The position numbers and the translations under genes are program-made. A stretch of 64,000 bases of DNA from Yoonia sediminilitoris (GTDB lineage Bacteria > Pseudomonadota > Alphaproteobacteria > Rhodobacterales > Rhodobacteraceae), in the NCBI RefSeq assembly GCF_003058085.1, contig NZ_QBUD01000001.1, positions 372,001 through 436,000 of the forward strand, written 5' to 3'. The notes under the pieces were generated by a model, which saw only the letters and a list, made by a program, of their open reading frames with translations, was not told the DNA's origin and did not search any database. This document shows positions 1 through 64,000 of the stretch, piece after piece. The first letter of the stretch is position 1, and the number at the start of each line of letters is the position of its first letter.

Positions 1-195
1 GACCCCACATGGCGCGCCCTGTTTCGGGCGGCCGGGGCAGAACTGATCGGCAAGCAGACCCCGCCCAAAGTGGTCATTGTTGAATTTATGCACATCGCTG
101 ATGCCTTTTCACATGATGGAAAAGAACCCAAGTTCGTCAACGCGGTGCTGGATTATATGGCCCGCGAAGTCCAGCCCGATAAATTCACGAGCTAG
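1..195 (+). CDS. nusB: Transcription antitermination factor NusB, C-terminal part (cut by window start)
   Basis: This is the last 64 codons of an open frame that enters from the left edge and stops with TAG at 193-195. NusB binds boxA RNA with NusE (S10) and supports antitermination of rRNA operons. The visible part fits the C-terminal helical half of the family: an Ala/Gly-rich helix (LFRAAGAEL), then VVIVEFMHIADAF, then the typical FVNAVLDYMARE near the end. The N-terminal half is outside the window, so the start and RNA-binding residues cannot be checked. It converges with the secreted-protein gene on the other strand and the two coding ends overlap by 11 bases. Identification is by motif pattern and I am fairly confident. 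Confidence 0.75.
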   Translation, partial: DPTWRALFRAAGAELIGKQTPPKVVIVEFMHIADAFSHDGKEPKFVNAVLDYMAREVQPDKFTS

Positions 196-697
196 GTGCA
201 AGACAGGTCGGGTTGACCAATGTCGCATCGCCGAGCGTGTCAAAAACCGCTTGCGTTCCGATCCCGCCCACGACCATTTGCACCGTTGCCCCCGCGATTT
301 CGCTGCCGGAAACATGTACCCGCTGACCCTCGGTCGCGCTGACGCTGTCGTCTGTGTCCAGCGTGACGGCGACGCGCCCGTCGGGTTGCAGCGCATTGAC
401 CTGAATTTCCAACCTGCGGTCCCCGTCACTGACGGGTGCCAGCGTGGCGTCGCCTTCGGTCAGGATTGCGGGCAACGGGTCCCATGATCCCGGCCCGCCG
501 TAGGCCGTATCGATCAAGACACCAGCCACACTTGTGTGCAAATCAATGACGAATTGCGCATTGAACAGTGCGCAGGACTGGTTTTCGATCACAAAGGTGT
601 CTGCGGGTGCACCATCCCGGTAGGACACGATAATGTCCTGCGCTGCGGCTGACCCGGACAGGCAGATCGCAAAGAACACTGTAAATAACTTCTTCAT
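185..697 (-). CDS. Secreted protein, similar to 'aggregation factor core' proteins of roseobacters
   Basis: The 170-residue product starts with a clear Sec signal peptide (Lys-Lys, a hydrophobic stretch, then SGSAAAQD with cleavage expected after AAA or AQ near residue 20). The mature part is acidic and beta-strand-like, with alternating hydrophobic and Thr/Val residues and only two cysteines, about residues 42 and 165, that could form a disulfide bond. I recall proteins of this size and opening sequence being annotated as 'aggregation factor core' in Rhodobacteraceae, but that name carries no tested function. No enzyme motif is visible. Its 3' end overlaps the end of nusB by 11 bases in convergent orientation. 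Confidence 0.6.
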   Translation of the reverse strand: MKKLFTVFFAICLSGSAAAQDIIVSYRDGAPADTFVIENQSCALFNAQFVIDLHTSVAGVLIDTAYGGPGSWDPLPAILTEGDATLAPVSDGDRRLEIQVNALQPDGRVAVTLDTDDSVSATEGQRVHVSGSEIAGATVQMVVGGIGTQAVFDTLGDATLVNPTCLAPSS

Positions 698-805
698 CTA
701 CGACGAGTTAGGGTGAAGCCGTCGCATATCCAGCATTTGGCTGTGCGCGACGTCTTGAACGATGGCACGAACCCACTTATTTTGGAAAGAACCGGGGGAA
801 ATACC

Positions 806-1120
806 ATGTCTCAGCCCAAAGAACCAAATCTTTTGCGCTTCTATATCGGCCATTGCATTATCGGGTTTGCCCTGTCTGCCCTGTTTGTGGGCCTGCTGCT
901 CTGGCTTGACGTCGCGGGTCTGCGGTCATTGATCATGGGCTCCGATATTGGCTGGCTGGCTGTGTTCTTGCTTTGGTTCTTCCATGGTACCATTTTTGGC
1001 AGTGTGCAGTTCGGTGTGTCGATCATGCTGAACATCGACAAGGGGGACAATGGACCACGCCGCGGTCACATGACCCCTGTGAGGGTCAAGGCTGATAGCG
1101 CAAAGCCGTTGCAGCCATGA
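806..1120 (+). CDS. Small inner-membrane protein of unknown function
   Basis: I choose the ATG at 806 (MSQPKEPN) because a purine-rich GGGGGAA lies about 6 bases before it. An upstream in-frame ATG at 713 would only add a non-conserved-looking extension. The 104-residue product has two hydrophobic segments, roughly residues 14-36 (IIGFALSALFVGLLLWLDVAG) and 44-66 (IGWLAVFLLWFFHGTIFG), and a short basic C-terminal tail. It is probably a two-pass membrane protein. I do not recognise a family, and the neighbours give no functional hint. Confidence 0.6.
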   Translation: MSQPKEPNLLRFYIGHCIIGFALSALFVGLLLWLDVAGLRSLIMGSDIGWLAVFLLWFFHGTIFGSVQFGVSIMLNIDKGDNGPRRGHMTPVRVKADSAKPLQP

Positions 1121-1148
1121 AGCATCCGCCGAGATCGTGATCTGTTTG

Positions 1149-1351
1149 CGCTGGATGACAGGTGGCGGGAACCGCAGCGACCGTATGGGATTTATTCCCG
1201 AGGACCTGTATTTACAGGTGGGCGCCAGATAACTGAACCAGGGCTCAGACAGAGCCAGCTCCCTCGGATTTGCTTAAGGCCACTGGAATGTAACCCCGTT
1301 ACAACGAGAAGAGCAGAAGCCCGCCATCAGAGAAGGTAGGGCTGGGGGAGC
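1149..1351. ncRNA. Candidate structured RNA (run of small perfect hairpins, strand unknown)
   Basis: This 200-base stretch has no convincing reading frame but holds consecutive perfect inverted repeats. They are GCGG/CCGC at 1165-1175, ACCTGTA/TACAGGT at 1204-1219 (7 bp, loop 2), GGCTC/GAGCC at 1242-1256, TGTAAC/GTTACA at 1289-1303 (6 bp, loop 3) and AGCCC/GGGCT at about 1318-1342. A longer-range pairing GCTCCC (1258-1263) with GGGAGC (1346-1351) could close the last part. Such density is unusual for spacer DNA. It does not match my memory of tmRNA, RNase P RNA, SRP RNA or a riboswitch. A 6S-like RNA cannot be excluded. Function and strand are unknown. Confidence 0.3.
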
Positions 1352-1376
1352 GAAAGAACAAGCCGCCGCGTGTCCT

Positions 1377-1523
1377 TTATTCTTCGACTTTCCCTTTGAT
1401 CAGCCACCCGTTTGGACCAACCATTTCAATGGGAGCGTAGGCAAGCAAAGCACGTTCGGCCAGACCAACGGTCAAAAGAGCCATACAAACTTCGAAAAAG
1501 GTGATGTCGGTAAACAATGTCAT
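1377..1523 (-). CDS. Putative 48-residue small protein
   Basis: On the minus strand an ATG at 1521-1523 is preceded by a perfect AAGGAG (plus-strand CTCCTT at 1531-1536) with 7-base spacing. It opens a frame of 48 codons ending in TAA. The predicted peptide starts MTLFTDITFFEVCMALLTVG, so residues 7-22 are hydrophobic, followed by a charged amphipathic C-terminal half (VGPNGWLIKGKVEE). The good ribosome binding site and the codon choice argue for a real gene, but I recognise no family. It could be a small membrane-associated protein, or chance. Confidence 0.4.
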   Translation of the reverse strand: MTLFTDITFFEVCMALLTVGLAERALLAYAPIEMVGPNGWLIKGKVEE

Positions 1524-1943
1524 TGGTAAACTCCTTACTTTGCTTATCGACATGTTTGACTCTCAAACCTGACTAAAACGTGACGGACGCAAGGTAAAGA
1601 AAGGCTTGACCCATAGTCACTTGCCCCATTCGCGCCATATTGCGCGCTTGCTTATGCAAGCATTTTATGGGCGGATTTCCGCTTATGTATTGAAATAAAA
1701 CAAAAAACAATGTCGCAGGTGGTGAACTGGTCAGTTTTAAGGGGAAAACCCTGATTTTTCCGATCCAAGGCGCGTGACATTTTCTGGGTGCGCGGCCAAA
1801 ACAGATTCGCAGAAATGCCATGACCGCGCGGCCTGAGGCAAATATTGCCCAACGGGCGCTTCGTGCAAACGCGGCCTGCTTTATGACAACTGACCACTGT
1901 TGCGGGTCCGGTCAGCGCCGTCACAAATTTGGAATTGATTTTT
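1524..1943. other. Intergenic region, no convincing gene
   Basis: About 420 bases separate the small minus-strand ORF from the mmcB promoter. Overlapping frames on both strands here have poor codon patterns and no ribosome binding sites. A hairpin GCTTGC-TTAT-GCAAGC at 1646-1661 followed by ATTTT on the plus strand looks like a weak terminator. I see nothing else. Confidence 0.5.
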
Positions 1944-1958
1944 GTTCACCTATTGTTC
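1944..1958 (+). promoter_or_regulatory. LexA (SOS) box upstream of mmcB
   Basis: The sequence GTTCACCTATTGTTC is an exact match to the alphaproteobacterial LexA operator GTTC-N7-GTTC. It ends 11 bases before the chosen mmcB start, so LexA bound here would block the promoter or the first transcribed bases. This agrees with the known SOS control of mmcB in Caulobacter. The short distance suggests a very short leader or a start codon slightly further downstream. Confidence 0.85.
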
Positions 1959-1969
1959 ATGTTTGCCCC

Positions 1970-2431
1970 ATGCCCGAAGATCACGTCATAAAACCGCTCA
2001 TGCCCGGCCAATTGCTGGCCCGTGGCGTTGGGCGGCATCTGCGCAGTCATGATTTTGTCAGTGTCGAAGAACTGGTGCCGACCGTCGGGTTGCGCGTCGA
2101 TGTGATGGCGCTTGGACCCAAGGGTGAAGTCTGGGTGATCGAATGCAAATCAAGCCGGGTGGATTTCCAGTCGGATCAGAAGTGGCAGGGCTATCTGGAA
2201 TGGTGCGACCGGTTTTTCTGGGCGGTCGATGGCGATTTCCCGGCAGAACTGCTGCCTGATGATACTGGCCTGATTTTGGCAGACGGGTATGACGCTGAAA
2301 TCATTCGCATGGGCCCTGAAAGTAAACTCGCACCCGCCCGCCGCAAGCTCATGGTGCAAAAGTTCGCACGCCATGCTGCGGTGCGTGCGCAGGCGGCCCG
2401 CGATCCGGGTTTTGCGGAAGGTTTTGGGTGA
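1970..2431 (+). CDS. mmcB: MmcB-family DNA repair protein (DUF1052)
   Basis: The 153-residue product matches the MmcB/DUF1052 family, which in Caulobacter is SOS-induced and contributes to resistance to mitomycin C damage. The visible core has Asp in LRVDVMAL, then VWVIECKSS, then a Trp/Tyr-rich WQGYLEWCDRFFWAVD. The D...ExK spacing is that of a PD-(D/E)XK nuclease fold, so a metal-dependent nuclease activity is plausible but inferred. I take the ATG at 1970 (MPEDHVIK). An upstream ATG at 1820 would place the LexA box inside the gene. A second ATG at 2000 (MPGQLLARG) is a possible alternative. The perfect LexA box just upstream supports the identification. Confidence 0.85.
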   Translation: MPEDHVIKPLMPGQLLARGVGRHLRSHDFVSVEELVPTVGLRVDVMALGPKGEVWVIECKSSRVDFQSDQKWQGYLEWCDRFFWAVDGDFPAELLPDDTGLILADGYDAEIIRMGPESKLAPARRKLMVQKFARHAAVRAQAARDPGFAEGFG

Positions 2432-2473
2432 AGATCGCGATATGAATGCCGACAGACCGTAGATCGCAGAGTC

Positions 2474-2665
2474 TTACCGCTTTTTGACCGCCCGTGCAGC
2501 CATCGCTGCAGCTTTGAGTTCTTCGGCAATTTCGTCAGCTTCATCCGGGTCGAAATCCATTGGAATCTCGGTGCTGCCAGCCTCGACAAAGATACGAACC
2601 ATACCGACATCCGTCGGTCCGATTTGAATATTCGCTTCAAGATCGCGTTCGCTATTGATACCCAT
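2474..2665 (-). CDS. Small conserved protein, likely DUF6324 family
   Basis: The start chosen is the ATG at 2663-2665 (MGINSERDLEANIQ), preceded on the minus strand by a GGGGA/CCAGG purine-rich stretch. A longer frame begins at 2734 but its first 23 residues look random. The 63-residue product contains IQIGPTDVGMVRIFVEAG and an acidic helix FDPDEADEIAEELKAA, which I associate with the DUF6324 family of Rhodobacteraceae. No function is known to me. It lies between mmcB and the GNAT gene. Confidence in the coding call is higher than in the family name. Confidence 0.65.
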   Translation of the reverse strand: MGINSERDLEANIQIGPTDVGMVRIFVEAGSTEIPMDFDPDEADEIAEELKAAAMAARAVKKR

Positions 2666-2745
2666 CCTGGTTCCCCTCATCTGCGCATTGTGACTACAGC
2701 TTTGCCCCCTTGATTGGCAAGGGCCGGTCTGCAAATCTGCGCATC

Positions 2746-3225
2746 ATGCAGTTCACCCTTCGCCCCTTTACCGCAGCGGATGCCGATTGGCTGGTGGCCC
2801 AGCACGCGGATCACTACGCGCAGGTCGAGGGGTTTGACGACAGTTTTGGCCCCCTTGTGGCCGGGATCATTCAGGATTTCCTGTCCGATGCTGACCCAAG
2901 GACAGAGGCGGGCTGGATCGCGCAGGCGGATGGTGTGCGGTTGGGCAGTATGTTTTGTGTGCGGATCAACGCGCAAACCGGCAAGCTGCGCCTGTTCTAC
3001 GTGGTGGATCAGGCACGGGGGATGGGCGTTGCCCAAGCCTTGCTGGATCAATGCCTGCGGTTTGCCCGCTCGGTCGGTTATGCGCAGTTGACCTTGTGGA
3101 CACACGAAAGCCACGTTGCCGCGGGTCGCATCTACCGGCGCAATGGTTTTGAACGCGTCGCCGCCAAACCCGTACATTCCTTTGGATGTGATTTGGTGGA
3201 AGAGACGTGGCAGATTACCCTTTGA
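2746..3225 (+). CDS. GNAT-family N-acetyltransferase
   Basis: I take the ATG at 2746 (MQFTLRPF), the usual kind of start for GNAT proteins, rather than the in-frame ATG at 2710. The 159-residue product has the GNAT acetyl-CoA pyrophosphate-binding motif Q-A-R-G-M-G-V-A near residue 88, following the beta strand KLRLFYVVD. The family fold continues with LTLWTHESHVAAGRIYRRNGF near residue 115, which resembles the conserved C-terminal segment before the RRNGF turn. Such enzymes transfer an acetyl group from acetyl-CoA to an amine. The acceptor cannot be told. The next gene downstream is tRNA-His. Confidence 0.85.
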   Translation: MQFTLRPFTAADADWLVAQHADHYAQVEGFDDSFGPLVAGIIQDFLSDADPRTEAGWIAQADGVRLGSMFCVRINAQTGKLRLFYVVDQARGMGVAQALLDQCLRFARSVGYAQLTLWTHESHVAAGRIYRRNGFERVAAKPVHSFGCDLVEETWQITL

Positions 3226-3268
3226 AGGTCTTGCAATCGCGCCGCGCTAAAGCTAAACGACGATTGTT

Positions 3269-3345
3269 GCCGCCTTAGCTCAGTTGGTTAGAGCACTGGT
3301 TTGTGGAACCAGGGGTCCCCCGTTCAAGCCGGGGAGGCGGTACCA
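3269..3345 (+). tRNA. tRNA-His (anticodon GTG)
   Basis: A 77-base cloverleaf folds cleanly. The acceptor GCCGCCT pairs with AGGCGGT (first pair G-U), the D arm is GCTC/GAGC, the anticodon arm CTGGT/ACCAG carries the loop TTGTGGA with anticodon GTG, and the T arm CCCCG/CGGGG carries TTCAAGC. CCA is encoded. The discriminator base is A and the base before position 1 is T. The gene therefore lacks the G-1 and C73 that mark most bacterial tRNA-His, as known for a group of Alphaproteobacteria. Confidence 0.97.
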
Positions 3346-3376
3346 CCTCCCTCCCATGATCCGTTGGAGTAGGCCC

Positions 3377-4402
3377 GTGGGCGTGACTGTCATTGAATTT
3401 GAAATCGGGCCAAATCCGCCGCCACGGCTGGATAAGGCGCTTGGCCGTGATGTGCCCGATGATGCATCCCTCAGCCGGTCCCGGTTGGCCAAGCTGATCG
3501 CTGACGGTGCCGTGCAGGTTGGTGGCGTTGTCATCACCGACCCGCGGTTTCGCATTACCGAAGGGGCGCGGGTTGCTGTGTCGGTGGCCGCCGCCGAAGA
3601 AAGCCATATCGGCCCCGAAAATATTCCGCTGGATGTTGTGTTTGAAGATGATGACCTGATTGTCGTCAACAAGCCGGCGGGCATGGTCGTGCATCCTGCA
3701 CCCGGCACACCTGGCGGTACATTGGTCAATGCGTTGATATATCATTGCGGCGACAGCCTGTCGGGTGTTGGCGGCATGAAGCGCCCCGGTATCGTGCACC
3801 GGATCGACAAGGACACGACCGGTCTGCTGGTCGCGGCGAAATCCGACCGTGCCCATCAGCATCTGGCCGACCAGTTTGCCGCCCACACAGTCGAACGCCG
3901 CTATCTGGCGATTTGTTACGGTGCACCGGACGCCAACGACCCGCGCCTGCGCGGCATCAAGGGCACATCGTTCGAGCCGGGCAATATCCTGAAGGTGCAG
4001 ACCTTCCTTGGCCGCCACAAGACGGACCGCCAGCGGCAGGCCGTTTCATTCACGACCGGTCGGCATGCCGTGACCCGCGCCCGTATTGTCGAAACCTACG
4101 GCAGTCCGGTCAGCGCGGCCCTGATCGAATGCTGGCTTGAAACCGGGCGCACCCACCAGATTCGCGTACATCTTGCCCACTGCGGCCATGCTTTGCTGGG
4201 TGATCCGGTCTATGGCGGCAGGCGCAAACTGTCCCCCAAGGCATTGGGCGAAGCGGGCGTCGCTGCGGCTGCCGCCTTTTCCCGGCAGGCGCTGCATGCC
4301 GCCACTTTGGGGTTTGTCCACCCGGTTTCTGGCGAACAGATGCAGTTTTCCGCTGATTTACCCGCAGATATGAGCGATTTGATGCGCGCGCTTGGGGCCT
4401 GA
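3377..4402 (+). CDS. rluD: RluA-family 23S rRNA pseudouridine synthase (RluD type)
   Basis: The product (about 341 residues) has an N-terminal S4 RNA-binding domain (LDKALGRDVPDDASLSRSRLAKLIADGAVQVGG) followed by the RluA catalytic domain. The signature HRIDKDTTGLLVAAKS near residue 137 carries the catalytic Asp, and VHPAPGTPGGTLVNAL precedes it. RluD-type enzymes convert uridines of 23S rRNA helix 69 to pseudouridine. The start is uncertain. GGAG at 3365-3368 lies 8 bases before GTG 3377, and an ATG at 3356 or GTG at 3383 are alternatives. Any start further upstream would run into the tRNA-His gene. The exact target is inferred from the family. Confidence 0.88.
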   Translation: MGVTVIEFEIGPNPPPRLDKALGRDVPDDASLSRSRLAKLIADGAVQVGGVVITDPRFRITEGARVAVSVAAAEESHIGPENIPLDVVFEDDDLIVVNKPAGMVVHPAPGTPGGTLVNALIYHCGDSLSGVGGMKRPGIVHRIDKDTTGLLVAAKSDRAHQHLADQFAAHTVERRYLAICYGAPDANDPRLRGIKGTSFEPGNILKVQTFLGRHKTDRQRQAVSFTTGRHAVTRARIVETYGSPVSAALIECWLETGRTHQIRVHLAHCGHALLGDPVYGGRRKLSPKALGEAGVAAAAAFSRQALHAATLGFVHPVSGEQMQFSADLPADMSDLMRALGA

Positions 4403-4461
4403 CCCTAAGGGCTGAAACATTCCATCCCATGTGCGTGAGCGCACGAAAATCCCCCTTACGA

Positions 4462-4478
4462 AACTGAACCAATCAGTT
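4462..4478. promoter_or_regulatory. Inverted repeat in the rpoH upstream region
   Basis: AACTGA-ACCAA-TCAGTT is a perfect 6-bp palindrome with a 5-base centre, lying 100 bases before rpoH and 50 bases before the candidate heat-shock promoter. It could be an operator or an upstream hairpin. No T-run follows, so it is not a simple terminator. Confidence 0.3.
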
Positions 4479-4511
4479 CATATTGTGTTTACCAAATTCA
4501 CATAACCACCT

Positions 4512-4540
4512 CTTGAAAAGGTGAGCTAGTGTCCCCAAAT
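4512..4540 (+). promoter_or_regulatory. Candidate heat-shock (sigma-32-type) promoter of rpoH
   Basis: CTTGAAA at 4512-4518 and CCCCAAAT at 4533-4540 are separated by 14 bases. This matches the enterobacterial sigma-32 consensus CTTGAAA-N11-15-CCCCATNT with one mismatch. It ends 38 bases before the rpoH start codon. It would mean that rpoH is transcribed by its own product, as reported for other Alphaproteobacteria. Alphaproteobacterial RpoH is thought to recognise a looser element, so the match is suggestive only. Confidence 0.5.
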
Positions 4541-4578
4541 CAATGTTAAGCCTTTATACATAAGGGAGGGCAGGACAG

Positions 4579-5475
4579 ATGAGTAACTATAAAAACTTAC
4601 CGGCACCGACACCGGAAGGCGGGCTGAACCGCTATATGCAAGAGATTCGCAAGTTCCCCATGCTCGAGCCAGAGCAGGAATATATGCTTGCCAAGCGCTG
4701 GGTTGATCATGAAGACACTGACGCCGCGCACCAGTTGGTGACATCGCACCTGCGTCTGGCTGCCAAGATCGCCATGGGCTATCGCGGCTACGGTCTGCCA
4801 CAAGCCGAGGTCATTTCAGAGGCCAACGTTGGCCTGATGCAGGCTGTCAAACGGTTTGACCCTGAAAAGGGGTTCCGCTTGGCCACATATGCCATGTGGT
4901 GGATCAGGGCTTCTATTCAGGAATATATTCTGCGGTCATGGTCGCTGGTCAAACTGGGCACGACGTCGGCGCAAAAGAAGCTGTTTTTCAATCTGCGCAA
5001 GGCCAAATCACGAATTGGCGCGCTGGAAGATGGCGACATGCGCCCTGAAAATGTGAAACGGATCGCGACTGATCTGGGCGTGACCGAGGATGAGGTCATC
5101 TCGATGAACCGCCGTTTGTCGGGTGGTGATGCGTCGCTGAATGCGCAGGTTGGCTCTGACGGTGAAGGTTCGATGCAGTGGCAGGACTGGCTTGAGGACG
5201 AAAGCGCCAACACTGCCGCCGATTATGAAGCGCACGACGAACTGGACGCGCGCCGCGAATTGCTGGCCGAAGCCATGCAGGTATTGAACGACCGTGAAAA
5301 GGACATTCTGGTGCAGCGCCGCCTGTCAGAGACGACGGTCACGTTGGAAGACCTTAGCGGGCAATATGACGTCAGCCGCGAGCGGATTCGTCAAATCGAA
5401 GTCCGCGCGTTTGAAAAGTTACAGAAAAAGATGCAGGACCTTGCCCGCGAAAAGGGCATGCTGGCGACGGCCTAG
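4579..5475 (+). CDS. rpoH: RNA polymerase sigma factor RpoH (sigma-32)
   Basis: The 298-residue protein has the typical length and order of RpoH: region 1.2 (GGLNRYMQEIRKFPMLEPEQE), region 2 with KRFDPEKGFRLATYAMWWIRASIQEYILRSW, and region 4 with the helix-turn-helix YDVSRERIRQIEVRAFEKL. The RpoH box, QKKLFFNLRKAKSRIG near residue 135, distinguishes it from RpoD. It directs RNA polymerase to heat-shock promoters such as those of chaperones and proteases. An AGGACAG ribosome binding site lies 8 bases before the ATG. A candidate self-recognised promoter lies upstream, and a strong terminator follows the gene, so it is a single-gene unit. Confidence 0.97.
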   Translation: MSNYKNLPAPTPEGGLNRYMQEIRKFPMLEPEQEYMLAKRWVDHEDTDAAHQLVTSHLRLAAKIAMGYRGYGLPQAEVISEANVGLMQAVKRFDPEKGFRLATYAMWWIRASIQEYILRSWSLVKLGTTSAQKKLFFNLRKAKSRIGALEDGDMRPENVKRIATDLGVTEDEVISMNRRLSGGDASLNAQVGSDGEGSMQWQDWLEDESANTAADYEAHDELDARRELLAEAMQVLNDREKDILVQRRLSETTVTLEDLSGQYDVSRERIRQIEVRAFEKLQKKMQDLAREKGMLATA

Positions 5476-5500
5476 CCACGCACAGACAGACTTTGCAGGG

Positions 5501-5531
5501 CGCGGCAGGGGAACTGCCGCGTTTTTTTTTT
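5501..5531 (+). terminator. Rho-independent terminator after rpoH
   Basis: An 8-bp stem CGCGGCAG/CTGCCGCG with loop GGGAA (5501-5521) is followed by ten T residues. It lies 26 bases after the rpoH stop codon. Confidence 0.93.
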
Positions 5532-6124
5532 GTTGATGTGCGTGAACGCTTGTTGTCTGTTTTGAGCCCATTCTGACACAGGGGGGTGGTCGGGCGATGC
5601 CCGGACTGCGCCGGGCGGTTGTACCAAATGGACAGAGTTCTGCGAAATGCCAACCGCAACTTCGTCCCGCACAGCGGACCACCATAATTTGCGAGGTTGG
5701 TCATTTTTAACGCGCGATTGCCGTTCTGAACCCGACGCCAAGACAATTGAGTTTTGTCACCTTGATAAGGTCGTAATCTTGCCAGCCTTTGGACAATCGC
5801 AGGTCCATTTCGATGCGCAGATAGATCGCGGGTGGTGGCTGATTGCGTAATGAAGTGAGACCCGCGCGTGACAACATCAAGAAAAGAGCGGTTGACCGAA
5901 TTGGTCGGACTGATCCGTGACTCCCGCCAGCAGATTGAAAACCGATGCGCCGTCACCGTCGACATCGATCCCGGCAGTACACCTTCACGGCGCCACTTGT
6001 GGCAGGCTGATGCGGTCTTTGGGGGGCAAATGGCCTCTGCCCATTGAGGGCTGCAAAAAACTGTTGGGACATTCCCTTGACCTTGCGTTGGCGCTAACAT
6101 CGCGCGCAAGACAAGGAGAATCCC
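5532..6124. other. Intergenic region of about 590 bases, no convincing gene
   Basis: The region lies between the rpoH terminator and the oxidoreductase gene. Open frames exist on both strands, for example a GTG-started 59-codon frame at 5868-6047 (VTTSRKERLTELVGLIRDS at its start) and a 67-codon plus-strand frame at 5647-5850. None has a good ribosome binding site, and I recognise none of them. The ribosome binding site AAGGAG of the next gene is at 6113-6118. It could be decayed coding sequence. Confidence 0.45.
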
Positions 6125-7099
6125 ATGCAACCCATCCGTTGGGGCGTTTTAGGCGCCGCTGAGTTTGCCCTTAATTTCATGGCACCGGCCATTCATGCCG
6201 CGCGTGGCGCACAGTTTTCGGCATTGGCCACGTCCGACCCGCAGAAGGCGGAGGGGTTTCAGGCCTTTGCCCCTGATATCCAGATTTACGACAGCTACGA
6301 TGCGTTGCTGGCGGCCCCTGATATTGATGCCGTCTACATCCCTCTGCCTAATCACCTGCACGTGGCATGGACGCTCAAGGCGCTGGAAGCGGGCAAGCAT
6401 GTCTTGTGCGAAAAGCCGATGGTCATGGAGGACGCTGAATTTGACGCGCTGATTGCGGCCCGCGATACATCAGGCAAACTGGCGGCAGAGGCCTATATGA
6501 TCGTGCATCACCCGCAGTTCCTGCGCGCCCGTGAACTGGTTGCCGCAGGGGCCATTGGCAATCTGGTGCATGTGGATACAGTCTTTAGCTACAACAACGC
6601 AGAGGCGACCGATAACATCCGCAACCGCCCCGAAACCGGCGGTGGTGGTCTGCGCGACATCGGTGTCTATACCTTTGGCGCTGCCCGTTTTGTGACAGGG
6701 CTGGAACCCGCCGCAGTGCCCTATGCCAAGTTGCGCTATGAAAACGACGTGGATGTGTTTGCACAGGTTGCAGCCAATTTTCCTGATTTCACCTACAGTG
6801 CGATCGTGTCGATGCGCATGGCCAAACGGCAGGAAATCACCTTTCACGGTGATAGTGGGGTATTGACACTGACCTGCCCGTTCAATGCCAACGTGCATGA
6901 TATGGCACAGCTTGTGTTGGAGCAGGGCGATAGGGTCACGACAGAGCGTTGGCCCGGCGTGAACCAGTATGTTCTACAGGTCGAGAGTTTTTGCAGATCC
7001 GCACAGAGTGGTGCGGCGTACCCGTGCCCTCTTGAATTTTCCCGTGGAACACAAAAGATGATAGAGATGGTTGTCGCCGCAGGCGGGCCTGCAAAATAG
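6125..7099 (+). CDS. Gfo/Idh/MocA-family NAD(P)-dependent oxidoreductase
   Basis: The 324-residue protein begins with a Rossmann dinucleotide-binding strand-loop-helix (IRWGVLGAAEFALNFMAPAI) and has the family motif CEKPMVMED near residue 97, whose Lys is catalytic. The C-terminal part contains GGGGLRDIGVYTFGAARFVTG, typical of the Gfo/Idh/MocA C-terminal sheet domain. Family members reduce or oxidise sugars, inositols or related compounds. The substrate here is unknown. AAGGAG lies 6 bases before the ATG. The next gene (DUF4389) follows after 10 bases and may be cotranscribed. Confidence 0.88.
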   Translation: MQPIRWGVLGAAEFALNFMAPAIHAARGAQFSALATSDPQKAEGFQAFAPDIQIYDSYDALLAAPDIDAVYIPLPNHLHVAWTLKALEAGKHVLCEKPMVMEDAEFDALIAARDTSGKLAAEAYMIVHHPQFLRARELVAAGAIGNLVHVDTVFSYNNAEATDNIRNRPETGGGGLRDIGVYTFGAARFVTGLEPAAVPYAKLRYENDVDVFAQVAANFPDFTYSAIVSMRMAKRQEITFHGDSGVLTLTCPFNANVHDMAQLVLEQGDRVTTERWPGVNQYVLQVESFCRSAQSGAAYPCPLEFSRGTQKMIEMVVAAGGPAK

Positions 7100-7109
7100 G
7101 AGGTCTACT

Positions 7110-7391
7110 ATGGCCAAGGATCAAGACGCACCAGACCACGACGCGGATTTCGAGAATATCTGGCTTCGCCTTGTGAACATGGTGATCATCGCAGTGCTGA
7201 TGAGCATGGCGAGCACGTTGTTGGGGCTGATGATGGTGGCGCAATTCCTGATCATGCTGCTCAGCAACCGCGAACCCAATGAACAACTGGCCGAAATGGG
7301 CACCACGATGGGGGTCTGGATGGCCAAGGCCGCCCGTTACCAGACTGCTGCCAGCGAAGTGAAGCCGTGGCCGTGGACTGAACTGGACTGA
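7110..7391 (+). CDS. DUF4389 domain membrane protein
   Basis: I start at ATG 7110 (MAKDQDAP), preceded by GGAGG at 7100-7104. The 93-residue product has a single long or hairpin-like hydrophobic segment at residues 20-52 (NMVIIAVLMSMASTLLGLMMVAQFLIMLL) and then LLSNREPNEQLAEMGTTMG, the part I associate with DUF4389. The function is unknown. It sits 10 bases after the oxidoreductase gene, so the two are probably one operon. Confidence 0.75.
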   Translation: MAKDQDAPDHDADFENIWLRLVNMVIIAVLMSMASTLLGLMMVAQFLIMLLSNREPNEQLAEMGTTMGVWMAKAARYQTAASEVKPWPWTELD

Positions 7392-7424
7392 CCGCGGTCG
7401 GCGCCAGCGCCCCACCAAACGCAT

Positions 7425-7447
7425 GCCCGGCCCCAACGGGACCGGGC
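7425..7447. terminator. GC-rich hairpin between convergent genes
   Basis: GCCCGG and CCGGGC enclose an inner CCC/GGG pairing with loop AAC, in the 63-base space between the convergent DUF4389 and pepF genes. There is no T-run on either strand, so it may stall transcription in both directions but is not a classical terminator. Confidence 0.35.
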
Positions 7448-7454
7448 TCTGCGA

Positions 7455-9290
7455 TCAGTCTTCCATCGCTTCCAGTTCATCAATCATGCCACTGATCATT
7501 GACAGTCCTTTGTCCCAGAATTTCGGGTCAGACGCATCCAGCCCGAAAGGTGCCAATAGTTCCTTGTGGTGCTTTGATCCGCCAGCGCGCAGCATGTCGA
7601 AATACTTGTTGCGGAAGTCGGGGTCGCCCTCCTCATAGACCGCGTAGAGCGCGTTCACCAAACCGTCGCCAAATGCGTACGCATAGACATAGAACGGTGA
7701 ATGTACGAAATGCGGGATGTAGGACCAGAAGGTTTCATAGCCGTCCACAAAGTCAAACACCGGGCCAAGGCTTTCTGCCTGTACCGACATCCAGAGCGCG
7801 TTGATGTCGTCCGGGGTCAATTCGCCCTTGGCGCGGGCAGCATGGAGTTTGCATTCAAAGTCGTAGAACGCGATCTGGCGGACAACGGTGTTGATCATAT
7901 CCTCGACTTTGCCAGCCAAAAGGATTTTGCGCTCTTGCTTGGTTCTGGCCCCATCCAGCAATTTGCGAAAGGTCAGCATTTCACCGAAGACAGAGGCGGT
8001 TTCGGCCAGTGTCAGCGGGGTTGAGGACAGCAATTCGCCCTGTTCGGCAGCCAGAACCTGATGCACCCCATGTCCCAACTCGTGGGCAAGGGTCATCACA
8101 TCGCGCGGTTTACCCAGATAATTCAGCATCACATAAGGATGCACCGGTGTCACCGTCGGGTGGGCAAAGGCCCCCGGGGCCTTGCCCGGCTTTACACCGG
8201 CATCGATCCAACCTTTGGTAAAGAAGGGCTTGGCGATGTCAGCCATCTTTGGGTCGAACTCTGCATAGGCGGTCAGGACCGTTTCGCGCGCCTCGTCCCA
8301 GTTGACGACCTTGGTGTCCTCCATCGGCAAGGGGGCATTGCGGTCCCAGACCTGCATCCGCTCCAGCCCCAGCCATTTGGCCTTGAGCGCGTAATAACGG
8401 TGCGACAGGCGGGGGTAGGCGGCCACGACCGCGTCGCGCAGGGCCTGTACGACTTCCGGTTCCACATGGTTCGCGAGGTGTCGTCCGGTTTGCGGGGTGG
8501 GCATCTTGCGCCAGCGATCTTCAATCTCTTTTTCCTTGGCCAGCGTGTTGTGCACGCGCGCAAAGATCTTGATGTTTTCACGGAAAACGACGGTCAGTGC
8601 GCGTGTCGCGGCTTCGCGCTTTGACCTGTCCTGTTCTGTCAGCAGGTTAAGCGTGGCCTCAAGGCTGAGCGTTTCACCATCTACTTCAAATTCCAGACCT
8701 GCCATCGTTTCGTCAAACAGACGGTTCCATGCGGCGGCCCCGACGGTCGATTGATCGTGCAGGAATTTCTCAAGCTCATCGGACAGTTGATGCGGTTTCA
8801 TTGCACGCATCCGGTCAAATACCGGCTTGTAACGGGCAAGGTCGGCGTTTGCGTCCAGCAGACTGGTCAGGTGCGCATCGTCAAGCCGGTTGAATTCCAG
8901 ACCGTAAAAGACCAGTGGTGTTGTGAAATTGGTGATCTTGTCCTGACAGTCGGCCATGAATTTGGCCCGATCGCTGTCGGTGGTGATTTGATAATAGCGC
9001 AGCCCGGCGAATGACATGATGCGCCCGGCAATCACGTCGATCTGCTCATAGCGCTGCACGGCCTTCAAAAGCCCGGCCGCATCAAGACCTGCTAGCTTGC
9101 CCTCGTATGACTTGGCAAAATCAGCGCACTCATCTTCCAGCCAGTCCAGATCGCGGGCGAGTTCGGGGCTGTCGGTGCCTGAGTAAAGATCGCTCAGGTC
9201 CCATTCGGGAAGATCGCCAAAGGCGTCGCCGCCGCTGGCATTGGCATCAAATAAGGGTTTGGGAAAATCTGCGGGTGTTTGAAAACTCAT
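7455..9290 (-). CDS. pepF: Oligoendopeptidase F (M3 family zinc peptidase)
   Basis: The 611-residue product carries the M3 zinc-binding motif HELGH at residues 403-407, within LAHELGHGVHQ, followed by the third ligand region TLAETASVFGEM about 25 residues later. The N-terminal half is helical and matches the PepF/M3 oligopeptidase shape, including LRYYQITTDSDRAKF near residue 97. The enzyme cleaves short peptides in the cytoplasm and has no signal peptide. The length is normal for the PepF family. It is followed downstream only by convergent genes, and the ligase gene ends 62 bases upstream of it on the same strand. Confidence 0.93.
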   Translation of the reverse strand: MSFQTPADFPKPLFDANASGGDAFGDLPEWDLSDLYSGTDSPELARDLDWLEDECADFAKSYEGKLAGLDAAGLLKAVQRYEQIDVIAGRIMSFAGLRYYQITTDSDRAKFMADCQDKITNFTTPLVFYGLEFNRLDDAHLTSLLDANADLARYKPVFDRMRAMKPHQLSDELEKFLHDQSTVGAAAWNRLFDETMAGLEFEVDGETLSLEATLNLLTEQDRSKREAATRALTVVFRENIKIFARVHNTLAKEKEIEDRWRKMPTPQTGRHLANHVEPEVVQALRDAVVAAYPRLSHRYYALKAKWLGLERMQVWDRNAPLPMEDTKVVNWDEARETVLTAYAEFDPKMADIAKPFFTKGWIDAGVKPGKAPGAFAHPTVTPVHPYVMLNYLGKPRDVMTLAHELGHGVHQVLAAEQGELLSSTPLTLAETASVFGEMLTFRKLLDGARTKQERKILLAGKVEDMINTVVRQIAFYDFECKLHAARAKGELTPDDINALWMSVQAESLGPVFDFVDGYETFWSYIPHFVHSPFYVYAYAFGDGLVNALYAVYEEGDPDFRNKYFDMLRAGGSKHHKELLAPFGLDASDPKFWDKGLSMISGMIDELEAMED

Positions 9291-9352
9291 TGTCGCCTCA
9301 TTTTGGCTGTGTTCACGATAAATAGTCTCTGTCGCGCGAGGTTAAAAGCTGT

Positions 9353-10942
9353 TCAGCCGTACGTGTCGAGCATTTCTTTCAGGTCGTCCAATGTATTGGC
9401 TTCGGCGACCGGCTTGTCCTGCCGCCAGCGCAGCATGCGCGGAAACCGCAGGGCGACGCCTGATTTGTGCCGCGGGCTGGCTTGAATACCTTCAAAAGCA
9501 ATCTCGAAAACATGGGTTGGGGGCACCTGCCGCACCGGTCCAAAACGCTGAAGCGTGTTTTTGCGGACCCAAGCCGTGATTGCGCGAAATTCTTTGTCGG
9601 TCAGCCCGGAATAGGCCTTGGTAAATGGGACCAGATCAGCGCCATTACGGACGGCAAAGGTGTAATCGGTGAACAGGTTCGCCCGTCGTCCATGGCCTGC
9701 CTGCGCGTAGATCATGATCGCATCAATTGTCAGCGGATCAATCTTCCATTTCCACCAGTCACCTTTTTTGCGCCCTGACAGATAGGGGCTGTCGCGGTGT
9801 TTCAGCATCAGTCCCTCGGCCCCGACAGCCCGCGATTGGTCGCGTGCCGCCGCCAGATCATCCCAGTTCTGAAATTCCAGCCCTTTGGAAAGCCTGAGCG
9901 GAGCAGCCTGTGGCAACTCTGCGATAGTGCTTTCCAACAGTTCACGCCGGGCTTGCAGGGGGTGTTTGCGCACGTCCTGCCCTTGGTGTTCCAGCAGGTC
10001 ATAGGCCATGATGATAACCGGGGCCTCGGTCAAAAGCTTTCTTGGCACGGTCTTGCGCCCGATCCGTTTTTGCAGCGCATTGAACGACAGCGGCTTATCG
10101 TCGGCAAAGGCCAGCACTTCACCGTCAATCACGGTGCCATCAGGCAGAAAGTCCTGCAACTGGGCCAGTTCGGGAAAGCGGTCCGTCATCAAATCCTCGC
10201 CCCGCGACCACAGGTAGTGTGTGCCCCCGCGGATGATCAACTGCCCCCTGATCCCGTCCCATTTGCGTTCCGCGTGCCAATTTGATGGCGGACCAAGTGC
10301 GCCAAGGTCATCAAGCTGATAGGCCAGATAGAACGGGTAGGGGCGGGACAGGTCTGCCGTTGGGTCGTCTGCCTCGATCAATGTGTCCCATGTCACGCTG
10401 TCGGGGGTCCAGTTGCCCATCAGTTTGTGGGTCAGTTCGGCCTCTGGCTGGCCGGTCGCCTGCGCCAATGCGCGGGTGATCAATTTCGCGCTGACACCGA
10501 TACGAAAGCCCCCGGTGAGCAGTTTGGTGAAAAGGAACCTTTGCGTGGGCTCAAGGCTATCCCATGCCTGTAAAATCCCCGCTTTGCGTGCATCATCGTC
10601 GCGTGTGGCCAGCGATTTGATATAGTCGATCCAGTCGGACAAGGAGGCGTCGTTTGTCTGCTTTGCTTCTGGCAGGACCAGCGCGATGGTTTCGGCCAGA
10701 TCGCCTGCGATGCCGTAGCTTTCCTCAAACAGCCAATCGGGCAGGCCTGCGACCTGCGCTGCCCATTCACGCAATTTTGTAGCGGTGATGACCCGTTTGG
10801 GCCGCCGTCCGGTAAATAGCGCAATTGTCCATAGCCGGTCTTGTGGTGATGCTGTGCGGAAATAGTCGGCAAGGGCGGCGGTCTTGACCGTGGTCTTTGT
10901 GGTTTCGTCGACGCGCGTGAAGAGGGCGGCAAAGTCCTTCAT
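9353..10942 (-). CDS. ATP-dependent DNA ligase of the ligase/exonuclease repair pair
   Basis: The 529-residue protein has an N-terminal helical DNA-binding domain and then the nucleotidyltransferase motif I ERKWDGIRG with the AMP-accepting Lys at residue 227. Further motifs include DGTVIDGEVLAF, AEGLMLKHRDSPYLSGRKKGDWWKWK (motifs IV-V), and the OB domain to the end. It seals nicks using ATP. Its start overlaps the stop of the MBL exonuclease gene by 4 bases, so the two are translationally coupled. This pair is known from bacterial 'ligase-associated DNA damage response' cassettes. The helicase and phosphoesterase partners of that cassette are not adjacent here. Confidence 0.92.
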   Translation of the reverse strand: MKDFAALFTRVDETTKTTVKTAALADYFRTASPQDRLWTIALFTGRRPKRVITATKLREWAAQVAGLPDWLFEESYGIAGDLAETIALVLPEAKQTNDASLSDWIDYIKSLATRDDDARKAGILQAWDSLEPTQRFLFTKLLTGGFRIGVSAKLITRALAQATGQPEAELTHKLMGNWTPDSVTWDTLIEADDPTADLSRPYPFYLAYQLDDLGALGPPSNWHAERKWDGIRGQLIIRGGTHYLWSRGEDLMTDRFPELAQLQDFLPDGTVIDGEVLAFADDKPLSFNALQKRIGRKTVPRKLLTEAPVIIMAYDLLEHQGQDVRKHPLQARRELLESTIAELPQAAPLRLSKGLEFQNWDDLAAARDQSRAVGAEGLMLKHRDSPYLSGRKKGDWWKWKIDPLTIDAIMIYAQAGHGRRANLFTDYTFAVRNGADLVPFTKAYSGLTDKEFRAITAWVRKNTLQRFGPVRQVPPTHVFEIAFEGIQASPRHKSGVALRFPRMLRWRQDKPVAEANTLDDLKEMLDTYG

Positions 10943-11952
10943 GCTTCGGCCTCCTCGGTTTGATCGAGGGACTCGCCCTGGTAGTCCGTGCTGACGATAT
11001 GCGCGTCATAGCCCTGCTCTGACAGCCAACGCTGAAAGGCAGAGGTGTAGCCGTGGGTGGTAAAGATCCGGGTAGCACCCGTCGCCTTGACGGCGGCATT
11101 GAGCCCTTCCCAATCGGCGTGGTCTGACACGATGAACCCCCGGTCTGCGGCGCGGCGACGACGCACCCCGCGCAGGGCCATCCAGCCGCTGGCAAACGCG
11201 GTCGAGGCAGGCCCAAAGCGGCGCGCCCATGTGGTGCCAAGTGCGCTGGGCGTGGCAAGGATCAACGCGCCGGGGTGGTCTTTGGGGTTCAGGTCTGGTG
11301 TGATTCGGGTGGTTTTGGGCAGCACTACGCCCTGATTGCGCAGGACTTCGTTTGTATTCTCGATAGCGCCGTGCGTCAGGATCGGGCCAATATCGTGGTT
11401 GACAGTGCTGAGCAGCCGTTGCGCCTTGCCCAAGGCATAGGCCCCGAGAATCGATGCTTTGCCTGCTGCAGCATTTGTAGCCCACCAATCGTTGATCTGC
11501 CGGGCAAGGATATCCTGCGGGGTCCATTGAAAGATTGGCAAGCCAAAGGTGCATTCTGTGATGAAAGCATGGCAGGGCACTGGCTCGAAAGGTTCGGACA
11601 GCCCGTCTGCGACCGTCTTGTAGTCGCCCGAGGCGACCCAGACCTCACCCTTGACGGCAACCCTGATTTGCGCGGACCCCGGCACATGGCCCGCCGGATG
11701 AAAGGACACGTGGGCCGCGCCGATCTGGCGTTCCTGTCCGAAAGGGAGGGTTTCCAGACGGATGGGGCCCAGCCGGTGGCGCATGACGGGAGCGGTCTGT
11801 TCTGTCGCGAGATAATGCCCCATGCCGGATCGCGCATGGTCACTATGCGCGTGGGTGATCAGCGCTTTTTCGACCGGCTGCCATGGGTCGATATAGAAGT
11901 CGCCTGCGGGACAGTAGATGCCCCTGTCGGTAAAGGTAAGTACGTCTGTCAT
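10939..11952 (-). CDS. Ligase-associated DNA damage response exonuclease (metallo-beta-lactamase fold)
   Basis: The 337-residue protein starts FTDRGIYCPAGDFYIDPWQP and then carries the metallo-beta-lactamase motif THAHSDHA (HxHxDH) near residue 35, with further metal-site histidines in FHPAGHVPGSAQ and in SDHADWEGL near the C-terminus. This is the beta-CASP-like arrangement of the exonuclease that accompanies ATP-dependent ligases. It is expected to trim DNA ends before ligation. The gene overlaps the ligase by 4 bases and is first in the pair. No LexA box is visible upstream, so the pair does not look SOS-controlled. Confidence 0.9.
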   Translation of the reverse strand: MTDVLTFTDRGIYCPAGDFYIDPWQPVEKALITHAHSDHARSGMGHYLATEQTAPVMRHRLGPIRLETLPFGQERQIGAAHVSFHPAGHVPGSAQIRVAVKGEVWVASGDYKTVADGLSEPFEPVPCHAFITECTFGLPIFQWTPQDILARQINDWWATNAAAGKASILGAYALGKAQRLLSTVNHDIGPILTHGAIENTNEVLRNQGVVLPKTTRITPDLNPKDHPGALILATPSALGTTWARRFGPASTAFASGWMALRGVRRRRAADRGFIVSDHADWEGLNAAVKATGATRIFTTHGYTSAFQRWLSEQGYDAHIVSTDYQGESLDQTEEAEA

Positions 11953-12040
11953 GCAACGCTATGTAGTGCGCGTTTATACGAGGGCGACGGATCAAGATCC
12001 ATCTTACACTGCATTGTCTGGCCGACGTTGAAGGACCGTA

Positions 12041-12060
12041 AGATGGGTTTTAACCCATCT
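12041..12060. repeat. Perfect 9-bp inverted repeat
   Basis: AGATGGGTT-TT-AACCCATCT lies at the 3' end of the minus-strand hydrolase gene and touches its stop codon. It can form a strong hairpin in the end of that transcript. No T-run follows, so a role in mRNA stability is as likely as termination. Confidence 0.4.
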
Positions 12061-13007
12061 CACCTGTGCGCATCAAAAAGTGCGGCCGTCTGATCAAGCA
12101 TCGTCTCGCGCAGTCTGGGGGCATCCATCAGCATTTCGTGCCGCCCGCGCGCGATCACATGCAACGCACCACCGGGCCAATCATGCATCCGACGGCGTAT
12201 GCGTTCGGGATCAACAATCGCCTCTTCGCTGCCGAGGAATGTAATGCAGGGTACATCTGGTGCCGGGCGCAGGCTTAGCCGGTGCATTTCCCGCAGAGAC
12301 TTATTCAGCCAGCGCAAAGACGGACCCCCCAGCCCCAGATCGGCGTGTGCCCGCACTTGATCCCGCAATGTGTTGAACATCTCCCGATCTGCCGTGAGCG
12401 TGTTTTCTGCAAAATCGGCACGCAATATATAAGGCTGTTCAAATTGGCCGGGCGCCAGCGCGTCGTCAAATCCCAGGGGTTTGCTCATCGTTGACAGACC
12501 CCATGCGACGGGCCGCAGCGCCAGCGACATTTGTATCCCCCACATCGGCGCGGAAAACATCGCGGCCTTTACATCCAGCCCTCTCATCAGGGCGCGCAGC
12601 CCAATGCAGCCCCCCATCGAATGCCCGATCAAAAAGAACGGGCGGGGCAGATCAAGCGTCTTTGCGTGCGCGACAAGCGCATCCACGTCTTTCTGGTAAT
12701 CAAAGAAGCGTCCGACATGGCCAATGGCCCTGTTGTCCATCATCCTGTCAGCGATCCCTTGCCCGCGCCAGTCAACGGCCAGACTGGCATAGCCCCGATC
12801 GGCCAGTGCCTGCGCGCTCCGTCCATATTTTTCAACGTACTCGGTGCGTCCGGGAAAGATCAGCACCGTCCCTTTGGCATCTGTCTTGGGCCAGTGGGCC
12901 ACGCGAATGCGCAGCCCATCAGCGGTATGTAACCAATGTGCCGCGCCCCCGTCCGGCCCGTGAGCAATATCATCAAAAAAGGGGGCGCAGTCCATGAAAT
13001 CAAGCAA
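12060..13007 (-). CDS. Alpha/beta hydrolase, lysophospholipase/monoacylglycerol lipase-like
   Basis: The 315-residue product has the nucleophile elbow GHSMGG (catalytic Ser) near residue 130, the oxyanion region VLIFPGRTEYVEKYG that is typical of the lysophospholipase L2/monoacylglycerol lipase group, and late Asp and His residues (IVDPERIRRRMHDW; RGRHEMLMDAPRLRE) that complete the triad. It has no signal peptide and is probably cytoplasmic. Substrates are likely acylglycerols or lysolipids, inferred from the family. Its start overlaps the end of the upstream SCP2-domain gene by 8 bases, suggesting a joint role in lipid handling. Confidence 0.88.
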   Translation of the reverse strand: MLDFMDCAPFFDDIAHGPDGGAAHWLHTADGLRIRVAHWPKTDAKGTVLIFPGRTEYVEKYGRSAQALADRGYASLAVDWRGQGIADRMMDNRAIGHVGRFFDYQKDVDALVAHAKTLDLPRPFFLIGHSMGGCIGLRALMRGLDVKAAMFSAPMWGIQMSLALRPVAWGLSTMSKPLGFDDALAPGQFEQPYILRADFAENTLTADREMFNTLRDQVRAHADLGLGGPSLRWLNKSLREMHRLSLRPAPDVPCITFLGSEEAIVDPERIRRRMHDWPGGALHVIARGRHEMLMDAPRLRETMLDQTAALFDAHR

Positions 13008-13290
13008 GGACGCCAGCCAACTTCAGGGCGACGCCCATATCACCGTCAATTGACAGCTTTTGTGTCATGAAAGCGGTCGTCGGGTTTAATTCACCATCCA
13101 GAATGGCTTTGAATGTATCGGTGTCAGCGGTCAGCGTTACCTCGGTTTCCGCATCATCGGCGCGCACCCCGTCATCGTCAATCACGATTGCCCCTTCGTC
13201 TTCGATAACGAACTTCGCGGACCCTTCAAAGCCGGCACCGTCCATTTTCGCAGTCAGTGCGGCTACCGCCTCTGTTACAACGTCGCTCAT
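13000..13290 (-). CDS. SCP2 sterol-carrier-type lipid-binding protein
   Basis: The 96-residue protein matches a stand-alone SCP2 domain. It has an acidic beta-sheet core (GAIVIDDDGVRADDAETEVTLTADTDTFKAILDG), then NPTTAFMTQKLSIDGDMGVALKLAGVL, which is the conserved C-terminal helix part of the fold. SCP2 domains bind fatty acids, lipids or acyl-CoA in a hydrophobic tunnel. The stop overlaps the start of the lipase-like gene by 8 bases, so both are translated from one transcript. The partnership with a lipase fits lipid carriage, but this is inference. Confidence 0.88.
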   Translation of the reverse strand: MSDVVTEAVAALTAKMDGAGFEGSAKFVIEDEGAIVIDDDGVRADDAETEVTLTADTDTFKAILDGELNPTTAFMTQKLSIDGDMGVALKLAGVLA

Positions 13291-13365
13291 GTTTTTTCGT
13301 CCTCTATGTTGATGTTGTTACCCGCGCCCTCTGGTGTTGACCGCTGGGTGCGCTACATTGGACTT

Positions 13366-13938
13366 ATGATCACGCAAACACATCGCTTCAAATGTATCGT
13401 TGCGGCACTTTTTCTGGGAGTAGGGTTTTCCTTACCGCTTCCCGTGTCGGCGCAGGACGAGCAGACCCCGTTGGACCAGCTTTATCAAGAGCTTTTGGGT
13501 GCCGACGAAGATAGCTACGCGCGTATCGAACGCCAGATCATTGCCCAGTGGGAAAAAAGCGGCTCGCCGGCGATGGACCTGTTGCTGCGGCGCGGACAAG
13601 AGGCGCTGCAAGAAGGCAATCCCGATGTCGCCGTTCAGCATTTCAGCGCGGTCGTTGATCATGCGCCGGAATTCTCGGAAGGGTATTTCGGGCGGGCGAC
13701 ATCCTATTACGCGATGGGTTTGATTGGCCCTGCATTGTCCGATATCGAAACCACGCTGCGGCTCAACCCGCGTCATTTCGAGGCGATGCGCGGTTTGGCA
13801 AACATTATGCGCGAACTGGAGCGGGTTGATGATGCGCTTGAACTCTACGCCCTGATCCTGGAGTTGAACCCGCAATCGCCCGAGGCCAGACAGGCTGTCG
13901 ATACCCTGCAAGTCGAGCTTGAGGGACGCGCACTCTAA
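13366..13938 (+). CDS. Secreted tetratricopeptide-repeat protein
   Basis: I start at ATG 13366 (MITQTHRFK), which gives a normal Sec signal peptide (hydrophobic CIVAALFLGVGFSLPLPVSA, cleavage before QDEQ). The ATG at 13306 would put 20 extra residues before it. The 190-residue product then has about three TPR units between residues 75 and 185, for example VAVQHFSAVVDHAPEFSEGYFGRA and GPALSDIETTLRLNPRHFEAMRG. TPRs mediate protein contacts, so a periplasmic scaffolding role is likely but undefined. The helicase gene begins 27 bases downstream, so the two may be cotranscribed. Confidence 0.8.
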   Translation: MITQTHRFKCIVAALFLGVGFSLPLPVSAQDEQTPLDQLYQELLGADEDSYARIERQIIAQWEKSGSPAMDLLLRRGQEALQEGNPDVAVQHFSAVVDHAPEFSEGYFGRATSYYAMGLIGPALSDIETTLRLNPRHFEAMRGLANIMRELERVDDALELYALILELNPQSPEARQAVDTLQVELEGRAL

Positions 13939-13965
13939 TCGCGCTTCCCGTGGACAGGAACACGT

Positions 13966-16830
13966 ATGATTTCCTCTCGGATCACGGCTGTTTTAGGCCC
14001 GACCAACACGGGCAAGACCCACTATGCGATCGAGCGCATGCTGTCCTATCGCACCGGGGTGATAGGTCTGCCGCTGCGCCTGTTGGCCCGCGAGGTCTAT
14101 GACCGCATCGTTGCAGTGCGCGGCCCCTCTGTTGTGGCGCTGGTCACAGGGGAAGAAAGGATCGTGCCACCCCGCGCGGCATACTGGGTCTGCACGGTCG
14201 AGGCGATGCCCGAGGGTATGGGATGCGATTTTCTGGCGGTCGATGAAATCCAGCTTTGCGCCGATCCCGAACGCGGCCATGTCTTTACCGACCGGTTGCT
14301 GCACGCCCGCGGCCTGCATGAAACACTGTTTCTGGGGGCCGAAACGATGCGCGGGGCGATTGCAGCCATGGTGCCCGATGCCCAGTTCATGCGCCGCGAA
14401 CGCATGTCGCAGCTCAGTTACACAGGCTCAAAGAAGATCAGCCGCATGCCGGCGCGGTCTGCGATCGTCGGATTTTCGGTTGAAAACGTCTATGCAATCG
14501 CAGAATTGCTGCGCCGGACCAAGGGCGGCGCTGCGGTGGTCATGGGCGCGCTCAGCCCGCGCACCCGCAACGCGCAGGTCGAGATGTACCAGAACGGCGA
14601 TGTCGATTATCTGGTCGCGACTGATGCGATCGGGATGGGCCTGAACCTTGATATCAGTCACGTGGCCTTTTCTGCCCTTACCAAATTCGATGGCCGCCGG
14701 ATGCGCCATCTGATGCCAGAGGAGCTGGCCCAGATTGCAGGCCGTGCCGGTCGTCATGTCGACAACGGGACATTTGGCGTCACAGGCGAGGCCCCGGCCT
14801 TGGATGAAGGCGTGGCCGGAGCCATCTGCGACCATCGTTTTCAACCGGTCAAGAAGCTGCAATGGCGCAATGGCGATCTGCAATTCGGATCAATAAAGCG
14901 TCTGATTGCCAATCTGGAGACCCGCACCGATGATATCTGGCTCAGCCGTGTCCGTGAAAGCGATGACCTGCGTGCGCTCAAGGCGCTGGCTGCAGATCCG
15001 GAGGTCGCCGCCCGCGCGTCTGACGGCCCATCCGTCAGGCTTTTGTGGGATGTTTGCAGAATTCCCGATTTTCGCGGGATTTCTGCGGGAGAACATGCTA
15101 GCCTCCTGACCCATATATATAACGATTTGCACCAACTTGGGCATGTGTCCGCCAATTGGTTCGGGTTGCAGGTGCGCCGGATTGACCGCACGGATGGCGA
15201 TATTGATACGCTGTCAAAGCGGCTGGCCTATATTCGCACCTGGACTTATGTGGCCCAACGCAATGGCTGGCTAAAGGAAGAATCACATTGGCGTGAAGAG
15301 ACTCGCGCTGTAGAAGACCGATTATCAGACGCGCTGCATGGCGCATTGACACAAAGATTTGTGGACCGGCGGACCAGTATTCTGCTTCGCCGGCTCAAAC
15401 AGAAGGAGAGCCTTTTGGCTGACGTGAACGAAAAGGGTGAAGTAACCGTAGAAGGCGAATTTGTCGGACGGTTGGAAGGGTTTCGCTTTCGCATGGACAA
15501 GGCGGGCAGCCCGGACGAGGCCAAGACACTGCGCGCTGCATCGGTTCAGGCGCTTGTGCCACAATTTCATTTGCTGGCTGACAGGTTTTACAATTCCCCT
15601 GATCCCGAAATTGATTTCACCGAACAGGGTGGGCTGATGTGGGGTGATCAGGCCGTGGGCAAGCTGGTTGCCGGCGCCGATCCCTTCAAGCCAGGCGTTG
15701 AGGAGTTTGTCGATGATGAGGCAGGCCCTGATGTCGCCGCCAAGGTCCAGCGCCGTTTGCAGCACTTCATCGACCGCAAGATTGCGGCCGGGTTCGAGGG
15801 CCTGCTGGCGCTCAAGAACGACGACACCCTTGAAGGTGCGGCCAAAGGCTTTGCCTACCGGATGGCCGAAGGGTTCGGCATTATTCCGCGGGGCGAGGTG
15901 GCCGATGAGGTCAAGGCGCTTGACCAGGACGCCAGAGGCGCGCTGCGCAAGCATGGTGTGCGTTTTGGCCAGTTTACGATCTTTCAGCCACTGTTGCTGA
16001 AACCTGCCCCGACGCGCTTGCGACTGGTCCTTTGGTCCCTGACCAAGGGCCTGTCGGAATTCCCCGAAAGCCCGCCGCCGGGCCTTGTTACAGTTCCGGC
16101 CGCCAAGGACGCTGTCCCGGGCTATTACGCCATGGCCGGATACCGCGCCGCTGGCGAACGTGCGATCCGTATCGATATGCTGGAACGTCTGGCTGACATG
16201 CTGCGCGCCCAGGACAGCCGCGGCGGATTCGAGGCCAACCCCGATATGTTGTCGATTACGGGCATGACACTTGATCAGTTTGCCGACTTGATGACAGGCT
16301 TGGGTTACAAGGCCGAAAAAGCCGAGCGTGAAAAGGTCAAGCCTGTCACTGCCGTTGTGCCCGGTGCGGCGCAGGATGTGTCCGACAGCACACCCGTGAT
16401 GGATCGCGATGCCCCCAATGAGGGGGCGGCTGTTGATGCGGTGGATACGCCACAAGATGTGCCCGTTGACCAGATCCCCGATCAGGGTGAAGCGCCTGTC
16501 ATTGCCGAGCCCGCCGAACAGCCCGCCAGCGCGCCGGTGCCCGAGACGGCTGCGAATGAGACACCGGTGGGTGTGGCGGCTGATGCTGCTGTCGCCAGCC
16601 CGGAAACCGAAGTGTTTTATACCTTCACGTGGGGCGGTCGCAGCGCCCGTCAGAATGCACGCCCGCAAGGCGACAAACCACGTGGCAAGGGCAAACCCAA
16701 GGGCAAGGGCAAACCGGGAGCTGGTGGCAACAACAAGCCGCAAAGGTTTCAGGCCAAACCCAAGAAGGAAAAGCAGATTGATCCCGACAATCCTTTTGCC
16801 GCAGCCTTGGCAGGGTTCAAGAAAAATTGA
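13966..16830 (+). CDS. SUV3-like DEAD/H-box RNA helicase with long C-terminal tail
   Basis: The 954-residue protein opens almost directly with Walker A (AVLGPTNTGKTHYAI, residues 8-22), then DEIQ (Walker B, near 93), LGAETMRG, YLVATDAIGMGLNLD, and QIAGRAGRHV (motif VI, near 262). Starting directly at GPTNTGKT and having DEIQ instead of DEAD is the mark of the mitochondrial SUV3 RNA helicase group, whose bacterial relatives are alphaproteobacterial. Residues 800-900 are acidic and low in complexity, and the end (about 905-935) is a Lys/Gly/Pro-rich basic tail likely to bind RNA. The likely role is RNA unwinding in decay or ribosome biogenesis. The stop overlaps the start of the S4-domain gene. 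Confidence 0.85.
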   Translation: MISSRITAVLGPTNTGKTHYAIERMLSYRTGVIGLPLRLLAREVYDRIVAVRGPSVVALVTGEERIVPPRAAYWVCTVEAMPEGMGCDFLAVDEIQLCADPERGHVFTDRLLHARGLHETLFLGAETMRGAIAAMVPDAQFMRRERMSQLSYTGSKKISRMPARSAIVGFSVENVYAIAELLRRTKGGAAVVMGALSPRTRNAQVEMYQNGDVDYLVATDAIGMGLNLDISHVAFSALTKFDGRRMRHLMPEELAQIAGRAGRHVDNGTFGVTGEAPALDEGVAGAICDHRFQPVKKLQWRNGDLQFGSIKRLIANLETRTDDIWLSRVRESDDLRALKALAADPEVAARASDGPSVRLLWDVCRIPDFRGISAGEHASLLTHIYNDLHQLGHVSANWFGLQVRRIDRTDGDIDTLSKRLAYIRTWTYVAQRNGWLKEESHWREETRAVEDRLSDALHGALTQRFVDRRTSILLRRLKQKESLLADVNEKGEVTVEGEFVGRLEGFRFRMDKAGSPDEAKTLRAASVQALVPQFHLLADRFYNSPDPEIDFTEQGGLMWGDQAVGKLVAGADPFKPGVEEFVDDEAGPDVAAKVQRRLQHFIDRKIAAGFEGLLALKNDDTLEGAAKGFAYRMAEGFGIIPRGEVADEVKALDQDARGALRKHGVRFGQFTIFQPLLLKPAPTRLRLVLWSLTKGLSEFPESPPPGLVTVPAAKDAVPGYYAMAGYRAAGERAIRIDMLERLADMLRAQDSRGGFEANPDMLSITGMTLDQFADLMTGLGYKAEKAEREKVKPVTAVVPGAAQDVSDSTPVMDRDAPNEGAAVDAVDTPQDVPVDQIPDQGEAPVIAEPAEQPASAPVPETAANETPVGVAADAAVASPETEVFYTFTWGGRSARQNARPQGDKPRGKGKPKGKGKPGAGGNNKPQRFQAKPKKEKQIDPDNPFAAALAGFKKN

Positions 16831-17201
16831 CCAACGCGCCCCGGCAAACGATCCGGCTGGATAAGTGGTTATGGCATGCGCGGTTCTTCAAATCGCGCAG
16901 CCTTGCCGCCGGGGTTGTTTCAGGTGGCAAGGTCCGCGTTGATGGTACCCCCGTCAGCAAACCTGCGCGTGCGGTCGGGGCGGGAGATGTGCTGACCTTT
17001 GTGCAGGCTGACACAGCACGGGTCGTGAAAGTCCTCGCCTGCGGAGAGCGGCGCGGACCAGCCCCCGAAGCCCAAGCGCTTTATGAAGATCTGACCCCTG
17101 CCACCAAGCCCCGCCCGGTGCAGGCGCGCGGGCCGAACCCACGCTATGAGGGCGGCGGTCGGCCAACCAAGAAAGACCGACGTGATATGAGGTTGGACTA
17201 G
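16827..17201 (+). CDS. S4-domain RNA-binding protein, Hsp15-like
   Basis: The 124-residue product starts at TTG 16827, inside a TTGA overlap with the helicase stop, so translation is coupled. Residues 10-65 form an S4 domain (IRLDKWLWHARFFKSRSLAAGVVSGGKVRVDG), which is the opening of Hsp15-type proteins. The C-terminal 40 residues are basic and Pro/Gly-rich. Hsp15 binds stalled 50S subunits with attached peptidyl-tRNA. Whether this protein does so is inferred from the S4 match. Coupling to an RNA helicase supports a role in RNA or ribosome quality control. Confidence 0.82.
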   Translation: MTNAPRQTIRLDKWLWHARFFKSRSLAAGVVSGGKVRVDGTPVSKPARAVGAGDVLTFVQADTARVVKVLACGERRGPAPEAQALYEDLTPATKPRPVQARGPNPRYEGGGRPTKKDRRDMRLD

Positions 17202-17355
17202 GGTCCTGACCCCGGCGACCGCCGCAAACGCGCTTTTCCGGTCAGATGGCCGTCATCTAGGGCAGCCTTTTTATCGTGCGCCTATTCACCTTTCAGAAAC
17301 GAAACGGGGCTACCGTGTGGCCCATGATTTTCAGTTCAAACAAAAGGCGACAAAA

Positions 17356-17931
17356 ATGCGACTAGCTACTCTCGGGCTTCTATTCCTTGCGGGCTCCGGT
17401 TCTTTGGCCCATGCCGATGAATACCATGGCGCGCTGCAAAACTTTCTTGAAACAAATATTCGGGCATGGGCATCCAATCCCGTCCTCGTTGAGGCTATCA
17501 ACGAACAGAACGTCAGAACAGCTGACTTCGATCAGGCCATGATTGATCAGGCGGACCTTTTGTGGCGCGCGCAGGTCGACATCGAAGGTGCGGAAAACAT
17601 CGAAGAAGTGCTCATCAATCCTGCGGCAAATTTCTTGCGAGAACAGGTCGTTGCATCTGCTGGGGCCATTACTGAGGTATTCATCATGGATTCCCATGGC
17701 ATGAATGTTGCGGCATCCGCCGTTACATCCGACTACTGGCAAGGTGACGAGGCGAAATTCACGCAAACCTACCCGATGGGCCCGGATGCCGTCCATTTGG
17801 GCGACGTCGAATTGGACCAGTCAACGCAAGCGGTTCAATCGCAGGTCTCGATCCCGATGGTCGACCCGGACACATCAGAAGTCATCGGTGCAATGACTGT
17901 GGCGATCGATTTGACCTATCTGGCGCAATAA
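17356..17931 (+). CDS. Periplasmic protein resembling a PDC/Cache sensor domain
   Basis: I start at ATG 17356 (MRLATLGLLFLAGSGSLAHA), which gives a clean signal peptide. The GTG at 17317 would hide it. The 191-residue product then shows RAWASNPVLVEAINEQN, a central FIMDSHGMNVAASAVTSDYWQGDE, and a final beta strand with SEVIGAMTVAIDL. This order is like the extracytoplasmic PDC/Cache ligand-sensing domain of chemoreceptors and kinases. Here no membrane anchor or signalling domain follows, so it would be a free periplasmic domain. The family call is by pattern only. A strong terminator follows the gene. Confidence 0.55.
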   Translation: MRLATLGLLFLAGSGSLAHADEYHGALQNFLETNIRAWASNPVLVEAINEQNVRTADFDQAMIDQADLLWRAQVDIEGAENIEEVLINPAANFLREQVVASAGAITEVFIMDSHGMNVAASAVTSDYWQGDEAKFTQTYPMGPDAVHLGDVELDQSTQAVQSQVSIPMVDPDTSEVIGAMTVAIDLTYLAQ

Positions 17932-17969
17932 ATACCGCCGACTTGTCGGAAACAAACGGCACCTATGAG

Positions 17970-17998
17970 GCGCTTCAGTATTGGCTGAAGCGCTTTTT
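17970..17998 (+). terminator. Rho-independent terminator
   Basis: A 9-bp perfect stem GCGCTTCAG/CTGAAGCGC with loop TATTGG is followed by five T residues. It lies 38 bases after the stop of the periplasmic sensor-like gene. Confidence 0.9.
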
Positions 17999-18107
17999 GC
18001 GGATAGCGGTTTCGTGAACCCAAAATGATGATCTATGCCGGGCAATGCATCTTGAATGACACCGCTGTCTATTCTAGCAAGGCACAGATAGCTATTCGGA
18101 TGCCTTA

Positions 18108-18443
18108 ATGACCTACATCGTCAACGACAATTGTATCGCCTGCAAATACACGGACTGCGTCGAAGTCTGCCCTGTGGATTGCTTTTATGAAGGCGAGAAC
18201 ATGCTTGTCATCCACCCTGACGAGTGCATCGACTGCGGCGTCTGCGAGCCAGAGTGCCCGGCTGATGCGATCAGGCCTGACACAGAGCCGGACATGGAAA
18301 AATGGGTCGAGTTCAATCGTAAATATTCCGAGATGTGGCCTGTCATCATCACCAAAAAAGACCCGCTTCCGACCGCTGATGAAATGGACGGGAAAGAGGG
18401 CAAGATGGACCTGTTTTCCGAAGCCGCAGGCGAGGGCGGCTGA
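18108..18443 (+). CDS. fdxA: Seven-iron ferredoxin FdxA
   Basis: The 111-residue protein matches FdxA ferredoxins carrying one [3Fe-4S] and one [4Fe-4S] cluster. The N-terminal cysteines lie in [19 protein letters not shown] and the second set in [16 protein letters not shown]. The C-terminal tail ([15 protein letters not shown]) is typical of this group. It acts as a small electron carrier in the cytoplasm, with the partner enzyme unknown. The length is as expected. carD follows 197 bases downstream on the same strand with its own upstream AT-rich region, so the two may be transcribed separately. Confidence 0.95.
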
Positions 18444-18640
18444 TTCGCTTTCTGGTTTTCCCTAAAAAACCATGTTTTTAAGGGTTTGCGGCGCTTCCGA
18501 AAAGTGCATTTTTGTGATATAGTATCGTCAATGATGCGGAAAAAGTGATCCAGAGTTATGCGCGAGATGCCCGACGGTGACGTGATGTTGCCGCCGGTTT
18601 TTTGTCGCGCGTACCGGTGGATCGCGGTGAAAGGAAGACC

Positions 18641-19147
18641 ATGAGCAAGAAGAAAAGTGAATTCAGCCCAGAGCAGTTTGTCGTTTATCCGGCACATGGG
18701 GTGGGGAAAATCATCAAGGTGGAAACACAGGAAGTTGCGGGCTTTGAACTGGAACTTTTTGTGATTGCTTTTGAGAAAGACAAGATGACGTTGCGGGTAC
18801 CCACCCACAAGGCAACGGAAGTCGGGATGCGCGCGCTTGCGACGCCAGACGTGGTTAGCCATGCGATGAAAACCTTGCGGGGCAAGGCGAAAGTCAAAAA
18901 GGCGATGTGGTCGCGCCGCGCGCAAGAGTATGAGCAAAAGATCAACTCTGGCGACCTGATCGCGATCGCGGAAGTCGTGCGCGACCTGCATCGTCAGGAT
19001 GACCAGCGCGAGCAAAGCTATTCGGAACGCCAGCTTTACGAGGCCGCGCTGGAGCGGCTGACGCGCGAAATCGCCGCTGTTGCGGGCAACGACGAAAATG
19101 CCGCCGCAGCCGAGATCGACTCTGTGTTGGTCAGCCGCGCTGCCTAA
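18641..19147 (+). CDS. carD: CarD-family RNA polymerase-binding regulator
   Basis: I start at ATG 18641 (MSKKKSEFSPEQF), preceded by AAGGA at 18631-18635. An upstream TTG at 18602 is in frame but unlikely. The 168-residue product has the N-terminal RNA polymerase-interacting domain with FVVYPAHGVGKIIKVETQEVAG, followed by a helical DNA-binding domain (LRGKAKVKKAMWSRRAQEYEQKINSGDLIAIAEVVRDL). CarD binds the beta subunit and stabilises open promoter complexes, especially at rRNA and growth-linked promoters. The length is normal. A terminator-like hairpin follows. Confidence 0.95.
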   Translation: MSKKKSEFSPEQFVVYPAHGVGKIIKVETQEVAGFELELFVIAFEKDKMTLRVPTHKATEVGMRALATPDVVSHAMKTLRGKAKVKKAMWSRRAQEYEQKINSGDLIAIAEVVRDLHRQDDQREQSYSERQLYEAALERLTREIAAVAGNDENAAAAEIDSVLVSRAA

Positions 19148-19191
19148 TTACGCAGCGACATCGTTTCGCGACAGACTTTACCAAAACAAAG

Positions 19192-19217
19192 AGCCGTACT
19201 TTCTGGTGCGGCTTTTT
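19192..19217 (+). terminator. Terminator after carD
   Basis: The stem AGCCGTAC/GTGCGGCT (one G-T pair) with loop TTTCTG is followed by TTTTT. It lies between the convergent carD and purD genes. Confidence 0.7.
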
Positions 19218-19240
19218 CATTGCCGGATGGTGGTGCGAAT

Positions 19241-20503
19241 CTATAGCGCCCGCCAGCCAATATCAGACCGATAGAAACCGTCAGGCCAATCAATGCTTTG
19301 CGCCATGGCATAGGCCCTTTCATGGGCTTCGGCCAGACTGGCCCCGCGGGCGGTGATATTCAATACCCGTCCGCCGTTGGCTGTGATCTGCCCCTGACTG
19401 GCGCTTGTGCCCGCGTGAAACACCATGTGAAAACTGTCTTCGGGTTGACGCTCCAGCCCTTTGATCACGCTTCCTTTTTGATAGGCACCGGGATAGCCAT
19501 TGGCTGCCATCACAATTGTCAAAGCGTGGTCATCAGCCCAGGCGGCCTTTATACTGTCCAGACGTTCCTCGGCGCAGGCGAGTAGCAAATCAAGGATTTG
19601 CCCGCCCAAACGCATCATCAGGCATTGGCATTCAGGATCGCCGAAGCGCACATTATATTCCACCAGTCGTGGCTGCCCGTTCTGGATCATCAACCCGCAA
19701 AACAGTACCCCCTGAAACGGTGTGCCGCGCTTTGCCATTTCGTCGATGGTGGGCTGAATGATTTCATCCAGCGCCTTTTGCGTAATCGCGTCGGTCATGA
19801 CGGGGGCTGGAGCATAAGCACCCATGCCGCCGGTGTTGGGTCCGGTGTCGCCGTCAAATGCCCGCTTGTGATCCTGTGCCGTGCCAACTGGCAGGATCGT
19901 TTTTCCGTCGGACAGGACAAAGAATGACGCCTCTTCGCCGTCCATGAATTCTTCGATCACAACTTCGGCCCCGGCGTCGCCGAAACTGCCATCAAACATA
20001 TCGTCGATCGCTGCCAGTGCCTCGTCCTCTGTCATCGCGACGATGACGCCTTTGCCAGCCGCCAGACCATCGGCCTTTACTACGATCGGTGCGCCTTGCG
20101 CGCGGATGTACGCCCGCGCGGCGTCTGCATCGTCGAAATGCGCATATGCGGCCGTGGGCGCGCCGGACGCGTCGCAGATGGCCTTTGTAAAGGACTTGGA
20201 AGCCTCCAGTTGGGCTGCCGCCTGACTGGGGCCAAAGACAAGCATGCCCGCCGCACGCAGACGGTCTGCAACCCCGGCGGCGAGTGGTGCTTCCGGCCCG
20301 ACAACGATGAAATCAACGGCATTTTCTTCTGCGAACGTGGCGACCGCCCCGCCGTCCAGAATGTCGATATCTGCGCAATCGGCAATTGCCGCGATGCCTG
20401 CATTTCCGGGGGCGACGATCAAACGGTCACATTTCGGGTTCTGCTGGATCGCCCATGCCAATGCATGTTCGCGGCCTCCACTGCCAAGAATCAATATATT
20501 CAT
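19241..20503 (-). CDS. purD: Phosphoribosylamine-glycine ligase (GARS)
   Basis: The 420-residue enzyme joins phosphoribosylamine and glycine using ATP, the second step of purine synthesis. The start at 20501-20503 gives [20 protein letters not shown], the usual PurD opening. The ATP-grasp core shows [40 protein letters not shown], and [17 protein letters not shown]. The end [15 protein letters not shown] supplies the metal-binding region. The longer frame upstream (to 20617) adds 38 residues that do not belong to the family. It is divergent from the GRDP-like gene, with 240 bases between them. Confidence 0.97.
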
Positions 20504-20743
20504 ATGGGCTGCCCTCGATGACCTGCAAAAATATGTTGCCGTGCGGATAAACGATCCTGTGCGGGTGAACAACCGTGCAGGGACCCAGATAGAGAACCCC
20601 GCCCGAGCTCCGCGCACGTCAAGGTTTAGGCTTGATAGTCACACTCTCCTGATTTTTGCAAAGACCCGTCAGCTTTTGCTTGGCCTGCCCGAAAAAATCG
20701 TAATAACTTCTGCGTTGGGGGCGTTGTACGAGGGTACTCCGCT

Positions 20744-21334
20744 ATGAGACGGGAAAAAAGAGACCGGCGTCTTTGGCATCGGCTTGAAGGATACAGCTTT
20801 CACGAACGCCCATTGACGCGGTCTTTGATTGATCGGCTTCACGAAGAGTCGGGCCATTCGATTGATGTGTGTTACACATTGGTCGAGGAATATCGCAGAT
20901 TTATGTATTTGGTCGGCTGCACGGGCGAAACGCTTGCGCCGTCGCCTATTGTCGCCTTGGTCTGGCGGCTGCATATCAGCGATGAAAAGGCCTATTTTCA
21001 GGATTTCTGCCCGCGCGTGATTGGCCGCACCATCCATTACGCTGCTGATCCGCTGCCAATCGGAGAAGACCCGGCCTATGAGCGCACGCTGGAGTTTTAC
21101 GCGCGCGAGTTTGGACGCGCGCAAGTGCAATATTGGCCCGACCCGGACGTGGGTGCGGTGAACCTGTCATCATTTCTGATGTGGTCTGTCGGGTTGACCG
21201 CTTTTGCGCTCGCTTTGCTGATCGGGTCGATTATATTTGCGGCTTTCGGGGCGTTTGTTATTACGGGAAGCATGTTCCTGCGTTGGAAGTTTTCATCACT
21301 TCCATTGCAAAACCTGCACCCGGAGACTGAATGA
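20744..21334 (+). CDS. GRDP-like domain protein with C-terminal membrane anchor
   Basis: The 196-residue product has an N-terminal soluble part and a hydrophobic segment at residues 149-178 (FLMWSVGLTAFALALLIGSIIFAAFGAFVIT). Residues 47-95 read YRRFMYLVGC, then PSPIVALVWRLHISDEKAYFQ, then FCPRVIGRTIHY. This resembles the glycine-rich-domain-containing protein (GRDP) motif PSP..D..WH.H...T..Y...C, but Arg replaces one of the His. The function is unknown. The stop overlaps the xseA start by 4 bases (ATGA), so its translation is coupled to the exonuclease gene. The family call is by eye. Confidence 0.6.
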   Translation: MRREKRDRRLWHRLEGYSFHERPLTRSLIDRLHEESGHSIDVCYTLVEEYRRFMYLVGCTGETLAPSPIVALVWRLHISDEKAYFQDFCPRVIGRTIHYAADPLPIGEDPAYERTLEFYAREFGRAQVQYWPDPDVGAVNLSSFLMWSVGLTAFALALLIGSIIFAAFGAFVITGSMFLRWKFSSLPLQNLHPETE

Positions 21335-22833
21335 ACGATCTTTTTGACGATGCCCCTGCCGACAATACCCCCGAATTTACGGTCACAGAGCTTTCTGGAG
21401 CAGTAAAGAAGGCGATCGAGGGTGGCTTTTCCCACGTTCGTGTGCGGGGGGAAGTGGGGCGGGTGTCGCGCCCTGCGTCCGGTCACATTTACCTGGATCT
21501 CAAGGATGACCGTGCCGTCTTGGCTGGCGTGATCTGGAAAGGCCGTGTCCAAGGGTTGGCGCATCGCCCGGAAGAGGGCATGGAGGTTGTGGCCACCGGC
21601 AAGCTGACCACATTCCCCGGCCAGTCCAAATATCAGATCATCATCGAAGATATCGCACCTGCCGGTGTGGGCGCCCTGATGGCGATGCTTGAAAAGCGCA
21701 AGGCCCTGTTGCAGGGCGAAGGCTTGTTTGCCTCGGAGCGCAAACGCCCCTTGCCCTACCTGCCAGATGTGATTGGTGTCATCACCTCGCCGTCCGGTGC
21801 AGTGATCCGTGACATTTTGCACCGGTTGCGTGACCGGTTCCCGCGCAAGGTGCTGGTGTGGCCGGTGGCTGTCCAGGGCCAGAAATGCGCGCCCGAAGTC
21901 GCCGCAGCGATCGCCGGTTTCAACCGCCTGACCCCCGGCGGTGCCTTGCCGCGTCCGGACCTTTTGATTGTGGCCCGGGGCGGCGGCTCGCTGGAGGATT
22001 TGTGGGGTTTTAACGAAGAAATCGTCGCCCGCGCGGCGGCGGCGTCGGACATTCCGCTGATTTCTGCAGTTGGACATGAAACGGATACGACATTGATTGA
22101 TTTCGTGTCCGACAAGCGCGCACCGACCCCGACAGCGGCGGCGGAACTGGCCGTGCCTGTGCGCATGGAGCTGTTTGCATGGGTCGACCAGCAAGGCGCG
22201 CGGTTGAGTCGTGCATTGACCACAGGCGTCCAGCAACGCCAGCAGCGCCTGCGCGATCTGGGGCGTGCGCTGCCACAGGTGGAGACATTGGTCGATGGCC
22301 CGCGCCAGAGGCTGGATTATCTGGGCGAACGTCTGCCTGCGGCGCTGACCGGGGCTGCTGCCAAGAAGCGGCTTCAACTGTCAGAGGCCGCCTTGCGTCC
22401 GGGCATTTTGGCCCGCCGTGTTGGCGAAGACCGCAGGCGGCTGGAGGCCTTGTCTGGTCGCTTGGGGCCTGCGTTAAAACGCAGGTCACGTGATTGGACT
22501 GTCTCGCTTGAACAGGCGGGGCGCGGGTTGCGCCCAGAGCTTTTGCAGGATCGTATTGACCGTCAGGCGGAACGTCTGGATGTGTTCTTGCGGCGGTTGT
22601 CGGAACGTGCTGCGCGGCAACAGGCCGAGCGGATTGCCCGCCTCGACGCCCTTGATCGGTTGCGCGAAACGCTTGGTTATGTCGAGACGTTGAAACGCGG
22701 CTATGCTGTGGTGCGGGGTGATGGCGCGGTTGTGACCGGCAAGGCAGCCGCCAGCAAAGCGGCAACGCTGGAGATTGAATTTTCCGATGGCCGCTTGCCT
22801 GTCTTGGCGGACCGGCAGGCAAAACTGCTATAG
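21331..22833 (+). CDS. xseA: Exodeoxyribonuclease VII large subunit
   Basis: The 500-residue protein has the N-terminal OB-fold (TVTELSGAVKKAIEGGFSHVRVRGEVGRVSRPASGHIYLDLKD), then the catalytic domain with VGVITSPSGAVIRDILHRL, LIVARGGGSLEDLWGFNEE and GHETDTTLIDFVSDKRAPTPTAAAE, and a long coiled-coil C-terminal part rich in Arg/Leu. With XseB it degrades single-stranded DNA from both ends in repair. The first codon overlaps the stop of the GRDP-like gene. xseB is not in the window. The length is slightly above the usual 400-450 because of an extended coiled coil. Confidence 0.96.
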   Translation: MNDLFDDAPADNTPEFTVTELSGAVKKAIEGGFSHVRVRGEVGRVSRPASGHIYLDLKDDRAVLAGVIWKGRVQGLAHRPEEGMEVVATGKLTTFPGQSKYQIIIEDIAPAGVGALMAMLEKRKALLQGEGLFASERKRPLPYLPDVIGVITSPSGAVIRDILHRLRDRFPRKVLVWPVAVQGQKCAPEVAAAIAGFNRLTPGGALPRPDLLIVARGGGSLEDLWGFNEEIVARAAAASDIPLISAVGHETDTTLIDFVSDKRAPTPTAAAELAVPVRMELFAWVDQQGARLSRALTTGVQQRQQRLRDLGRALPQVETLVDGPRQRLDYLGERLPAALTGAAAKKRLQLSEAALRPGILARRVGEDRRRLEALSGRLGPALKRRSRDWTVSLEQAGRGLRPELLQDRIDRQAERLDVFLRRLSERAARQQAERIARLDALDRLRETLGYVETLKRGYAVVRGDGAVVTGKAAASKAATLEIEFSDGRLPVLADRQAKLL

Positions 22834-22889
22834 GGTCAGTCTCAGGTCGCGGGTTTCGTCATTTTCGGGGCCATTCAGGGCGGCAAGGC

Positions 22890-24074
22890 CTATCTGGTCC
22901 GTTGTGCGATATCCCTTCCGGCGGCCCAGCCTGATGACCATGCCCACTGAAAATTATATCCGCCCAGCCAACCCGTCACATCGACGCATTCACCAATGAA
23001 ATAAAGGCCATCAACGGATTTCGCCCCCATTGTTTTTGACGAAAGCGCATCCGTATCCACACCGCCCAGAGTGACCTCTGCGGTGCGGTAGCCTTCTGAT
23101 CCGCCCGGTGTCAGGGTCCAATTTTGCAGGCTTTCGCAAAGCGTGCCAAGCTGTGCGTCGCTTTGGTCCGCGATATTCCCTGTCAGCGCCAGATCGGTGC
23201 GCAGGAAATCCACCAGCCGACCGGGCAGAACATTCCCCAGCACGGTTGTCAGCGCCTTGCGGCCCTGACTGCGGCGCTGGTCCTGCAGGAACGACAGAAG
23301 CGATCCTTGTGGAGTCAGGTTCAGGGTGATGCTGTCACCCTCTTGCCAATATGAAGAGGCTTGTAGCACCGCAGGCCCGGACAGCCCCCGGTGGGTAAAG
23401 AGGATGGCTTCGTCAAAGCTGGCGGTCCCCGCACTGACCCGTGCCGGTGTCGCGGTGCCCGCCAAGGGTTTGAACCGATCATCCCCAAAGGTCAGCGGCA
23501 CCAGACCGGCACGAGGTGCAACAACCGGCAAATCAAACCGGGCCGCGATCTGATAGCCCAGACCGGTCGCACCCATCTTGGGAATGGATTTGCCGCCGCA
23601 GGCCACCACCAGATTTCGGGCTTGAATATCGGTTTCGCGCCCGTCCCTGGTCAGCTGGACCTGAAAGCTGCTGCCATCGTGGTCGATCTTGCCAACGTCT
23701 GATTGCAGCCACAACTGCGCGCCGACCTTGTCCATTTCCGCCCGCAACATGGCAATGATATCCTTGGCAGAGGTGTCGCAGAACAGCTGCCCCAGCGTTT
23801 TTTCATGCCATGGGATGTTGTGCTGATCGACGAGCGCCATGAAATCCCATTGGCTGTAGCGCTTGAGCGCGGATTTGCAGAAATGCGGGTTCTGGCTGAT
23901 GAAATTGGCAGGACTGGCGTGCAGGTTGGTGAAGTTGCAGCGCCCGCCGCCGGAAATCCGTATCTTTTCCCCTGCCGCCTTGGCGTGGTCGACAACCAGC
24001 GTGCCCGGCCCCGCGTGGGCTGCGCACATCATGCCCGCAGCGCCCGCCCCGATAATCAGTGTATTCACGTTCAT
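22890..24074 (-). CDS. HI0933-family FAD-dependent oxidoreductase (YhiN-like)
   Basis: The start at 24072-24074 gives MNVNTLIIGAGAAGMMCAAHAG, an FAD-binding Rossmann motif at the N-terminus. The frame extends further upstream but without family character. The 394-residue protein then has the family signature ISGGGRCNFTNLHAS, RNLVVACGGKSIPKMGATGLGY, and the C-terminal FAD contact GLYFIGECVDVTGWLGGYNFQWAWSSG. The HI0933/YhiN family is conserved but its reaction is not established. It is convergent with xseA, which ends 56 bases away. Confidence 0.93.
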   Translation of the reverse strand: MNVNTLIIGAGAAGMMCAAHAGPGTLVVDHAKAAGEKIRISGGGRCNFTNLHASPANFISQNPHFCKSALKRYSQWDFMALVDQHNIPWHEKTLGQLFCDTSAKDIIAMLRAEMDKVGAQLWLQSDVGKIDHDGSSFQVQLTRDGRETDIQARNLVVACGGKSIPKMGATGLGYQIAARFDLPVVAPRAGLVPLTFGDDRFKPLAGTATPARVSAGTASFDEAILFTHRGLSGPAVLQASSYWQEGDSITLNLTPQGSLLSFLQDQRRSQGRKALTTVLGNVLPGRLVDFLRTDLALTGNIADQSDAQLGTLCESLQNWTLTPGGSEGYRTAEVTLGGVDTDALSSKTMGAKSVDGLYFIGECVDVTGWLGGYNFQWAWSSGWAAGRDIAQRTR

Positions 24075-24128
24075 CTCGCTGATGTGGCGCGGAATTGCGC
24101 GCGGTGCAAGCTTTTGTGGGCGCAGGTG

Positions 24129-24160
24129 CCTCCGGCGGGGATATTTCTGGCCAAAAGAAC
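24129..24160 (-). repeat. Copy A of a dispersed intergenic motif
   Basis: Read on the minus strand, this upstream region contains TTTTGGCCAGAAATATCC followed by CCGCCGGAGG. Nearly the same core, TTTTGGCCCGAAATATCC, recurs at 48493-48511. The copy lies 54-86 bases before the HI0933-family start codon. I remember similar short GC-rich elements near genes in many roseobacter genomes. Two copies are seen here. Confidence 0.5.
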
Positions 24161-24256
24161 AAGCGAGCCGATTTTTAGTAGAATCAGCGTCCAATGCCAT
24201 CTATGGTAATTCCAGACCCGGAAAACCGGGCGTTTGAGGCAGTTTGGCGGTGATCC

Positions 24257-25426
24257 ATGACGGAAATGGTCTATGGCGCGGCACCGGTACATTCCGGTGA
24301 TCCGGTTTTGCCACGGTGGTGGCGTACAATCGACAAATGGACATTGTCCTGCATTCTGGTCCTGTTCGGCATCGGGCTGTTGCTGGGGTTGGCCTCTTCG
24401 CCACCGCTGGCCGCCAAGAACGGGCTGGAGCCGTTTCATTATGTGACCCGGCAGGCGGTCTTTGGCGGTATGGCGATGGTTGTCATGTTCGTGGTGTCGA
24501 TGATGTCGCCCACGCTGGTCCGCAGGCTTGCGGTGCTCGGGTTTCTGGCCGCGTTTGTTGCGCTGGCTTTCCTGCCGGTTTTGGGAACGGATTTTGGCAA
24601 GGGGGCGACGCGCTGGTATTCGCTGGGCTTTGCGTCGGTGCAGCCTTCTGAATTCCTCAAGCCCGGATTTGTTGTCATGGTCGCCTGGCTGTTGGCGGCC
24701 AGCCAGCAAATTGGTGGCCCGCCCGGCAAAAGTTATTCCTTTGTTTTGGCCACAGTGATTGTGCTGATGCTGGCCATGCAGCCCGATTTCGGGCAGGCAG
24801 CCCTAATTTTGTTTGCGTGGGGCGTCATGTATTTCGTGGCTGGTGCGCCGATGTTGTTGCTGATTGTTCTGGCCGGGCTCGTCATTGTCGGCGGCACGTT
24901 CGCCTATTCCAATTCAGAGCATTTCGCGCGCCGGATTGATGGTTTTCTGTCGCCCGATCTGGACCCCAATACCCAGCTTGGATATGCTACTAACGCCATC
25001 CGGGAAGGCGGGTTCTTTGGTGTTGGCGTGGGCGAAGGGCAGGTGAAATGGTCGCTGCCTGATGCGCACACTGATTTCATCATTGCGGTTGCGGCAGAGG
25101 AGTACGGCCTGATCTGTGTTCTGCTGATTATCGCGCTTTACACCATTATCGTTGTGCGGTCCCTGCTGCGCCTGATGAAGGAACGCGACCCGTTCATTCG
25201 CCTTGCAGGCACCGGGCTTGCCTGTGCCTTTGGCGTGCAGGCGATGATCAATATGGGCGTCGCGGTGCGCCTTTTGCCTGCCAAGGGCATGACATTGCCC
25301 TTTGTCAGCTACGGTGGGTCGTCCCTGATTGCGGGCGGCATTGCCGTGGGCATGTTGCTGGCCTTTACCCGCACCCGCCCGCAAGGCGAGATGGAGGATA
25401 TCTTGCTGCGCAGGGCGAACAGATGA
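24257..25426 (+). CDS. ftsW: Division septum peptidoglycan glycosyltransferase FtsW
   Basis: The 389-residue protein has about ten membrane segments and the SEDS-family features: [27 protein letters not shown] (residues 110-137), [16 protein letters not shown], and the C-terminal [21 protein letters not shown] signature. FtsW polymerises lipid II at the septum with its partner FtsI. It is the first visible gene of the division and wall cluster and overlaps murG by 4 bases. The length is normal. Confidence 0.96.
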
Positions 25427-26520
25427 GCGCGCCGCTCTTGATTATTGCCGCGGGCGGCACCGGCGGGCATATGTTCCCCGCGCAGGCATTGGCAGAGGCG
25501 ATGTTGGCCAAAGGCTGGCGCGTGCGCCTGTCCACGGATGCGCGTGGTGCCCGCTATACCGGGAATTTCCCGGACGACGTCGAGATTTCAGTGGTTGGCA
25601 GCGCCACCTTTGCGCGTGGCGGTCTCTTGCACAAGCTCATGGTGCCTTTGCGTATTGTCGCCGGTGTAGCCGCTGCGACATGGTGCATGTTCCGTGACCG
25701 GCCTGCGGTAGTGGTGGGCTTTGGCGGCTATCCGGCAATCCCTGCAATGTCGGCGGCCTGGGTCTTGCGTATTCCGCGTATGATTCACGAACAAAACGGC
25801 GTTCTGGGCCGCGTCAATCAGGTGTTTGCAAAACGGGTCAATCGGGTCGCCTGCGGCACATGGCCAACCGATTTGCCGCGCGGCGTTGACGGTGTGCACA
25901 CCGGCAACCCGGTCCGCGCTGCCATTCTTGAGCGCCAGAATGCCCCTTATATTCCGCCAGGCGACTACCCGATGTCGATCCTTGTGATGGGCGGCAGTCA
26001 GGGCGCGCGCATCCTGTCTGATGTGGTCCCTCCCGCCATTGCCAGCCTGCCGGAACATCTGCGCCGCAATATCCGGGTAAACCAGCAGGCCCGCGCCGAG
26101 GATCTCAAGCGGGTCACGGATTATTACGCAGGCGAGTTGATCACGGCCGATGTGCAGCCGTTCTTTGATGATGTGCCGCGCCGCATGGCCGATGCGCAGT
26201 TGGTGATTGCACGGTCCGGTGCGTCGACGGTCGCGGATGTCAGTATTGTGGGCCGCCCGGCGATCTGGGTGCCCTATGCGGCGGCTGTGCGCGATGAGCA
26301 GACGGCCAACGCGCGGCAATTGGTCGAGGCAGGCGCCGCCATCATGATGCCCGAAACGATGTTCGAGGTGGATACGCTGCGCGAGCAGATCGCTCTGGTG
26401 ATGGAAAATGAAGAGGGGGCCATGCGCATGTCACGCGCGGCGGCGGCCTGTGGGGTTCCGGATGCAACGGAACGCCTTGTGCAATTGGTCGAAAATCTGG
26501 CAGAGGGACAGGCAAAATGA
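25423..26520 (+). CDS. murG: UDP-GlcNAc:lipid I N-acetylglucosaminyltransferase MurG
   Basis: The 365-residue enzyme adds GlcNAc to lipid I to make lipid II on the inner face of the membrane. The N-terminal glycine-rich loop [19 protein letters not shown] and the [16 protein letters not shown] and [11 protein letters not shown] segments are standard for MurG. The C-terminal half carries [15 protein letters not shown] and [35 protein letters not shown]. The gene overlaps ftsW by 4 bases and its stop overlaps the longest possible murC start, typical of a tightly coupled mur operon. Confidence 0.97.
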
Positions 26521-26537
26521 TGGACGGGAACCCGATT

Positions 26538-27935
26538 ATGAATGCAGCAACGAAACTGCCCCTTGATGTGGGCCCGATTCATTTCGTAGGGATTGGCGGC
26601 ATCGGCATGTCCGGCATTGCCGAGGTGCTGATCAACCATGGCTATCAGGTGCAGGGGTCTGATCTGAAGGCTTCCAAGATCACCGCGCGGTTGAAATCGC
26701 TGGGTGCCATCATTTTCGAGGGGCAGCGGGCCGAAAATCTGGAAGGCGCCGAGGTGATCGTGATCTCGTCCGCGATCAAGCCGGGCAATCCTGAACTGGA
26801 TGCCGCCCGCGCTGCCGGTCTGCCTGTTGTCCGCCGGGCCGAGATGCTGGCCGAATTAATGCGCCTGAAATCCAACGTGGCCGTCGCGGGCACGCATGGC
26901 AAGACGACCACCACCACGATGGTTGCGGCCCTGCTGGATGAAGGCGGGATTGATCCGACCGTCATCAATGGCGGCATTATCCATGCATACGGCTCCAATG
27001 CCCGCATGGGGCAGGGCGAATGGATGGTGGTCGAGGCTGACGAGAGCGACGGCACCTTCAACCGCCTGCCTGCCACAATTGCGGTTGTCACCAATATCGA
27101 CCCTGAACATATGGAACATTGGGGCACCGAAGAGGCGCTCCATCAGGGTTTTTATGACTTTGTGTCGAACATTCCCTTTTACGGTCTGGCCGTCTGTTGC
27201 ACCGATGATCCTGACGTGCAGTCGCTTGTGGGCAAGATCACCGACCGCCGTGTCATGACCTACGGGTTCAACGCGCAGGCAGACGTGCGTGCGGTGAATT
27301 TGACGTATGAGGCGGGCTCTGCCCACTTTGACATCGCCTTGCAGGGCGAGGATGCAATGATCGAAGGCTGCACTTTGCCAATGCCCGGCGATCATAACGT
27401 GTCCAACGCATTGGCCGCCGTGGCCGTCGCACGCCATCTGGGGATGAAAAAGGATGAAATCCGCGCGGCGCTCAAGGGGTTTCGCGGGGTCAACCGGCGC
27501 TTTACCCGGATTGCGGAGGTGGATGGGGTCACGATCATTGACGACTACGGCCACCATCCGGTTGAAATCGCCGCAGCGCTCAAAGCGGCCCGTCAATCGA
27601 CCAAAGGCCGCGTGATCGCGGTCCACCAGCCGCACAGGTTTACCCGCCTGCACCACCATTTCGACGAATTCTGCGCCTGCTTCAACGATGCCGATGTGGT
27701 TGGCATTGCCGAGGTTTTTGCCGCTGGCGAAGAGCCGATTGCAGGGGCCACACATGCCGATCTGGTCGCCGGGCTGATCCGCCACGGACACCGGCATGCC
27801 CGCATCGTCGACAGTCAGGATGACCTGACGCGGATCGTGCGCGAACAGGCCAAGCCGGGGGATATGGTGATTTGTCTGGGTGCAGGGACCATCAGCGCAT
27901 GGGCCAATGACTTACCCCTCAAACTTGCTGAGTGA
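26538..27935 (+). CDS. murC: UDP-N-acetylmuramate-L-alanine ligase MurC
   Basis: I choose ATG 26538 ([16 protein letters not shown]), as close relatives start this way in my memory. ATG 26517, overlapping the murG stop, is the alternative and adds seven residues. The 465-residue enzyme has [18 protein letters not shown] at the N-terminus, the ATP loop [17 protein letters not shown] near residue 110, [11 protein letters not shown], and [18 protein letters not shown]. It adds L-alanine to UDP-MurNAc in the cytoplasm. The last bases form GTGA with the start of the first DUF2484 gene. Confidence 0.97.
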
Positions 27936-28186
27936 ATTATTCGCTTCTCATAGGGTGCGTCTGGGTCCTGGCGGCTACGGGGGTGGCCTTGTTGCCGATG
28001 CGCCTGCAATATGTGCCCGGCGTGACGCTTCTTCTGCTTGCCCCTTTCCTGATTGTAAGGATCGGTTATGATTACGGTTGGGTCTTTGCGGTGCTCGGCC
28101 TGTTTGCATTCGTGTCGATGTTCCGCAACCCTTTGATCTATTTCTATCGCCGGGCCCGGGGGGAACGGCCGGAGGTCCCGAAATGA
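27932..28186 (+). CDS. DUF2484 family membrane protein (first copy)
   Basis: The 84-residue product starts at GTG 27932, overlapping the murC stop by 4 bases. Three hydrophobic stretches ([48 protein letters not shown]) are followed by [17 protein letters not shown], a motif I link to DUF2484. It is a small inner-membrane protein of unknown function, regularly placed between murC and murB in Rhodobacterales. Its stop overlaps the next DUF2484 gene by 4 bases. The location suggests a link to wall synthesis, which is unproven. Confidence 0.85.
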
Positions 28187-28431
28187 TCTTTTCCTTGCTG
28201 GCGATTTGTCTGTGGGTTGTGGCGGCCTTTATCATGCAATCGATCCCATCGAATGATCAACATTGGCGGCGGGCCTATGTGCTGATCGGGGTGGGGGTTC
28301 CGCTGCTGATTTGGGTCACATGGTACAGCGGGCCTTTGATGGGGGCTCTGGGTCTTGTCGTCGGGGCAATGGTGCTGCGGTGGCCATTGCTGTTTCTGTT
28401 GCGCTGGATGCGGCGGCAAATAGGGCTTTAG
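28183..28431 (+). CDS. DUF2484 family membrane protein (second copy)
   Basis: The 82-residue product starts at ATG 28183, inside the stop of the first copy. It has the same plan: an N-terminal LLAICLWVVAAFIMQSIPS, a middle hydrophobic part, and an ending LRWPLLFLLRWMRRQIGL that parallels the [14 protein letters not shown] end of the first copy. The two genes look like an old tandem duplication that has diverged. The function is unknown. The next membrane-protein gene begins 2 bases after its stop. Confidence 0.8.
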   Translation: MIFSLLAICLWVVAAFIMQSIPSNDQHWRRAYVLIGVGVPLLIWVTWYSGPLMGALGLVVGAMVLRWPLLFLLRWMRRQIGL

Positions 28432-28432
28432 G

Positions 28433-28723
28433 ATGCAGGGCTTGGCGCTTCTGGGTGTGATGATCGGCTGTGCGCTGATTCCATTTATCTGGGTGACGCA
28501 ACTTGTGCGGGGCGGCAAATCGGGCCTCGCGCTGTCAATCAGCTGCGTGATTGGTGGCGGGCTGGCCGTTCTTCTTTACGCCGCAGGGCGCCCGTTTGGG
28601 ATCGACCCCGTCTTTGCGATGACATTGGCATTATTGATCTTTTTGCCTGCCATGCTGGGGGCGGGGGCAGGCGGCTTTCTGGGCTATCTGATGCGCAAGC
28701 GGGATGATCGAAAAGAGTCCTGA
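28433..28723 (+). CDS. Small membrane protein of unknown function in the mur cluster
   Basis: The 96-residue product has three likely membrane segments: residues 4-24 (LALLGVMIGCALIPFIWVTQL), 31-51 (GLALSISCVIGGGLAVLLYAA) and 60-86 (PVFAMTLALLIFLPAMLGAGAGGFLGYLM). The tail is basic. The gene starts 2 bases after the second DUF2484 stop, so it belongs to the same transcript. I do not recognise the family. Confidence 0.75.
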   Translation: MQGLALLGVMIGCALIPFIWVTQLVRGGKSGLALSISCVIGGGLAVLLYAAGRPFGIDPVFAMTLALLIFLPAMLGAGAGGFLGYLMRKRDDRKES

Positions 28724-28793
28724 GAGGTAACCTGAACGCCGTTCAGTTCATGGGAAAGAATCATGGGCGCTGAAGTGTCGCTCTGGGCTTGTA

Positions 28794-28964
28794 TTGTGGA
28801 TCACGCTTTGGGGCGGGTTTACAGTCATGATGTATTTTGGGATGGAGGCAGCCAAAGGCCGGGACGATCCGGGTTATCTGCTTGTGCATCAGCGCCAAGC
28901 GGGGTGTGCCTTCCCTTGCGGTCTTGCTGGCGTGCTCAAAGGCAAAAAGGATGCACATGTTTGA
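28794..28964 (+). CDS. Possible small protein overlapping the murB start
   Basis: A frame of 56 codons with TTG at 28794 or ATG at 28827 runs to TGA 28962-28964, overlapping the first codons of murB. The peptide has a hydrophobic start ([20 protein letters not shown]) and continues with [20 protein letters not shown]. Codon use resembles the neighbours. No clear ribosome binding site is visible, and I recognise no family. It may instead be a leader region. Confidence 0.3.
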
Positions 28965-29883
28965 ACTTCCGCCCGTACGCGGCATTTTGACGGCGCAACG
29001 CCCCCTATCGGAACTGACATGGATGCGGGTCGGTGGCCCGGCAGAGGTGCTGTTTCAGCCCGCCGATGTTGACGATCTGCGCGCTTTCCTTGCGGCCCTT
29101 GATCCGGCCGTTCCCGTCTTTCCAATGGGTGTTGGCAGCAACCTGATTGTACGCGACGGGGGCATGGCGGGCGTGGTCGTGAAGCTTGGGCGCGGTTTCA
29201 ACCAGATTGCTGTTGATGGCACATCGGTCGGGACAGGGGCGGCAGCGCTTGACGCGCATGTGGCGCGCCGGGCCGCAGACGCCGGGTTGGACCTGACATT
29301 TCTGCGCACCATTCCGGGGTGCATCGGTGGTGCAGTGTGCATGAATGCGGGCTGTTACGGGTCATACGTGGCCGACGTTTTAACGTCGGCAACCCTGGTC
29401 TTGCGCGACGGTACAATCAAACAGGTCGGCTGCGATGACCTGCAACTGGCCTATCGCCAAAGCGTGGTGCCGGATCAGGCGGTGATCATCGCGGCCCGGT
29501 TTGAAGCCCCGCAAGCGGACCCTGATCTTTTGCACCAGCGCATGGCCGATCAATTGGCCAAACGCGACGAAACCCAGCCCACAAAGGACCGAACGGCCGG
29601 TTCGACTTTTCGCAATCCCGCTGGCTTTTCCTCAACCGGGCAGGCGGACGACACACATGAGTTGAAGGCCTGGAAGGTGATTGATGAGGCAGGCATGCGC
29701 GGCGCCCGGATCGGTGGCGCGCTCATGAACGAAAAACATTCGAATTTCCTGACCAACGCCGGCGGGGCGACAGCTGCCGACCTTGAAGAATTAGGCGAAC
29801 TTGTGCGGAAAAAGGTTTACGATACGCAAGCGATCACGCTAGAATGGGAAATCAAGCGGGTTGGTCAGTTCTTGTCTGAGTAA
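28957..29883 (+). CDS. murB: UDP-N-acetylenolpyruvoylglucosamine reductase MurB
   Basis: I start at ATG 28957 ([14 protein letters not shown]), with AAAAAGG at 28944-28950 as ribosome binding site. ATG 28951 is possible. The 308-residue flavoenzyme reduces the enolpyruvyl group to make UDP-MurNAc. FAD-binding motifs are [35 protein letters not shown] and [17 protein letters not shown]. The C-terminal SFT-type proton donor region appears as [16 protein letters not shown], and the last conserved Glu lies in [20 protein letters not shown]. It is a type II-like short MurB, typical for Alphaproteobacteria. Confidence 0.96.
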
Positions 29884-29976
29884 GCCGCTGAAAACAGGCC
29901 GAAAACGGCCATGGTCCGAGGCAAGGATCACCAAAAACGGACAGGTCACAAAGACCTGCGATCAAGGCGGATGGGT

Positions 29977-30891
29977 ATGTCGAGCAGGGCAAACCCGAAA
30001 GTTGCAGTCCTCATGGGCGGCCCCTCAGCGGAGCGCGAAGTCTCGCTGTCGTCGGGCCGTGAATGTGCGGCAGCTTTGCGGGACAGTGGATGCGAAGTGA
30101 TCGAGGTCGATGCGGGCCCCGATGTGGCCTCGCATTTGCGCGATATTGCACCTGACGTGGTCTTCAACGCGCTGCACGGGCGCTGGGGTGAAGATGGTGC
30201 CGTGCAGGGCATTCTTGAGTGGCTGCGCATTCCCTACACACATTCGGGCATTCTCGCCTCAGCGCTGACCCTTGATAAGGAACGCACAAAGCAGGTCTAC
30301 CGCGCTGCGGGGCTGCCTGTTGCCGAAAGCATGCTTGCGCAGGCCGCCGATGTGCGCGCCGCCCATGTGATGCCGCCGCCCTATGTCGTGAAACCCTACA
30401 ATGAAGGGTCAAGCGTCGGCATCTATATTGTAGGTGCAGAGGCCAACGGCCCGCCGCAGCTCGCGGATGATATGCCTGACGTTGTGATGGTCGAACAGTT
30501 TGTGCCCGGTCGCGAACTGACGACAACCGTGTTGGGCGACCGCGCCTTGACCGTGACCGATATCATCACCGATGGCTGGTATGACTATCAGGCGAAATAC
30601 GCACCCGGCGGGTCGCGCCATATCATTCCGGCTGAAATACCAAACGAAATTTTTGAGGCGTGCCTGGATTATGCCCTGCGCGCCCACCACGCACTGGGTT
30701 GTCGCGGGCTCAGCCGGACTGATTTTCGCTGGGACGAAAGCAAGGGGCTGGCTGGCCTGATACTTTTGGAAACCAACACCCAGCCCGGCATGACGCCCAC
30801 GTCGCTGGCCCCCGAGCAGGCCGCGTATGCGGGCTATGGCTTCCCCGCATTCTGTCGCTGGCTCGTGGAGGATGCATCATGCGATCGCTGA
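29977..30891 (+). CDS. ddl: D-alanine-D-alanine ligase
   Basis: I start at ATG 29977 (MSSRANPKVAVLMGG), with AAGGCGG 6 bases before it. The 304-residue ATP-grasp enzyme makes D-Ala-D-Ala for the peptide stem. Motifs are VLMGGPSAEREVSLSSG, NALHGRWGEDGAVQGILEWL, YVVKPYNEGSSVGIYIV, DRALTVTDIITDGWYDYQAKY and the metal-binding ILLETNTQPGMTPTSLAPEQ. It overlaps ftsQ by 13 bases, which is usual in this cluster. There is a 93-base gap after murB. Confidence 0.96.
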   Translation: MSSRANPKVAVLMGGPSAEREVSLSSGRECAAALRDSGCEVIEVDAGPDVASHLRDIAPDVVFNALHGRWGEDGAVQGILEWLRIPYTHSGILASALTLDKERTKQVYRAAGLPVAESMLAQAADVRAAHVMPPPYVVKPYNEGSSVGIYIVGAEANGPPQLADDMPDVVMVEQFVPGRELTTTVLGDRALTVTDIITDGWYDYQAKYAPGGSRHIIPAEIPNEIFEACLDYALRAHHALGCRGLSRTDFRWDESKGLAGLILLETNTQPGMTPTSLAPEQAAYAGYGFPAFCRWLVEDASCDR

Positions 30892-31775
30892 TCCGCCGCC
30901 GCAAAAAGGATGTGCCCTACGATCCTGCCCCTTCAAGGCTGGGCTACCGCTATCAACGTCTGATGCTGACACCGGGCATTCGCACGACGATGCGCATTGG
31001 TGTGCCGGTCCTGCTGATTGCGGCGATAAGCGCATCCTATTTCGCGCACTCCGAAAACCGGGCCGCCCTGACCGCGCGGATCGAGGCCGCCAAGCGCGGT
31101 TTTCAGGAACGCCCGCAATTCATGGTGCAGGAATTACAGATCACCGGTGTTGCAGGTGCGCTGGCGTCAGATGTGGCGGACGTCCTGCCGCTGACATTTC
31201 CGGTGTCATCGTTCGAACTTGATCTGGAAGGCATGCGCAAAGCTGCCGAAGCGTTGGAGGCCGTTAAATCGGCCCGCGTTCGCGTTGGGCAGGACGGCGC
31301 ACTTGAAGTGCATGTCAGCCCGCGGGTGCCTGTGGCGCTGTGGCGCGACGCCAATGTCTTGCGCCTGATTGATGCCGATGGCGTTGTGTCGGGCAGGGTG
31401 CAGACTCGCTCTGAAAGGCTCGATCTGCCCTTGATTGCCGGCGACGGGGCCGAGCAGCACATCGCGCAGGCCCTCGCACTTTTCAATGGCACAGGCCCCT
31501 TGCGTGACCGGGTGCGCGGCGTTGTGCGCATGGGTGAGCGGCGCTGGGACATCGTGCTGGACCGCGACCAGCGCATTCTGCTGCCCGCCGAGGGCCCGGT
31601 TGCCGCGCTCAACCGGATTATTGCGCTCAATAGTGCGCAGGACATGCTGAAACGCGATGTGGTTATCGTTGATATGCGCAACGCGCAAAGGCCGACCTTG
31701 CGCATGAGCGAAGAAGCATCGCTGGCCATGCGGCGCGGCGTTGAAATCCAGATTAACAATGGGGCAGATGAGTAA
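30879..31775 (+). CDS. ftsQ: Cell division protein FtsQ
   Basis: The 298-residue protein has a basic cytoplasmic N-terminus (MRSLIRRRKKD), one membrane segment at about residues 44-62 (GVPVLLIAAISASYFAHS), then a POTRA domain beginning QFMVQELQITGVAGALASDVADVLPL and the FtsQ beta domain. FtsQ links the early and late parts of the divisome in the periplasm. It overlaps ddl by 13 bases and shares one base (TAATG) with ftsA. Confidence 0.93.
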   Translation: MRSLIRRRKKDVPYDPAPSRLGYRYQRLMLTPGIRTTMRIGVPVLLIAAISASYFAHSENRAALTARIEAAKRGFQERPQFMVQELQITGVAGALASDVADVLPLTFPVSSFELDLEGMRKAAEALEAVKSARVRVGQDGALEVHVSPRVPVALWRDANVLRLIDADGVVSGRVQTRSERLDLPLIAGDGAEQHIAQALALFNGTGPLRDRVRGVVRMGERRWDIVLDRDQRILLPAEGPVAALNRIIALNSAQDMLKRDVVIVDMRNAQRPTLRMSEEASLAMRRGVEIQINNGADE

Positions 31776-33109
31776 TGGGTGATCTTTACGACAGCCAAAG
31801 GGCCATGCGCCAGATGCGCAAAGCGGCGATGCAGCGCGGTGTTGTTGCGGTTCTGGATGTAGGCTCTTCCAAGATTGCCTGCCTTGTCCTGCGCTTTGAC
31901 GGGCCGGAACGCTTTCGCGATGCCGATGGCGTTGGTTCGATGGCGGGACAGTCCCAGTTCCGTGTCATCGGCGCCGCAACAACCCGGTCGCGTGGTGTCC
32001 GTTTTGGCGAGGTGGATGCGATGCAGGAAACCGAACGCGCCATCCGTACCGCTATTCAGGCGGCGCAAAAGATGGCCGATGTGCGCGTGGACCATGTGAT
32101 TGCCTGTCTGTCAGGCGCGCGGCCCCGGTCATATGGCCTTGATGGAACCCTGGATGTGTCCGGCGGCATGGTGACAGAACAGGACATCAGCCAGGTCATG
32201 GCCAACTGTGACGTGCCCGACTACGGCATGGACCGCGAAGTGCTGCATGCCCAGCCGGTCAACTTCGCGCTGGATCACCGCTCTGGTCTGGCTGACCCGC
32301 GCGGCCAGATTGGCAACACGCTGACCACTGACATGCATATGCTGACCGTGGATACGACGGCTATTCAGAACCTGTTTTACTGTATCAAACGCTGTGATCT
32401 GGAGCTCGCGGGGCTGGCATCTTCGGCCTATGTGTCGGGCATGTCGTCGCTGGTTGAGGACGAGCAGGAGTTGGGCGCGGCTTGCATTGATCTTGGTGGC
32501 GGCTCCACGGGGATCTCGATCTTTATGAAGAAACAGATGATCTATGCCGATGCCGTGCGCATGGGCGGAGAGCATGTGACCTCTGACATTTCAATGGGCC
32601 TGCAAATCCCCACTGCGACGGCGGAACGGATCAAGACATTCTATGGCGGCGTCGTGGCCACCGGGATGGATGACCGCGAGATGATCGAAATCGGCGGCGA
32701 TACCGGAGATTGGGAACATGACCGCCGCACCGTGTCGCGCGCCGAACTGATTGGCATTATGCGCCCACGTGTCGAGGAAATCCTTGAAGAAGTCCGTAGC
32801 AGGCTGGATGCCGCCGGGTTCGAGCATCTGCCAAGCCAGCAGATTGTGCTGACCGGTGGCGGATCGCAAATCCCCGGATTGGATGGTGTCGCGAGCAAGA
32901 TACTGGGCCAGCAGGTCCGGCTTGGCCGTCCGTTGCGCGTGCAGGGGCTACCGCAGGCGGCGATTGGTCCGGCCTTTTCCAGTGCTGTCGGTCTAACCTT
33001 GTTTGCGGCGAATCCACAGGATGAATGGTGGGATTTTGAAATTCCGGCAGATCGCTACCCGGCCAGATCACTGAAACGGGCCGTGAAATGGTTCAAGGAC
33101 AACTGGTAA
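31775..33109 (+). CDS. ftsA: Cell division protein FtsA
   Basis: The 444-residue actin-like ATPase tethers FtsZ to the membrane. Phosphate-binding loop 1 is VAVLDVGSSKIACLVLRF (residues 24-41), loop 2 is ACIDLGGGSTGISIFMKK near residue 230, and the adenosine motif is VLTGGGSQIPGLDG near residue 366. The C-terminal amphipathic helix for membrane binding is present as LKRAVKWFKDNW. Its start shares one base with the ftsQ stop. The 171-base gap to ftsZ probably holds a separate ftsZ promoter. Confidence 0.96.
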   Translation: MGDLYDSQRAMRQMRKAAMQRGVVAVLDVGSSKIACLVLRFDGPERFRDADGVGSMAGQSQFRVIGAATTRSRGVRFGEVDAMQETERAIRTAIQAAQKMADVRVDHVIACLSGARPRSYGLDGTLDVSGGMVTEQDISQVMANCDVPDYGMDREVLHAQPVNFALDHRSGLADPRGQIGNTLTTDMHMLTVDTTAIQNLFYCIKRCDLELAGLASSAYVSGMSSLVEDEQELGAACIDLGGGSTGISIFMKKQMIYADAVRMGGEHVTSDISMGLQIPTATAERIKTFYGGVVATGMDDREMIEIGGDTGDWEHDRRTVSRAELIGIMRPRVEEILEEVRSRLDAAGFEHLPSQQIVLTGGGSQIPGLDGVASKILGQQVRLGRPLRVQGLPQAAIGPAFSSAVGLTLFAANPQDEWWDFEIPADRYPARSLKRAVKWFKDNW

Positions 33110-33280
33110 TACGCAACATCTTGCCGATGCGCCGATATCGAGCGGGAAAGTCCAGAAAAATATCCATATTTGGTGGCTTTTTCGTGTTTTTAGCGTGACC
33201 TTTCGGCACCACTCGGGTAAGGTAGCGCTAATAATCAGCAGGCGCTCGTGGGCACGGGCAATAAAACAGGCGGATCGAGT

Positions 33281-34861
33281 ATGACATTGAATTTATCCCT
33301 CCCCGGGCATGAAGAGCTGAAGCCACGTATTACTGTCTTTGGTGTTGGCGGTGCAGGCGGCAACGCCGTGAACAACATGATCGAGAAAGAACTCGACGGT
33401 GTTGAATTTGTCGTGGCCAACACAGACGCGCAGGCGCTGCAGCAGGCGCGCGCCGAGCAGCGTATCCAGATGGGCCTGAAAGTGACCGAAGGGTTGGGGG
33501 CTGGTGCCCGCGCGACCGTCGGTGCTGCGGCTGCCGAGGAAAGCATCGAACAGATTGTTGATCATCTGGCGGGTGCGCACATGTGCTTTATCACTGCGGG
33601 TATGGGTGGGGGCACCGGAACAGGTGCCGCGCCGATCATCGCGCAGGCTGCCCGCGAATTGGGTGTTTTGACCGTGGGTGTTGTCACCAAGCCGTTCCAG
33701 TTCGAGGGCGGCAAGCGGATGAAGCAGGCCGATGAGGGTATCGAGGCGCTGCAAAAGGTCGTTGACACTCTGATCATCATTCCCAACCAGAACCTTTTCC
33801 GTCTGGCTAATGAAAACACGACCTTTACCGAAGCCTTCGCGCTTGCTGACGATGTGCTTTACCAAGGCGTCAAAGGCGTGACTGACCTTATGGTCCGTCC
33901 GGGCCTGATCAACCTTGATTTTGCTGATGTTCGCGCCGTGATGGACGAGATGGGCAAGGCGATGATGGGCACTGGCGAAGCAGACGGTGAAAACCGTGCG
34001 GTTCAGGCGGCTGAAAAAGCCATCGCGAATCCGCTGCTTGATGAAATCTCGCTTGAAGGAGCCAAGGGTGTTCTGATCAACATCACGGGCGGCTACGACC
34101 TGACGTTGTTTGAACTTGATGAGGCGGCCAACAAAATCCGCGAAAAAGTGGATTCAGAGGCGAACATCATTGTCGGTTCCACATTGGACACAGGCATGGA
34201 AGGCAAGATGCGCGTTTCTGTCGTCGCAACCGGCATTGATGCGGCCGTGAGCAATGCAGATACGCCTTTGCCCCGCCGTTCGATGGCAGCGCCACTGGTC
34301 CCTGCGGCCGCTGCACCTGCGCCAGTTGCTGAAAAGCAGCCAGCACCGGCTCCCGTTGAAGAACAGCCGGTCTTTGCCGAGCTTGAAGTGCCGCGCATAG
34401 CCGACCCCGAGCCGCAGCAGCGCGTGGCGGACCCCGAGCCTGTGCGCCAGCAACCTGCCGCTGCCGCAGACGATTTGCCGCCACCTGCCTATACCCCACG
34501 CCCTGACGTGCATCTGAGCGAAGCCGATACATTTGTGGCACCGCGCGCACCTGCACCGGGTACACCAACGCCAGAGGCCATGGCGCGTCTGCAAGCTGCT
34601 GTTGCACGGGCACCGGGTCAGGCCCAAAGTTCGGCACCAAAGCCGGCCCAGCAACCTCAGCCACAGGCGACCGAAGCCGAAAAACCGCGGTTTGGGATCA
34701 ATTCTCTGATCAACCGTATGACAGGCGCGCAGGCCGAAGGTGGCGCGCAGCAAACTGCACGCCAGCAGCCGCAGGTGACAGCGATCCATCAGGAACCCGA
34801 AGTGGTTGAAGAGCAAGAGCGAATCGAAATTCCTGCCTTCTTGCGCCGTCAGGCAAACTGA
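33281..34861 (+). CDS. ftsZ: Cell division protein FtsZ
   Basis: I start at ATG 33281 ([15 protein letters not shown]). A GTG at 33248 is in frame but adds a non-conserved stretch. The 526-residue tubulin-like GTPase has [16 protein letters not shown], the tubulin signature [13 protein letters not shown], and [11 protein letters not shown]. After the GTPase core (to about residue 318) comes a long, disordered Pro/Ala/Gln-rich linker of about 190 residues, then the conserved C-terminal peptide EIPAFLRRQ that binds FtsA. Long linkers are usual in Alphaproteobacteria. A strong terminator follows. Confidence 0.97.
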
Positions 34862-34904
34862 TAAATGTCAAAGCTGTAACAGTTTTTTGTGTTGAAGAAT
34901 GACA

Positions 34905-34930
34905 AAGGGTCGCCATTGGCGGCCCTTTTT
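34905..34930 (+). terminator. Rho-independent terminator after ftsZ
   Basis: A 10-bp stem AAGGGTCGCC/GGCGGCCCTT (one T-G pair) with loop ATT is followed by TTT. It lies 44 bases after the ftsZ stop and separates ftsZ from lpxC. Confidence 0.9.
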
Positions 34931-35062
34931 CTATATATTACAATACGTTATGCGGGTGCGTCCTTTTGTTTCAGTCCGTCGCAAAGAGTGAGTTGAGGCA
35001 GGGACACTTACCCATTACTGCTTTTTCAACACTCACATCCTGTCGCAAGGGTCTTTCCGATC

Positions 35063-35980
35063 GTGCAAACAACGCTGAAATCAAAAGTCACGTTTTCTGG
35101 TGTCGGCCTTCACACCGGCATGCCGGTGCGTATGGTTTTGCGTCCGGCGGCGGCCTCTGTCGGTATTGTATTCCGGCGCGTTGATGTGGTTGGCTTTCCT
35201 ATCCTTGCTGCGACGTGGAACAATGTCGTTGTATCGCCGCTGAATACACGGCTGGTGAATGGCGATGGGGTGACGGTTTCGACGATTGAACATCTGATGG
35301 CTGCGCTTGCCGGGTGTGGTGTGCACAATGCCGTGATTGATATCGACGGACCAGAGGTGCCAATTCTGGACGGCAGTGCTGCGATTTTTGTACGCGACAT
35401 CATGAATGCCGGCGTTGTGGGTTTGGCGGCACCTTTGCGGGCCATCGAAGTGATGAAGCAGGTGTCTGTCGCAGACGGGCAGGCGGTCGCGACGCTGTCG
35501 CCAGCCAAGACGTTGCAGATTGAGTTCGCGATTGATTTCGAAGACGCGGCCATCGGGCAGCAGCAAAAGACGCTGAATCTGGCCAACGGTGCATTTGTCC
35601 GCGAGCTGTGCAACAGCCGCACCTTCTGCCGCTCATCTGATGTTGAGGCGATGCGCGCCAACGGGCTTGCACTTGGCGGCACCATGGAAAATGCAGTTGT
35701 GGTGGATGGCGACAAGGTGCTGAGCCCCGGGGGCCTGCGCCATCGTGACGAAGCGGTCCGCCACAAGATGCTGGATGCGTTGGGTGATCTTTACACTGCG
35801 GGTGCGCCGGTGTTGGGCTGCTATCGGGGGTACCGGGCTGGTCACGCACTGACCAATGCGTTGCTGCGCGCCTTGTTTGCGGACGATACAGCGTGGCGCT
35901 GGGTGACTTGTGACGTCGAGATGGCCGCTCAATTGCCCGGTGCCGGTGTCAGCATGGATGACCTGCGCGCGGTGGCCTGA
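35063..35980 (+). CDS. lpxC: UDP-3-O-acyl-N-acetylglucosamine deacetylase LpxC
   Basis: The 305-residue zinc enzyme carries out the first committed step of lipid A synthesis. It starts at GTG 35063, giving MQTTLKSKVTFSGVGLHTG, the standard opening. Zinc ligands lie in STIEHLMAALAGCGVHNAVID (His near residue 78) and in RHKMLDALGDLY (H..D, near residue 235). SRTFCRSSDVEAMRANGLALGG matches the substrate-binding part. It has its own upstream region of about 130 bases after the ftsZ terminator. Confidence 0.96.
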   Translation: MQTTLKSKVTFSGVGLHTGMPVRMVLRPAAASVGIVFRRVDVVGFPILAATWNNVVVSPLNTRLVNGDGVTVSTIEHLMAALAGCGVHNAVIDIDGPEVPILDGSAAIFVRDIMNAGVVGLAAPLRAIEVMKQVSVADGQAVATLSPAKTLQIEFAIDFEDAAIGQQQKTLNLANGAFVRELCNSRTFCRSSDVEAMRANGLALGGTMENAVVVDGDKVLSPGGLRHRDEAVRHKMLDALGDLYTAGAPVLGCYRGYRAGHALTNALLRALFADDTAWRWVTCDVEMAAQLPGAGVSMDDLRAVA

Positions 35981-36111
35981 GGGCAACTGACCTTTTCTTG
36001 ATGCGGACAGCATGTAAAAGTCATTTTGTACCGGAAATTTTTCTGCTAGACGAAGCTGATAAGGGCTGACGCGCCCAAATTCAGATCGACCACAGGGTAG
36101 ACAATTCAGAC

Positions 36112-36957
36112 ATGGCAGGCAGTCGTCATTTCAAGAGCCTCAGGTTCGTTCGGTTTGGCGCAGTTGCGGCTTTCGCGCTGCTGGTGGCTTGTAGCGGCGG
36201 GTCTGATGTCCAACTTGAGAGCTTGACCGCCCAGCAGATATTTGAGCGTGGCGAACGCCAGCTTGAAAGTGGCAATGCCGATGATGCGGCCTTTTCCTTT
36301 GGAGAAATTGAGCGGCTATATCCCTATTCGGAATATGCCCAGCGTGCACTGATCATGCAGGCATTCGCCTATCACAAGGACGAGGATTACCCCAACAGCC
36401 GCGCCTCTGCCCAGCGTTTCATTGACTTCTACCCCGCAGAGGAGGACGCCCCCTATGCGGCCTATCTGCTGGCGTTGTCTTACTATGATCAAATAGATGA
36501 GGTCGGTCGGGATCAGGGGTTGACCTTTCAGGCCCTGCAATCATTACGAAGGGTGATTGAGCAGTATCCCGACAGTGAATATGCCCGCACGTCTGTTTTG
36601 AAATTCGATCTGGCTTTCGATCATCTTGCCGCCAAAGAGATGGAGATCGGGCGCTATTATCTCAAGCGGGGGTATTTTGCGGCAAGCGTCAACCGGTTCC
36701 GAACCGTGGTTGAGGATTTCCAGACGACCACTCACACCGCAGAGGCGCTGCACCGGCTGGTTGAGGCCTATCTGGCACTGGGACTGATCGATGAGGCCCA
36801 GTCAGCAGGGGCCATCCTTGGGTTCAATTACAGATCCAGCCCATGGTACGAATCAAGCTTTGCCCTGTTGAAGGGTAGCGGCTTGCGTCCGACGGCCTCT
36901 GGTGACAATTGGCTGGCTTCGATCTACCGGCAGGTGGTGCGTGGTGAATGGCTTTGA
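36112..36957 (+). CDS. bamD: Outer membrane assembly lipoprotein BamD
   Basis: The 281-residue lipoprotein has a signal sequence ending in the lipobox LLVAC (Cys near residue 27), so it is anchored to the outer membrane on the periplasmic side. TPR-like helices follow: AQQIFERGERQLESGNADDAAFSFGEIERLYPYSEYA, then LALSYYDQIDEVGRDQGLTFQAL and FAASVNRFRTVVEDFQTTTHTAEAL. These match BamD (ComL), an essential part of the BAM complex. recN follows 38 bases downstream. Confidence 0.95.
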   Translation: MAGSRHFKSLRFVRFGAVAAFALLVACSGGSDVQLESLTAQQIFERGERQLESGNADDAAFSFGEIERLYPYSEYAQRALIMQAFAYHKDEDYPNSRASAQRFIDFYPAEEDAPYAAYLLALSYYDQIDEVGRDQGLTFQALQSLRRVIEQYPDSEYARTSVLKFDLAFDHLAAKEMEIGRYYLKRGYFAASVNRFRTVVEDFQTTTHTAEALHRLVEAYLALGLIDEAQSAGAILGFNYRSSPWYESSFALLKGSGLRPTASGDNWLASIYRQVVRGEWL

Positions 36958-36995
36958 CCCACGCGGGTTAGCCCCCGCCATCAAGGGCCGCTGAC

Positions 36996-38645
36996 ATGCT
37001 ACGCGGGCTCGATATTCGTGACATGCTGATCATTGACCGGCTGGAGCTTACGTTTCAGCCGGGTCTGAATGTGCTGACAGGCGAAACCGGTGCTGGAAAG
37101 TCGATTTTGCTGGATTGCCTCGGTTTCGTACTTGGCTGGCGAGGCCGGGCAGAATTGGTGCGTCAGGGCGCAGAGCAAGGTGAGGTGACGGCGTGGTTCG
37201 ACCTGCCTGCCGGTCATGCGGCGTTCGCGGTTCTGGCTGACGCGGGGATCAGCGCAGAGGATGAATTGATTCTCAGACGGGTGAACACAAAGGATGGCCG
37301 CAAGACGGCATGGATCAACGACAGGCGTGTGAGTGGCGAGGTTCTGCGCGCTTTGTCGGAAACGCTGGTTGAACTGCATGGGCAGCATGATGATCGCGGG
37401 TTGCTGAACGCTCGCGGGCACCGTCAGATGCTGGATACCTACGCGCAGCTTGATGATGATATCGCAGAGGTCCGCAGCGCTTGGCGTAGCCTTTCTAGGG
37501 CGCGCAAACGACTATCCGAAGCAGAGGCTCTGGTGGCAGAGGCCAAGGCGGAGGAAGACTTCCTGCGGCATGCTGTGGCCGAGCTGGACAAGATTGCGCC
37601 GGAGCCGGGCGAAGAGGCCACGTTAGACACACAGCGCAGGTTGATGCAGGCGGCCGAACGGATCATTCAGGACATTGCCAAGGCTGGTGAAGCGCTGGGG
37701 TTGAACGGCGCAGAGGGCATGGTCAGCGATGCATCGCGATGGTTGGTTGGCGTCGCTGACAAGGCGGAAGGGCAGCTTGATCCCACGCTGGCGGCTTTAG
37801 AGCAGGTCATGGCCAGTCTTGATGAGGCGCAGCAAGGGGTTTCGGCCTGTCTGGATGCCTTGTCGTTTAATCCGCACGAATTGGAAGAGGTCGAAGAACG
37901 GCTCTTTGCCATTCGAGGTCTGGCGCGCAAACATGGCGTGCTTGCCGATGATCTGTCCGATTTTGCCGATGGGCTGCGGGCGCGTCTGGCGGTGCTAGAT
38001 GACAGCGCGGCTGATCTGGCGGCGTTACAGGCCAGCGTTGACGAGTCGGCCGCTGATTTTGGCACAAAGTCGGACGCCTTGCACAGGAAACGCGTCAGTG
38101 CGGCGGCGGCACTTGATGCGGCGATGAGTGCCGAGCTTGCGCCGCTCAAGATGGAGCGGGCGATATTTGCGACCAGAATTACAGAGGGTACGCCCGGCCC
38201 CGAAGGCGCAGATGATGTTGCATTTACTGTTGCTACAAACCCAGGTGCCCCGGCGGGACCACTCAACAAGATCGCCTCTGGTGGGGAGTTGAGTCGCTTT
38301 CTGCTAGCTCTCAAGGTGTGTTTGACGCAAGCCGATGCCGGTCTGACGATGATCTTTGATGAAATTGACCGTGGAGTCGGGGGGGCGACCGCTGATGCCG
38401 TGGGCCGCAGATTGGCGCAACTGGCGCAAGAGGGTCAGATTCTGGTTGTCACCCATTCACCCCAGGTCGCGGCGTTGGGCGGGCACCACTGGCGTGTTGA
38501 AAAGCGGCAGGATGCGCAAAGCACGACCTCGACCGTTGTCCCGCTGGATGCGTCTGCCCGTGTTGATGAAATCGCGCGTATGCTGTCAGGAGACAAGATC
38601 ACGGATGCGGCAAGACATGCCGCGCGTGCATTGATTGAAGCCTGA
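36996..38645 (+). CDS. recN: DNA repair protein RecN
   Basis: The 549-residue SMC-like ATPase has Walker A GETGAGKSILLDCLGFVLG at residues 29-47, a Q-loop region LVELHGQHDDRGLLN, a central coiled coil (residues about 155-380), the ABC signature KIASGGELSRFLLALKVCL and Walker B TMIFDEIDRGVGGATAD near residue 455. It helps process double-strand breaks. Unlike in some bacteria, no LexA box is visible just upstream. An inverted repeat lies shortly after the stop. Confidence 0.96.
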   Translation: MLRGLDIRDMLIIDRLELTFQPGLNVLTGETGAGKSILLDCLGFVLGWRGRAELVRQGAEQGEVTAWFDLPAGHAAFAVLADAGISAEDELILRRVNTKDGRKTAWINDRRVSGEVLRALSETLVELHGQHDDRGLLNARGHRQMLDTYAQLDDDIAEVRSAWRSLSRARKRLSEAEALVAEAKAEEDFLRHAVAELDKIAPEPGEEATLDTQRRLMQAAERIIQDIAKAGEALGLNGAEGMVSDASRWLVGVADKAEGQLDPTLAALEQVMASLDEAQQGVSACLDALSFNPHELEEVEERLFAIRGLARKHGVLADDLSDFADGLRARLAVLDDSAADLAALQASVDESAADFGTKSDALHRKRVSAAAALDAAMSAELAPLKMERAIFATRITEGTPGPEGADDVAFTVATNPGAPAGPLNKIASGGELSRFLLALKVCLTQADAGLTMIFDEIDRGVGGATADAVGRRLAQLAQEGQILVVTHSPQVAALGGHHWRVEKRQDAQSTTSTVVPLDASARVDEIARMLSGDKITDAARHAARALIEA

Positions 38646-38659
38646 ACTGAATGAATTGA

Positions 38660-38711
38660 GGGCGGTACTGCCAGGTCCAAAGCCGTTGGCTTCTTGCTGA
38701 CTGTACCGCCC
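38660..38711. repeat. 9-bp inverted repeat with structured loop after recN
   Basis: GGGCGGTAC at 38660-38668 and GTACCGCCC at 38703-38711 pair perfectly across 34 bases. Inside, AGCC-GTT-GGCT can form a second hairpin. There is no T-run, so it is a poor terminator. It may be an mRNA-stabilising element or the remains of a mobile element end. Confidence 0.45.
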
Positions 38712-39482
38712 CCAGAACTTTACGGGTTACCCAACCCACTCGTAACAATGCACGTTTTGGCCACTCACCTCCGCCACGCACGATCTTAAATCGTTCCAGA
38801 AAGGCCGCAATCGGTCCGTTCTGTTTACCCTGAGCAGGTTTTCGCCGAAATGCAAAACCGAACCCAATCACTCGTTAACAACACGAGATCAAATTGACCT
38901 CATGTGAATCAAATACCAGTTATTTGGTCCGTGCAGCAACCTGTCCCAAAGTATGTCACCGTCACTGACCTAACAACTTTTGGGAGATTTCGTTAAGAAA
39001 ATAGGGAAGTCGCATTGCCTTTCAAAACAATGACTTTAAAGCACATATTTTAACTAAAACAGCATGATTTTCAACGTATTGGAGGGCAGATTTAAGGGTG
39101 TTTTCTGCGCTGTCGCGGTGCAGTCATAGTGGATAATTAACGGCAGATTAACGATAAAGGTAACGCGAGGGTTGTTTGTTTCCAAGGACGGAACAGACAA
39201 ATTCCGGAAGGTCAAATACAGACATTCAAACGTTGTGATGAATTTTGCATCGGCAAATTACCGCTTATGGTGTTTTATGTGGCGATGGCGCGACTACGAA
39301 TTGTAAATGATTGACGGTCGCACTTCTCAAAAATGGCGTCTCGGAGTGCCTTGCGTTGAAATGATCCCGAAAGTCACCTGTATTTTTCAAACCATCCAAG
39401 ACGCTCTCAGACACTGCTGAGATCAAAGTTGTGTCCCTTGGCTGTCCTGTTAAGACTCCGATCAGATAAAGCGCGTGCGTGA
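38712..39482. other. AT-rich gene-free gap of about 770 bases
   Basis: This gap between recN and the ClC gene is clearly more AT-rich than the rest of the window, especially 38870-39330. Short frames exist, for example 22 codons from ATG 39238 and a 90-codon minus-strand frame crossing 38871 to 38599. None has a ribosome binding site or a family I know. The only recognisable element is the CtrA-type site at 39137-39151. It may be a regulatory region or decayed sequence. Confidence 0.5.
39137..39151. promoter_or_regulatory. CtrA-type binding site TTAA-N7-TTAA
   Basis: TTAACGGCAGATTAA matches the full CtrA recognition sequence TTAA-N7-TTAA exactly, and a further C follows the second half. CtrA is the response regulator that controls cell-cycle or motility genes in Alphaproteobacteria. 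The nearest downstream gene is the ClC gene, 330 bases away. The AT-rich setting raises the chance of a random match. Confidence 0.45.
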
Positions 39483-41207
39483 TTGTGCGTGGGCCTTCTT
39501 GATAAATTGCAGGACCAAGTGAAGCATTTCATCAAAACCCAACTCAGATCGGGGATCGCGGCTGCAAAGCTCTCTTGGCACGACGCGCTTGTCGTTTTGA
39601 AGGCAAGGGGCCCGAGCCAAATTCAGTTCTGGTTTATTGCGCTGGTGATCGGCATAGCCGCAGGCTGTGCCGCCGTGCTGTTTCGCCTTGGTATCGAAGC
39701 ACTCGAAACTCTTCTCTATCAATCAGACGATGTCGCGACAATTCCATCGGCAGTGGCGGCGCTGCCTTGGTACTGGGTGCTGTTGGTTCCTGTATCGGGT
39801 GGCTTGATTGTCGGTATCATACTGGACCGGTTCACGCCGGACGGTCGGGTCCGGTCGGTGGCCGATGTCATCGAGGGCGCGGCCTTGCGCGAGGGGCGCG
39901 TCGAAGTGCGCCGCGGTCTGGCTTCGGCGGCGGCATCACTGGTGACGCTTTCTTCGGGCGGCTCATCAGGCCGCGAGGGGCCGGTCGTCCATTTGGCGGC
40001 GATGATCTCGACCGCGATTTGCCGGCTGATCCGTGCAGATGGGGTCACGGGGCGGGATCTTTTGGGGTGCGCCGTGGCAGCAGCCGTTTCGGCAAGCTTC
40101 AACGCCCCGCTAGCAGGGGCGCTGTTCGCACTGGAGGTTGTTCTGCGCCATTTCGCCTTGCATGCGTTCGCCCCGATTGTGATTGCATCAGCGGCAGGCA
40201 CCGTCATCAACCGGCTGGCCTTTGGCGACGTCACCGAGTTTGTCCTGCCGGTCCAGAACGCCTTGGCGTTTTATGTTGAATTGCCCGCCTTCCTGTTGCT
40301 TGGGATGCTGTGTGGTATCCTGGCCGGGATCATGATGAAGCTGATCTTCTGGACCGAGGATATCGGCACCTACGTTCAGCAAAGGACCGGCATGCCACGG
40401 TTCCTGCGGCCCGCTGTTGCCGGCGCGTTATTGGGGCTGCTGGCTATCTGGTGGCCGCATATCGTGGGGGTCGGATATGCGACAACAACGGCAGCACTGA
40501 CCGGAGAGTTGCTTTTTCACGAGGCTGTCGTTTTTGTCCTTCTCAAGCTTGTGGCGGTTTCAATTACGATGGGCGGGCGCATGGGGGGCGGTGTGTTCTC
40601 GCCCTCTTTGATGGTAGGGGCGCTCACGGGATTGGCGTTTGGGATTGTGGCAACTTCGATCTTTCCCAATGTGTCAGGTGAAGGCACGATTTACGCGCTC
40701 GCGGGCATGGGTGCTTTGGCGGCAGCAGTCCTTGGCGCGCCGATCTCGACCACGCTGATCGTATTTGAGCTGACAGGCGACTGGCAGACAGGGCTGGCCG
40801 TCATGGTGTCTGTGTCGCTCTCGACGGCGATTTCAGCAAAACTTGTGGACCGGTCGTTTTTCCTGACCCAGTTACAGCGGCGTAATGTGCGGCTCGCCGC
40901 AGGTCCGCAGACTTACCTGCTGACGACCTTTGCGGTGACTGACCTGCTGCGCACGGTGAATGCCCCGCGGTGCGCGCCGGAACAGATCTGCTGGGATCTT
41001 GTGACCGAGGGGGTCTATGTCGATGCGAACGCCACCCTTGAACAGGCAATGCCGCTTTTCGAACAATCCGACAGGGATTATGTGCCTGTCATTTCGATCA
41101 CAGGCGAGGGAAGCCCGCCAAAGCTATTGGGCGCGTTATTTCATGTGGATGCCCTGCGGGTGATCAACCGCGCACTCGCCAGTGCGGCGGCGGAAGAACA
41201 CTCCTGA
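39483..41207 (+). CDS. ClC-family chloride channel/transporter with CBS-like C-terminus
   Basis: The 574-residue membrane protein has about ten hydrophobic segments and the ClC motifs GSSGREGPVVHL near residue 163 (with the gating Glu) and GGRMGGGVFSPS near residue 366. The position of the internal proton Glu of ClC exchangers appears to be Val (ALFALEVVLRHF). The first anion-binding motif reads GRVRSVADVIEG rather than GSGIPE. The last 110 residues look like one CBS domain (YVDANATLEQAMPLFEQSDRDYVPVIS). The start is TTG 39483 or GTG 39489. No clear ribosome binding site is seen. Chloride transport across the inner membrane is inferred from the family. Confidence 0.9.
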   Translation: MCVGLLDKLQDQVKHFIKTQLRSGIAAAKLSWHDALVVLKARGPSQIQFWFIALVIGIAAGCAAVLFRLGIEALETLLYQSDDVATIPSAVAALPWYWVLLVPVSGGLIVGIILDRFTPDGRVRSVADVIEGAALREGRVEVRRGLASAAASLVTLSSGGSSGREGPVVHLAAMISTAICRLIRADGVTGRDLLGCAVAAAVSASFNAPLAGALFALEVVLRHFALHAFAPIVIASAAGTVINRLAFGDVTEFVLPVQNALAFYVELPAFLLLGMLCGILAGIMMKLIFWTEDIGTYVQQRTGMPRFLRPAVAGALLGLLAIWWPHIVGVGYATTTAALTGELLFHEAVVFVLLKLVAVSITMGGRMGGGVFSPSLMVGALTGLAFGIVATSIFPNVSGEGTIYALAGMGALAAAVLGAPISTTLIVFELTGDWQTGLAVMVSVSLSTAISAKLVDRSFFLTQLQRRNVRLAAGPQTYLLTTFAVTDLLRTVNAPRCAPEQICWDLVTEGVYVDANATLEQAMPLFEQSDRDYVPVISITGEGSPPKLLGALFHVDALRVINRALASAAAEEHS

Positions 41208-41217
41208 GGACTGCGGT

Positions 41218-41559
41218 TCAGACCTTTTCGACGGCCACCTTGCTTGTGTAAAAGGCAAGATGGTCCTTTATCTGCGATACAGCCTCTGCGGGGTCCTCAT
41301 AGGACCAAACCGCATCTTTGATGGGGCCGCTCTTGGCCACTATGGAAAAGTAGGATGCATCGCCCTTGTAGGGGCAGGTTGATTTCGTGTCGCTGGGTTC
41401 AAGAAACGCCATCGCAATGTCGGCGCGCGGGAAATAGATAACGGGGGGGTAATCGCCTTCAATCAGTTCCAATGCATTGGTGCTTTCGCCCAGCACCGCG
41501 CCGCCTGCGCGAATTGTCCAGTTTCCACCGGCAGGCCGGATTTTGATATGGTCAGCCAT
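41218..41559 (-). CDS. DUF427 domain protein
   Basis: The 113-residue protein matches DUF427, with IRPAGGNWTIRAGGAVLGES, VIYFPRADIAMAFLEPSD, the highly typical TCPYKGDASYFSI, and AVWSYEDPAEAVSQIKDHLAFY. The fold is a small beta barrel. The biochemical function of the family is not established to my knowledge. The gene converges with the ClC gene, with only 10 bases between the stops. Confidence 0.93.
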   Translation of the reverse strand: MADHIKIRPAGGNWTIRAGGAVLGESTNALELIEGDYPPVIYFPRADIAMAFLEPSDTKSTCPYKGDASYFSIVAKSGPIKDAVWSYEDPAEAVSQIKDHLAFYTSKVAVEKV

Positions 41560-41627
41560 GGCATTGCCCTTTCATTCAACATACGTCGTGCGCCTTTGAT
41601 ATCGTGCGCATTCACATCGGCACGGGA

Positions 41628-43412
41628 TCACAAAGGGGCGCAGGCCTGCGTCAGCCAATTGCGCGCCTCTTGGTCAAGCCTTTCTCCGAGAAGTGCGACT
41701 GTATCGGCATGATACCGATCAATCCAGTCCCGTTCTTCACGGGTCAGCATACCGACGTCGATAAGACGACGATCAAAGGGCACAAATGTCAATGTGTCAA
41801 ACGCCAGCATGTCGCGACCATCATCGCCGGGCTGTGCCGCGGCCTCTTGTACCACAACCAGATTTTCGATCCGGATGCCGAAATGGCCTTCCTTATAGTA
41901 GCCCGGTTCGTTGGACAGGATCATGCCCGTTTCCAGCGGCACATCTGACCGGCGCGAAAAGCCCTGTGGGCCCTCGTGTACGCTCAGGTAGCTGCCGACC
42001 CCGTGGCCGGTACCATGATCGTAATCCAGTCCGGCTAGCCATAGCGGGGCACGCGCCAGCGCATCCAGATGTCTGCCCGCAACGCCTTTGGGAAACTGAA
42101 TCCGGCTCAGCGCGATCATCCCCTGCAAGACGCGGGTGTAGCAGGACCTGTGTAAATCGGAGGGGGTGCCAATTGCGATGGTGCGGGTAATATCGGTGGT
42201 GCCGTCCACATACTGGCCGCCACTATCCACCAGCAGCAGGTTATCCTGCGCAACAGGGCGGTTGGTCTGCTCGCTCACCCTGTAGTGAACAATCGCCCCG
42301 TTCGCGCCTGACCCGCAGATGGTATCAAAGCTGATATCACGCAGCGCATTGGTCTGCGTCCGGAAGCCTTCCAGTGCTTTGACAACGTCAATCTCGGTCA
42401 AGGTGCCGCCGGGTGCGGTGGCATCAAGCCAGGCCAGAAAGCGGACCATCGCAACCCCGTCACGGGCGTGTGCGGCTTTGGCGCCTGCGATTTCGGTGGG
42501 ATTCTTGCGGGCCTTGGGCAGGATGCAAGGATCACGGGCTTCTTTCAGTGCGATATCATTGTCGCGCAAAACCTGCGCAATCAGGTCAGGGCAGCTGTCC
42601 GGGTCAATCCGCACCGGACCGGCCAATTGCGCAACAGCATCCAGAAACCCGCCGACGTCACAGATGCTGACATCGGCACCCAGATGCGCGGACACATCGG
42701 CAGCCTTGCCTTCCCCGCAGTACAAATCAACAAGACCGCTTTCATCGAAAATCGCAAAGGCATGGGGGACCGGGTTACGCTCTACGTCGGTGCCACGAAT
42801 GTTCAGCAGCCATGCAATGCTGTCGGGCAAGGTGATAATCGCGGCTTTGGCGTCAAGTTCCCTGGCCAGCCGCGCGCGTTTGGCATCGTGGCTTTCGCCT
42901 GCCTGATCAAGCGGGTGAACACTGAATAGCGCAGCAGGGGGAGGCGGTTGGTCCTGCCAGATCACGTCAACCAGATTGTCGAGGGGCTGCAAAACCGCTT
43001 TTTCCAGTTTGGTCCGTAACGTATTGATATCATTTACACTATGAAGCCAAGGATCATATCCGACAACGCCGCCACTTGGCATCTGTTCGTTGAGCCAATC
43101 CGCCAACTGAACTTCAGGCCAATGGACCGGGGTGAAATCATCGGCAACCTGACTGCGCACCTGCACACGGTAGCGGCCATCAACAAAAATCCCGGCCTTG
43201 TCCTGCAAGACAGCGCAAAATCCGGCAGATCCGGAAAACCCGGTCAGCCAGGCAAGCCGGGCATCGCGCGGAGCGACATACTCGCCCTGATGGGCATCGG
43301 CGCGGGGCACCAAAAAACAATCAACGCCTTTTGCGGCCATGGCGGCGCGCAACGCTTTCAGGCGTGGCGGCCCCTGATCCGGAACAGATTGCACATCAAA
43401 CGTTTGGAACAT
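41628..43412 (-). CDS. pepP: Xaa-Pro aminopeptidase (M24 family, aminopeptidase P)
   Basis: The start at 43410-43412 gives MFQTFDVQSVPDQGPPRLKAL. The 594-residue protein has two N-terminal creatinase-type domains (LRAAMAAKGVDCFLVPRADAHQGEYV and a second copy) and the C-terminal metallopeptidase domain. The dimetal site is visible in LLLVDSGGQYVDGTTDITRT, GTGHGVGSYLSVHEGP, ILSNEPGYYKEGHFGIRIENL. It removes N-terminal residues before proline. The length fits the three-domain aminopeptidase P group. It is followed upstream by cobT on the same strand with a 48-base gap. Confidence 0.92.
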   Translation of the reverse strand: MFQTFDVQSVPDQGPPRLKALRAAMAAKGVDCFLVPRADAHQGEYVAPRDARLAWLTGFSGSAGFCAVLQDKAGIFVDGRYRVQVRSQVADDFTPVHWPEVQLADWLNEQMPSGGVVGYDPWLHSVNDINTLRTKLEKAVLQPLDNLVDVIWQDQPPPPAALFSVHPLDQAGESHDAKRARLARELDAKAAIITLPDSIAWLLNIRGTDVERNPVPHAFAIFDESGLVDLYCGEGKAADVSAHLGADVSICDVGGFLDAVAQLAGPVRIDPDSCPDLIAQVLRDNDIALKEARDPCILPKARKNPTEIAGAKAAHARDGVAMVRFLAWLDATAPGGTLTEIDVVKALEGFRTQTNALRDISFDTICGSGANGAIVHYRVSEQTNRPVAQDNLLLVDSGGQYVDGTTDITRTIAIGTPSDLHRSCYTRVLQGMIALSRIQFPKGVAGRHLDALARAPLWLAGLDYDHGTGHGVGSYLSVHEGPQGFSRRSDVPLETGMILSNEPGYYKEGHFGIRIENLVVVQEAAAQPGDDGRDMLAFDTLTFVPFDRRLIDVGMLTREERDWIDRYHADTVALLGERLDQEARNWLTQACAPL

Positions 43413-43460
43413 GACACAGGGCCCCTGACTTTCTTCGTCCAATCAAACTTCCGCCGGAGG

Positions 43461-45341
43461 CTATCCCGCCTTCCGCATCCCGAGCACACGTGCGCGTTTG
43501 CGCGGATCGCTGTCAAACAGCGCCGCCAACTGTTCGGTCATCGCACCTGCCAGCTGTTCGACATCCGTAATTGTGACGGCGCGCTCGTAATAACGGGTCA
43601 CATCATGGCCGATACCCACGGCGACCAGTTCAACCGCCTTGCGCTTTTCGACCATCGCAATCACATCGCGCAGGTGCTTTTCCAGGTAATTCGCGGGGTT
43701 CACTGACAGCGTGGAATCGTCCACCGGCGCGCCATCTGAAATCACCATCAAGATCTTGCGCTGCTCGTGCCGGGCAGTCATGCGGCGGTGCGCCCATTCC
43801 AGCGCCTCACCGTCGATATTTTCTTTCAGCAGGCCCTCTTTCATCATCAGGCCCAAATTTGGGCGGGTCCGGCGCCATGGGGCGTCGGCCGATTTATAGA
43901 TGATGTGGCGCAAATCATTCAGGCGTCCGGGCGTCGCGGGGCGTCCTTCTTGCAGCCATTTTTCGCGGGACTGGCCGCCTTTCCACGCCTTGGTGGTAAA
44001 GCCAAGGATCTCAACTTTCACATCACAGCGCTCCAATGTCCGCGCCATCACATCGGCACAGATCGCCGCAATAGAAATCGGGCGACCGCGCATCGAGCCG
44101 GAATTATCCAGCAAAAGCGTGACAACCGTGTCGCGGAATTCGGTGTCTTTTTCGACCTTGAATGACAGGGGCGTGGTGGGTGACGCCACGACACGTGCCA
44201 GACGGCCCGCGTCGAGAATGCCTTCTTCGCGGTCGAATTCCCACGACCGGTTTTGTTGGGCCTGCAAGCGGCGCTGCAATTTGTTTGCCAGACGCGACAC
44301 CGCCCCTTTCAAGGGCTCCAGTTGCTGGTCGAGATAGGCGCGCAGCCGTTCCAGTTCCACCGGTTCGGCCAGATCGGCAGCACTGATTTCTTCGTCAAAT
44401 TCGGTCGAGAAAACCTTGTAGTCAGGGTCGGCGTCAGACACAGGCTGCGGGGCAGGCGGCTCCAGCGGGGCCTCTCCCTCGGGCATTTCCGTTTCTTCGC
44501 CCATTTCGGCATCGGCCTGATCGTCCATGTTGACTTCAGCCTGCGATGCATCCTGCGTATCGTCCTGACTTTGTTCAGGCGATGCATCCGCATCTTCGCC
44601 GTCATTGTCATCATCGCCAGTGCTGTCGGGTTCGTCCTGCTGGTCGTCCTGACCCTCTTCGGCATTGTCTTCCTGATCATCATCAAGGCTGTCGGGGTCG
44701 TCGCCCAGCTGATCGCCATAGCCCATGTCGCTGATCAATTGGCGGGCAAATTTCGCAAAGGCCTGTTGATCCTCAAGCGTGTCCGACAGGCTTTCCAAAG
44801 TGCCGCCGCATTGCTCTTCGATAAAGCCACGCCACAGCTCCATGACATTGTCGGCGCCCTTTGGTAAATCCCGGCCCGTTGCCAGATGACGGATCAGGTA
44901 GCCCGCGGCCACAGATAGCGGCGCATCAGCGGCCTGCGTGATCTGGTCGTAACCCTTGCGCATCGCCTCATTGCCGATTTTGGCATCAATGTTGCCTGCG
45001 GTGCCGGGCATGTATTTCGCGCCGACCGCCTCAATCCGGGCGGTTTCCATTGCCTCGTACAGATCTTGCGCCATCTGGCCCTGCGGCATGTAGCGGGCAG
45101 CAACTTTCGGGTCATGGAATTTGTGGCGCAGGGCAAAGGCGTCAGCGGTCCCGCGGGCAAGCAGCACCTCGTCCTTTGTCATCCGGCGGCTGACTTGCGG
45201 CAGGCGAATGGTTTCGGCGGTCTGCCCCGCGGGATCGACCGAATAGGTGACGGACAGTTCCGGATCGTCGGCCATGACTTTCGTGGCCTCGGCCAACGCC
45301 TTTTTGAACGGGTCGGCGGGATTGTCTGAAGGTTTGTTCAT
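43461..45341 (-). CDS. cobT: Cobaltochelatase subunit CobT
   Basis: The 626-residue protein belongs to the aerobic cobaltochelatase CobN-CobS-CobT, which inserts cobalt into hydrogenobyrinic acid diamide. The N-terminal part ([23 protein letters not shown]) is followed by a very acidic linker at about residues 215-300, rich in Asp, Glu and Gln. A C-terminal von Willebrand A domain has the MIDAS motif [19 protein letters not shown] near residue 412. CobT works as a chaperone-like AAA complex with CobS. CobS lies 1.1 kb upstream but two unknown genes separate them. CobN is not in the window. Confidence 0.95.
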
Positions 45342-45417
45342 CGGCGGCGTCCTTTGCTGCTTCGCAAACTAGAACCCGTGGGGTGCAATGACCAGAGGGC
45401 AGAGCCGGGAAACCGCC

Positions 45418-45783
45418 TTAATCCGCATCAAATTCGACGTCCTCGAATGTAATCTTCGCCTCTGGTGCGATGTCGAAAGGATCGTCTACCATCTCATGAA
45501 AGTTTTTCACTTTATTAAACCCCGGAAGTGTTGCGCCGGTGTTATCCACAAAAGCGATCCGTGGGCGATAAATCTTGCCGCCAATCTCGATTTCGCCTTC
45601 ATCAAACAGGTAGGCCAGTTCGGTCACAATGCCTTTGACGTTTGCCTTTGCCATGGCGTCAGGCATGTTTTCCGCAAACAAGGGGAGCAGGTAATGTGCA
45701 ATCAATGCTGTCATCGACTCCGATAAGTCTTCGTGGCTGACCTGATACCCCTCGGGCAGCGCGGTTCCTATCTTCATTTTCAT
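45418..45783 (-). CDS. Conserved-looking protein of unknown function between cobS and cobT
   Basis: The start region TTG GAG GTG ATG ATG AAA ATG offers several starts. GGAGG favours the ATG at 45781-45783, 5 bases away. The 121-residue product is acidic, with a helical N-terminal half (EDLSESMTALIAHYLLPLFAENM) and a beta-like C-terminal half (EIEIGGKIYRPRIAFVDNTGATLPGF). No signal peptide or membrane segment is seen. I recognise no family. It is on the same strand as cobS and cobT. Confidence 0.65.
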   Translation of the reverse strand: MKMKIGTALPEGYQVSHEDLSESMTALIAHYLLPLFAENMPDAMAKANVKGIVTELAYLFDEGEIEIGGKIYRPRIAFVDNTGATLPGFNKVKNFHEMVDDPFDIAPEAKITFEDVEFDAD

Positions 45784-45895
45784 CATCACCTCCAAACTCT
45801 GCGATTCTGGCCAAACTGTTCGACTCTGGTAAGTGTGATGGTGGAACCTGACCGGATTGCGACATGCGCGTGGCCATTCCTGTGCGGTTTTGCGA

Positions 45896-46273
45896 TTAAC
45901 TCAGCAACATCGATGTACATTCAGCGCGAAACCGTTCTGCCGTTTGCATGGCCCATGCAGCATCGCCCGGGTCGTCGTTGAAGGTCGCGCGGGTCAACAA
46001 GGCCGACTGCGCCTGTTTTGCCGTGATCCGCCAGTGCAGGACCTGCCGCCCTGCATCCTGGGGCATGATCGCCTCGATCAGTTCAATCACAGCGGCCCTT
46101 TGCGCCTTCGTCTGTTCAGAGGCCGCGCCGTCAAACATCCATTGATATTCCATCACCGCCGACAACCGACCCGCGCAATCGGCAAAGGTGCGCAGTCTGT
46201 CAACCGTCTGGGCGTGGGCCGTGGCTGCCACAACTGCCAGCCACAAGGTCAATGCACAGATAAAACATCTCAT
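45896..46273 (-). CDS. Secreted protein of unknown function between cobS and cobT
   Basis: I take the ATG at 46271-46273 (MRCFICALTLWLAVVAATAHA), giving a clear signal peptide cleaved before QTVDR. An ATG four codons upstream is possible. The 125-residue product is helical after the signal, with cysteines at about residues 33 and 120 that could pair. No known motif is visible. It lies between a cobS terminator and the unknown gene at 45418-45783. Confidence 0.6.
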   Translation of the reverse strand: MRCFICALTLWLAVVAATAHAQTVDRLRTFADCAGRLSAVMEYQWMFDGAASEQTKAQRAAVIELIEAIMPQDAGRQVLHWRITAKQAQSALLTRATFNDDPGDAAWAMQTAERFRAECTSMLLS

Positions 46274-46374
46274 ACCACTGATCATGAAGATACAGTCTTA
46301 AGCAATTCGCACAAAAATAAGGCAAAATGGTAACTTTTTGAATCGAATTGCTCGCACACCTTGGGGGACCGGCC

Positions 46375-46403
46375 AAAAAAAAAGGCGGGGAAGACCCCGC
46401 CTT
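46375..46403 (-). terminator. Rho-independent terminator after cobS
   Basis: On the minus strand a 9-bp perfect stem AAGGCGGGG/CCCCGCCTT with a 4-base loop is followed by a run of T residues (A-run at 46375-46383 on the plus strand). It lies 25 bases after the cobS stop, so cobS is probably transcribed apart from cobT. Confidence 0.93.
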
Positions 46404-46427
46404 GCAATCGTTTATCCGGTTCGGGCC

Positions 46428-47414
46428 TTAGCCAAGGCTCAGGCTGGCAGCACTTTCCGGCAGTTCTTCGTCGAAACAACGCTGATAGAATTCCGCGACG
46501 GTCTGGCGCTCCAGTTCATCACATTTGTTGAGAAAGGACAGCCGGAACGCATAGCCTACGTCCTGGAAAATACGCGCGTTTTCAGCCCATGACAGGACGG
46601 TCCGCGGCGACATGACCGTGGACAGATCACCGTTCATGAATGCAGTGCGTGTCAGGTCGGCGACGGTGACCATCTGGGATACGATCTTGCGGCCCTTGTC
46701 GGTATTGTAATGTGGCGACTTGGACAGAACGATAGCGGCCTCCGCATCGTGGCTGAGGTAGTTGAGCGTTGCGACCAGTGACCAACGGTCCATTTGCGCC
46801 TGGTTGATCTGTTGGGTGCCGTGGTACAGACCTGTTGTGTCCCCAAGACCAACAGTATTTGCGGTGGCGAACAGGCGGAAATATGGGTTTGGCGTGATGA
46901 TTTCGTTCTGGTCCATCAATGTCAGTTTGCCGTCGGATTCCAGCACGCGCTGGATCACAAACATGACGTCGGCGCGACCGGCATCATATTCGTCAAAGAC
47001 GATGGCCACCGGGTTGCGCAGGGCCCATGGCAGAATGCCTTCGTGGAATTCAGTGACCTGCACACCGTCACGCAACTTGATCGCATCCTTGCCGATCAGG
47101 TCGATCCGGCTGATGTGGCTATCAAGGTTCACGCGCACACAGGGCCAGTTCAGCCGCGCGGCCACCTGTTCGATATGGGTCGATTTGCCCGTGCCGTGGT
47201 AGCCCTGAATCATGACGCGGCGGTTGTAGCCAAAGCCTGCAAGGATCGCCAAAGTCGTATCGGGGTCGAATTTATAGGTCGGGTCGATCTCTGGCACCCG
47301 GTCAGACCGTTCCGCAAAACCTTTGATCTTCATGTCGCTGTCGATGCCAAACACCTCGCGAACAGAGATTTCTTCGGTCGGTTTTGCTTGCATATCGATT
47401 GTGCCGTCGGCCAT
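46428..47414 (-). CDS. cobS: Cobaltochelatase subunit CobS
   Basis: The start at 47412-47414 gives [20 protein letters not shown] longer frame upstream lacks family character. The 328-residue AAA+ ATPase has Walker [19 protein letters not shown] near residue 75, Walker [21 protein letters not shown] near residue 140 and sensor-1 [14 protein letters not shown]. It powers cobalt insertion with CobT and CobN in aerobic B12 synthesis. It ends with a strong terminator. The bolA and J-domain genes that I recall next to cobS in other Alphaproteobacteria are 15 kb away here. Confidence 0.96.
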
Positions 47415-47870
47415 GTGGGTTGCCTTTTCCTGTGCGTCTTCGCGTCCACGCCCGAAATGCAACATTCAGCGCGACCTTGCAAGGGGCAGCCCCGTCATGC
47501 GGGGCAATTGTCTGCACGCAAGCTTGACGCGTGCGCAACATTGGCGCGTCAAGGGTGCCGTTTTACGGATTTGGGCACATTCCCACTCCAATGTGACGAG
47601 CGTTTGTCAATAATGCTTGGAGATTCAATTGATTGTCGCGCGTCCAGACGGTGCGATCCAGCTGCCCGAACTCTTGGTTTTGCAAAAATATCAAGAAATA
47701 ACAAAACCTTCCGCCATATCGGCGAAAGTCCGCCGTTTTTCAGTTGAGCGGCTCGGCGGAATATGGCAAAAACGGGGCATTGAGGATGATTTGTTGGGTG
47801 CTTTTCGCACAGACGCATTGGGTAAGTGACGTCAGGACATCATTTCATGAGTAACGAGGAGGTATGCGCA
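47415..47870. other. Divergent intergenic region with a palindrome
   Basis: This 456-base region separates divergent cobS and the membrane-protein gene. A perfect inverted repeat TTGACGCG-N13-CGCGTCAA lies at 47524-47552 and could be an operator or hairpin. A 70-codon plus-strand frame at 47617-47829 has no good ribosome binding site and I do not accept it. No cobalamin riboswitch features are seen. Confidence 0.4.
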
Positions 47871-48398
47871 ATGTTCGCGCGTTGGTTTGAGTACGTACAT
47901 GATATACCGGGGCTGCGCTCCATGATTGCGGCCTATGGCGCGGTGATGGCTGCATCGGCCGGAATTACCCTGATGATTCTGATTAATGCAGATGTGACGA
48001 CCGTGCCACCGTGGTCGATGCTTGATGTCTGGGCGGTTATCGCCGGGGCAACGTCTGCAGGGGCCGCATTTTTCTTTGCCCGCCATTGGATTGGCGGTGC
48101 AGGCGTGCTCGGGTTCGCCCGTGCCAGTGTCGGCATGGTGATCGTGACCTTGGCGACAGGACTTGTTGCTGGGACGTTGATTGCGCCCGGCTATGGCACT
48201 TTGGCCGGGCCTTTCATGCTCGTTTCAGCATTCATTGTAAATCCGTTGCTGGCGATTGCGTGGGCTGTTGTCCATTTCGGTGCGCATTTGCTGATCGCCG
48301 TCCGGCGACAGGTAAAGAATAACAATGAATTTGGGTCATCCGCGCGTGCGGTCACGCAGCTCAGCGCCATTTCACAAGCAAATTTATACGGTCGTTGA
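47871..48398 (+). CDS. Membrane protein of unknown function, four segments
   Basis: I choose ATG 47871 (MFARWFEYVHDIPGLR) because GGAGG lies 8 bases upstream. ATG 47847 is in frame. The 175-residue product has four hydrophobic segments (about residues 17-40, 49-72, 86-108 and 113-145) and a soluble tail. No family is recognised. It is a single-gene unit: divergent from cobS and followed by its own terminator. Confidence 0.7.
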   Translation: MFARWFEYVHDIPGLRSMIAAYGAVMAASAGITLMILINADVTTVPPWSMLDVWAVIAGATSAGAAFFFARHWIGGAGVLGFARASVGMVIVTLATGLVAGTLIAPGYGTLAGPFMLVSAFIVNPLLAIAWAVVHFGAHLLIAVRRQVKNNNEFGSSARAVTQLSAISQANLYGR

Positions 48399-48422
48399 AT
48401 TTCCAAAAGCCTGATTTGGGCG

Positions 48423-48450
48423 GGGGCGCGCTTCGGCGGGCCCCTTTTTT
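48423..48450 (+). terminator. Rho-independent terminator with TTCG loop
   Basis: GGGGCGCGC and GCGGGCCCC pair with one mismatch around a TTCG tetraloop, followed by six T residues. It lies 24 bases after the membrane-protein stop. Confidence 0.85.
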
Positions 48451-48489
48451 GTTGCACAGTACGCCAAAACGCCCTGTGGACTGGTGCTG

Positions 48490-48562
48490 CTTCTTTTGGC
48501 CCGAAATATCCTGGGGGTCCGGGGGCAAAGCCCCCGGCCTGTCGGCTTGCATCGCAAGCCGA
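48490..48562. repeat. Copy B of the dispersed motif plus two perfect hairpins
   Basis: TTTTGGCCCGAAATATCC at 48493-48511 matches copy A near 24140 with one change. It is followed by CCGGGGGC-AAA-GCCCCCGG (48519-48537) and TCGGCTTGC-ATC-GCAAGCCGA (48542-48562), both perfect stems. The block lies between the membrane-protein terminator and the gcvP stop. It could form the 3' end of the gcv transcript. Confidence 0.5.
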
Positions 48563-48651
48563 AACGCCCACGGCATAAGAACGGCGCACAGCGTTTCGTC
48601 AACAGCTGTCACGCAGGTTTTTTTGGCGACGCCATATAGTCGGAAATTGGG

Positions 48652-51495
48652 TTACTCGGCAGCTTCCGCGTAGCTTTCCATCGGGGGGCAGGAACAGACA
48701 AGGTTCCGATCGCCCCAAACATTATCGACGCGGTTGACCGGTGGCCAATATTTGTCGACGCGGAACGCACCTGGCGGAAAGCAACCTGTCTCGCGCGAAT
48801 AGGGGCGGTCCCAATCCTTGACCAGATCTTCCATCGTGTGCGGCGCATTCTTGAGAGGGTTGTTTTCCGGATCCACCTTGCCGCTTTCGATCTCGGCAAT
48901 CTCGGCGCGGATCGCCAGCATGGCCTCGCAAAAGCGGTCAAGCTCGGCCTTTGTCTCGGACTCGGTCGGTTCGATCATCAGGGTGCCTGCCACCGGCCAG
49001 CTCATTGTGGGTGCGTGAAAGCCGCAGTCCATCAGCCGTTTGGCGATATCATCCACAGTGACATGCGCGCTGTCCGCAAAGGGGCGGGTGTCGATGATAC
49101 ATTCATGCGCAACGCGCCCTGTGGGGCCTTTGTAAAGTACGTCAAACGCCCCTTCGAGCCGTTTGGCAATGTAGTTGGCATTCAGGATCGCCACGCGCGT
49201 TGCCTGCGTCAGCCCGTCACCGCCCATCATCAGACAATAGGCCCAAGAGATCGGCAGCAGTGAGGGCGAGCCAAACGCCGCTGCGGCAACTGCGCCCTCG
49301 CCACTTGTCGGGTCACCGGGCAGATGGGGGATCAGGTGGGATTTGACACCAATCGGCCCCATGCCGGGGCCGCCGCCGCCGTGCGGAATGCAGAATGTCT
49401 TGTGCAGGTTCAAATGGCTCACATCGCCGCCCAGATCGCCGGGGCGTGACAGCCCGACCATGGCGTTCATGTTGGCCCCATCGATATACACCTGCCCGCC
49501 GTGGTCATGAATGATCTGGCAGACTTCGGTCACCGTCTGCTCGAACACCCCATGGGTCGAGGGGTAGGTAATCATGCATCCGGCAAGGTTTTCGGCATTT
49601 TCCGCGGCCTTGGCGCGAAAATCCTCAAGATCAATATCTCCGTTGTCCGCCGATTTGACCGGCACGACCTTCCAGCCGACCATATGGGCCGAAGCGGGGT
49701 TGGTACCATGTGCCGACATTGGAATCAGGCAGACGTTGCGATGGCTCTGCCCATTGGCACGGTGATAGCCGGCAATGGCCAGAAGGCCCGCATATTCGCC
49801 TTGCGCGCCGGAATTCGGCTGCATCGAAATCGCATCATATCCGGTGATGTCGCATAGTTTCGCTGAGAGATCATCAATCATCCGGGTATAGCCTGCGGCC
49901 TGATCGCGCGGCACGTAAGGATGAAGATGCGCGAATTCATCCCATGACACCGGCATCATTTCCGCCGCTGAATTCAGTTTCATCGTACAAGACCCAAGCG
50001 GGATCATCGCGCGGTCAAGGGCGAGGTCACGATCAGCCAGACGACGCATGTAGCGCATCATTTCCGTTTCGGCCCGGTTCATGTGAAACACCGGATGGGT
50101 CAGGAAGTCAGACGTGCGGATCAGCTTTTCTGGCACATGGTAATGCGGGGTGTAGTCCTTGTCTTCGCGGTCGATGCCAAAGGCGCGCCAGACGGCCTCG
50201 ATTGTCGCAGGTCGTGTGCGTTCGTCCAGCGTGATGCCGATTTGGGTGGTACCGACTGCGCGCAGGTTGATGCCTTCATCGACCGCTGACTTCATGACCG
50301 CTGCTTGCAGTGGGCCAACCTCAACTGTGATCGTGTCAAAAAAGGTCCGCGGGCGCACATCGAAGCCCGCCTGTTTGAGCCCTTCGGCCAATCGTGCGGT
50401 CTTGCGATGAATACGCTGTGCAATCGCCCGTAACCCCTCTGGCCCATGGAACACCGCATAAAAACCCGCCATCACCGCCAGCAGCGCCTGCGCTGTGCAG
50501 ACATTGGATGTCGCCTTTTCGCGGCGGATGTGCTGTTCGCGGGTTTGCAGGGACAACCGGTAGGCGCGGTTGCCGTGGCTGTCGACGGATACGCCGACGA
50601 TCCGGCCCGGCATGGACCGCGCATAGTTGCTCCGCGTGGCCATGTAGGCCGCGTGTGGCCCGCCATAGCCCACAGGCACGCCAAACCGTTGGGTGCTGCC
50701 GACAGCGATATCGGCGTCCATTGCGCCCGGCTCCTTGAGCAAGGTCAGCGAAAGCGGATCGGCGGTGATGATTCCAATGGCCTTGGCATCGTGTAGCTTG
50801 ACCATTTCGGGTGTGAAGTCCCGCAGATGCCCATGGGTGCCGGGAAACTGGAAGATCGCGCCGAATACAGCCGTGGGATCCAGATCATCGGGGTTGCCGA
50901 TGATCAGTTCAATCCCCAAGGGGGCAGCGCGCGTTTTCATCACGGCGATGTTCTGCGGGTGGCAGTTTTCGTCGATGAAAAAGCCGGTCGCTTTCGATTT
51001 TGCGACCCTCTGCGCCATGGTCATGCCCTCTGCGCAGGCCGTCGCCTCGTCCAGAAGCGATGCATTGGCGATCTCGAGCCCGGTCAGGTCAGACACCATC
51101 GTTTGAAAGTTCAAGAGCGCCTCAAGCCGTCCTTGCGAAATCTCGGGCTGATAGGGTGTGTAAGCGGTGTACCACGCCGGGTTCTCAAAGATATTCCGCT
51201 GGATCGCAGGTGGCGTGACGGTGCCATGATAGCCTTGCCCGATCAGCGAGGTGAGCACCTTGTTCTGAGAGGCGGTGACCTTCATGTGATGCAGCAATTC
51301 GCGTTCCGACATGGGTTTGCCGAAATCAAGCGGTTTGGCTTGCCGGATCGTTGCTGGCAGCGTGTCGTCAATCAGCGCGTCAAGATCGGCCGCACCCACC
51401 ACTGACAGCATTTGTGCCATCTCATCCGGGGAGGGTCCGATGTGACGCCGGTTGGCGAAATCATATGGCAGGTAGTCAGTGGGGGTGAATGTCAT
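48652..51495 (-). CDS. gcvP: Glycine dehydrogenase (decarboxylating), P-protein
   Basis: The start at 51493-51495 gives [20 protein letters not shown], as usual for GcvP. The 947-residue enzyme decarboxylates glycine and transfers the aminomethyl group to the lipoyl arm of GcvH. The PLP-binding Lys lies in [20 protein letters not shown] in the C-terminal half. The single long chain unites the two halves (GcvPA and GcvPB) found as separate proteins elsewhere. It is last in gcvT-gcvH-gcvP, 16 bases after gcvH, and is controlled by the upstream glycine riboswitch. Confidence 0.97.
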
Positions 51496-51511
51496 GGCAG
51501 CTCTCCGATGG

Positions 51512-51871
51512 TTAACCGATAAGGGCCTGATAGGCGGCTTCGTCCAGATAGCTGTCCATCTGTGACGGGTCCGAGGGTTTGATCTTGAAAAACCAGCCGT
51601 CCCCGACAGGGTCATCATTGGCGAGCGCAGGATTTTCGGCGAGCGCCTCATTCACTTCGACGATTTCGCCGTCCAGCGGCGCCAGAATGTCGGACGCTGC
51701 CTTGACGCTTTCAATCACCACGGTTTCGTCGTCCTTGAGCACGGTGGCCCCGACCTCTGGCAACTCTACAAAGACAATATCGCCCAACTGCGTGGTCGCA
51801 TGTTCGGTGATACCCACAACGATCAGGTCGTCCTCGGGGCGCAGCCACTCGTGTTCTTCGGTGAATTTCAT
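51512..51871 (-). CDS. gcvH: Glycine cleavage system H-protein
   Basis: The 119-residue protein carries the lipoyl group on Lys 57 in [42 protein letters not shown] is the typical opening. It shuttles the aminomethyl group between P-, T- and L-proteins. It is separated from gcvT and gcvP by 16 bases on each side, so all three are cotranscribed. Confidence 0.97.
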
Positions 51872-51887
51872 ATTTGGTCTCCGTCGG

Positions 51888-53009
51888 TTAGCGTTTGAAG
51901 TTGGCAGGTGTGAAGGGCAGGGGGCTGATCGTCAGGGGCAGCCGCTTGCCCCGCAGTTCGCCGTAGACTGTCGTGCCGGTGGCGGCTTGCGCCGTGGGCA
52001 GGTACCCCATCGCAATCGGCCCGCCTACGGTCGGGCCAAATCCGCCGGATGTGATTTGACCAATCGGTGAGTCATCATCAACTTGGGCAAAGAGCAGCAC
52101 GCCCTCGCGCATGGGCGCACGCCCTTGGGGGATCAGGCCGACACGTTTGCGCGCCGCACCGCCTGCAATCTCGGGCAGGATAATGTCAGCGCCGGGAAAA
52201 CCGCCAGCACGAGTGCCGCCGGTGCGCCGCGCCTTCTGGATAGCCCAGTTCAATCCTGCCTCGGTTGGTGTCGTGCCTGTGTCAATGTCGTGCCCATAAA
52301 GGCAAAGCCCTGCTTCAAGCCGCAGGCTGTCGCGCGCGCCTAGCCCGATAGGGGCGACATCGGCGTGCGACAATAACTGCTCTGCCAGTTCGGTGGCATC
52401 GGCGGCGGGCACGGAGATCTCGTAACCGTCCTCGCCTGTGTAGCCGGACCGCGACACCCAGCATGACACGCCGTTGAGGGGCAGAGTGGCCACATCCATG
52501 AACCGCATGTCTGCCGCGGCAAGGTTGAGCGACGCCAGCACGGTTTCGGCCAAGGGCCCTTGCAGCGCCAGCAAGGCCCGGTCTGTGACGGGCGTGACAG
52601 TGACCCCCTGCAAATGCGCGGTCATATGGGCAATATCGGCGGCCTTGCAGGCGGCGTTCACCACCACAAGGATATGATCGCCACGGTTGGCCAGCATCAA
52701 ATCATCCATGATGCCGCCTGCGTCATTGGTGAAAAAGCCATAGCGTTGCCGGTTTTCGCCCAGCCCCAGAATATCGACGGGGATCAACCTTTCCAGGGCT
52801 GTTGCGGCAGCAGCGTAGTCGGCGCCCCTGATGATGACCTGCCCCATGTGGCTGACGTCGAACAGCCCAGCCTTTTCGCGGGTATGCGCATGTTCCTTCA
52901 TCACACCCATAGGGTATTGCACCGGCATATTGTAACCTGCAAAGGGCACCATTTTGGCCCCCAGTGTCAGGTGCATATCATGCAACGGGGTCTGTAGAAG
53001 GTCAGACAT
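51888..53009 (-). CDS. gcvT: Aminomethyltransferase, glycine cleavage T-protein
   Basis: The 373-residue enzyme moves the one-carbon unit from aminomethyl-lipoyl GcvH to tetrahydrofolate, releasing ammonia. Typical segments are [39 protein letters not shown] at the N-terminus, the folate-binding region [16 protein letters not shown], and [19 protein letters not shown]. It is first of the three gcv genes and lies directly downstream of a tandem glycine riboswitch. Confidence 0.97.
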
Positions 53010-53100
53010 AACGGCCCTTTCATTCCTAGCCGTTCAGATATTGATCTATCCTCCGGCACCACGGTTACGCGAAAGCAAAGGCTCTCGCGTGTGATGCCCC

Positions 53101-53249
53101 CTCTGTCCTTGCGCCTGAGATTGCTATCCCTTCGGCGGGCACGGCATGCGTGCCACTCTCCAGAGTATTCTTATCGACGCTGGTCCGTTGGCCTGAGAGT
53201 TTCCGGGGCGGTTGCTCCTTCGGCACCAGTTGGTCTGATTCTCCCAACG
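53101..53249 (-). promoter_or_regulatory. Tandem glycine riboswitch upstream of gcvTHP
   Basis: On the minus strand two aptamers follow each other. The first (53249 to 53186) has P1 CGTTGG/CCAACG, and contains GGGAGAATC, GCCGAAGGAGCAA and CTCTCAGGC. The second (53165 to 53101) has P1 CTCTG/CAGAG, with GGAGAG, GCCGAAGGGATAGC and ATCTCAGGCGCAAGGACAG. These are hallmark bases of the cooperative glycine riboswitch. A hairpin ACGCGAAAGC/GCTCTCGCGT at 53067-53090 lies in the expression region without a T-run, so control could be at translation. It should switch gcvTHP on when glycine is abundant. Confidence 0.95.
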
Positions 53250-53275
53250 ACGATGCAGACTTTATGCTGCCAGTT

Positions 53276-54421
53276 TCAGATGCAGGCAAGCAAGAGTTTG
53301 GTTGTATTGTCCTTTGTCATTTCGATTGGATTGCCGCCCGTGCTGGGGTCGATCAGCGCGCCAGCGACAATCCGGTCGATGTCGGGGTCTGTCACACCGA
53401 GGGCCGTCAGCGTTTTGGGGATGCCCAAGCTGGCGTTCAGGTCATCCACATAATTGCAAAAGCCGTCAAAGCCCCCGTCAATGCCCAGGTAGTTGGCCGC
53501 CTGCGCGATCACATCGCTGATAGCCGGTTTGTTGAATTGCAGAACGGCGGGCATGCAGACCGCGTTCGTTGTGCCGTGGTGCGTGTGATAGATTGCGCCG
53601 ATGGGATGCGACAGCGCATGAATGGCCCCCAATCCCTTTTGAAAGGCCGTGGCCCCCATGGCCGCCGCCGACATCATGTTGGCGCGCGCTTCAATATCGG
53701 TGCCATCGGCATAGGCGCGGGGCAGGTTTTCCTTGACCAGCCGCATCCCTTCCAGCGCGATGCCCTGCGACATCGGGTGGTAGTGGGGCGAACAGAAGGC
53801 TTCGACACAATGGGCAAAGGCATCCAGCCCGGTGCCTGCGGTGATGAATTTGGGCATGCCGACTGTCAGTTCGGGGTCGCAAATCACCACGCTGGGCAGG
53901 AATTTGGGGTGAAAGATGATCTTTTTCTCGGCTGTTTCCGAGTTGGTGATGACGGACGCGCGCCCGACTTCCGACCCTGTGCCCGCCGTTGTGGGCACGG
54001 CAACAATCGGCGCGATCGCATCTGCATCGGCACGGGTCCACCAGTCACCGATATCCTCGAAATCCCACAAGGGCCGGGTCTGCCCTGCCAGAAACGCAAC
54101 CAGCTTGCCTAGATCAAGGCCGGAGCCGCCGCCAAAGGCCACAACCCCGTCGTGCCCGCCATCCTTGAACGCCTGCACGCCGGCGGCTGCATTCTTTTCA
54201 TTGGGGTTCGGGTCAACGTCGGCAAAGATCGCGCGGCCCAGACCAGCGGCCTCAAGCAGGTCCAGCGTGCGGGCTGTGATATCCATATCGGCAAGCCCGC
54301 GGTCCGTGACCAACAGCGGCTTTTTGATGCCCGCCGCCGCACAGGCATCAGCGATTTCAACGATACGGCCTGCGCCGAAACGGATAGCGGTCGGGTAGGA
54401 CCAGTTTGCAGTCAGCGACAT
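53276..54421 (-). CDS. Iron-containing (group III) alcohol dehydrogenase
   Basis: The 381-residue enzyme has the NAD-binding VVAFGGGSGLDLGKLVAFL, PTTAGTGSEVGRASVI, and the iron-binding part DAFAHCVEAFCSPHYHPMSQ, then ALSHPIGAIYHTHHGTTNAVC, with the conserved His residues in place. It oxidises an alcohol to an aldehyde with NAD. It starts 3 bases after the aldehyde dehydrogenase stop, so both act in one pathway, presumably alcohol to aldehyde to acid. The glycine riboswitch begins 26 bases after its stop. The substrate is inferred in the findings. Confidence 0.93.
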   Translation of the reverse strand: MSLTANWSYPTAIRFGAGRIVEIADACAAAGIKKPLLVTDRGLADMDITARTLDLLEAAGLGRAIFADVDPNPNEKNAAAGVQAFKDGGHDGVVAFGGGSGLDLGKLVAFLAGQTRPLWDFEDIGDWWTRADADAIAPIVAVPTTAGTGSEVGRASVITNSETAEKKIIFHPKFLPSVVICDPELTVGMPKFITAGTGLDAFAHCVEAFCSPHYHPMSQGIALEGMRLVKENLPRAYADGTDIEARANMMSAAAMGATAFQKGLGAIHALSHPIGAIYHTHHGTTNAVCMPAVLQFNKPAISDVIAQAANYLGIDGGFDGFCNYVDDLNASLGIPKTLTALGVTDPDIDRIVAGALIDPSTGGNPIEMTKDNTTKLLLACI

Positions 54422-54424
54422 GAT

Positions 54425-55798
54425 TTATGCCTTTTTCAGGTGGTAAGATTTTGGTCGGGTCAGGTTGTGATAGCCAATGATTGACAGACCGCCACCGCGC
54501 CCGGTGTCCTTGCAGCCGGTCCAGCACAGGCCGGGGTCCAGATAGTCGGCCCGGTTCATGAATACCGTTCCGGTATCGATCTGGTCGGCGATGGCTTCAG
54601 CGCGTGTTGCGTCTTGGGTCCAGAGCGATGCAGTCAGCCCGAAGTCACTGTCATTCATCAACCCGATTGCTTCGTCGTCGTCCTTGACGGGCATGATCCC
54701 AACGACGGGGCCAAAGCTTTCCTCGCGCATGACGCGCATGTCGTGCGTTACGTTGGTCAGGATTTGCGGCATCAGATAGGCGCCGCCGTCCAGCGGGAAA
54801 AGTGCGGGATCAATATGTGCCTTGGCGCCGTCTGCAATCGCCTCGGACGTTTGTGCGCGCACTTCGTCAGCAAAGCGCACATGCGCCATCGGACCGAGCG
54901 TTGTTTCAGGATCAAGCGGATTGCCCAGCTTGTAGCCGTTCACGATGGCAACGGCCTTTTCGACGAATGCATCAAACAGGCTTTCGTGCACGTAGATGCG
55001 TTCGATCCCGCAACAGCATTGGCCGGAATTGAACATGGCCCCGTCAATCAGCGTGTCGACAGCGGCGTCAAGATTTGCGTCCGCCATAACATAGCCGGGG
55101 TCTTTGCCGCCAAGCTCCAGCCCGATGCCGGTAAATGTACCAGCGGCGGCCTGTTCCATCGCCTTGCCGCCACCGACAGAGCCGGTGAAATTTACAAAGC
55201 CGAATGACTTGGCTGCAATCAGATCAGATGTTGTCTGGTGGTCCAGAAAGACGTTCTGAAAGACGTCTGCCGGAATGCCAACGCTGTGGAACGCCGCTGC
55301 CATCCGCTCACCAACCAATGGGGTTTGGCTGGCATGTTTCAGCATCACCGCGTTGCCTGCGATCAGGGCAGGGCCGACCGTGTTGATCGCCGTCATATAG
55401 GGATAGTTCCAAGGTGCCACGACAAGAACGACCCCATGCGGCACGCGCTTGATGACACGGCGAAAGGCCGCGCTGTCTTCAACCATGATGTCGGCCAATG
55501 CCTCTTGCGCGATCTCGGCCATGTATGTGGCGCGTTCGTTGAAGCCGCCGAATTCACCGCCATAGCGGACAGGGCGGCCCATTTGCCACGCCAGTTCCGG
55601 CACGATCTCATCGTTCATTGCGCCAACGGCAGCGACTCCGTCCATCACCAGCTTGATCCGCTCATCCAAGGAGCGGGCGGCCCACTCTTTTTGCGCGGTC
55701 CTGGCGCGCGCGACGGCGTCTTCAGACTGCGCCCGCGACAGCGTGGGCCGTTCGACATAGGTGGAGCCATCAATCGGCGAGATACAGGTGATCGTCAT
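54425..55798 (-). CDS. Aldehyde dehydrogenase (NAD(P)-dependent)
   Basis: The start at 55796-55798 gives MTITCISPIDGSTYVERPTL. The 457-residue protein has the ALDH cofactor part VVLVVAPWNYPYMTAINTV, the general base region GLELGGKDPGYVMADANLD, and the catalytic Cys in NSGQCCCGIERIYVHES (about residue 270). Three Cys in a row are notable but similar to related ALDHs I recall. It oxidises an aldehyde to the acid. It starts 4 bases after the GS-like gene and ends 3 bases before the alcohol dehydrogenase. Confidence 0.94.
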   Translation of the reverse strand: MTITCISPIDGSTYVERPTLSRAQSEDAVARARTAQKEWAARSLDERIKLVMDGVAAVGAMNDEIVPELAWQMGRPVRYGGEFGGFNERATYMAEIAQEALADIMVEDSAAFRRVIKRVPHGVVLVVAPWNYPYMTAINTVGPALIAGNAVMLKHASQTPLVGERMAAAFHSVGIPADVFQNVFLDHQTTSDLIAAKSFGFVNFTGSVGGGKAMEQAAAGTFTGIGLELGGKDPGYVMADANLDAAVDTLIDGAMFNSGQCCCGIERIYVHESLFDAFVEKAVAIVNGYKLGNPLDPETTLGPMAHVRFADEVRAQTSEAIADGAKAHIDPALFPLDGGAYLMPQILTNVTHDMRVMREESFGPVVGIMPVKDDDEAIGLMNDSDFGLTASLWTQDATRAEAIADQIDTGTVFMNRADYLDPGLCWTGCKDTGRGGGLSIIGYHNLTRPKSYHLKKA

Positions 55799-55802
55799 TT
55801 CT

Positions 55803-57167
55803 TCAGGCCCTTTCAAAGCCACGTGCAATTTCCCAGTCGGTAACGACCCGGTCGAATTCTTCCTGCTCCCATTCGGCGCAGCGGGTGTAATGGTCAATCA
55901 CATCATCCCCCATCGCTTCGCGCAGAAAGGCGGAGTTGCGCAAGGTTTGCGTTGCCGCGCGCAAGGTCTGCGGAATGTCCTGCGCCTTGGCGTCCTCGTA
56001 GACATCGCCAGTGGTTGCGGGGGGCAGTGACAGTCCATCTTCTATTCCCTTGATTCCTGCAGCCAGCATCGCCGCTTGCGCCAGATAGGGGTTCAGGTCG
56101 GACCCGCCGATGCGACATTCGACGCGCACGCCTTTGGTGCCCTCGCCACACAGACGGAAACCTGCGGTGCGGTTGTCGACGGACCAGACTGTTTTGGTGG
56201 GCGCAAAGGTGCCCTTGGCGAAACGTTTGTAGCTATTGATGTAAGGTGCCAGAAAAAACGTGTAATCAGGTGCATATTTGATCAGACCAGCCATGTAGTG
56301 GCCCATCAGGGTGGACATGCCATGGTCGGCATCGGGGTCAAAGAACGCAGGCTCGCCGTCTTTCCATAATGACTGATGCACATGGCTGGACGATCCCACG
56401 CGATCATGGTGCCATTTCGGCAGGAAGCTTGCCGCGCGGCCTTGCTGCCACGCAATTTCCTTGATCGCGTGTTTCGCTATGGAATGATAATCGGCACAAT
56501 CCAGCGCAGGCGAATAGCGGATATTCAGCTCTTCCTGACCTGTTTCGGCCTCGCCCTTGCTGTTCTCGATCGGCAGACCGGCAGCGTAAAGATGGTTGCG
56601 GATCGGGCGCATGATGCCCTCTTCCTTGGTGGTCTGGAAGATGTGGTAATCTTCATTGTAGCCGCTGATCGGCTGCAAATCGCGAAATCCGCTTTTGCGG
56701 ATGTCGTCATAGCTTTGCTCGAACAGGAAAAACTCCAGTTCGGTCGCCATCTTTGCCTCAAACCCCAGCGCTTCAAGGCGGGCGATCTGCGCCTTGAGGA
56801 TCGCACGAGGCGAATGTGGGACAGGGGCATGCGTGTGGTGATCCAGCACATCACAAAGCACCATTGCGGTGCCTTCCAGCCACGGCACTAGGCGCAAGGT
56901 GGCAAGGTCCGGCTGCATCACATAATCGCCATAGCCTGACTGCCAGCTTGTCGATGCGTAGCCGTCGGGCGTTGCCATCTCAAGGTCGGTTGCCAGCAGG
57001 TAGTTGCAGCAATGGGTTTCGGCAAATGATGTTTCAATGAAATTCACGGCGTGAAACCGTTTGCCCATAAGGCGGCCCTGCATATCCACGAAACAGGCCA
57101 GAACCGTATCAATCGCGCCGTCCGTGACGCGGGATTTGAGATCATCGAATGTCAGGTTGCCGGGCAT
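55803..57167 (-). CDS. Glutamine-synthetase-family ligase (gamma-glutamylamide synthetase type)
   Basis: The 454-residue protein has the GS fold: an N-terminal beta-grasp (VLACFVDMQGRLMGKRFHA), the metal site MATELEFFLFEQSYDD, GEAETGQEELNIRYSPALDCADYH, SSSHVHQSLWKDGEPAF and SYKRFAKGTFAPTKTVW-NRTAGFR. It lacks the Tyr adenylylation site pattern of GlnA and resembles PuuA/GlnA4/IpuC-type enzymes, which couple glutamate to amines with ATP. It probably glutamylates the amine imported by the TRAP system. It is followed after 4 bases by the aldehyde dehydrogenase, and a hairpin separates it from dctP. Confidence 0.9.
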   Translation of the reverse strand: MPGNLTFDDLKSRVTDGAIDTVLACFVDMQGRLMGKRFHAVNFIETSFAETHCCNYLLATDLEMATPDGYASTSWQSGYGDYVMQPDLATLRLVPWLEGTAMVLCDVLDHHTHAPVPHSPRAILKAQIARLEALGFEAKMATELEFFLFEQSYDDIRKSGFRDLQPISGYNEDYHIFQTTKEEGIMRPIRNHLYAAGLPIENSKGEAETGQEELNIRYSPALDCADYHSIAKHAIKEIAWQQGRAASFLPKWHHDRVGSSSHVHQSLWKDGEPAFFDPDADHGMSTLMGHYMAGLIKYAPDYTFFLAPYINSYKRFAKGTFAPTKTVWSVDNRTAGFRLCGEGTKGVRVECRIGGSDLNPYLAQAAMLAAGIKGIEDGLSLPPATTGDVYEDAKAQDIPQTLRAATQTLRNSAFLREAMGDDVIDHYTRCAEWEQEEFDRVVTDWEIARGFERA

Positions 57168-57190
57168 GTCATGTCCTTTCAGGGCAAAGT

Positions 57191-57213
57191 CGCCCCGGTG
57201 TTGATCCGGGGCG
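57191..57213 (-). promoter_or_regulatory. Stem-loop between dctP and the GS-like gene
   Basis: CGCCCCGG-TGTTGAT-CCGGGGCG is a perfect 8-bp GC-rich stem in the 63-base space between dctP and the ligase gene. Such hairpins after binding-protein genes often protect the upstream mRNA or reduce downstream transcription, so more binding protein is made than enzyme. It has only TTT after it on the minus strand, so full termination is unlikely. Confidence 0.6.
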
Positions 57214-57230
57214 GCTCAATTGTTTGAGGA

Positions 57231-58262
57231 TCAGGTATAACGGTACGGGCGGCCAGCTTTGACCATATCCGCGTTATATTTCTTGATGATATCGACAACG
57301 CGGCGCTTGGTGTCGGATTCGGCTGCGATCTCTTCCCAGAATTCATAGGCGGCCGCTTCGACCGTTGCCCATTCATCGTCTGGAATGGATGTCAGTTCCA
57401 GCTTGGGGCCATTGACGCGCAGGTCGGCTTCGCCGCCCCAGTACCACCACTGGCGGTAGTAGTGCGACTGGTCACAGCACACCCGGAACAGCGTTTGCAG
57501 GTCTTCGGGCAGTTCGTTCCAGCGGTCCATGTTGGCAAAGAATGACCCGGCCCATGCGCCCGAGATATTGTTGGTGAGGAAGTAGTTGGTCACATCCGCC
57601 CAGCCGACGGTGTAATCTTCGGTAATGCCGGACCATGCGATGCCATCCAATTCGCCCGTTTGCATGGCGACTTCGATATCTTCCCACGGCAGGTTGACGG
57701 GCACGACCCCGAACTGGCTCAGGAACCGGCCCGCAGTGGGGAAGGTAAAGACCCGCTTGCCTTCCAGATCGGCAAGACTGCGGATCGGGTCTTTGGTGGC
57801 GAAATGGCAGGGATCCCATGCGCCGGCGCTGATGTGTTTGACGCCGACGGCGGAATATTCTTCGTCCCAAATCTCATTCAGGCCGTACTTGTTGAACAGG
57901 ACAGGCACATCAAGTGAATAGCGCGAGGCAAAGGGGAAATAGCCGCCAAAGACAGTCACTTCGGTCGGTGAGGCCATGGAATCGTCATCGGACTGCACTG
58001 CGTCGATTGTGCCGCGCTGCATGGCCTGAAACAACTCGCCAGTGGGCACAAGCTGGTCGGCATAGAACAGTTCAATCTGCATCCGGTCGCCCGCGATCTT
58101 GTTGAACATGGCAATCGCCGGGTCGATGACTTCGGCAGCAAGGGCGGCACCTGCGTATGTCTGCATGCGCCATTTGATTGTGCTTTGCGCCAAGGCCGGT
58201 GTGGCAAAGGCAGCGGGGGCGGCCACGGCGGCCCCTTGAATAAACTTGCGTCTGGTCGTCAT
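57231..58262 (-). CDS. dctP: TRAP transporter substrate-binding protein DctP
   Basis: The 343-residue protein has a Tat-type signal (TTRRKFIQGAAVAAPAAFATPALAQS, twin Arg at residues 4-5). The mature part matches the DctP/TakP group of TRAP binding proteins, for example AMQRGTIDAVQSDDDS, TFPTAGRFLSQFGVVPVNLPWEDIEVAMQTGELDG and SHYYRQWWYWGG. The Arg that often binds the carboxylate of the ligand may be the one in TAGRFL. It captures the substrate in the periplasm for DctQM. It is 48 bases after dctM and before the hairpin at 57191. Confidence 0.93.
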   Translation of the reverse strand: MTTRRKFIQGAAVAAPAAFATPALAQSTIKWRMQTYAGAALAAEVIDPAIAMFNKIAGDRMQIELFYADQLVPTGELFQAMQRGTIDAVQSDDDSMASPTEVTVFGGYFPFASRYSLDVPVLFNKYGLNEIWDEEYSAVGVKHISAGAWDPCHFATKDPIRSLADLEGKRVFTFPTAGRFLSQFGVVPVNLPWEDIEVAMQTGELDGIAWSGITEDYTVGWADVTNYFLTNNISGAWAGSFFANMDRWNELPEDLQTLFRVCCDQSHYYRQWWYWGGEADLRVNGPKLELTSIPDDEWATVEAAAYEFWEEIAAESDTKRRVVDIIKKYNADMVKAGRPYRYT

Positions 58263-58310
58263 TTTTACTCTCCTTGTTGGGTTATGCCGGGTTGGCCCGG
58301 TCGGTTATTG

Positions 58311-59636
58311 TCATTTGTTGTAAACGTAGTCGGGTAGCCAAGTGGCGATGCCGGGAAAGACCATCACGAGGGTCAGCGCCAGCACCATAATCAGCACAAA
58401 CGGCGTGATGGAGCCATAGATGTCACGCAGGCTGATCTCGGGCGGGGCCATCGCCCGCATCAGGAACAGGTTATAGCCAAAGGGCGGGGTCATATAGGCA
58501 ATTTGGGTCGTGATCGTGTAAAGGATGCCGTACCAAATCAGATCGAACCCAAGCGCGCCGACCAATGGCACATAAAGCGGGGCGACGATCACCAGCATGG
58601 CGGTGTCATCCAGAAATGTGCCCATCAGGATAAAGCTGAGCTGCATCAGTATCAGGATCATCCATGGCGATAGGTTAAGCCGCTCTGTAAAGACGCTCTC
58701 GATCGCCTTCACTGCGCCCAGCCCGTCGAAAACGGCCCCGAAGGCGAGTGCGGCAAGGATGATCCACATGAACATGCAGGTGATGCCCAGCGTGTTGCGC
58801 ACCGAATTTTCAAACACCTCGCGGGTCATCCGCCCCTTGAGGACCGCAGCCAGAAACGCGGCAATTGCGCCGATGGCAGAGCTTTCGACAAGCGAGGTCC
58901 AGCCTTTGACAAAGGGCACCATCATCACGGCAAAGATCATCAGTGGCAGCAGGCCCGCGCGTAACAATCGTAGCTTTTCCGCGCGCGGAATGTCGCGTTC
59001 GCTTTGGTCCAGAATGGGGCCAAGGGTAGGGTTCATTCGGCAACGGATTACGATGTAGGCAATGAACAGCCCTGCCATCATCAGCCCCGGAATGACGCCT
59101 GCCAGCCAAAGCTGACCCACCGGTTGCCGCGCAATCATCGCATAAAGCACCAGCACAACAGACGGCGGCACCAGAATCCCCAGACTGGAACCCGCCTGAA
59201 TAACCCCCGTGACCATGCGCTTGTCATAACCCCGCTTGAGCAGTTCGGGCAAAGCGATCGTCGATCCAATTGCCATGCCCGCCACGCTTAGCCCGTTCAT
59301 GGCCGAGATCAGGACCATCAGGCCAATTGTCCCAACCGCCAGCCCCCCGCGCAGTCCGCCCATCCAGACATGGAACATGCGGTAAAGATCATCAGCGATT
59401 TTGCTTTCCGACAGCACGTAGCCCATAAAAATGAACATCGGCAGGGTCAGCAGCGGATACCATTTCATCAGCTTCATGGCGGCCGAAAAACCGATGTCAA
59501 ATCCGCCCCTGTCGCCCCACAGCAGCAGGGCGGCGACGACGGCAATAAACCCAATAGCCCCGAACACCCGTTGCCCTGTCAGCAGCATCAGCATCATGGA
59601 TGAAAACATCAGGGTGGCGATAAGTTCGTACGACAT
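58311..59636 (-). CDS. dctM: TRAP transporter large permease DctM
   Basis: The 441-residue protein has about 12 membrane segments and DctM motifs such as LLTLPMFIFMGYVLSESKIADDLYRMFHVWMGGLRGGLA and GVIQAGSSLGILVPPSVVLVLYAMIARQPVGQLWLAG. DctM carries the sodium-coupled translocation pathway. It shares one base with the dctQ stop (TGATG). Confidence 0.95.
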   Translation of the reverse strand: MSYELIATLMFSSMMLMLLTGQRVFGAIGFIAVVAALLLWGDRGGFDIGFSAAMKLMKWYPLLTLPMFIFMGYVLSESKIADDLYRMFHVWMGGLRGGLAVGTIGLMVLISAMNGLSVAGMAIGSTIALPELLKRGYDKRMVTGVIQAGSSLGILVPPSVVLVLYAMIARQPVGQLWLAGVIPGLMMAGLFIAYIVIRCRMNPTLGPILDQSERDIPRAEKLRLLRAGLLPLMIFAVMMVPFVKGWTSLVESSAIGAIAAFLAAVLKGRMTREVFENSVRNTLGITCMFMWIILAALAFGAVFDGLGAVKAIESVFTERLNLSPWMILILMQLSFILMGTFLDDTAMLVIVAPLYVPLVGALGFDLIWYGILYTITTQIAYMTPPFGYNLFLMRAMAPPEISLRDIYGSITPFVLIMVLALTLVMVFPGIATWLPDYVYNK

Positions 59637-60205
59637 CAGAGCACCTCACCCCTGATCCGCAGCAGATCCTTGAAGAATTCCGACAGGCATTGCAGCAGCA
59701 TCAGGAACATGCCAACGATCATGACCGCCTTGATCGGCCAAAGGTACGGACGCCATGCGGTAGACGAACGTTCCATGCGGCCGATTTCTTCGGACCCGGT
59801 GAGCAACCCAGCAAAGAAGGAAAACGGCTCTGTCCCCCAATAGCCAAGCGAATAGGCGGTGGAACTGACGGCGCCATAAAGAAGCACACACAGATAAAAG
59901 ATCAGGAGCAGAACAGTGAAGAGGTCAAACCACGCTTTTTTGCGCGTGGACCATTCACCGTAAAGCAAATCCATCCGCACGTTTGATCCCAGCTGGATCG
60001 AATAGGGGCCGCCAAGGATATAGTAGGCGACCATCACGAACTGGGCCATCTCCAGGGTCCAGAGTGTCGGAAGAAAAAACGTCTTGCTGATCGACGACCA
60101 GAGCAGAATGCCCATCAGGACGAAAATGCCATACATGATGACCCGGCCCAGCCGATAGTTAACTGCGTCAACCGCGTGAATGTAGCCACGGATCAGGCCG
60201 ATCAT
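59636..60205 (-). CDS. dctQ: TRAP transporter small permease DctQ
   Basis: The 189-residue protein has four membrane segments and the DctQ-like start NYRLGRVIMYGIFVLMGILLWSSISKTFF, followed by MAQFVMVAYYILGGPYSIQLGSNVRMDLLYGEWSTRKKAWFD. It forms the transporter with DctM. It overlaps the upstream amidohydrolase gene by 4 bases and dctM by one, so all three are translationally coupled. Confidence 0.92.
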   Translation of the reverse strand: MIGLIRGYIHAVDAVNYRLGRVIMYGIFVLMGILLWSSISKTFFLPTLWTLEMAQFVMVAYYILGGPYSIQLGSNVRMDLLYGEWSTRKKAWFDLFTVLLLIFYLCVLLYGAVSSTAYSLGYWGTEPFSFFAGLLTGSEEIGRMERSSTAWRPYLWPIKAVMIVGMFLMLLQCLSEFFKDLLRIRGEVL

Positions 60206-60954
60206 TGGGCGAACCCCGTCAACTCAAGCCGCGCACAGGCATGGGTCAGCCATCTGGCGATCATCAAGCCGAAGGCCTGTTGCTGATCTGCTGTGGCGAT
60301 CAGGTCATTGCGGATTTCCAGCATCACATTGGGATGGCCAGCCTTGATGGCATGTTCTTTCAGCGTATGGGTCACACCATGTTCCGGCCCATAGGGTTGA
60401 TTGCGGGCAACCGCTGCCGTGGTGTGGGCTGCAGCGCTGTCAATCAGCGCATCCGCAAGCCGTGTGTCGCTGTCATGTAGAATGCCGATTTCGACATCCC
60501 GTTTCTGGCCGTGAAAGACAGGGGTAAAACTGTGGATGGTGACGATGATGGGTTCCGCCATTTCGCTGATGACAGTGGCAAGTGCCGCCTGAAATGGCCG
60601 ATAGAACTGGTCGGTCCGCGTTTGACGGTCCTGCGCGCTTAGGTTGGCATTGCCGGGAACGTCGATCATCTCGCTTTTGGCGGGCATGGCGTCGGGTGCA
60701 TCAGGCGGGCGGTTGCAGTCATAGATCAGCCGGGACACGCCGCTGGCGACCAAGGGCGCATCAAGCTGTGCTGACATGACCTGCGCTACTGCCGCAGCCC
60801 CCGGGTCCCATGCGGCATGGCTTTCCCTGTGCTCTGGCGTCAGGCCAAGCCATTGAAATTGCGCAGGAATGTAATGGGAAGCATGTTCGCACACCAAAAC
60901 GAAAGGGGACGCGCCCCCTGCATTCGTCACTATGATGGTGCCTTGGTTCGCCAT
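60202..60954 (-). CDS. N-formylglutamate amidohydrolase family protein
   Basis: The 250-residue protein begins FVLVCEHASHYIPAQF, the zinc site of the N-formylglutamate amidohydrolase (HutG/FGase) family, and has SRLIYDCNRPPDAPDAM, IIVTIHSFTPVFHGQKRDVEIG and HPNVMLEIRNDLI. These enzymes release glutamate from N-acyl glutamates. There are no hut genes nearby, so histidine breakdown is unlikely. In this operon it could cut a gamma-glutamyl amide instead, which is inference. It is the first gene of the operon and overlaps dctQ by 4 bases. Confidence 0.9.
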   Translation of the reverse strand: MANQGTIIVTNAGGASPFVLVCEHASHYIPAQFQWLGLTPEHRESHAAWDPGAAAVAQVMSAQLDAPLVASGVSRLIYDCNRPPDAPDAMPAKSEMIDVPGNANLSAQDRQTRTDQFYRPFQAALATVISEMAEPIIVTIHSFTPVFHGQKRDVEIGILHDSDTRLADALIDSAAAHTTAAVARNQPYGPEHGVTHTLKEHAIKAGHPNVMLEIRNDLIATADQQQAFGLMIARWLTHACARLELTGFAQ

Positions 60955-60996
60955 TTACCCTCCGATCACCAGTTAACCTTCCGCCAGCCAGAGATT

Positions 60997-61026
60997 TTGT
61001 CAACTTAATTTTGAGAAAAATATAAC
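60997..61026 (+). promoter_or_regulatory. Candidate promoter of the RpiR regulator gene
   Basis: TTGTCA (60997-61002) and TATAAC (61021-61026) are 18 bases apart in a 119-base AT-rich space between the divergent amidohydrolase and rpiR genes. The stretch also contains an imperfect dyad TCAA-N7-TTGA, a possible site for the regulator itself. This is by eye only. Confidence 0.35.
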
Positions 61027-61073
61027 ACTTCAGATAACTCTGGTATATTATCGATCAAAAGGGGGCAAAGAGT

Positions 61074-61946
61074 ATGAACCATGTGCCACTGACAATCTCT
61101 GACCGCATCCAGAAGCAGTTGGATGATCTGACGCGGGCCGAGCGCCAGTTGGCGCATTCGATCCTTGAAAACTATCCTGCGTCAGGGCTTGGCCCGCTGA
61201 GTTCATTGGCCAAGGATGCCAAGGTTTCGGTGCCGACTGTGGCCCGCATGGTGCAAAAACTGGGGTTCAGCGGATACCCCGAGTTTCAGGCCGAACTGCG
61301 CGAAGAACTGAAAGCCAAGGCCAAGGACCCGATTGCCAAGCATGACACATGGGCTGAAGGGGCCCCGTCAGAGCATCTTTTGAACCGCTTCACCGATGCG
61401 GTGATCGACAATATCCGTCATTCATTGGGGCAGATTGACCCTGCCGAATTTGATGCCGCCTGCGCGCTTGCCGCGGATACGGAGCATCATCTTTATGTCG
61501 TCGGCGGGCGCGTGACCCATACGCTGGCTGAATATCTTTTCCTGCACATGCAGGTCATGCGCGCGAAGCTGACCCATATCCAGTCCACGTCGAATGCATG
61601 GCCACATTATTTGCTGGATGTGAAAGAAGACGACGTTTTCATCATCTTCGACATGCGCAGGTATGAAAATAACACCCTGAAGCTGGCTGAAATGGCCCAT
61701 GCGCGGGGCGCGAGGATCATTCTTTTTACCGACCAGTGGCGATCGCCTGTTCACCAACTGGCCACCTACAGTTTCAGCAGCCGGATTGTTGTCCCGTCGG
61801 CATGGGATTCGGTCGTCACCCCGCTGTTGCTGCTGGAGACGATGATTTCGACCATGCAGAACCTGACATGGGACGACACAAAAGACCGGATGCAGTCGCT
61901 GGAAGAGATGTTCGATCAGACCAAGCTGTTTCGCAAATTCACTTAG
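61074..61946 (+). CDS. MurR/RpiR-family transcriptional regulator
   Basis: The 290-residue protein has an N-terminal RpiR helix-turn-helix (LSSLAKDAKVSVPTVARMVQKLGFSGYPEFQAELREEL, residues 42-80) and a SIS domain (about 120-255) with ADTEHHLYVVGGRVTHTLAEYL. SIS domains usually bind sugar phosphates or related metabolites. The gene is divergent from the TRAP and catabolic operon and is likely its regulator. The SIS ligand is not evident. Confidence 0.93.
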   Translation: MNHVPLTISDRIQKQLDDLTRAERQLAHSILENYPASGLGPLSSLAKDAKVSVPTVARMVQKLGFSGYPEFQAELREELKAKAKDPIAKHDTWAEGAPSEHLLNRFTDAVIDNIRHSLGQIDPAEFDAACALAADTEHHLYVVGGRVTHTLAEYLFLHMQVMRAKLTHIQSTSNAWPHYLLDVKEDDVFIIFDMRRYENNTLKLAEMAHARGARIILFTDQWRSPVHQLATYSFSSRIVVPSAWDSVVTPLLLLETMISTMQNLTWDDTKDRMQSLEEMFDQTKLFRKFT

Positions 61947-62168
61947 GGAAAATCCGTTAAACCCGCAGGGCGTGGATTTCACATCATCTCAGCGGCGTGC
62001 GCCGCTTGTGCGTAGAACAACTATGCCCGTCGCAGCGCAAGCCGGGGCTCCGCGCGTTCAGGGCTGAAATAATCCTCTGGACCGTTTCCAAGACGCCCTT
62101 TACCCAATGATATTTCGTGAAATCGGCGCTGACGGCGCAGGATGGGTGGGCTCTGACCATCGGCGGAG

Positions 62169-62804
62169 TTAGTCCTTTTCGCGGAAAAAGCGGCTGGCTT
62201 TAACCTGGTCCCACGCCCAAACGACCTCGGACAACTGTTCTTCCTGACTGCGGTCGCCCCCGTTCATGTCCGGGTGCAGGACTTTGATAAGGGCTTTGTA
62301 GGCTTTGCGAATTTGCGGCTTTGACCAATTGTCCTTGGCCTCAAGAATTTCAATCGCGCGGCGTTCGGTCGGCGGCAGGCGTCGCCCGGAAGTGGCCCCT
62401 TTGCCGGGATTGCGGGTGGCATTCACGCCAAGCACCTGATGTGGATCATCCACACCTAAACGCGCCCATGCGCGTTCTTCCACGCTGCGCTTCATTGGTT
62501 TTGTCGGACGTTCCCAAACGCGGTCCTGATCCATCTGTGCAGCCAGTTCGGCCTCTGACGTGGTGTCAAAGAAGTTCCATTTCAGATTGTATTCCCGCAC
62601 GTGCGTCTGGCAAAACCAGAAATAGTCATCCAGCACGTCAGGCGACTTGGGCGCGCGGTATTTGCCAGCCTCTTCACAGCCCTCATGGTCGCAGACGCGC
62701 ATCGATGTTTCTGATGCACCAGACATCCCACGCCGTCCGCGCGGGTTCTTTTTCTTTGAACTTGACACCGACATGTCAAAACCAAAGGGGTCATCTTTCT
62801 TCAT
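62169..62804 (-). CDS. J-domain (DnaJ-like) protein
   Basis: The 211-residue protein has a C-terminal J domain with IRKAYKALIKVLHPDMNGGD, carrying the HPD tripeptide that stimulates Hsp70. The N-terminal part has a cysteine pair CDHEGCEEAGKYRAPK and WFCQTHVREYNLKWNFF, which suggests a small metal-binding module. The Gly-Phe and zinc-finger regions of full DnaJ are absent, so it is a specialised J protein. It lies divergently next to bolA. In other Alphaproteobacteria I remember this pair near cobS. Confidence 0.9.
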   Translation of the reverse strand: MKKDDPFGFDMSVSSSKKKNPRGRRGMSGASETSMRVCDHEGCEEAGKYRAPKSPDVLDDYFWFCQTHVREYNLKWNFFDTTSEAELAAQMDQDRVWERPTKPMKRSVEERAWARLGVDDPHQVLGVNATRNPGKGATSGRRLPPTERRAIEILEAKDNWSKPQIRKAYKALIKVLHPDMNGGDRSQEEQLSEVVWAWDQVKASRFFREKD

Positions 62805-62882
62805 TTCGCGTCATCCCTTTCCGGTTCGGACAACATACTTTAAACTCCCCAGCAAAAGATTGAAGAGGGTAAGAGCAAAATA

Positions 62883-63134
62883 ATGGGACTTGACGCAGAA
62901 ATTTCCGGGGCATTGCAAAAACTTTCACCAACGCAGCTTGAGGTTGTGAATGAAAGTGCGATGCATCAGGGTCATGCAGGCGATGATGGATCAGGCGAAA
63001 GCCACTGGCGGGTGATAATTCAGGCCGCACAATTTGACGACATGTCACGAATTGCCCGCCACCGCGCGATCCACAGCGCGTTGGGCCCCGATATCATGGG
63101 CCGGATTCACGCGTTGGCGATCGAGATCAAGTAA
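62883..63134 (+). CDS. bolA: BolA family protein
   Basis: The 83-residue protein has the BolA/IbaG fold with LEVVNESAMHQGHAG, SHWRVIIQAAQFDDMSRIARHRAIHSAL and the C-terminal helix MGRIHALAIEI. The invariant His in the RHRAIH motif is present. BolA proteins partner monothiol glutaredoxins in iron-sulfur handling and can influence transcription. It starts 78 bases from the J-domain gene and is convergent with the DUF4177 gene 3 bases downstream. Confidence 0.95.
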   Translation: MGLDAEISGALQKLSPTQLEVVNESAMHQGHAGDDGSGESHWRVIIQAAQFDDMSRIARHRAIHSALGPDIMGRIHALAIEIK

Positions 63135-63137
63135 AGG

Positions 63138-63584
63138 CTATTCCGCCGCGACGTCGGATTTTTTGGGCTTTTCGCCGGTCCCGGACTTCAGCAATTGCTG
63201 CTTGTCATCTGCCGTCAGCCGTTCTGCACCATGAAGCGGGCGCGTGGCGGCATCACCTGTCCGGGGAAGCGCAGGCTCTTGCGCCAGCGGTGGTGCGACG
63301 GCGGTCTTTTCGCTGGCGGGCTCTGCACGGGCAGATGGGGCCGCTACTGCCTGGGCCGTCCGCCGGCGAAAGATCAGCATATTCTGATAGACGGTCGTCT
63401 TGCTCATCAGCCCCTCGCGCTGTTCGCAGGGCAGCGTATCGGTCCGCTGATATTCCCAGCCGTCGGCGGCCAGATCATTCATCGCGGTTTGCAGCGCGTT
63501 GGCGAAACGGTCCTCGGCGGTCTTGACCCCCTTGGCTTTAAGGCCGCGGGTCGGTGCGGGCACCACTTTATATTCGTAAGTCAT
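63138..63584 (-). CDS. DUF4177 domain protein
   Basis: The start at 63582-63584 gives MTYEYKVVPAPTRGLKAKG, as is usual for DUF4177. The 148-residue product has the domain in the first 75 residues (FANALQTAMNDLAADGWEYQRTDTLPCEQREG, then TVYQNMLIFRR), followed by a disordered, Ala/Pro-rich tail. The function is unknown. A longer frame upstream lacks family character. It is followed by bolA in convergent orientation. Confidence 0.8.
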   Translation of the reverse strand: MTYEYKVVPAPTRGLKAKGVKTAEDRFANALQTAMNDLAADGWEYQRTDTLPCEQREGLMSKTTVYQNMLIFRRRTAQAVAAPSARAEPASEKTAVAPPLAQEPALPRTGDAATRPLHGAERLTADDKQQLLKSGTGEKPKKSDVAAE

Positions 63585-63662
63585 TGCGTCGCCTTCCCAT
63601 CTCAACCGCACCGACATAGCAAGAAACCCCTGTGATTCCAAGTATTCGGGGGATTATGAGGA

Positions 63663-64000
63663 TCACAGCCCCAGCTTGCTGCTGACCAATTGGTTGACGG
63701 TCGCCGGATTCGCCTTGCCGCCGGTGGCTTTCATGACCTGCCCCACGAACCATCCAGCCAGTTTCGGGTTTTGCTTGGCCTTTTCAACCTGTGCGGGGTT
63801 GGCGGCAATAATCTCGTCCACCGCAGCTTCGATTGTGCCGGTATCGGTGACCTGCTTCATACCTTCGGTTTCCACGATTTCGGTCGGGTCGCGGTCTTGG
63901 GTGTAAGCGATATTAAAGACATCCTTGGCGATCTTGCCCGAGATATCACCGGATTTGATCAGCCCCACGATCTGCCCCAGACGTTCAGCCGAAATCGGGC
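63663..64000 (-). CDS. gatB: Aspartyl/glutamyl-tRNA amidotransferase subunit B, C-terminal part (cut by window end)
   Basis: The open frame enters from the right edge and ends at 63663. The visible 112 residues match the GatB C-terminal YqeY-like domain: [26 protein letters not shown], then [56 protein letters not shown]. GatCAB converts Glu-tRNA(Gln) to Gln-tRNA(Gln). The catalytic N-terminal part lies outside the window. Confidence 0.95.

Follow-up and report, generated by a model that had tools for sequence, protein, structure and literature searches.

A probable ethanolamine (eto) operon of the MED193 type beside the riboswitch-controlled glycine cleavage genes of Yoonia sediminilitoris

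Gene content of the locus

The window, as the whole 64,000-nucleotide stretch of Yoonia sediminilitoris DNA under analysis is called here, contains between positions 53276 and 61946 seven genes on the minus strand and, divergent from them, an RpiR gene; the coordinates and families that an earlier note on this DNA had given for them were confirmed by Pfam matches, which lie above the curated cut-offs for all eight genes. Read along the minus strand, the series begins with an FGase-family (PF05013) hydrolase that is the counterpart of GGAH (60202..60954; 149.6 bits), followed by a TRAP transporter that comprises the small permease EtoV, or DctQ (59636..60205; PF04290 DctQ, 58.5 bits), the large permease EtoW, or DctM (58311..59636; PF06808 DctM, 228 bits), and the predicted ethanolamine-binding protein EtoX, or DctP (57231..58262; DctP Pfam match). 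The series continues with a GS-family ligase, predicted to be an ethanolamine gamma-glutamylase (55803..57167; PF00120 Gln-synt_C, 325 bits), an aldehyde dehydrogenase predicted to form gamma-glutamylglycine (54425..55897; PF00171 Aldedh, 384 bits), and an iron alcohol dehydrogenase predicted to act as a gamma-glutamylethanolamide dehydrogenase (53276..54421; PF00465/PF25137), while the RpiR-type regulator is encoded on the plus strand (61074..61946; PF01418 (HTH_6) and PF01380 (SIS)). The listed start of the aldehyde dehydrogenase is a TTG at 55897, and since this start creates a 95-base overlap with the ligase gene, the true start probably lies inside, below 55897.

The glycine riboswitch and gcvTHP genes that had been noted directly downstream of the seven genes were likewise borne out by Rfam and Pfam matches. 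The aptamer (53171..53256; RF00504, 55.4 bits, gathering score 32) precedes gcvT (51888..53009; PF01571, 278 bits), gcvH (51512..51871; PF01597, 143 bits), and gcvP (48652..51651; PF02347, 611 bits), all on the minus strand. No NCBIfam model reaches its cut-off for the four enzymes of the eto locus (for the aldehyde dehydrogenase, among the best 25 of the 45 models listed); hence, the enzymes are named by their resemblance to MED193 and from the MED193 literature.

Binding protein, ligase and hydrolase

The binding protein of the window is matched best by the structures 4uab/4xf5 at 626 bits, followed by the next structure at 68.7 bits, and we take these two entries to be the Chromohalobacter protein Csal_0678 with ethanolamine. 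The ligase finds its best PDB match in 5dm3 (787 bits); 4uab and 5dm3 presumably represent the neighbouring Chromohalobacter proteins Csal_0678 and Csal_0679. The sole PDB match of the hydrolase is 2odf, labelled Atu2144, at 246 bits. In the ligase, Glu143, Glu145, Glu206, His262, Arg315, Glu350, and Arg352, which are presumably the metal and substrate residues of GS, are invariant in the readable loci of 161, and Phe321 is kept in all 159 loci that are readable there (of 161); among the five GS-family proteins of the window genome, only the GlnA-like L001 carries Glu at the latter position. The retention of the catalytic residues together with the replacement of the ammonia-site Glu is the residue pattern of a gamma-glutamylethanolamide synthetase. 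Similarly, GlnA4 carries Phe in place of Glu327 (PMC6529630).

In the alignment of the binding protein, Phe172 is placed opposite the carboxylate-binding Arg of 4yzz, and across the DctP homologues of 201 loci this position is filled by Phe in 186, by Tyr in 15, and by Arg in none, counts that are affected by the overlap of the locus sets, as 10 of the 80 named loci also occur in other sets. The weak link of the pathway had been seen in the fact that TRAP systems normally carry carboxylates; this doubt is answered by the Phe at the place of the Arg, by the listing of ethanolamine as a surprising TRAP ligand (PMC5812351), and by the structure of Csal_0678, which binds ethanolamine and is without the Arg through which carboxylates are bound in other TRAP proteins (PMC4646407).

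Predicted route from ethanolamine to glycine

The locus is, with a probability of roughly 0.94 on the basis of sequence comparison, an eto operon of the MED193 type for the uptake and catabolism of ethanolamine. In the proposed route, the TRAP transporter EtoVWX would import ethanolamine, the GS-family ligase would couple it to glutamate, and the iron alcohol dehydrogenase and the aldehyde dehydrogenase would oxidise the alcohol to the acid to yield gamma-glutamylglycine, from which the FGase-family hydrolase would free glycine and recycle glutamate; RpiR would regulate the operon, and the released glycine could enter GcvTHP, whose riboswitch-controlled operon adjoins downstream. For the window organism, we infer each of the enzyme steps, the role of RpiR, and any regulatory coupling to gcv. 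Import, gamma-glutamylation, two oxidations, and hydrolysis to glutamate and glycine, with ethanolamine as the substrate, had been put forward in the earlier note, and this proposal is supported by the same assignment for the same gene set in PMC10132767. The use of a TRAP transporter and of an N-formylglutamate-amidohydrolase-type hydrolase for this purpose, which the note had considered new, is already in print: neither type is new, because both the MED193 operon (PMC10132767) and the GlnA4 route (PMC6529630) have been published. The pathway reading is right but already known. As for the EutBC ethanolamine ammonia-lyase route, EutB (PF06751) has no match in the window genome, and the same search finds E. 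coli as a positive control.

The chain length of the substrate is not fixed by the enzymes alone, and the iron alcohol dehydrogenase and the aldehyde dehydrogenase match NCBIfam models of many substrate classes below cut-off, which would suit an operon that serves another small amino alcohol (e.g., 2-aminopropanol or 3-aminopropanol) in a like manner and delivers a different amino acid; moreover, aminopropanol is absent from the text of PMC10132767, where alternatives were perhaps simply never tried. However, the binding protein is 88% identical to EtoX of MED193 (L255), which binds ethanolamine with a Kd of 7.9 µM (PMC10132767), and another small amino alcohol as the substrate is considered very improbable. 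The chance becomes almost negligible for a TRAP transporter that carries an ordinary carboxylate beside a ligase that makes glutamine or a gamma-glutamyl diamine: carboxylates do account for most TRAP substrates (PMC5812351), but the carboxylate-binding Arg is missing from all 201 DctP homologues, the Glu position of the ligase is Phe wherever it is readable (159/159), and no amine oxidase or aminotransferase was found by Pfam among the eight genes of the operon.

Distribution of the operon

At an EtoX threshold of E <= 1e-60, EtoX is present in 68 of 120 family genomes (one per genus, window included), in 29 of 240 class genomes (among them the window and a family genome counted before), and in 37 of the 56 genomes of the window's genus. 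Every surveyed locus was chosen for holding EtoX, and contig ends truncate some of them; counted by presence only within the stretch read, all eight genes occur in 45 of 67 family loci, 4 of 27 class loci, and 26 of 26 fetched genus loci, as well as in 67 of the 80 named loci (the best 80 of at least 588). The exact eight-gene order is kept in 66 of these best 80, and another gene order is found in a few loci (L063 and L125). The grouping of the eight genes is not due to chance.

The ligase is missing from 34 EtoX loci, and EutB was searched for in the genomes of 25 of them, leaving out seven that lie beside glycerol-type genes and two that are incomplete. EutBC as the partner of EtoX in such genomes was rejected as a candidate, with EutB above the cut-off in 2 of the 25 and below it in a third, and both genes above the cut-off are located on a contig other than that of EtoX. 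Eleven of the 25 genomes encode a ligase of 52–64% identity at another place.

The junction with gcvTHP

A co-occurrence of the seven genes with gcvTHP across Rhodobacteraceae, for which a search had been suggested earlier, did not emerge: none of the 67 family loci outside the genus has gcvT of more than 45% identity near the operon, so that a conserved eto-gcv supercluster across Rhodobacteraceae was rejected, and such a gcvT was found in 0 of 27 class loci and in 0 of the 80 named loci (the best 80 of at least 588, of which 10 repeat loci of other sets). At least 1.7 kb is visible behind the dehydrogenase gene of eto orientation in 48 of 52 family loci, 6 of 7 class loci, and 67 of 71 named loci (again from the best 80 of at least 588). 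GcvT matches of 26–30% identity near the operons of L044, L112, L206, L221, and L264 were taken as paralogues and left uncounted. Within the genus, gcvT of more than 45% identity is found in 6 of 26 fetched loci, in five of them directly behind the dehydrogenase gene. Both EtoX (E <= 1e-60) and GcvT (E <= 1e-90) are matched in 25 of 56 genus genomes, and 12 EtoX genomes are without a GcvT match at E <= 1e-90; gcvT follows the dehydrogenase gene directly in 6 of the 25, window included. In a seventh species of the genus (L164), gcvTHP flanks the opposite end of the cluster, converging on rpiR. Loci were read in 27 of the genus's 37 EtoX genomes, window included; in the remaining 10, GcvT is on another contig or about 95–105 kb away in eight and has no match in two. 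Among the loci surveyed, the eto-gcv adjacency is thus confined to some members of a single genus. The six joined species do not form one clade in either the eto tree or the GcvT tree, so a single origin of the joint was not accepted as settled, and with weak support at several deep nodes, the trees would fit a single old joint that was later lost in places as well as repeated gain.

In the window, the aptamer starts 19 nt past the alcohol dehydrogenase stop, as counted from the sequence, and over the six joined species this distance is 18–23 nt. All six joined species have a CTTG motif 30–42 nt before the aptamer, as do 10 of the 14 other gcv leaders from the genus, with the remaining four showing it slightly farther off when read by eye; as a control, bands of the same width farther upstream contain it in 13 of 200 cases. 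In other genera, 7 of the 9 leaders that could be placed by the motif GGGAGA (out of 15) have CTTG within 60 nt before GGGAGA. In the joined species, this CTTG belongs to CTT GCC, codons five and four from the end of the dehydrogenase gene when the stop is counted, and CTT GCC was read by eye at this codon position in 6 of 6 joined species and 0 of 76 others, from which L172 was left out as having no stop near; CTTGCC is located farther upstream in L042, and CTTG lies in the last dehydrogenase codons of L088, L174, and L180. Since the six joined species are related, they do not count as independent cases, and close relatives also supply many of the other leaders. The occurrence of CTTG at a similar distance in gcv leaders with and without eto suggests that gcv probably has its own promoter, which would overlap the last codons of the dehydrogenase. 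This proposal relies on position and conservation, since no sigma-70 consensus promoter was found at the joint on the minus strand in the window scan. Folding of the leader showed no marked excess stability (z -1.18, with 25 of 200 shuffles as good).

The close spacing of aptamer and dehydrogenase stop in six species, the placement of gcv at the opposite end of the cluster in L164, and the lack of any minus-strand terminator-like site between the two operons in the window, which makes read-through from eto into gcv possible, would all fit a single functional unit, in which transcripts from eto continue into the riboswitch leader and glycine derived from ethanolamine raises its own cleavage. 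Such a unit would be an addition to the ethanolamine reading of the operon and is regarded as rather unlikely: the arrangement occurs in 0 of 94 family and class loci, in 0 of the 80 named loci (the best 80 of at least 588), and in only 6 of the 25 genus genomes with both genes, and CTTG accompanies gcv leaders irrespective of eto, which makes a separate gcv promoter probable. Equally tentative is the fuller picture for part of the genus, namely that eto is joined end to end with gcvTHP, that the gcv promoter overlaps the end of the dehydrogenase gene, and that the glycine riboswitch at the joint gates by glycine both the transcripts that arrive from eto and those that gcv starts itself. The gcv neighbourhood lends little support to glycine as the product or to the pathway.

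Significance

The operon is real, well assigned, and known, and one small detail, the gcv joint in part of the genus, is new. Reading of the sequence alone recovered a published pathway by which ethanolamine from phospholipids feeds carbon and nitrogen into marine bacteria, and all that is added is that, within part of the genus, this pathway and glycine cleavage meet at a glycine riboswitch. Neither PMC10132767 nor PMC6529630 mentions glycine cleavage, gcv, or a riboswitch in its main text; a literature search found no paper on ethanolamine and glycine cleavage in Roseobacter, and the titles and abstract openings of the literature on the glycine riboswitch and ethanolamine contain nothing on the eto operon. 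The joint offers a small natural example of a pathway that sits just upstream of a riboswitch for its own predicted product; if the fuller picture holds true, the glycine that gates both kinds of transcript would be the end product of the upstream pathway.

Comparison with known systems

The closest counterpart is the operon of Phaeobacter/Roseobacter sp. MED193 (L255), which has the same eight genes as the window in the same order with the same divergent regulator. The identities range over 49–88% (RpiR 49%, hydrolase 51%, EtoV 62%, EtoW 70%, EtoX 88%, ligase 74%, aldehyde dehydrogenase 71%, and alcohol dehydrogenase 78%). In MED193, the order is RpiR, GGAH (gamma-glutamylglycine amidohydrolase), EtoV, EtoW, EtoX, ETAGA (ethanolamine gamma-glutamylase), GAADDH (gamma-glutamylacetylaldehydeamide dehydrogenase), and GETADH (gamma-glutamylethanolamide dehydrogenase), spanning MED193_10021-10056; five proteins of this operon are raised on phosphorylethanolamine, and the mutants described in that paper are phoX and phoB rather than pathway genes (PMC10132767). 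Unlike the window, MED193 shows no gcvT in the 4.9 kb behind its dehydrogenase gene. The MED193 genes are closely related to those acting on ethanolamine in Chromohalobacter salexigens and Agrobacterium tumefaciens C58 (PMC10132767), two organisms to which the window is likened via the PDB matches 4uab/4xf5, 5dm3, and 2odf. The GlnA4 route of Streptomyces coelicolor shares with the window a GS-type gamma-glutamylethanolamide synthetase, dehydrogenases, and a proposed formylglutamate-amidohydrolase-family hydrolase, its later steps being proposed and the last of them assigned to that protein family (PMC6529630). However, this route employs a short-chain dehydrogenase and an amino-acid-type permease, the latter absent from S. 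coelicolor itself according to PMC6529630, whereas the window carries an iron alcohol dehydrogenase and a TRAP transporter.

Paralogues and variants of EtoX

Seven loci (L089, L093, L096, L099, L120, L121 and L122) carry a paralogue of the TRAP binding protein EtoX, 62–64% identical to that of the window, together with the large permease EtoW, and in each of them the pair adjoins homologues of an FGGY kinase, whose top NCBIfam match is glycerol kinase (below the cut-off), and of an FAD protein nearest to glycerol-3-phosphate oxidase (likewise below the cut-off). A DeoR/GlpR-type regulator lies alongside in L093, L096, L099, L120, L121 and L122, with L089 as the exception. Glycerol, or a polyol related to it, is a possible substrate of the TRAP transporter to which this EtoX/EtoW pair belongs. 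Residue 94 of EtoX is aspartate in 88 of 91 ethanolamine-type loci and alanine in all seven glycerol-neighbour paralogues, which are further separated from the ethanolamine type by additional fixed differences. Separately, L097 and L128 hold an Ala94-type EtoX, not the Asp94 type, alongside the ligase and dehydrogenases.

L164 encodes a 62% variant of EtoX with Asp94 and with tyrosine at the position of the carboxylate-binding arginine of other TRAP binding proteins (Phe172 in the window). The eto operon around this variant is otherwise of the usual kind, and several other genera show the same combination, which suggests that the gene for the binding protein has been swapped.

RNA elements

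Between etoX and the ligase gene lies a GC-rich hairpin of 11 pairs (57188–57216), scored as terminator-like for the plus strand; its role may be to stabilise the message of the binding protein or to set it apart. Ahead of gcvTHP, only the first glycine aptamer of the window passes the Rfam threshold, as against two in L147, where tandem aptamers lie back-to-back (L147:14019–14181). In three genomes of the genus, Rfam matches to RF02646 (Ruegeria cis8 sRNA) occur 0.6–2.4 kb away from the gcv riboswitch (L154:4050–4177, L156:5883–6010 and L160:5453–5580).
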